Shown piece by piece: positions 1-20,857 of a stretch of 20,857 nucleotides of DNA. Source of the stretch: a virus; the IMG/VR virus record IMGVR_UViG_3300027659_000264, positions 1-20,857 of that record. The stretch is one strand, 5' to 3'. How positions within the stretch are numbered: the first letter of the stretch is position 1; each line of letters begins with the position of its first letter. Under the pieces are notes generated by a model that did not search any database, was not told where the DNA came from, and worked only from the letters and a program-made list of their open reading frames with translations. The translations under genes and the position numbers were made by a program.

Positions 1-536
1 TCGCCAGAAACCACACTGCGGTCGCCGGGAGACTGGAAGTCAGCAGCGGAGAACAAAGTACCTGTTGAACCACCAGCAGTGCTGTTGCTCACCAAGAAAG
101 CGCCGCCAACAGTTTGGGTGGAGGTGATTGAGAACGAAGCTGGGCTTGCAGTGTTGGTCACAACCGAGGGGTTGGCGTTGGTTGCAGCGGTAAATGTGGC
201 AGCAGGGCGAGTACCGGAGTAAGGGGTAACCTCAGTCCAACCAGCGTGAGATGACATGGTGTCACCAGCGGCAGGGGTGTTAGAAGCGCCAGCGCCGTAC
301 AGGCCAATGTACCAAGATGTGATCTGAGCCGTGCTGGTCAAAGCTGTGCCAGCCATGTACTGAAGACCAACGTTTACCACGAGGTTGCTTTCTTCAGCAG
401 ACCACTTAAGGATGCCGTCCTTGTCATAGCATTCCATGAGGAAGCGACCTGTGGCTTTAGCCACTTCAGTGTTTTTAGTGCCAGCAACCAAACCGCTATT
501 CACGGCATCAGAGGCTTTTGCAATTTCATTTGACAT
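1..536 (-). CDS. Phage structural protein (C-terminus beyond window)
   Basis: The reading frame is open from an ATG at 536 to the window edge, giving 178 complete codons with no stop. An AAGGAAA ribosome-binding site lies just upstream. The protein is rich in Thr, Ser, Ala and Gly. It contains a LVVNVGLQYMAG segment near residues 51-62, then WYIGLYGAGAS, a SHAGWTE motif, and a GGAFLVSN...GGSTGTLF segment towards the visible end. I recall this layout from uncharacterised tail or virion proteins of many phages; that is family memory, not a search. It is the most distal gene seen in the late module and follows another beta-rich protein, so a tail-tip, fibre or decoration role is likely. The true length is unknown. 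Confidence 0.8.
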   Translation of the reverse strand, partial: MSNEIAKASDAVNSGLVAGTKNTEVAKATGRFLMECYDKDGILKWSAEESNLVVNVGLQYMAGTALTSTAQITSWYIGLYGAGASNTPAAGDTMSSHAGWTEVTPYSGTRPAATFTAATNANPSVVTNTASPASFSITSTQTVGGAFLVSNSTAGGSTGTLFSAADFQSPGDRSVVSG

Positions 537-597
537 GATATTTCCTTAATTTGAAGAGCGAATTAACGCGGTTGTTGCCGTATTAAATAGCATTGTA

Positions 598-1044
598 CTA
601 AGAAATACGAAGAATTGCGGTGCTATTTGTGGCAGTTGGAAACTGCACAACAAACGTACTAGCAGAAGTTTTATCTGAGCCAAAGTCTAGCACGCAAACA
701 GACGCCGTACTACCCCCGCCCAAGTCCTTATAAATCAATGCGCCTCGGGCAGTGATAACGCCTGTCCAAGTCACATTGGCAAAAGACCAAAAAGCCGCAG
801 CCGTTGAACCTGTTTGATTAGCCAACGTAGGCACTTGGGTGATTGTTAGTGTAGACCCGCCAGCCACATAACTACCACCAGAGGCTTCGCCAGATGTTGT
901 ATATGCCGTTGTGTCAGGGCCAAGATTGGCCGCCCCTGTGTACAAAGCAATCTTGTAAGAAGTGTCCGCAATGTTACTAAAGCTGAACGAGCCATTAGCC
1001 AGTCCGACTTTAAACGAGTTAGTAGCGCCTTGGGTCAACGACAT
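598..1044 (-). CDS. Beta-rich phage structural protein, 148 aa
   Basis: The ORF starts at an ATG 1 nt after the stop of the upstream gene; a GGCGG stretch is the only purine-rich ribosome-binding candidate. The sequence is Thr/Ser/Gly/Ala-rich with few charges, as expected for beta-structured virion proteins. Recognisable segments are KIALYTGAANLGP near residues 31-43, an AYTTSGEASGG stretch, an ARGALIYKD segment near 99-107 and a DFGSDKTS...FVVQFPT C-terminal part. This pattern recurs in phage structural proteins annotated only as hypothetical or tail-related. Its place between a tail-adaptor candidate and another structural protein supports a tail or decoration role. No enzymatic motif is visible. 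Confidence 0.8.
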   Translation of the reverse strand: MSLTQGATNSFKVGLANGSFSFSNIADTSYKIALYTGAANLGPDTTAYTTSGEASGGSYVAGGSTLTITQVPTLANQTGSTAAAFWSFANVTWTGVITARGALIYKDLGGGSTASVCVLDFGSDKTSASTFVVQFPTATNSTAILRIS

Positions 1045-1045
1045 A

Positions 1046-1702
1046 TCAAGTTACCGCCTGTCTAAATTGACCAGAGCGATAAGCGTCTTGACGCTCCATA
1101 CCATCGCCCAAACGCTTGGCCAACATTAGTGCTTCTTGGTACTTGGTGTTGTACAACTGCAACATGTCGGCCTCGCCTTTCATGTAGGTGTAAGCCTCAA
1201 CCAAAGAACCATACAAAAGCACAGAGTCAAAGTTATCCCCCAGCCATGATGTGCTGGCTGTTGTGATTGATTCTGGATAGTAGTAATAGTGCAACTCAAC
1301 ACCATACACCGCATCGGGCGTTGGACCCAAAATAAATGTTAGCTCGTCTGAGTTTGCTGTAGCGGGGCCAAAAATACCGTAGTACCGCGGCAACCCTGTC
1401 TCTGTTGGCAAAGGGTATGCTTGGCGAATAAAGTTGACGTCTTTGTTTAACAAATACTCATACGCGCCTGTACCGTCAATCACTGCCATTGAGTATGTGG
1501 CAAGAAAATCTCCGGGGCATGACAAGTATTTATTGTTTGTCGACGTAGTGCCCGTAACGTTCTTGCGAAGCGAAGGGAACTGAACGGTGTTGTAAATACG
1601 CTGCTCAGCCTGCTGAACGAACACGGGTATCTCAGCAATAAAGTTCGCTTCGGTGTTTTCCGTATACGCCTGAATAGCGCTGCTGAGTTGCGTATAGTTC
1701 AT
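1046..1702 (-). CDS. Tail-adaptor / head-completion protein candidate, 218 aa
   Basis: The 218-residue protein begins with an amphipathic helical region (MNYTQLSSAIQAYTEN, then a stretch ending AEQRIYN). A beta-rich middle follows with aromatic-rich segments (ELHYYYYPESI near residues 136-146), and a helical C-terminus contains SVLLYGSLVEAYTYMKGEADMLQLY. That helix-beta-helix plan, with an N-terminal helix followed by a QAEQRI-type segment, resembles the T7 gp11 / P22 gp4 class of tail adaptors, which form the ring joining portal to tail. This is fold-level inference. The start overlaps the upstream gene's stop by 4 nt (ATGA type), suggesting translational coupling; its own ribosome-binding site is weak. 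Confidence 0.7.
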   Translation of the reverse strand: MNYTQLSSAIQAYTENTEANFIAEIPVFVQQAEQRIYNTVQFPSLRKNVTGTTSTNNKYLSCPGDFLATYSMAVIDGTGAYEYLLNKDVNFIRQAYPLPTETGLPRYYGIFGPATANSDELTFILGPTPDAVYGVELHYYYYPESITTASTSWLGDNFDSVLLYGSLVEAYTYMKGEADMLQLYNTKYQEALMLAKRLGDGMERQDAYRSGQFRQAVT

Positions 1703-1905
1703 GCCATTGGTCCGCGAGCCATGACACCTTTAGTCGCAGCGCCAGTGCCGCGAATCTTAATGCCAGAAGTTTTAACACCGGGGTAGGGGTTGCTACGCTC
1801 GTTAGCCACAGATGTATTGGCTTTCAACGCCTCTTTGACAGGCATCTCACCAACAACTACGCTGGGAACAATTTTGGGTTGGCGGTAAACTTTTGTTGTA
1901 GCCAT
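1699..1905 (-). CDS. Small basic protein, 68 aa, unknown function
   Basis: I place the start at the ATG at 1905 because GGAGG lies 5 nt upstream; a longer reading from a TTG at 1923 would put that Shine-Dalgarno inside the gene. The 68 residues are basic and low in complexity, beginning MATTKVYRQPKIVPS and ending with Gly/Lys/Arg/Ala-rich sequence (GIKIRGTGAATKGVMARGP). No domain is recognised. It lies 1 nt after the stop of the upstream 63-residue basic protein and overlaps the downstream adaptor gene by 4 nt, so it is part of one tightly coupled block. It belongs compositionally to the set of small basic proteins between the capsid and tail genes. Confidence 0.75.
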   Translation of the reverse strand: MATTKVYRQPKIVPSVVVGEMPVKEALKANTSVANERSNPYPGVKTSGIKIRGTGAATKGVMARGPMA

Positions 1906-1906
1906 A

Positions 1907-2098
1907 TTAACCTCCACGACCAACAGAACGCTGGTTCATCACCTTGGCCATGTTGCGTCCATACTTAAGCATGTCGCTGTTGGTTTTGCCGCCAGCTTTG
2001 AGTTTAGTAGGCTTTTTACCGGGGTGCATGTGTTTCTCATGCTTGCCCACAGCAGACTTAATCATCTTCTTGTCTTGGGCTAAATCTTTCTTGTCCAT
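1907..2098 (-). CDS. Small Lys-rich protein, 63 aa, unknown function
   Basis: The start is placed at the ATG at 2098, which has AAGGAG 6 nt upstream; the longer frame to 2122 would start inside that site. The protein is strongly basic, with a KDLAQDKKMIKS N-terminal helix, a His/Lys patch (GKHEKHMHPGKKPTK), one KAGGK motif shared in style with neighbouring proteins, and an Arg/Gly tail (RSVGRGG). It has no transmembrane segment or catalytic motif. It sits 10 nt after the zinc-ribbon gene. The composition would suit nucleic-acid contact or packing inside the virion, but this is inference only. Confidence 0.75.
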   Translation of the reverse strand: MDKKDLAQDKKMIKSAVGKHEKHMHPGKKPTKLKAGGKTNSDMLKYGRNMAKVMNQRSVGRGG

Positions 2099-2108
2099 TT
2101 CAGGCTCC

Positions 2109-2537
2109 TTATGTCGTTGCAATCGTTACTGTACCAACTTCTACGTTTAAAACCAAGTAATTTGGCGTCAAAGCTTCATCAAAAAATCTGGCCCCACCAA
2201 CTGGGTTCCAGCCCCATTGAAACACTCGGCTACCGCCTTCTGGATAACCATCAGCATCTACTGCGGGGCTGTTGGTGTTTACAATTTGTAAGCCGCTCAA
2301 TCCAGACTGATAATAACTGCGATCGGGGCGTGGATTCCTCAAACCTTGTGGGTCGTCAACAGGGTACATACCCAGTTGCAACTGTGGCTGATCGGGGTCC
2401 CAGCACTCAGGGCAAACCAACAAGTCGTAGTTCTTCGTCTTGATGATTTCTTTACGCAACACTTTTAACTTAAACCGTTGGTCACAACGGTCGCACTGCG
2501 CAATTGCCCATTTGCCAGAAGCAAACCGATTACCCAT
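2109..2537 (-). CDS. Zinc-ribbon phage protein, 142 aa
   Basis: Two CxxC knuckles are visible, Cys15/Cys18 (CDRC) and Cys42/Cys45 (CPEC), about 24 residues apart, which is classic zinc-ribbon spacing. The rest has DPQGLRNPRPDRSYYQSGLSG around residues 61-80 and a hydrophobic beta-rich C-terminus (YLVLNVEVGTVTIATT). GGAGG precedes the ATG by 7 nt, and the start overlaps the upstream gene's stop by 1 nt (TGATG). Similar zinc-ribbon proteins occur next to tail-adaptor genes in uncultured aquatic phages, by my recollection, with no assigned function. A structural zinc site in a neck or tail protein is as plausible as nucleic-acid binding. Confidence 0.8.
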   Translation of the reverse strand: MGNRFASGKWAIAQCDRCDQRFKLKVLRKEIIKTKNYDLLVCPECWDPDQPQLQLGMYPVDDPQGLRNPRPDRSYYQSGLSGLQIVNTNSPAVDADGYPEGGSRVFQWGWNPVGGARFFDEALTPNYLVLNVEVGTVTIATT

Positions 2538-3466
2538 CAGGTGCCTCCAATGAACTGCTGACGTGGCACAAAGCGTACCGAGGCCTTCTCCCGATCTTCA
2601 GCTGCAGCCAACTCCCAAGCTTCATCGTACTGCTGCTTAAGCACAGGCAAGCGCTCCGCGCCCCCGGCGACCTTCAACGCCAAGTAGTAGGACAGGCCAG
2701 CGGCCATGCAAGGAATAAAACGGAACGGCACGTCCATCACGTTCACACCACCACCCGCATCCTGCGTGCGGCGCAGTCTCCAATACACAAACGTGTACTG
2801 CTGCGCGGAATCTGGGGTAGGCCAAACGGTAATGGCAGGCACTTGGGCCAGATAGACCGTAGCGCCGCTTGTGTGCGAAGCCGCAGTTGTGTCTTGTTGT
2901 CCACGGAAACAGCTATATAGGGTATTCCCTGATATGTATCCGTAGTTGATAATCTCGTTGTCGATCTTCACAAACCCAGCAGCTGGTAGGCCAATGACCG
3001 AGTTAAGTGTGATCTGCGTTACTGTGGACGTAATAGAGCCACTCAAAGTCAAGCCAGTCGGTGAATTTTGACCATCTAAACGCTGAATCCAGACCTGAAT
3101 GGGTCGGGCTTGTTGAATCTTGTTGGGGATTGTGGCGTAGGTAGAAACACTAATACGCGTGATTGTCAGGTCAGCTTGGCTATTTTGAATGTTGGCTTGT
3201 GTACGGATCACATGCTCAAGCAAGTCAACGGTGTCGTACGGTAAAGCGTACGTGTTTTGGCCTTGAACAAGGGGAATCTCACCTTGCTCAATCGTCCACA
3301 TATTGATGCCACGATTAGCCCAATCTGCAAACATGATGTTAAGGCTACGACGCGCAGTGCGCAGGTCATAACCAGTACGCAACTCGCTACCGGCGCGTTC
3401 AAACGCCTCTTCAACCAACTCGTCAAGTTGAAGATTGAAACTAGATGAGCCGGAAGTTGTTGCCAT
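2537..3466 (-). CDS. Head-tail connector candidate with inserted beta module, 309 aa
   Basis: The N-terminal half is helical, with LDELVEEAFERAG at residues 14-26, then TGYDLRTARRSLNIMFADWA at 31-50 and a NRGINMW turn. It leads to a beta region (IPLVQGQNTYALP) and a C-terminal helical part (YYLALKVAGG...LKQQYDEAWELAAAEDREKA). Residues about 141-207 form a separate beta-rich segment with the pattern KIDNEIINYG...NTLYSCFRGQ...AASHTSGATVY, a module I associate with several phage virion proteins. Overall the helix-beta-helix plan suits a portal-proximal adaptor (P22 gp4 or T7 gp11 type). The start overlaps the upstream stop by 1 nt (TAATG). The connector role is a structural inference. Confidence 0.75.
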   Translation of the reverse strand: MATTSGSSSFNLQLDELVEEAFERAGSELRTGYDLRTARRSLNIMFADWANRGINMWTIEQGEIPLVQGQNTYALPYDTVDLLEHVIRTQANIQNSQADLTITRISVSTYATIPNKIQQARPIQVWIQRLDGQNSPTGLTLSGSITSTVTQITLNSVIGLPAAGFVKIDNEIINYGYISGNTLYSCFRGQQDTTAASHTSGATVYLAQVPAITVWPTPDSAQQYTFVYWRLRRTQDAGGGVNVMDVPFRFIPCMAAGLSYYLALKVAGGAERLPVLKQQYDEAWELAAAEDREKASVRFVPRQQFIGGT

Positions 3467-3699
3467 TATCTAAACCCTGCCGTTTTCTTCGCGATCGTTT
3501 TAGGTTGCTTTACGAATTGTTGTCCGGCTTTTTTGCCAGCACGTTTCGCACGCGTTGTCGCAGCGTACTCAGCAGAACTGAGACTTTTAATCGCAGCACT
3601 AGGAAGGTATCGCTCGCCCGTGTCAGAAGATTTTTTACCACTTTTGGTTCTCCATTTTTGGTCGCCCCAGTCCTTCAATGATTTCTGAGGTGCTTTCAA
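3466..3699 (-). CDS. Small basic conserved phage protein, 77 aa, TTG start
   Basis: The frame has no early ATG. The only well-placed start is the TTG at 3699, preceded by GGAGGGT about 7 nt upstream and overlapping the upstream gene's TGA as TTGA. The product is rich in Lys, Ala and Ser: KSLKDWGDQKWRTKSGKKS at residues 6-24, a GERYLPSAAIKSLSSAEY core, then an ATTRAKRAGKKAG segment and a FVKQPKTIAKKTAGFR tail. I recall closely similar short proteins in cyanophage, pelagiphage and algal-virus genomes as a domain of unknown function; the family number would need a search. A nucleic-acid-contacting or capsid-internal role is possible but unproven. Confidence 0.75.
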   Translation of the reverse strand: MKAPQKSLKDWGDQKWRTKSGKKSSDTGERYLPSAAIKSLSSAEYAATTRAKRAGKKAGQQFVKQPKTIAKKTAGFR

Positions 3700-3971
3700 T
3701 CTTTGTACCCTCCGCCAGCTTCCTTGTACTTCTTAGCTACAAGCTGAGCTTTACGGGCTGACCACTGACCTGCTCCAGTACCATGGGTTGCTGCGGCTTT
3801 TACTTGGGACACGATACGCTTGCGCAGACCGGGTTTTGTGTAGTTGCCAGCGGCGTTAACTTTACCACCATCAGCGTACTGGGTGAAATCGGTGTCATCC
3901 CTGCGAGCCTTACGTTTCGCATTAGGCATTTTGCTGGGGTTTATTGCCCCCATACCCCGGGACGCCATCAT
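3696..3971 (-). CDS. Small basic protein with SARKAQ/GGGY C-terminal domain, 91 aa
   Basis: The N-terminal half is linker-like and basic (PNAKRKARRDD), followed by a YADGGK motif near residues 32-37. A compact C-terminal domain reads NYTKPGLRKRIVSQVKAA, then GTGAGQWSARKAQLVAKKY and ends KEAGGGYKD. This last part resembles a short domain of unknown function seen in aquatic phages and large algal viruses (my recollection, possibly listed as a DUF). The ATG at 3971 has no strong Shine-Dalgarno and follows the previous stop by 2 nt; a second ATG is adjacent. Its own stop overlaps the TTG start of the next gene, indicating coupled translation. Confidence 0.75.
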   Translation of the reverse strand: MMASRGMGAINPSKMPNAKRKARRDDTDFTQYADGGKVNAAGNYTKPGLRKRIVSQVKAAATHGTGAGQWSARKAQLVAKKYKEAGGGYKD

Positions 3972-3973
3972 GA

Positions 3974-4225
3974 TTACACCATTTTTCCGCGAGTCTTACC
4001 TTTGGAACAGCAACCATCAGCAGCTTTAACGTAGCCGCCTTTAGCCTTGTTCTCGGTGGTCAAAGACTTGTTATAGTCGGCTTCGTTTCTGGCGGTGTCT
4101 TTAGCTTCTTTAGCTTCATTCATAGCCGCTTGTTTGCTTTCCGAATAGACCATATCATTCAAAGACCCGGGCTCGCGCCTAGGTTTGTATTTTTTCATGC
4201 CAGCGGCAGTTGAACTTGCACCCAT
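3974..4225 (-). CDS. Small basic protein, 83 aa, KGG-type
   Basis: AAGGAG lies 7 nt before the ATG at 4225. The central region is a charged Ala/Glu/Lys helix (KQAAMNEAKEAKDTARNEADYNKS, about residues 31-54). The C-terminus carries an AKGGY motif, a Cys-Cys pair (DGCCSKGK) and a basic end (KTRGKMV). No known domain is recognised. The KGG motif and basic tail match the neighbouring small proteins, which suggests a shared role or origin. It lies 15 nt after the 172-residue KGG-rich protein. The Cys pair could form disulphides or bind metal, but there is no second pair to support a zinc site. Confidence 0.7.
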   Translation of the reverse strand: MGASSTAAGMKKYKPRREPGSLNDMVYSESKQAAMNEAKEAKDTARNEADYNKSLTTENKAKGGYVKAADGCCSKGKTRGKMV

Positions 4226-4240
4226 GATGTGCTCCTTAAA

Positions 4241-4759
4241 TTAGCACTTACCGCCGTAAGCCATGGTCTTACCGCCCTTTTTCATGCCCAAGGGCTTGGA
4301 ACCGGACATCTTGACCATAGTGCCTTTGGTTTTACCTTTAGCGGCCAAACCGTCACGGCTAGGAGCCGCTGTGCGCACTGCGCCCATTTTTGCTGTAGTG
4401 ATACCGTTACCGGCGCTACCGCCTTTTGCCATTTTTTTCATTTCAGACTCCTCATGTTTAATCATTGATTTAGGTGCGCCAGCTTTTTTCATGAAGCCAA
4501 CTTCTTTTTTTGTCATCGCCTTAGACTCTGCCATACCGCCGCCTTTCATAATAGACATCTTGCCATGAAGTGTCTTTGGTTTGTTAACTTTTTGAAGGTC
4601 GGGGCGGGATGTATTTGTATCCTTACCGAACTTCATACCCTTGCTCTTTTCACTGAACTCTTTAGCAACAGGTACTGGAACACCCGCAGCTTTTGCAAAC
4701 TTCGGGTTGTGTGCAGCGGCATCCATGAACCGCTTTTGTTTTTCACTCGTCGCTGGCAT
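4241..4759 (-). CDS. Lys/Met/Gly-rich basic protein, 172 aa
   Basis: About 34 of 172 residues are Lys and 16 are Met, an extreme composition. It opens with a SEKQKRFMDAAAHNPKFAKA segment, typical of short phage proteins of unknown function, and then carries repeated Gly-Gly motifs after Lys or Tyr: MKGGG, AKGGS, KKGGK and AYGGK, ending in a C-terminal Cys. An AAGG site lies before the ATG. The 5' end overlaps the holin-like gene by 17 bp. The protein is probably flexible. Plausible roles are condensing DNA inside the capsid or binding the capsid interior; neither is shown by the sequence. Confidence 0.75.
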   Translation of the reverse strand: MPATSEKQKRFMDAAAHNPKFAKAAGVPVPVAKEFSEKSKGMKFGKDTNTSRPDLQKVNKPKTLHGKMSIMKGGGMAESKAMTKKEVGFMKKAGAPKSMIKHEESEMKKMAKGGSAGNGITTAKMGAVRTAAPSRDGLAAKGKTKGTMVKMSGSKPLGMKKGGKTMAYGGKC

Positions 4760-4937
4760 TTGAAACCTTTTTACGATTGGTCAACTCGCGCACAGTATCA
4801 GACTCCCAGATACGAAGACCTAGGTATACGATCGTAAACAAAGAAGCCAAAGGTGGAAGCCATGTAACCATAACGCCAACAGTTGTTAAGACTGCTGCGC
4901 CATCTGCAACTGCTTTAGCTGTGTCGTGTTGAGTCAT
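4743..4937 (-). CDS. Holin, class II (T7 gp17.5-like), 64 aa
   Basis: This 64-residue protein has two closely spaced hydrophobic segments, about residues 10-27 (ADGAAVLTTVGVMVTW) and 30-46 (PPLASLFTIVYLGLRIW), separated by a Pro-Pro turn, then a charged tail (ESDTVRELTNRKKV). Small size, two membrane helices and the LGLRIWESDTV ending match class II holins of T7-like phages as I know them. Holins permeabilise the inner membrane at the end of infection so that endolysin can reach the cell wall. No endolysin or spanin is visible in the window. The gene starts 1 nt after the stop of the preceding small basic gene and overlaps the next one by 17 bp. Confidence 0.75.
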   Translation of the reverse strand: MTQHDTAKAVADGAAVLTTVGVMVTWLPPLASLFTIVYLGLRIWESDTVRELTNRKKVSNASDE

Positions 4938-4938
4938 A

Positions 4939-5184
4939 TCAGCACTTCCATGCTCTAAGTGATTTGTTTATGCGTGAGTCTGGGTCTTTGGCGGTTTTGG
5001 GGGATGTCAATTTCTTTTTCATCCCTTCCATCCTCGCACAAAAAGAGTCGCGCCGGGAGCCGCCTTCTGGCTGGGGAGGTTTCAAGTTCATGCCTTGCTT
5101 TTTCGCGGAGGCTCGTCCCTTGGCGTTCAAGCCGCCTTTGGGATTCTTGCCTTCCTTCCTCTGCCATGCTGCGCTCTTAGCCAT
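4939..5184 (-). CDS. Short conserved basic protein, 81 aa (DUF6321-like)
   Basis: The whole protein is one conserved-looking unit: AAWQRKEGKNPKGGLNAKGR at residues 5-24, a Pro/Gly-rich middle, RRDSFCARMEGMKKKLTSPK near residues 44-63 and a SRINKSLRAWKC ending with a terminal Cys. I recognise this pattern from very widespread short proteins of aquatic phages and algal viruses, which I believe are listed as DUF6321; the accession is from memory. It is strongly basic with no membrane segment. Its 5' end overlaps the previous gene by 8 bp and it precedes the holin by 1 nt. The function is unknown. Confidence 0.8.
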   Translation of the reverse strand: MAKSAAWQRKEGKNPKGGLNAKGRASAKKQGMNLKPPQPEGGSRRDSFCARMEGMKKKLTSPKTAKDPDSRINKSLRAWKC

Positions 5185-5458
5185 AGAACACCGTGACTTT
5201 CGCCGCTGCGGGTAAAGTTACATGAATGTCTGTGTTAAACAAAATGCCTTGTCCGGGAATAGGCAGTCCAATTGGTTGAGTGCCCGTACCAATATTAAAA
5301 CGCAAACGGATAGTGCCCGAAGCGCCACCGTCACGGAAAATAATATCTCCTGCTGTACCCCCAGAAATACACTGATAACCTTTAAGGCGAGTACGCGCCG
5401 ACACCATAGTGCCTGTAGCTTCTGTGTGCGCCGATAAAACGTCTGTTTGCATCGTCAT
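5177..5458 (-). CDS. Small beta-rich virion protein candidate, 93 aa
   Basis: I place the start at the ATG at 5458 because AAAGGAG lies 7 nt upstream; a longer frame would begin at a TTG at 5464 inside the spacing. The protein has HTEATGTMVSARTRLKG followed by a Gly-rich beta region (ISGGTAGDIIFRDGGASGTI) and a hydrophobic end (DIHVTLPAAAKVTVFYG). No catalytic motif is visible. It is the first gene after the intrinsic terminator at 5479-5492, so its expression depends on read-through or an unseen promoter. It looks like a short decoration or neck protein; the function is not recognised. Confidence 0.7.
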   Translation of the reverse strand: MTMQTDVLSAHTEATGTMVSARTRLKGYQCISGGTAGDIIFRDGGASGTIRLRFNIGTGTQPIGLPIPGQGILFNTDIHVTLPAAAKVTVFYG

Positions 5459-5472
5459 AATCAATCTCCTTT

Positions 5473-5492
5473 AAAAACGGGGCCGAAGCCCC
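5473..5492 (-). terminator. Intrinsic terminator after the 177-aa structural gene
   Basis: On the minus strand a 5-bp GGGGC/GCCCC stem closes a TTCG tetraloop and is followed by GTTTTT. It lies 10 nt beyond the stop of the gene ending at 5502. The short but very stable stem suggests partial termination, lowering expression of the downstream small-protein and tail genes. Confidence 0.75.
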
Positions 5493-5501
5493 TTGGGTTG
5501 A

Positions 5502-6035
5502 TTAGGCAGTACGGGTAAACACGTACGCTGTTGCGCTTGAGAACATGATGGTGAAACGGGCAAGGCCGGTAACGCCAGAGGCCACTGTCAGGTCACCAAA
5601 ACTACCGGGAGTGTCGGCAGCCGCAGTAGACAAAATACCATTGGTTGCAACAGCAATAGTCACTGTGCTTGCGCCACCAGTATTGTCAATGTACAAATCT
5701 AACACAGTGCCTTTAGCCGCACCGATAGCCGCGCCCAGCAACGTGCCTGTTGGCAATGTGATGGTTGTAGGAGAGGCTGATGTAGAAGTGATGTAGCCTG
5801 TTGCAACTTCAGCTGCGGTGGCAGTTGCGGTCGCGTTGATTGCGGCTGTAGTGGGGTGGTTTTGATCGGTAAAAACCAGATTTGTGGCCGTTACATTTGT
5901 AGCAGCCAGAGTAGTCACGCTGGTAGCTGCGCCGAATGTTGCGTTAACAGTAACAACACCAGTGGTGGCGTTGATAGAGATGTCTTGAAAGCCGTTCTGC
6001 GAGCGAACTGGGCCGTTAAACGTGGTATTTGCCAT
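5502..6035 (-). CDS. Fibre or decoration protein candidate, 177 aa
   Basis: The protein opens MANTTFNGPVRSQNGFQ, a start I associate with abundant virion proteins of freshwater phages. The rest is very rich in Thr, Ala, Val and Ser with few charges: repeated short beta-like segments such as TTLAATNVTATNLVF, an ATATATAAEVATGY stretch, and a C-terminal domain with DLYIDNTGGASTVTIAV. This fits a trimeric head fibre or decoration fold, but no repeat is exact enough to prove it. AAGGAAT precedes the ATG at 6035. It sits alone between two terminators, 106 bp after the capsid terminator and just before another, so it may have its own promoter or depend on read-through. Confidence 0.75.
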   Translation of the reverse strand: MANTTFNGPVRSQNGFQDISINATTGVVTVNATFGAATSVTTLAATNVTATNLVFTDQNHPTTAAINATATATAAEVATGYITSTSASPTTITLPTGTLLGAAIGAAKGTVLDLYIDNTGGASTVTIAVATNGILSTAAADTPGSFGDLTVASGVTGLARFTIMFSSATAYVFTRTA

Positions 6036-6141
6036 GATTATTCCTTACATGCAAGTTGTGGTGTTCTATCTGCATGTCGTCAGCCGGGACTGTAAGAACA
6101 CCGGAAAAGCCCGGAATGAAGTCAATATACACGAAAAGAAA

Positions 6142-6160
6142 AGGGGGCACAAGGCCCCCT
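6142..6160 (-). terminator. Intrinsic terminator after the capsid gene
   Basis: A perfect 7-bp stem, AGGGGGC/GCCCCCT, with a 5-nt loop lies just after the capsid stop at 6172. On the minus strand it is followed by TTTTCTTTTC. It isolates the highly expressed capsid gene from those beyond it. The plus-strand side is also followed by a T run (6166-6170), so it could act in both directions, though no plus-strand gene lies here. Confidence 0.85.
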
Positions 6161-6171
6161 CTTCGTTTTTA

Positions 6172-7083
6172 TCAGGTAGAACCTGAAGAACCCCACATAC
6201 CGAGAGGATCAGACCAGCCGAAGCTATAACGCTCACGAGCTTTATAGCGAACGTTACCTGTGTCGAAGTCGCCGTCCATGCTGTTTTGCAGCGGTGTACG
6301 AACGAAGTGCTTCAGACCGTTAGGCACGTCTGTGGTCAAGAACCAAGCGTTAGTGTCGGTCAAGAAGTGATTGACAGTGTAGCCTTCAGGGATAGCGCCC
6401 ATCTGCTTGATAGCATTGATGTCGTTATCGGCTGTAGCAACACGCAACTCAGTGTCCAACAGGCGCTTGGCCGTGAACATCAAAGCTGGGGGAACAATCA
6501 ACTTCTTGGGCTTAGCAGCGATCAGCAAACCACGCTCGTCTGTCCAAGCAGCGATCTGAATAACGGCGGCTTCCAAAGAAGTCTCGTTCAAATCAACTTG
6601 GGTGCCGGGTGTGTTGCTGTTAGTGCCACCAGAGATCAGGGGGTGCGAAGCACTGAACAAAGCCACGCCGTCGCCACCGGGATAGGTAGCAGAGAAGCCG
6701 TTGTTCAAGACTGCAGCAGCCTTAACCTGTTTTGTGTAAGCCATAGCACGAGCCAATGACTTGGTGTAACGAGCAGATAAGCTGTCGTACAAGTTATCTT
6801 CAATCGCTTCTTCAGTGATTGAGAAACCCAAGGCGATGGTTTCGTGTGTATAGCGTGTAGACCAAGCTTCTTGCGCATTGTCATAAGCAATGGCAGAGCC
6901 CTCGTTCTTCACCGGAGCGGCGGAGAATCCAGACAGTTTGGTCTCTTCTTCGAAGGAACGCTCAGAGGTCTCTGTTTCGTAGATCTCTTTGTGTTCTTCG
7001 CCGTAACGAGCATACTCCATACCGAACAAAGCGTTCAGACCGGGGAGCAACTCTTTCAGCAGTTGTGCGCGTGAAATAGCCAT
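6172..7083 (-). CDS. Major capsid protein, Mu gpT-like, 303 aa
   Basis: The protein forms the icosahedral shell. The gpT-type signature is visible: an N-terminal helical arm (RAQLLKELLPGLNALFG), a long stretch ending HETIALGFSITEEAIEDNLYD around residues 80-100, an ARYTKSLARAMAYTKQVKAAAVLN helix (about 104-127), then GDGVALFSASHPLISGG, a motif characteristic of this family. Later come KKLIVPPALMFTAKRLL and a YSFGWSDPLGMWGS end. The length of about 300 residues is normal for gpT-like capsids. AAGGAG precedes the ATG by 8 nt, and a strong terminator follows. The neighbouring scaffold and decoration candidates support the call. No prohead protease gene is evident nearby. Confidence 0.85.
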   Translation of the reverse strand: MAISRAQLLKELLPGLNALFGMEYARYGEEHKEIYETETSERSFEEETKLSGFSAAPVKNEGSAIAYDNAQEAWSTRYTHETIALGFSITEEAIEDNLYDSLSARYTKSLARAMAYTKQVKAAAVLNNGFSATYPGGDGVALFSASHPLISGGTNSNTPGTQVDLNETSLEAAVIQIAAWTDERGLLIAAKPKKLIVPPALMFTAKRLLDTELRVATADNDINAIKQMGAIPEGYTVNHFLTDTNAWFLTTDVPNGLKHFVRTPLQNSMDGDFDTGNVRYKARERYSFGWSDPLGMWGSSGST

Positions 7084-7098
7084 GATTCAGCTCCTTGA

Positions 7099-7770
7099 TT
7101 AAACGCCAAGCGGATTGAGATACTGATGACCGCCAGCCCACGTAATCGTGTTCGGAGTGCCTTCAGCGAGGGTAAAGTAAGCTGCGTTCCATTTGACGAT
7201 CAGCTCGCAGAAGTTGCCAGATGAATTGGCAGTATCAGGAACAACGTCAATAATACGGATAGGCAACGAAGGTGTAACTGTAGCGCCGTCTGTGTAGACG
7301 CCGATAGCAGAGTCACCAGTGAAGGTACTACCAGTATTTTGGACCAACTGAGCGTTACCGCCAATGACGGTGCGACCCAAGAACGCGGGTGTCAAGCCGT
7401 TACCATCTTCAGTAGCGCCAGCAACCAACACAACTTTGAACAGCTGGTCAGGATCATCTGCTACGTAAGCAGTAATCTGAGTGCCAGTTGGCGCAGTAGT
7501 GCCAGAGGGGAAGTACTGAGAGAAGATCACTTGACCTTGAGCGTTAACATAGGAACAACCCATGAACACACCGCAAGGTGTGGCCGTAGATTCGCCTACA
7601 TCTTTAGCAACAGTGCCACCGGCAATAATCTTCACCACATCACCGTAGAAGATAGCAGGGGTTGTACCGCTAGCAATTACGTATTGGCGAGTTTGACCGG
7701 CGTACACCTGACCACCGATCAAATTGATCGGCTTAAGACCGTATGGACGGTCGATGGTGGGATAAGCCAT
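7099..7770 (-). CDS. Capsid-associated / decoration protein candidate, 223 aa
   Basis: The protein begins MAYPTIDRPYGLKPINLIGG and continues QVYAGQTRQYVIASG, a start I recall from many uncultured marine and freshwater phages. The body is beta-rich and Gly/Thr/Val-rich with a YVADDPDQLFKVVLV segment near residues 104-118 and a TPAFLGRTVIGG segment. No enzymatic motif is visible. Its position directly before the capsid gene, after the scaffold, is the usual place for a head decoration or cement protein, so I infer that role. AGGAG lies 8 nt before the ATG at 7770, and 15 bp separate its stop from the capsid start, suggesting joint translation. Confidence 0.8.
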   Translation of the reverse strand: MAYPTIDRPYGLKPINLIGGQVYAGQTRQYVIASGTTPAIFYGDVVKIIAGGTVAKDVGESTATPCGVFMGCSYVNAQGQVIFSQYFPSGTTAPTGTQITAYVADDPDQLFKVVLVAGATEDGNGLTPAFLGRTVIGGNAQLVQNTGSTFTGDSAIGVYTDGATVTPSLPIRIIDVVPDTANSSGNFCELIVKWNAAYFTLAEGTPNTITWAGGHQYLNPLGV

Positions 7771-7786
7771 TTAAGACTCCTAAAAT

Positions 7787-8260
7787 TTAAGAACCAGAAC
7801 CGAAAGAGACCTTGGTTTTCTTTTCTGAGAAAAGGGGCATCCGAGGATCACTTTCACGAAGGAAATTGTTGTCTACTGAGTCCATCTGAGCTTTGTTTTG
7901 GTTGGAGTAATACGCCATCCGTTGTTTCAAAAACTCATCAGGGATGCGGCAGAGCAACAAACCGCCCACTTCAATGTTGCCTTTAAAGCGACCTTCCGTG
8001 GTAGCGTGCATCATGAGTTCGGGATAATCTTCTGCTTTGCAGGGTTCATATCCTTCACGTAACTTCGAAGAAATGTTGCTTGGATCAGCAGTGCCCATAG
8101 TGCTAGTGCGCACCCAACGGTGCTTCCAACCCGGACGTTCATCTGGGCTGGGCAGTACTTCAGGAGGACGCCACGCTTCAGGGCGTTGCATCACTTGACG
8201 AGAGTCCAGCTCACGAGCTAAACGGTTTTGTGTCTTTCCAGACGTTAATACTTGATCCAT
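7787..8260 (-). CDS. Conserved phage head-module protein, 157 aa, unknown function
   Basis: The central domain is distinctive: GWKHRWVRTS near residues 44-53, a KLREGYEPCKAEDYPEL segment near residues 66-82, a RFKGNIEVGGLLLCRIPDEF segment near residues 91-110, and a Gln/Asn-rich helix leading to FLRESDPRMPLFSEKKTKVSFG at the C-terminus. I recall the same arrangement in many uncultured aquatic phages between scaffold and capsid genes, without a proven function. It may be a minor capsid or assembly factor. An AGAGGTGA site precedes the ATG, and the start overlaps the scaffold stop by 1 nt (TAATG), so translation is coupled. Confidence 0.8.
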   Translation of the reverse strand: MDQVLTSGKTQNRLARELDSRQVMQRPEAWRPPEVLPSPDERPGWKHRWVRTSTMGTADPSNISSKLREGYEPCKAEDYPELMMHATTEGRFKGNIEVGGLLLCRIPDEFLKQRMAYYSNQNKAQMDSVDNNFLRESDPRMPLFSEKKTKVSFGSGS

Positions 8261-9267
8261 TATTCACCTCTTTTTAGTTGAGCAACCTGTTTAGCGTATT
8301 CTTCCAAAGGAACCCCAAGACGGCGAGCGATCGCTGCTTCGGATTGCTTCAGCCTAATACGATTAGGCGGAGTGCTACGTGAGGCCGGAGCCACAACAGT
8401 AGCGGGTTTAGTTGCACGGCGCGGAGGTTCATCCTCGTAAGCCGGTTCCGATACCTTTTTCGAAGGAGTATCATCTTCATCGCTCTGAGTATCTTCAAAA
8501 TACTCAGGAAATCTTCGGCGCATTGTAGCGTCTACTCGTTTGTAATACTCATCAGAGCCTACAAGGTTTTCGCCCAATTCCCTAGTCAGCTTTTGATGCA
8601 ACCCGAGGGCGGATGCTGTCATTTCAGGATCGGTGCCAAACCAAGTATTTTTGCTCATCCAACGCTCATCACGCTGAGACACTTTTGGTTGATTTGTATC
8701 ACTTTGTGGTATTTGTACATCTTTTTCTTGAGTTTGTAAAGGCCTCATTCGTTTGGCCTTGTCAAGATTCATAGTTGCACGTGAAACTTCTGCCTGTGCT
8801 TCTACGACCGCATCAGAATCTCCAGACTCGTAAGCCTCTTTGTATCTCTTCTTAGCGTTCTCAAATTCCATCTCGGCAGATGATTTTGCCTTCTCAATGT
8901 ATGCCTTTGAGCCAGACTGCACTTGCTGTTGTAGTTTGCGGTTTTGTTCCCACAATTGCTTGGCAAGTGTTTCCGCAGCCTCGCGCTCGCGCAGTGCTTC
9001 TTCTTTAGCTCTACGCTCGTCGTGATAGCCACGTGTAAATTTCTTAATCCGCTGCTGAACCTTCTCGTCGTACGAGGACAACTCGTCTTCTGTTGGGTCT
9101 TCAGGAGGGGTGTCATCGGGCTTGCGGCCACGATCTTTTCTAGGGGTGTCGTCTTCGATTTCTACCTCAAAACCGTCGTCTTCATCCTTTGTATCTACGG
9201 GTTTACCCTTAGCTTCTTTTTCGTCGGGAAACTCGAAGTCTTCGCCTTTGTACTCTGTTTGTGCCAT
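8260..9267 (-). CDS. Scaffolding protein, 335 aa
   Basis: Scaffolds guide capsid assembly and leave or are degraded before packaging. The N-terminal third is acidic and disordered-looking (EFPDEKEAKGKP, VEIEDDTPRKDRG). A long charged coiled-coil region covers about residues 80-170 (RAKEEALREREAAETLAKQL, then KSSAEMEFENAKKRYKEAYE). The C-terminus after a Pro-rich linker is a basic helix with RIRLKQSEAAIARRLG followed by VPLEEYAKQ, which is where phage scaffolds typically bind the capsid protein. AAGGAG precedes the ATG by 8 nt. It lies 11 nt after the co-chaperonin gene and upstream of the capsid gene, the normal order. No protease domain is visible in it. Confidence 0.85.
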   Translation of the reverse strand: MAQTEYKGEDFEFPDEKEAKGKPVDTKDEDDGFEVEIEDDTPRKDRGRKPDDTPPEDPTEDELSSYDEKVQQRIKKFTRGYHDERRAKEEALREREAAETLAKQLWEQNRKLQQQVQSGSKAYIEKAKSSAEMEFENAKKRYKEAYESGDSDAVVEAQAEVSRATMNLDKAKRMRPLQTQEKDVQIPQSDTNQPKVSQRDERWMSKNTWFGTDPEMTASALGLHQKLTRELGENLVGSDEYYKRVDATMRRRFPEYFEDTQSDEDDTPSKKVSEPAYEDEPPRRATKPATVVAPASRSTPPNRIRLKQSEAAIARRLGVPLEEYAKQVAQLKRGE

Positions 9268-9278
9268 GCGTTATCTCC

Positions 9279-9689
9279 TTATGCTGCACGTGTAATGCCA
9301 CGGGGGTCTTCCACGACTGCCTCAACCGAGTCATCATTGATGACGCGGAATTCGCGGCCATGAATCTTCAGACGGGTGCCTGAATTTGGTCGGACGATGA
9401 TGAAATCACCCTCCTTGCAACTCGGTCCACTGGGGAAACGAGCGGTGTCTTTGTAGCAGTCAGGTCCAAGCTTGACGACAAACAAGACAGGTGTGAGTAC
9501 CTCTTCAAAGTGCATAGACTGGCTAGACTTGATGATGCCAACTTCACTATCTGCATACTCTTGCATAGCCTCGGGGACTACACAAAGTAGATGAAATGTT
9601 TTAGGGTCAGGCAACTGCTTAGCCTTGTCTTCAGATGGCTTATTTAAAATGCCAGACAAGTCGACCGCAGCGACGTCAAATTCAGTCAT
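9279..9689 (-). CDS. GroES-like co-chaperonin, 136 aa
   Basis: The C-terminal two-thirds has the Cpn10 layout: residues about 64-77 (VLTPVLFVVKLGPD), a FPSGPSCKEGDFIIVRPNSG segment (85-104), and TRLKIHGREFRVINDDSVEA (105-124), corresponding to the beta-barrel core and the conserved region before the C-terminus of GroES. It is longer than GroES at the N-terminus, with an acidic Asp/Pro-rich extension of about 35 residues. Its predicted role is to work with the host GroEL in folding phage proteins, most likely the capsid protein. I chose the ATG at 9689 because GGAG lies upstream; the longer frame to 9737 runs into the neighbouring gene. It overlaps that gene's stop by 8 bp. Confidence 0.75.
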   Translation of the reverse strand: MTEFDVAAVDLSGILNKPSEDKAKQLPDPKTFHLLCVVPEAMQEYADSEVGIIKSSQSMHFEEVLTPVLFVVKLGPDCYKDTARFPSGPSCKEGDFIIVRPNSGTRLKIHGREFRVINDDSVEAVVEDPRGITRAA

Positions 9690-9882
9690 CAGATTTCTCC
9701 AATCTTTGCACGAGCTCATTAATGATGTTTTCTGCAAGGTTGAGACCTCGGATTACCCCGCAGACACTGCGATAGTCTTCTATATTGTCGGCTCTACCCG
9801 CTGCAACATAGGCTTCTCGCTCTTGTCTATATTTTTCAATTTCCTTGGCCACGTGTGCCAATAGTTTGTAGTCGTTCAACAT
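9682..9882 (-). CDS. Small helical protein, 66 aa, unknown function
   Basis: The product is short and nearly all helical with charged residues (HVAKEIEKYRQEREAYVAAG, then NLAENIINELVQRLEKSDD), resembling a small adaptor or assembly factor. No recognised domain. AGGGGT precedes the ATG at 9882, and the start overlaps the portal stop by 1 nt (TAATG), so it is translationally coupled to the portal gene. It overlaps the co-chaperonin start by 8 bp. Its place between portal and scaffold suggests a role in head assembly. Confidence 0.75.
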   Translation of the reverse strand: MLNDYKLLAHVAKEIEKYRQEREAYVAAGRADNIEDYRSVCGVIRGLNLAENIINELVQRLEKSDD

Positions 9883-12377
9883 TACCCCTTTTTAGGTTTT
9901 TGAGATGCTCTTTGTGCAGATTGGACTGCCATCTGAGCGCGGTGCTTGGCGATTTCAGCGCCAATTTTGGTACCCTCCATAAGCTGTTGCTTTTCGAGTT
10001 TGTCCTTTGCAGCGGCAGCTGTTGCACCAACTTGCATTGCCGCGATTTCTTTTTGGGCTGCGATGCGAGACTCTTCGATACGAAGCTGATCCGCTTTGGT
10101 CGCTGCCTCCATAGCCTGTTTTTGTTGTTTGAGTTGAAGCTCTTGCATCTTGATCTGCAACTCCTGCTGCTGCATCTGCACAATTGGGTCCTGTGCCTGC
10201 TGCTGCGCTTGCTGCTGCGCAGCCTGTGCTTGAGCGTTTTGTGTGATCTGCATGGACGCCTGCGCGGAGAGCTGTGCGACTTGCGCTGCAACTTCTGGAG
10301 CCATGTTCTTGCCTTGTTCTTCAGTAGGCAACAAGAGACCAACAGCTTGCTCAACTTCTCTACGATACGCAAATCCTAAGTGCTCGTTGATGTGCGCCAT
10401 CATTGCAGCCACGATTGCCTGACCTTGTGGAGTCTGCTGAATGAGACCCATGATCTTGGGGTTCTGCAGCATAGAAGTGTGAGTGGCAATATGCGCCTCG
10501 TGTTCTTGCTCAATGAACGCCTTCATAGGTTTGCCAGTCAAGCAATTCTGGTTCTCTTGCACTGGGTCTGTCGGTGTTTGATCGTCCTCAATCGGCACCA
10601 ACTTAGCAGCGTTCTTAATGCCCAACACCTCGATCATTTGACGGTGTAAAAGTGGCAAGTCATACAGCTGTGGTGCTGTCTGTGCAAGCTGAAGTGCAGC
10701 TTGGTACTGAACAATCTTCTGCGCCATCGTTGCAGCGTTTGGATCGCTCACAGGGATCACAGCAACCATGTCGTAGTCAGACTTCTTCGCTTTGCGTGAA
10801 CCTTCGATTGGCTCGTAGTCGTAGTCTTCTGGTGTGTAGTCTGCAATGATTGCTTTTAAGAGACGGAACTCTTGACGCATCGAGTAGTGCATACGCGCTT
10901 GCACAGCGCCCATCACCTTCAACGTTCTCTCAAGAATCGCCAGTGTTGTGCCCACGGGTGCTTGCGCACTCATGTCGCTGACGTTCATGTCTCCTGCGGA
11001 CGCAAACTGCCTACCCTCTTGCACAATGTTCTGGAACAGAGCGAAGAGAACTTGACTGGGTTCTTTGTACGGCAGAGGCAAGATATTGTCTCTAATGGAA
11101 CCGCTTGGTACGTCGACATCACGAAACTCGCCCGGTGCAATAGGGGTGTCGTCGCCCTTGATTCGCAAGCCTCTTGACTTGAGTCCACCCGGTAGATTGG
11201 ATAACGTACCTGCATCAACGAGCTGCCTGATGAGCATGGTCGCGCTCTTCGCATATCCGCCGATAAGGTGAATGAGACCATATCCATAGAAGCCAAACCC
11301 CGGAATGTATTGGTAGTGAACAAAGTGCTGGCGCTTAAGGTGCAGTGCATCGCCTTCGTACCAATTGCGGCGGATGGCCAATACTTTCTGCGTGCCCTTC
11401 TCAACAGTCACAACATAAGGCAGCGCGATACCTGTCTTCTCGCCATCTTTGTCTTTGTGCTCGTAGCCTTCTAAGTCAAGATCAACGTGCATCTCAAGGA
11501 TACGAAAGCGCTCATCCTGCAGTGCTGACATGCCCATCTCTTCAGCTTTTTGCTTCTCAATATCATCAAGCTCGTACGACGGATCACCCAAGTCCACATC
11601 ACTGTAGAACCCAGCTTCTTGCAGCTTCAAAACTTCATTCTCTGTCTTGCGCATCACGTGAGTTACACGCTCTGAAGATTCAAGACTTACTGCGCCGTAG
11701 GGCACAACGATGTCTTCCGCAGGGATAAACATCGCAATCTGACGCCCTTTGCTTGGGTCGTAGTACACCTTCTTGAACGCTGATCCTGCGAGGGGCAAGT
11801 TCCACAACAGCTTCTCATGCTCAGGGCGATACTCCTGCATCACTTCAGTCAGCTGGTAGTTCATATCCTCGCGCACGCGAGTAGAGGCTTCTTCTTTCTC
11901 AGGTGTATCTTTACCAAGAATCTGCGTCTTAACTGGACCCGCTGCTGGGAACGTCTCCATGATCCCCTCGCTCTGGAATCTTACAACAGACTCAGTGAGC
12001 ATCGGGTGGAACACACCACACGCACCTGCCCACGGCTCTGTCCTGTCCTCATACTTCAAGCCCAACAGCTTTAAGCCATCAACATAGGTTTGTATCCAAT
12101 CTCTGCGGTCACCGATGTCTTTAGTGAAGTCATCAACCAACTCTTTACCCAAAGAGTCCAGCACGCTGTCTTTTACGTAGTCGGCAAGATTGGCATCAAA
12201 GTCTTCGCCACCTGTCTCGTCATCACGGGGGATGAGATCAATCTCAATGTCACCCATACCAATACGAACTGCTTCGGGGTCTTCAATCTCAATCTCAATG
12301 GGAGGCATACCCTCTTCATCTTCTTCGATGCCCATAGGTGCTGCGTACAAACCTTTGTCAATTGAACTCGTTGCCAT
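9882..12377 (-). CDS. Portal protein, 831 aa
   Basis: The portal forms the dodecameric ring at the head vertex through which DNA enters. The N-terminal region is acidic (PPIEIEIEDPEAVRIG); the core has DRRDWIQTYVDGLKLLGLKY near residues 91-110, a WAGACGVFHPMLTESVVRFQ stretch, and FIPAEDIVVPYGAVSLESSE near residues 217-236, a pattern I know from P22-like portals of uncultured phages. From about residue 695 to the end it is Gln/Ala-rich and helical (QASMQITQNAQAQ, MQELQLKQQKQAMEAATKAD), like the C-terminal barrel of P22-type portals. AAGGA precedes the ATG. It lies 9 nt after the large terminase gene. At 831 residues it is large, as usual for this group. Confidence 0.85.
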   Translation of the reverse strand: MATSSIDKGLYAAPMGIEEDEEGMPPIEIEIEDPEAVRIGMGDIEIDLIPRDDETGGEDFDANLADYVKDSVLDSLGKELVDDFTKDIGDRRDWIQTYVDGLKLLGLKYEDRTEPWAGACGVFHPMLTESVVRFQSEGIMETFPAAGPVKTQILGKDTPEKEEASTRVREDMNYQLTEVMQEYRPEHEKLLWNLPLAGSAFKKVYYDPSKGRQIAMFIPAEDIVVPYGAVSLESSERVTHVMRKTENEVLKLQEAGFYSDVDLGDPSYELDDIEKQKAEEMGMSALQDERFRILEMHVDLDLEGYEHKDKDGEKTGIALPYVVTVEKGTQKVLAIRRNWYEGDALHLKRQHFVHYQYIPGFGFYGYGLIHLIGGYAKSATMLIRQLVDAGTLSNLPGGLKSRGLRIKGDDTPIAPGEFRDVDVPSGSIRDNILPLPYKEPSQVLFALFQNIVQEGRQFASAGDMNVSDMSAQAPVGTTLAILERTLKVMGAVQARMHYSMRQEFRLLKAIIADYTPEDYDYEPIEGSRKAKKSDYDMVAVIPVSDPNAATMAQKIVQYQAALQLAQTAPQLYDLPLLHRQMIEVLGIKNAAKLVPIEDDQTPTDPVQENQNCLTGKPMKAFIEQEHEAHIATHTSMLQNPKIMGLIQQTPQGQAIVAAMMAHINEHLGFAYRREVEQAVGLLLPTEEQGKNMAPEVAAQVAQLSAQASMQITQNAQAQAAQQQAQQQAQDPIVQMQQQELQIKMQELQLKQQKQAMEAATKADQLRIEESRIAAQKEIAAMQVGATAAAAKDKLEKQQLMEGTKIGAEIAKHRAQMAVQSAQRASQKPKKG

Positions 12378-12386
12378 AATAAATCC

Positions 12387-13904
12387 TTACACTGTGTAGA
12401 ACCGCTCGCGGCGGTGGCTCTTAAACCATTGAATCTCTTCAGGCTCATCAGTCGGAAGACGGAGGAACCCACCCTGACGAAAGCGCATTAGCGCTAAAGT
12501 TGTTGCGTCAACCAAGTCATCGTGCTCGCCTGATGGGAATGCTGCAACTTCGTCTACTAACTCTTCTGCCCAGCGGGTTCGAGGAACCCACACTTTTCCA
12601 GATGCGATGATATCGCTAACGGAGTTTAAGCGGGCAATTTTGTCTTGTCCCTTGCTTGGCGTGTACTCCTGCACAGGTATACCCATCGCTCTGAGATCGT
12701 AAATTAACGGCGCACCAGACGCCTTCTTTTCTACTATTAATGAGTCGGGGTCATACTCGTTATACTCTCTAAGCACGTCTCGTTTAAGCTCTGGAAATTC
12801 AACACGTTTTTTGTATGTATTGAGCAAGATAATGTTAGGCGCAAAGTTATCTTCTTCACAAGAAAAGATACCCCAAGTTGTCCCTGCTGAATAGTCAGCA
12901 CGTTGATTTTTTTCAAAGGCTGTATCCCATGATTGGAGAATAAATTCACAAGCAGGAGGATCATCTTTTTCCCACCATTTCCACCAGTCACGTTTAATAA
13001 TAGCGCTCTCATTACCGACGGGATTCTGCTGATACTGCGCCTGCCATTTGGCGTTAGGCAATTCTTCACGTAAAGCTTCAAGTTCTTCTTTACTCCAGAA
13101 CTGTGGCCATAAGGGGTTGCCCGAAGGGAGAATTGCAGGGAATTCAATTACTTCCCACTCTTCTCCGCTACGCTGCACAGCTGATTTAAGCACTTGCCCC
13201 GTCAAATCTCGCTGCGCCCAACGAGTCATCACAATAACAATTGATCCCCCCGGTTGCAGGCGCTGGCGCGGGCCTGACGTATACCACTCATACACCTTGT
13301 CATAGACTTCTGGGTTGCTGGCCGCCATTGCAGCCTCTTGTTCTGAGTGCGGGTCGTCAATAATTAGGATATCCGCGCCCTTACCGGTCACAGCACCACC
13401 TACACCGATCGCAAAATAGTCGCCACCCTTGTTGGTATTCCATCTACCAGCCGCTTTTGAATCCGCTTGCAGCCCAACACCCGGAAATATCTCTGTATAT
13501 ACGTCCTGATCGACTAAATTTCGCACTTTTCGACCAAAACCCACAGCTAATTCAGCCGTATGGCTGGTCTGAATGACTTTTTTCTCTGGAAAGTTGCCTA
13601 AAAACCACGCTGGCAGCAAATATGAGGCAAATTCTGACTTTGTATGGCGCGGCGGCATATTAATAATGAGCCTTTTGCACTCCCCGCGAGCCACTCGCTC
13701 AAATGCCTTGGCCATTCTCTTGTGATGCGAGCCTTCAATGAAGTGCGGCCACACTTTTTTTACAAAAGCCATGAAAGAACCCCTAGCCTCCTCCCTTTCA
13801 GCAAGAATCTCCTGTTCATCTAACGATACGATGAGGTCGCGGAGCTGTGCTTCAGGAAGATTTGGCAGAATTTTCAGTAAGTTCTGTAATTTCTGATGAT
13901 CCAT
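12387..13904 (-). CDS. terL: Terminase large subunit, 505 aa
   Basis: This is the DNA-packaging motor ATPase and nuclease. ATPase motifs: Walker A-like NMPPRHTKSE at residues 82-91, Walker B ILIIDDPHS at 179-187, and the coupling motif MTRW at 226-229. RNase H-like nuclease motifs: Asp327 in SWDTAF, Glu392 in IVEKKASG, and Asp462/Asp463 in EHDDLVDAT. The length fits. The Walker A has Thr where the familiar PPRHGKS form has Gly. The ATG at 13904 overlaps the upstream gene by 53 bp; a shorter start would remove the N-terminal helix, so I keep it. The ribosome-binding site is weak (AAAG), suggesting coupling to upstream translation. Confidence 0.95.
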   Translation of the reverse strand: MDHQKLQNLLKILPNLPEAQLRDLIVSLDEQEILAEREEARGSFMAFVKKVWPHFIEGSHHKRMAKAFERVARGECKRLIINMPPRHTKSEFASYLLPAWFLGNFPEKKVIQTSHTAELAVGFGRKVRNLVDQDVYTEIFPGVGLQADSKAAGRWNTNKGGDYFAIGVGGAVTGKGADILIIDDPHSEQEAAMAASNPEVYDKVYEWYTSGPRQRLQPGGSIVIVMTRWAQRDLTGQVLKSAVQRSGEEWEVIEFPAILPSGNPLWPQFWSKEELEALREELPNAKWQAQYQQNPVGNESAIIKRDWWKWWEKDDPPACEFILQSWDTAFEKNQRADYSAGTTWGIFSCEEDNFAPNIILLNTYKKRVEFPELKRDVLREYNEYDPDSLIVEKKASGAPLIYDLRAMGIPVQEYTPSKGQDKIARLNSVSDIIASGKVWVPRTRWAEELVDEVAAFPSGEHDDLVDATTLALMRFRQGGFLRLPTDEPEEIQWFKSHRRERFYTV

Positions 13905-14523
13905 CTTTTACTTTATTAACTTCAAGCTGGGCTAACTCGTCATCGTCGTCGATGCCAAGGTCTTTCTTTGTATCCTTGGGGGTTACATCTGTAATACCTA
14001 TAGATAGCAGGCGGTTAATCTTCTGTTCAATGACCTGTTGAAGATCACTGGATGAACGGTGTGTAATAGTGATTTCAGATTTTTCGGTAAACGCACCGAT
14101 GTCTGACATCTTTCCGATAAGTTCTAAGGCACGAAGTTCTGACTTGGTGTCCCCACAGGTGCTTAGCTCTAGCAGCCTGTTCATAATATATGTACGCGCC
14201 TGCGTTGCGTCGACCACCACGCGGTGGTCATACTCTGTTAGCAAAGCTGCTAGCTTAAGGGCTACGTTACCCTGATAGAGAGCCGGTGGATTTGACTTCT
14301 CCTTATCCTGACCATTTTGTTTTTTCTTCTTATCTACCTGCGCAAAAAGTTTACGCGCCGCCTCTTCGTCGTCTTCCGTCATTTCAAACGGCATGCCGAG
14401 CTCAGACATTAGCGCTGCTGTCGCAGCAGCAACTCGTGCATTTTCTTGGAGGGACTCGCCTACCTCCTCTGCTAACGAGGTGGGAACTGGATGTTCATTT
14501 GATGGCGAAATATTAAAGGTCAT
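13852..14523 (-). CDS. Terminase small subunit candidate, 223 aa
   Basis: I start this at the ATG at 14523; a longer frame begins at a TTG at 14595 without a ribosome-binding site. The central part is helical: LAALLTEYDHRVVVDATQAR near residues 89-108, a YIMNRLLELSTCG segment, ELRALELIGKMSDIGAF near 126-142, then EITITHRSSSDLQQVIEQKI. The DNA-packaging partner gene lies immediately downstream with a 53-bp overlap, which is the expected small-terminase position. Similar proteins in aquatic phages carry this call. Helix-turn-helix residues are not clear to me. Acidic C-terminal sequence (DDDDELAQLE) could contact the large subunit. Confidence 0.65.
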   Translation of the reverse strand: MTFNISPSNEHPVPTSLAEEVGESLQENARVAAATAALMSELGMPFEMTEDDEEAARKLFAQVDKKKKQNGQDKEKSNPPALYQGNVALKLAALLTEYDHRVVVDATQARTYIMNRLLELSTCGDTKSELRALELIGKMSDIGAFTEKSEITITHRSSSDLQQVIEQKINRLLSIGITDVTPKDTKKDLGIDDDDELAQLEVNKVKDGSSEITELTENSAKSS

Positions 14524-14640
14524 AAGCACCGAAAAGTTATCGGGAAGTGTTGGGCACGCGGCGTCCCCTAACAAGCCGACTGTAACAGATTTCAAAATTT
14601 TTGCAAAAATATTTTTTGGCTGTCTTGATACTCTAATACC

Positions 14641-14795
14641 GGGGGGTGATTCTTAAGTCCCCCGGGCTTACGCGTTCTGTAGAAAAACGAAGGGGGGTGG
14701 GGGGTAAAAATGAAACAGCAACATCGTTTGTGCGACACAGAGTGTAGCTGCGTTGGGAGTCCCATGCTGTGAATTTGGGGGGTGGGGGTGATGGG
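14641..14795 (+). repeat. Three direct repeats of GGGGGGTG in noncoding DNA
   Basis: GGGGGGTG occurs at 14641-14648, 14692-14699 and 14777-14784 on the plus strand, the last two extended to GGGGGGTGGGGGG and GGGGGGTGGGGGTGATGGG. All are upstream of the small terminase candidate in its transcribed leader (C-rich in the RNA). They could act in packaging recognition or form G-quadruplexes. No function is demonstrated. Confidence 0.6.
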
Positions 14796-14806
14796 ATAGC
14801 TCAACA

Positions 14807-14828
14807 ATTATAAAGTGACTGGGTCACT
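14807..14828 (-). promoter_or_regulatory. Putative late promoter and operator (TATAAT with inverted repeat)
   Basis: On the minus strand a perfect -10 hexamer TATAAT (14812-14807) is preceded by a perfect inverted repeat, AGTGAC-CCA-GTCACT (14828-14814). No good -35 is visible at the usual distance, so an activator may be needed. The repeat contains the CCAGTCA heptamer found six more times nearby. The placement would drive the late module starting at 14523. Confidence 0.4.
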
Positions 14829-14848
14829 GGGGCGCACAAAACAAAAAA

Positions 14849-14873
14849 GCCCCCAGTCATTACAACTGGGGGC
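14849..14873 (-). terminator. Intrinsic terminator after the paralogue A cassette
   Basis: A perfect 9-bp stem, GCCCCCAGT/ACTGGGGGC, with a 7-nt loop is followed on the minus strand by TTTTTTGTTTTG. It ends the transcript of the minus-strand gene 15016-15669 and of the small gene before it, insulating the late promoter region to its left. Confidence 0.9.
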
Positions 14874-14892
14874 TCGATATAGATATATAGCT

Positions 14893-15012
14893 CTATAAGG
14901 GGTAATTGTCTTGATAGATATCTAGGAACAATTCCCTATGTTCTCGATAACTGGGACATAACCATTCGTAGTCCCAGTCATTGCAAGCAAAGATCATTCG
15001 CTCGTCGTACAT
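14893..15012 (-). CDS. Probable 39-aa protein downstream of paralogue A
   Basis: The frame starts with an ATG 3 nt after the stop of the 217-residue gene and encodes a compact acidic/aromatic peptide (MYDERMIFACNDWDYEWLCP, then SYREHRELFLDIYQDNYPL), ending 19 bp before the terminator stem. Trp, Tyr, Cys and Asp richness without low complexity, plus its position inside the transcribed cassette, argues that it is real. Its ribosome-binding site is weak, so translation would rely on coupling. It is too short for family assignment. Confidence 0.5.
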   Translation of the reverse strand: MYDERMIFACNDWDYEWLCPSYREHRELFLDIYQDNYPL

Positions 15013-15015
15013 AGA

Positions 15016-15669
15016 TCAGTCTTCGATCGTGTATTCGATATCGGTGTTCTCATCCAGTAACTGGACGACCGCATATAGCTTCTCTATATCAGTGCACTTA
15101 GAAGCAAGCTCTTTCACTTCGGCTCGGGCGGCTTTGAGCTCTTCTCCGAGAGCTTTGTTCTCTTCGCTCGTCTTTGCCCTGATAACCTTCTCAAGCTCTT
15201 TCTGGGTCTTCTTGAGCTCTTTGTCCTCGGGCTTGTCTGCGAGCTTCTTGTAGTTCTTAGCCAACTGGTCGCGGAGCTCCCATGCGCTTTGATCTTCGTA
15301 CTTCTCGAGCAAAGCCTCTTGAGCTTTCTCTCTTTGCTCTGACTTCTTCACCGCCGCCGCTCCAGTGCTTTTTGGTTTTGTCATACCATAAAGCTCGTCC
15401 AGCAACTTCGCAAATTCCTTCCATGCTTTGTCACTGGCGTTCGCGGTAAGGTCGGGGTTTTGGTGAGCGTGACCGTCAACCCACTGGACACGATAAGCTT
15501 CCCATTCTTCGTAGCTTGGAGAAGCTCCGAGAGTTTGAGCGGCAGAAGTAACGACCTCTACGCGCTCGAGCTTGTTGCGAGCGAAGCGTGAACCCTGCTC
15601 GTATGCTTGGGTTTCGCGGTCGAATGATAGAGCTTTAATCGCTCCGGCTACTGTAGACAATTCAGTCAT
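15016..15669 (-). CDS. Paralogue A: charged helical protein, 217 aa, unknown function
   Basis: AGGGAG lies 6 nt before the ATG. The N-terminal domain includes YEEWEAYRVQWVDGHAHQNP at residues 53-72, an ASDKAWKEFAKLLDELYGM segment, then a Lys/Glu-rich helix that looks like a coiled coil (KSEQREKAQEALLEKYED, LKKTQKELEKVIRAK). It ends KCTDIEKLYAVV...DIEYTIED. The protein aligns along its full length with the next minus-strand gene (15916-16554): shared positions include a G-A-x-P-x-Y block, W/R in the helix, ASD/SAD-x-AF/AW, LYG/TYG-x-x-x-PK, and KC-D...DI...I-D at the end. A DNA-binding or structural role is possible; no known domain is recognised. Confidence 0.85.
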   Translation of the reverse strand: MTELSTVAGAIKALSFDRETQAYEQGSRFARNKLERVEVVTSAAQTLGASPSYEEWEAYRVQWVDGHAHQNPDLTANASDKAWKEFAKLLDELYGMTKPKSTGAAAVKKSEQREKAQEALLEKYEDQSAWELRDQLAKNYKKLADKPEDKELKKTQKELEKVIRAKTSEENKALGEELKAARAEVKELASKCTDIEKLYAVVQLLDENTDIEYTIED

Positions 15670-15695
15670 GGTATCTCCCTTAGTTGACTGGGTTC

Positions 15696-15718
15696 CCTTG
15701 TAAGCCTATCTTACAAGG
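15696..15718 (-). promoter_or_regulatory. Inverted repeat in the leader of paralogue A
   Basis: A 9-bp perfect inverted repeat (CCTTGTAAG/CTTACAAGG) with a 5-nt spacer lies between the putative -10 and the ribosome-binding site of paralogue A, starting about 8 bp after the -10. It could be a repressor operator or an RNA hairpin controlling ribosome access. Confidence 0.55.
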
Positions 15719-15725
15719 AAGTTGT

Positions 15726-15754
15726 ATCTTACCACACTTTGTAGCGTTTTACAA
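15726..15754 (-). promoter_or_regulatory. Putative sigma70 promoter of paralogue A
   Basis: On the minus strand TTGTAA (15754-15749) and TAAGAT (15731-15726) are separated by 17 bp, each matching consensus at 4 of 6 positions. It is 57 bp upstream of the start codon. The inverted repeat just after the start site supports regulation here. Confidence 0.5.
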
Positions 15755-15791
15755 TTTATTTATACTAGGATAAACCCTTGTTGTTTTTAGG

Positions 15792-15820
15792 GGACAAATT
15801 GACTGGGTTTCTATTTGTCC
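15792..15820 (-). promoter_or_regulatory. Inverted repeat GGACAAAT/ATTTGTCC around a CCAGTCA site
   Basis: An 8-bp perfect inverted repeat with a 13-nt spacer sits upstream of the paralogue A promoter. The spacer contains one copy of the recurring CCAGTCA/TGACTGG heptamer. It may be an operator for a protein acting on this cassette. Confidence 0.5.
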
Positions 15821-15848
15821 AGTAAGTTGAAAGACATTTTTTAGTAGG

Positions 15849-15873
15849 GAACGGTCATTTCAACGCGATAGCC
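15849..15873. repeat. 25-bp cassette repeat, copy 1
   Basis: This copy matches 16685-16709 at 24 of 25 positions (a single T/C change); the core is TCAACGCGATAGCC. It lies upstream of paralogue A and abuts the T-tract of the terminator at 15880-15900. With copy 2 it flanks the paralogue B gene plus terminator, about 836 bp apart. Confidence 0.9.
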
Positions 15874-15879
15874 AAAAAA

Positions 15880-15900
15880 ACCCCGATTGTTAGTCGGGGT
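15880..15900 (-). terminator. Intrinsic terminator after paralogue B
   Basis: A 7-bp stem ACCCCGA/TCGGGGT with a 7-nt loop is followed on the minus strand by TTTTTTTGGC. It lies 16 bp after the stop at 15916 and ends the paralogue B transcript. Confidence 0.85.
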
Positions 15901-15915
15901 CGGCTTGATGACTGG

Positions 15916-16554
15916 TTAGTCGGAAATTGTCTCGGCCTGTATGTCGTGGTCAGGGTTCATCATTTCGTGAGCTAATGCCAGCCGGTCTAGGTCGTCGCAT
16001 TTGCGTACCCAAGTAATAAGTTCATCCCTTAGTGCCTTAAGTTCCTCCCGCTGTCCCTCGGCCTCTTGCTTGATGCGTAGTGAGACGGCCTTTTCAAGTT
16101 CGCGCAGGATTGCGGATTTCTTGGTTGGGTTCTTGGCCTGTGCTTGATACTCATTACTCAGCAAGTCCTTAAGTACTCGGGTGGTTGTGCCAGCGTATCT
16201 TGCTTCTAGTGCATCCTGTTTGGCTTTGCGTTCCTCGGCCTTTTTCAATGCGGCCTCAGTCTGGGCTTTGGGGGCTTCGAGTCCATAGGTGTCTAGCAAG
16301 CGGCCTTTAAAGCGTTTAAATGCTTGGTCGGCTGAGTTGCCCTTGGCCTGTGGTTTGGTACGCACATACGCATTGATGAATTCAAGGCGGCAAGAATTCC
16401 AGATATCGTATGTCGGTTCTGCCCCTACTGACTTAGCAAACAGTTCTAGTGCTTGACCAGCGTCTATTTCCGATTGAGCAAACAGTTCACCAGATTGCTT
16501 GGCAAGTTCGGCTTGAGTTGCGTCAATAGCTTGGGCTACTTTATTAAGTTCCAT
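15916..16554 (-). CDS. Paralogue B: charged helical protein, 212 aa, unknown function
   Basis: I choose the ATG at 16554 because AAGGAAA lies 4 nt upstream; an in-frame ATG at 16584 would add 10 residues but has only a weak site. The layout matches paralogue A: VGAEPTYDIWNSCRLEFINA, an NSADQAFKRFKGRLLDTYGL segment, a Lys/Ala/Glu-rich helix (KKAEERKAKQDALEARY) and a KCDDLDRLALAHEMM...DIQAETISD end. It lies between the two 25-bp repeats and has its own terminator. Amino-acid divergence from A is large, so the duplication is old or the two were acquired separately. No recognised domain; a paired regulatory or replication role is possible. Confidence 0.85.
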   Translation of the reverse strand: MELNKVAQAIDATQAELAKQSGELFAQSEIDAGQALELFAKSVGAEPTYDIWNSCRLEFINAYVRTKPQAKGNSADQAFKRFKGRLLDTYGLEAPKAQTEAALKKAEERKAKQDALEARYAGTTTRVLKDLLSNEYQAQAKNPTKKSAILRELEKAVSLRIKQEAEGQREELKALRDELITWVRKCDDLDRLALAHEMMNPDHDIQAETISD

Positions 16555-16684
16555 GATTTTCCTTAGGTTAGTGGATACTGACATAATGACCCATCGTCAA
16601 AATGTCCCTACCTTAATAGCACAAACCAGTCATTTTGCTCCCCGTACAAACCCTATATGTAGGGCAAAGGACAAAGGGCATGGA

Positions 16685-16709
16685 GAACGGTCACTTCAAC
16701 GCGATAGCC
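16685..16709. repeat. 25-bp cassette repeat, copy 2
   Basis: This second copy matches 15849-15873 at 24 of 25 positions. It lies upstream of paralogue B and directly borders the first site of the AGAACATT array (16711). Conservation in noncoding DNA beyond that of the paralogous genes themselves suggests a bound element or recent recombination. Confidence 0.9.
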
Positions 16710-16710
16710 T

Positions 16711-17027
16711 AATGTTCTAAAAACGGCTTTTTTCGAACATTGCAGAACATTGTAAGTCCTTGATTTATAAGGAATGTTCTATATTGTTCCAAATGTTCCG
16801 AGGTTTTTTGAAAAAATCGATTTTTCAGTTTTTGCAGATCGGCAAGGCTCTCCGGCAAGTGCAAATCTCAGGGGGGCGGTACTATTATTATTTTAGAACA
16901 TTATAGAACATTCAGAACATTACATAACTTAAAACAAAAAACATTAGTAAAAACAACAACTTACGAGCGTTTCACAATGTTCGAATTTTTCCTTCTAATG
17001 TTCGAATTTTTCCATTTTTAGAACATT
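16711..17027. repeat. Array of twelve AGAACATT/AATGTTCT sites (origin or operator candidate)
   Basis: Sites begin at 16711, 16734, 16744, 16773, 16783 (ATTGTTCC, degenerate), 16792, 16895, 16905, 16914, 16976, 16997 and 17020, in both orientations. Three sites are spaced 10 and 9 bp (16895-16921), about one helical turn. Between the two groups (16800-16894) lie the palindrome AAAAATCGATTTTT (16812-16825) and two CGGCAAG direct repeats (16840-16860). The whole is noncoding, AT-rich and between divergent gene modules. It resembles an iteron-type replication origin, or a cooperative binding array for a phage regulator. Confidence 0.75.
16976..17013. repeat. 17-bp perfect direct repeat, 21-bp period
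   Basis: AATGTTCGAATTTTTCC occurs at 16976-16992 and 16997-17013. The 21-bp period is two helical turns, so proteins bound here would face the same side. The repeats contain the array core plus a T-rich tail. Confidence 0.9.
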
Positions 17028-17089
17028 ACCCTCAAAACCCTAAATACAGGCCAAATCCAAGACACTCTGCTACGCCACGATACACTTAC

Positions 17090-17118
17090 TTGACAAAGTA
17101 TAGTATTTGTGTTATACT
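17090..17118 (+). promoter_or_regulatory. Near-consensus sigma70 promoter of the plus-strand module
   Basis: TTGACA (17090-17095) and TATACT (17113-17118) are separated by exactly 17 bp, a -35 consensus and a 5 of 6 -10. Transcription would begin near 17125. It lies immediately right of the AGAACATT array, so that array could control it. It is the strongest promoter in the window and probably acts early, with host polymerase. Confidence 0.85.
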
Positions 17119-17124
17119 TGGGCT

Positions 17125-17187
17125 CTGCCCAACGGCAGGGGGATGCCCATGCGCCACTACCGCCAAGCATCTTCAGCGACATTCTGA
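17125..17187 (+). promoter_or_regulatory. mRNA leader with 5' hairpin and possible 12-aa leader peptide
   Basis: The expected transcript starts with a hairpin, CTGCC-CAAC-GGCAG (17125-17138), which could protect the 5' end. Just after it, GGGGG at 17138-17142 is followed 6 nt later by an ATG at 17149, opening a 12-codon frame (MRHYRQASSATF) ending at 17187. It may be translated, but nothing in the sequence shows a regulatory need. The real first gene starts at 17230. Confidence 0.4.
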
Positions 17188-17229
17188 CACTTGGTCATTT
17201 TGTCTTTCTTTATCACTTTGGAGGTTCTT

Positions 17230-17457
17230 ATGACTATTCGCACAACCATTCGCATAGGCCTGCATACCACAGAGCGTGGTTTCTTGCTATCAAGATACCG
17301 CTGTATTCTTTCCGGTATGCATGGCGTTCAAACCGACGAGGAAGCAATCGACTACGTTCGTAGACGGATAGCAAGTGACCGCACTATTGGCGGTTACGAC
17401 CTGATCGGTTGCATCGACAACAACGACTACTTAATTGAAAGAGAGGTGATCGCATGA
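17230..17457 (+). CDS. Small protein, 75 aa, unknown function
   Basis: GGAGG lies 5 nt before the ATG at 17230; a longer in-frame reading from 17191 starts at an internal ATG without a site. The product has a beta-like N-terminus (TIRTTIRIGLHTTERGF), a DEEAIDYVRRRIASDRTIGG helix near residues 36-55 and an acidic C-terminus with YDLIGCIDNNDYLIERE. No domain recognised. It is the first gene of the plus-strand module under the 17090 promoter and overlaps the next gene by 4 nt (ATGA), so translation is coupled. Confidence 0.8.
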   Translation: MTIRTTIRIGLHTTERGFLLSRYRCILSGMHGVQTDEEAIDYVRRRIASDRTIGGYDLIGCIDNNDYLIEREVIA

Positions 17458-17678
17458 CCAACGGCTACTGCACAACTGCCGGATGCACTAATGGCATCGG
17501 TAGGAAACGCGCTCAGTATGGGCATCTCGTGTGCAAAGCGTGTGGGGAACTCAATGCTAGAGAAGCAAGACTCGGTTGGTGCGTGGCTATCCCCTACTCC
17601 AAGGGTGCATACCAACTAATCACCGACTCTGCCGATTTGTGCAATACCAATCCGAAACAAACGAAGGGGATGAAATGA
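17454..17678 (+). CDS. Zinc-ribbon-like small protein, 74 aa
   Basis: Cys residues form two pairs: CTTAGC at residues 6-11 and CKAC at 27-30, spaced like a compact zinc finger with a wide first knuckle. Between them lies NGIGRKRAQYGHLV. The tail is not conserved in any way I recognise (AYQLITDSADLCNTNPKQ). The gene is ATGA-coupled on both sides. A nucleic-acid or protein-binding regulator is plausible, but the first pair is CxxxxC rather than CxxC, so metal binding is not certain. Confidence 0.75.
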   Translation: MTNGYCTTAGCTNGIGRKRAQYGHLVCKACGELNAREARLGWCVAIPYSKGAYQLITDSADLCNTNPKQTKGMK

Positions 17679-17860
17679 ACGACACAGATTTTGAACTGCT
17701 CGACTTTTTGCTTGAGTGCGTGTTTATGGACAGGCGTGAGGCTTGTGAGAGCGCGTTTGTCGCAGGGGCGTTGGGCTATTTGGTTTACAAATACAAAGAC
17801 GAATTTTATGAGGCCATCGAAATTATCAAGAAAGAGAGAGCAATCAATGATCGAATTTAG
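17675..17860 (+). CDS. Small acidic helical protein, 61 aa
   Basis: The start is at the ATG at 17675, overlapping the upstream stop by 4 nt, with AAGGGGA upstream; the longer frame from 17576 lies within the previous gene. The product is acidic at the start (NDTDFELLDFLLECVFMDR), has a moderately hydrophobic segment (FVAGALGYLVYKY, about residues 28-40) and a charged end (EFYEAIEIIKKERAINDRI). The hydrophobic stretch is short for a membrane helix. No domain recognised. Confidence 0.7.
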   Translation: MNDTDFELLDFLLECVFMDRREACESAFVAGALGYLVYKYKDEFYEAIEIIKKERAINDRI

Positions 17861-18050
17861 CTTTATCGAACTCGGCCTACTAATCTGGGCCATCTTAGCT
17901 ACGGCTTTCTACTTGGATAGCAAGCGTGAGATACGCATGGCTAAACATTTCATCAGTCATATTCTTGACGATGACCAAGAGCGTGACCGCATTGTGAGCG
18001 AGTACAAAGCGGCACGGAGTGAAGTAAAAAGTAACACGAGGTATATGTAA
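17847..18050 (+). CDS. Small membrane protein, 67 aa, N-terminal TM
   Basis: One clear transmembrane segment covers about residues 5-21 (SFIELGLLIWAILATAFYL), followed by a basic-charged cytoplasmic-looking part (DSKREIRMAKHF) and a DDDQERDRIVSEYKAARSEV helix. AGAGAG purines lie upstream of the ATG at 17847, and the gene overlaps its predecessor by 14 bp. Small single-pass proteins of this kind in early phage operons often alter host membranes or block superinfection; no specific function can be assigned. Confidence 0.7.
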   Translation: MIEFSFIELGLLIWAILATAFYLDSKREIRMAKHFISHILDDDQERDRIVSEYKAARSEVKSNTRYM

Positions 18051-18268
18051 TGAATCACGAAACACAATCGGATATGGATTTGCCTTTTAGGAAATACAAA
18101 GCAGTCGCTACCCCTGACGGGTACATGGCTGAGTGCTTGTATGGCGAGAACGAGCGTGGCTACCTTTGCGACAGCAACGGCAATCGCGTATTTGCTACTC
18201 ATGCATTGGCTGAGATCGCAATCATTAAACACATGATGGTCGAATACTTTTCGGGAGAAAACAAATGA
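18050..18268 (+). CDS. Small protein, 72 aa, unknown function
   Basis: The gene overlaps the upstream stop by 1 nt (TAATG). The product has a RKYKAVATPDGYMAECLYGE segment near residues 14-33, a GYLCDSNGNRVFATHALAE segment, and a helical end (AIIKHMMVEYFSGENK). Two Cys are not paired in a known motif. It is coupled to the next gene by a 4-nt ATGA overlap. No domain recognised. Confidence 0.75.
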   Translation: MNHETQSDMDLPFRKYKAVATPDGYMAECLYGENERGYLCDSNGNRVFATHALAEIAIIKHMMVEYFSGENK

Positions 18269-18579
18269 GCAAGATAAACGGCTTTGAGTATCACCGACTG
18301 GTCAAACTGGTGCGGTGCATCGAGGTTGACTTACGCAACTTTCTTGCGAACCCTGCCGAGTACCGGTCCGAGTACTTTGAGGACACTCACTATGTAGCTA
18401 TGGAAGTGCTAGATATATTGGGCGCGGAACCATCGGAGGTAAAAGAAACTGAATCCGAAATCAGTTGGGAAGAAGCATGGGGCGAAGCAATCGCCAAGCA
18501 CGATGACGAAGAACACGCACGCGAGCTGGAGAACTTTGACCCCATCTCAATAGCAGAGCAGAGAGAAGCGACAAAGTGA
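18265..18579 (+). CDS. Acidic protein, 104 aa, unknown function
   Basis: The product is acidic, with a helical N-terminus (GFEYHRLVKLVRCIEVDLRN), a YVAMEVLDILGAEPSEVKE segment and a Glu/Ala-rich C-terminus (SWEEAWGEAIAKHDDEEHAR). GGGAGAA lies upstream of the ATG. It ends 59 bp before the ATPase gene, the widest gap so far in this module. High acidity would suit an inhibitor or DNA mimic, but there is no direct evidence of that. Confidence 0.75.
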   Translation: MSKINGFEYHRLVKLVRCIEVDLRNFLANPAEYRSEYFEDTHYVAMEVLDILGAEPSEVKETESEISWEEAWGEAIAKHDDEEHARELENFDPISIAEQREATK

Positions 18580-18611
18580 CCAACAGTCATATTGTCTTTA
18601 ATTGTGTTGGT
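18579..18611 (+). promoter_or_regulatory. Inverted repeat before the ATPase gene
   Basis: ACCAACA (18579-18585) and TGTTGGT (18605-18611) form a perfect 7-bp inverted repeat with a 19-nt spacer, followed by a T-rich stretch (TTTTTAA). It may be an attenuating hairpin or an operator. It is the only noncoding gap of this kind in the plus-strand module. Confidence 0.4.
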
Positions 18612-18638
18612 TGTTTTTAATTTATCAGGAGAATCAAA

Positions 18639-19733
18639 ATGGAAGTACGCATGAACACCGAAGTTACCTTGAAAGAAGCAATGGAACTTATCCTTGCAGT
18701 AGGTAATATGAACTCAATCCACTTAGTGGGCGAGCCCGGAATTGGCAAAACTGCTATGTTTGAAAGCGTAGTAGAGAGAACTGGTTATCGTGGCGTTTAC
18801 ATCGATGTACCTAACACCGAGCTTGGTGATCTTGGTATCCCAATGCCGAATCACGAAACCAAAACAACTAGCTTGTATCTGAACGACCATTGGGGTTTTC
18901 ACAAAGACGAGCCGCTTGTTATTTTCTGTGATGAGTTTACCAAGCCCTCATCTATGGCTGTGCAGAATATGCTACACCCACTATTAAACGAACGGCGGAT
19001 CGGTGGTTGCAAGTTGCATCGGGATAGCATCGTAGTGACTGCCGGTAACAATACGACCGACGGCGTTGGCGATATGTTGAAGGCTCACTCTATCAGCCGT
19101 ATGACAATTACGCCTATCAAGAAACCCCATGCCGGATTCAAAGCCGACGGGTCTGTCGATGAAGATTCATGGGGTTATTGGGCATTGAATAGTGGCAAGA
19201 TTCAGCCTGAGGTGGTCGCATGGATTAAGGCGTATCCCCACGCGCTTGCGTCTTACAAAGATGCTAGCCAAGCAGATAACCCATATATCTTTAACCCAAA
19301 GACTCCGCAGAAGTCCTATGTTTGCCCACGCTCATTGCAACGTGCAAGCAACATCATCGGCTCACGCAACAGCATTACGCGCAACGCTCTCATTACTGGC
19401 TTAACAGGAACGATAGGCGAATCAGCCGCGCGTGACATGGTTGCGTATGTAGAAGTTGCCGACTCACTCCCAACATGGGAAGAAGTTATCAACGACCCCA
19501 AGGGTTGCAAATTACCGAGCTCACCTGCTGCTCTTAACATTATGGCTTTTGGTGCTATGCAACGGATTGACCGCGCGACTATTGGTAAATGGTTTGAGTA
19601 CTTGAAGCGCACCCCCAAAGAGTTGCAATCAGTATTCTGCTTGACCACTAGCAAGAACCCTGAGAAGAAACAAATCCTTATGACAAGCGGCTCGTTCGTC
19701 ACATGGATGCGTGAGAACCAATACTTATTCTGA
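18639..19733 (+). CDS. MoxR-type AAA+ ATPase, 364 aa
   Basis: AGGAG lies 7 nt before the ATG. AAA+ motifs are clear: Walker A GEPGIGKT at residues 31-38, Walker B VIFCDEF at 94-100, sensor 1 near AGNNT (135-139), an arginine-finger region SISRM (151-155) and sensor 2 near PRSLQR (230-235). The GEPGIGKT form and the CDEF Walker B are typical of MoxR-family ATPases, which remodel or activate partner proteins, often metal-binding VWA or peptidase-like proteins encoded beside them. Such a partner (HExxH protein) lies three genes downstream. In phages the role of this pair is not settled. Confidence 0.9.
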   Translation: MEVRMNTEVTLKEAMELILAVGNMNSIHLVGEPGIGKTAMFESVVERTGYRGVYIDVPNTELGDLGIPMPNHETKTTSLYLNDHWGFHKDEPLVIFCDEFTKPSSMAVQNMLHPLLNERRIGGCKLHRDSIVVTAGNNTTDGVGDMLKAHSISRMTITPIKKPHAGFKADGSVDEDSWGYWALNSGKIQPEVVAWIKAYPHALASYKDASQADNPYIFNPKTPQKSYVCPRSLQRASNIIGSRNSITRNALITGLTGTIGESAARDMVAYVEVADSLPTWEEVINDPKGCKLPSSPAALNIMAFGAMQRIDRATIGKWFEYLKRTPKELQSVFCLTTSKNPEKKQILMTSGSFVTWMRENQYLF

Positions 19734-19752
19734 TACTAAGAAAGGAAACATC

Positions 19753-20013
19753 ATGCCTAACATGATTTTAGATCGTATGCCTGAGGGCGATTGGGACAAG
19801 ATCGAAGCGGCATCGGATGCCATCGGTCAACTCTTGGAAGGTTGTAGCTTCAATGTATCGATGCACTCGTTGCTTTATGTACTAGCGCATTGCGGTGTCC
19901 AAATGGAGGAAGACGGAATGAATCCTCGTCAGTTTGTCCATGCCGTAGTAGCAGAACTTCAGCAGAACATGAAGGACATAACCGAGATAAGAAAAGAAAG
20001 GGGAGAGGAATGA
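19753..20013 (+). CDS. Small acidic protein, 86 aa, unknown function
   Basis: The start is the ATG at 19753, with AAAGGAAA upstream; the longer frame from 19711 begins inside the ATPase gene. It is mainly helical and acidic: GDWDKIEAASDAIGQLLEG, a YVLAHCGVQMEEDGMNPRQF segment and an ELQQNMKDITEIRKERGEE tail. No domain recognised. It lies 19 nt after the ATPase stop, and its stop overlaps the next start by 4 nt (ATGA), so it is coupled to that gene and is likely part of the ATPase-peptidase cluster. Confidence 0.8.
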   Translation: MPNMILDRMPEGDWDKIEAASDAIGQLLEGCSFNVSMHSLLYVLAHCGVQMEEDGMNPRQFVHAVVAELQQNMKDITEIRKERGEE

Positions 20014-20183
20014 CGCCCGAAGAAATTGAAAAGCATTTTGGTAAGGAAGCATTGGAGATGTTGTATGACTCCATTCTGCAGAACGCAGTCCATAACTTAG
20101 CCGACTGGATACTTTCGTACCATACCGAACAAGAGATCGGTGAGTGGATTAGAACTTTAAAAGAAGATGAGGAAGAAGAATGA
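20010..20183 (+). CDS. Small acidic helical protein, 57 aa
   Basis: GGGAGAGGA lies directly before the ATG at 20010. The product opens TPEEIEKHFGKEALEMLYDS, continues NAVHNLADWILSYHTEQEIG, and ends with an acidic run (LKEDEEEE). It is all helical. It could be an adaptor for the nearby ATPase, but nothing specific shows this. Coupled on both sides by 4-nt overlaps. Confidence 0.75.
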   Translation: MTPEEIEKHFGKEALEMLYDSILQNAVHNLADWILSYHTEQEIGEWIRTLKEDEEEE

Positions 20184-20269
20184 TGACTAAGTGGGAGAAG
20201 TTTGAGAGAGTGCTAATACTCATGGCACTTATTGTGTTAGTTCTTGATTTATTCTATTGGAGACCTTGA
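20180..20269 (+). CDS. Single-pass membrane microprotein, 29 aa
   Basis: The frame, starting ATGATG and overlapping the previous stop by 4 nt, encodes a basic N-terminus (MMTKWEKFER) and one hydrophobic helix (VLILMALIVLVLDLFYW). It ends 1 nt before the next ATG. It is too short for family assignment. Its placement between the ATPase cluster and the metallopeptidase suggests it anchors or signals at the membrane, which is inference. Confidence 0.65.
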   Translation: MMTKWEKFERVLILMALIVLVLDLFYWRP

Positions 20270-20270
20270 T

Positions 20271-20857
20271 ATGAAACTGACTGCAGAACAGCGCATTGAA
20301 CGTGCGCACGTCAAACTCATGCAGAGCAAAAACTTTTGTTACTTTGCAGGGGTGTTTATGATCGGCAAGGTTGATGTTAGCGACACATTAAAAACCGCTA
20401 GCACCAACGGCAGAGATGTAACCTATGGTCGTGAGTTTGTTGATATCCTGACAGATAAACAACTTGCGTTTCTCGTTATCCACGAAGCGATGCACAAAGC
20501 CTATCGACACATGAGCGTATGGCAGAAGATCGCTAGGGAAGATCGCGCCTTGGCTAATGCGGCTATGGATTATGTTATTAACTTACAGATACGCGATGCC
20601 GACCCATACGAGGAAGAAGTCGCTATGCCACGCAAGCCTAATGGCGAATTGCTCGGTCTATACGATGAGAAGTATCGCGGACTCGACACGCATCAAGTTT
20701 ACATGCTACTCAAGGAAGAAGGTGGTGGCGGTGGTGGTCCAGTCGGGCCAGATGAGGGTGAGGGTAATGGTAGTGAGCAAGGGAACGGTCTGGGTGGGGG
20801 TGGCTCGGGACAAAGTGACGAGGCGTCAGATGGTCTTGACGAACACGATTGGGATGG
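20271..20857 (+). CDS. HExxH metallopeptidase-like protein (DUF2201/VWA-like), partial
   Basis: The gene runs from the ATG at 20271 past the window end. The zinc-peptidase motif HEAMH is at residues 71-75 within VIHEAMHKAYRH, followed by a NAAMDYVIN segment (96-104) that would supply a further ligand region in this family. A Gly-rich linker begins about residue 151 (GGGGGG), followed by an acidic Gly/Ser/Asp stretch, as in DUF2201/VWA-like proteins where the linker precedes a VWA-like domain not visible here. These proteins are often paired with MoxR ATPases. The protease activity and phage role are inference. Confidence 0.85.
   Translation, partial: MKLTAEQRIERAHVKLMQSKNFCYFAGVFMIGKVDVSDTLKTASTNGRDVTYGREFVDILTDKQLAFLVIHEAMHKAYRHMSVWQKIAREDRALANAAMDYVINLQIRDADPYEEEVAMPRKPNGELLGLYDEKYRGLDTHQVYMLLKEEGGGGGGPVGPDEGEGNGSEQGNGLGGGGSGQSDEASDGLDEHDWD

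Follow-up and report, generated by a model that had tools for sequence, protein, structure and literature searches.

The DNA analysed here (the window, 20,857 nt) is a 20.9-kb partial virus record. Its minus strand carries the gene for the large terminase (12387..13904, 48–56% to annotated large terminases), a likely small terminase (13852..14595), proposed from a C-terminal pattern and its position and having no library match, and two paralogues: paralogue 2 (15016..15669, 217 aa) and paralogue 1 (15916..16584, 222 aa, all-helical, with a start more likely at 16553). On the plus strand, the early promoter reported at 17090 in the initial annotation was found as a near-consensus TTGACA-17-TATACT (17090..17118), with a counterpart in nearly all relatives. 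Gene order around the locus is near-constant: portal, large terminase (terL), likely small terminase (terS), paralogue 2, paralogue 1, the array described below, and then the early-side genes, in the order zinc-ribbon, AAA ATPase, DUF2201, polA, exonuclease, SNF2, HTH and DUF927 primase-helicase. The nearest capsid and terminase were those of Planktothrix phage Pag-Yong1, Pelagibacter phages HTVC023P/027P and phage DSL-LC04; a search of bacterial genomes for the host found no relative. In one record (G16, L156), a paralogue homologue between terS and the array is inverted and still adjoins the latter. In L032 (two copies), L033, L034, L038 and L013, though not in the window, a TTGACA resembling a promoter element precedes the inverted repeat GTTAAGCTGC-GCAGCTTAAC on the late side, upstream of paralogue 1.

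The noncoding DNA at 16711..17027 contains 12 sites of VGAACAWT. GAACATT itself occurs there as 11 exact words, on both strands, while dinucleotide shuffling of the 606-bp intergenic stretch (2000 shuffles) gave 0.12 expected and a maximum of 2. Using AGAACATT, 7 exact sites were counted in the same interval (0.04 expected, maximum 1) and 12 with one mismatch at most (0.85 expected, maximum 5), again relative to 2000 shuffles; outside the array, exact AGAACATT is present only once in the window, at 11025. The twelve-site array of the initial annotation is therefore real and far above shuffles, and its grouping into six and six was correct, except for one member: GAACAAT at 16783 makes a better twelfth site, completing a triplet at 16773/16783/16792, and AAAACATT at 16938, a degenerate copy, is best not counted among the twelve. 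The region is also covered by short ORFs, at 16709-16864 and 17018-17182, that look spurious.

The sites form two inverted half-arrays of six, laid out as mirror images around a 97-bp centre (strands from left to right: - + + - - - and + + + - - +), with arms 81% and 91% complementary. The late-side half-array (16711..16799) has sites at 16711 (-), 16734 (+) and 16744 (+), followed by the triplet, all on the minus strand and spaced by about 10/9 bp. The early-side half-array (16895..17027) begins with its own triplet, at 16895, 16905 and 16914 (+), and continues beyond the degenerate 16938 with 16976 (-), 16997 (-) and 17020 (+). Next to the late-side half-array, GGCTACCNCGTTGANRTGACCGTTC (about 16680-16710 in the window, and in relatives) is also strongly conserved.

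The middle of the centre is a conserved GC-rich core (16834..16883) with two copies of CGGCAAG and CGGCAAGTG; 30 of its 32 core positions are invariant in five close relatives, and CGGCAAGTG or a variant is present in most distant relatives. Next to it, the A/T-rich flank with GAAAAAATCGATTTTTC (16800..16833; 72% A+T in that third of the centre) is a possible unwinding stretch. With its GC-rich core included, the centre has an A+T content of 51-65%, and the array as a whole 59-69%, compared to 51-54% for the genome. An IHF-consensus site, AATCAAGGACTTA (WATCAANNNNTTR), lies on the minus strand at 16753..16765, beside the innermost late-side site, and an imperfect one with one mismatch, AAACAACAACTTA, on the plus strand at 16951..16963, on the early side, where several relatives have an exact match. 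Among 15 loci, which are related to each other and hence not independent, 11 have an exact IHF-consensus site at a distance of 20-72 bp from the innermost site of the late side (shuffles predict 0.09), and the other 4 have one with a single mismatch; several loci have a second site on the opposite side. Judging from this consensus, IHF may occupy these sites.

Conservation was examined in viral contigs whose paralogue 1 matches at 88-93% in close relatives and 32-47% in distant ones. The array is present in 24 of the 24 records that reach the locus (the window counted, some being near-duplicates), always as a single locus per genome with a rigid internal layout: innermost sites 104-136 bp apart, triplets at 8-10 bp and outer sites mostly at 21-26 bp. 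Outside the array, no 450-bp stretch of any record holds more than 3 sites (0-3 in the densest). Thus the array is neither matched by equal motif density elsewhere nor restricted to the window, the two points on which the initial annotation had made its proposal depend. In five close relatives, 80 of 84 positions within sites are invariant, versus 171 of 233 in spacers (p = 7e-6). In one sub-lineage (G8, G9, G10, G14, G15), every site is replaced by NTACAWT and the layout is kept; such a joint switch is what is expected if one protein reads all the sites.

The relatives encode a 958-aa DUF927 primase-helicase with an N-terminal primase-like part. Its gene lies outside the window, about 15-21 kb from the array in relatives. 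It is homologous to the SCCmec helicase Cch (5DGK), both by sequence (E 1.5e-9 with the single sequence, 4.9e-15 with a profile) and by fold (Foldseek E 1e-9, from a model of low overall quality, pLDDT 54). For the C-terminal ~100 residues of the protein, the model predicts, with moderate confidence, strand-strand-helix-helix-strand-strand, an arrangement compatible with a winged helix. Among the relatives of Cch is SaPIbov1 Rep, and it is through the C-terminal domain that SaPI Reps bind iterons (PMC7581432); helicases of this DUF927 type include the SaPI initiator Rep. The DUF927 helicase is thus the likely initiator binding the array. The initial annotation had proposed that a phage-encoded protein binds there and had looked for it among the small genes nearby; a phage-encoded binder remains our choice, and a small neighbour is the less likely source. 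A second candidate could be the 80-aa HTH protein encoded next to the helicase gene, which diverges weakly in step with the site switch. The zinc-ribbon protein was discarded, its signal being inconsistent. Paralogue 1, for which the all-helical model has no PDB match, is a less likely binder, though it stays a candidate, as its homologue is near the array in G16 despite the inversion.

Pseudomonas phage Rollin has counterparts of this family's polA, SNF2, g291 and DUF927 genes, and none of the family's terL, portal or capsid genes tested has a detectable homologue in it. Of the nine TATGCAA words in Rollin, eight are gathered at 260-679 in a two-part layout (> 22 > 22 > ... < 9 < 9 < ...) that includes a triplet spaced by 9/9 bp; an IHF-consensus site is present at 324. 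Rhizobium phage RHph_TM3_14A carries the same replication module; the 50 kb of it that were read contain two IHF-consensus sites and no others, both in one A/T-rich intergenic stretch, in which no clear iteron array was found.

We consider it probable that the array is a phage replication origin working like the rep-ori of SaPIs and PICIs, with the DUF927 helicase as its likely initiator. What was observed is the array with its symmetry and conservation, the IHF consensus, a helicase homologous to Cch and the association with the replication module; binding and origin activity are proposed on that basis. In the mechanism we suggest, the primase-helicase would bind the VGAACAWT iterons, probably via its C-terminal domain, and IHF would bend the DNA beside the triplet. 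A helicase ring would then assemble on each inverted half-array, the A/T-rich DNA next to the GC-rich centre would open, and forks would leave both ways. The identity of the binder, the occupancy by IHF, the two rings, the melting and the bidirectional firing are all putative steps of this scheme.

PICI origins are described as always having two sets of iterons, one on each side of an AT-rich region (PMC6092414). As in SaPIs and PICIs, two sets of short iterons surround a central region, a DUF927-type helicase (SaPIbov1 Rep, Cch) is encoded in the same element, the cognate pairing being putative here, and the iteron words vary by lineage while the plan is constant. There are also differences: in SaPIs the origin directly follows rep, whereas 15-21 kb separate the array from the helicase gene; those elements are satellites and ours are phages; and the array has IHF-consensus sites and a conserved GC-rich core. 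Since the origin is not next to the rep gene and binding is putative, we describe the array as working like a SaPI/PICI origin and not as a member of that class. Compared to Cch, which resembles the DUF927 part of the phage protein, the latter has the additional N-terminal primase-like part. Two other kinds of origin were compared: SPP1 oriL/oriR also combine repeats with an A/T-rich stretch (PMC6316719), but with direct repeats and a different initiator, and iteron plasmid origins have 17-22-bp direct repeats, whereas the sites here are 7-8 bp long and in both orientations. In the papers searched, no origin of the kind proposed here for these phages was described.

Several findings were counted against the origin: the distance to the helicase gene, a centre that is not strongly A/T-rich and has a GC-rich core, the poor helicase model, the HTH protein as alternative binder, the lack of a clear array in RHph_TM3_14A, and a position 2-3 kb from terS/terL, the usual neighbourhood of a pac site. 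Cumulative GC skew, which the initial annotation proposed to check for an inflection at the array, reaches its minimum near it in two long relatives, with the maximum at the convergent point; this minimum coincides with the switch in gene direction, so that it was not counted as evidence.

The nearby terminase genes raise the question of packaging. The array could be a pac site, with the small terminase binding both half-arrays and the large terminase cutting the conserved centre, as in SPP1 pacL-pacC-pacR, where TerS-bound regions lie on both sides of the cut, near terS (PMC6316719). Indeed, in all relatives the array lies shortly before the terS-terL-portal operon, the likely terS being about 2 kb away, and two contigs (G12 and G23) terminate inside it. 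Moreover, HTVC023P and Pag-Yong1, which share the capsid and terminase and lack the DUF927 module, have word clusters of their own beside terS or a terS-like gene: CTAGGAA x5 in HTVC023P (L182, 11680-11770) and GTCATAC x9 in Pag-Yong1 (L179, record 41225-41600). Against this, most contigs continue across the array, and the longest are permuted at other places, which also led us to reject cos-type ends at the array. No recognisable HTH is present in the likely terS, DSL-LC04 has the same capsid and terminase type and no such array was seen in it, and SPP1 pac overlaps gene 1. Finally, the same type of array accompanies an unrelated terminase and capsid in Rollin, where terL is of another type and about 6 kb away. 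We therefore regard a pac site as unlikely.

The locus also lies amid a second repeat, a 27-bp palindrome of the form GACA-N3-TGAC-N5-GTCA-N3-TGTC, found in all related records, with 6-11 copies per long one. In ten long records these dyads are confined to the interval from -1.1 to +9.9 kb relative to the array, and their distances from it are similar; 213 distinct forms were collected, with nearly invariant arms, and dyads persist in records whose array motif has switched. Some copies come shortly before a ribosome-binding site and some are within genes, where they keep a single reading frame; in the early region, one resembles a terminator, with a T-run after it. In the window, dyads were found in the leader of the late-side operon (16580..16606), in the leader of the early operon (17178..17204), upstream of the AAA ATPase gene (18570..18596) and, with one mismatch, inside the DUF2201 gene (20809..20835). 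An RNA hairpin was rejected, as the arms are without wobble or compensatory change and the dyads have no Rfam match; the leader positions still leave some room for it. In Rollin (OR577172; L184), the palindrome AAGGTAGYAASTTRCTACCTT occurs in four copies in or beside the array (3, 48, 395, 475) and is perhaps the counterpart of the dyads. That array and dyads belong to a single system centred on the origin, where another phage factor would read the dyads and couple replication start to early expression, is a speculative extension to which we give a low probability.

The initial annotation had left the choice between a replication origin and a master operator, i.e. a cooperative cluster read by a phage regulator to control two divergent operons. 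The array does lie between divergent operons, with its halves in mirror orientation toward each promoter. However, no site overlaps the near-consensus early promoter in the window, the distance between the two ranges from about 32 to 320 bp across relatives while the internal spacing stays fixed, and in G19 and G23 some sites are even past the promoter. No integrase (PF00589) was found in 8 related records, all possibly incomplete, and the dyads, which sit in leaders, are better operator candidates. This variable spacing, the integrase search, the built-in IHF-consensus site, the Cch/SaPI-Rep-type helicase encoded by the phages and the same kind of array in Rollin, which shares the replication module only, lead us to favour the origin and to hold an operator improbable. 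A partition or other structural, centromere-like site bound by a phage protein would account for the repeated short sites and the conserved ~10 kb neighbourhood of dyads, but the genes examined, a subset of the whole, included none for a ParA- or ParM-like partner, and we think such a site very improbable.

If the array is such an origin, an uncultured freshwater phage family with capsid genes akin to those in phages of SAR11 and cyanobacteria would have a defined origin and a likely initiator, and the SaPI/PICI origin plan would also be used by phages themselves. The natural GAACAWT to NTACAWT switch would offer a direct test of the residues that set specificity, and Rollin of Pseudomonas aeruginosa, for which the same kind of origin is predicted, would allow the idea to be tested in a phage that is in culture.
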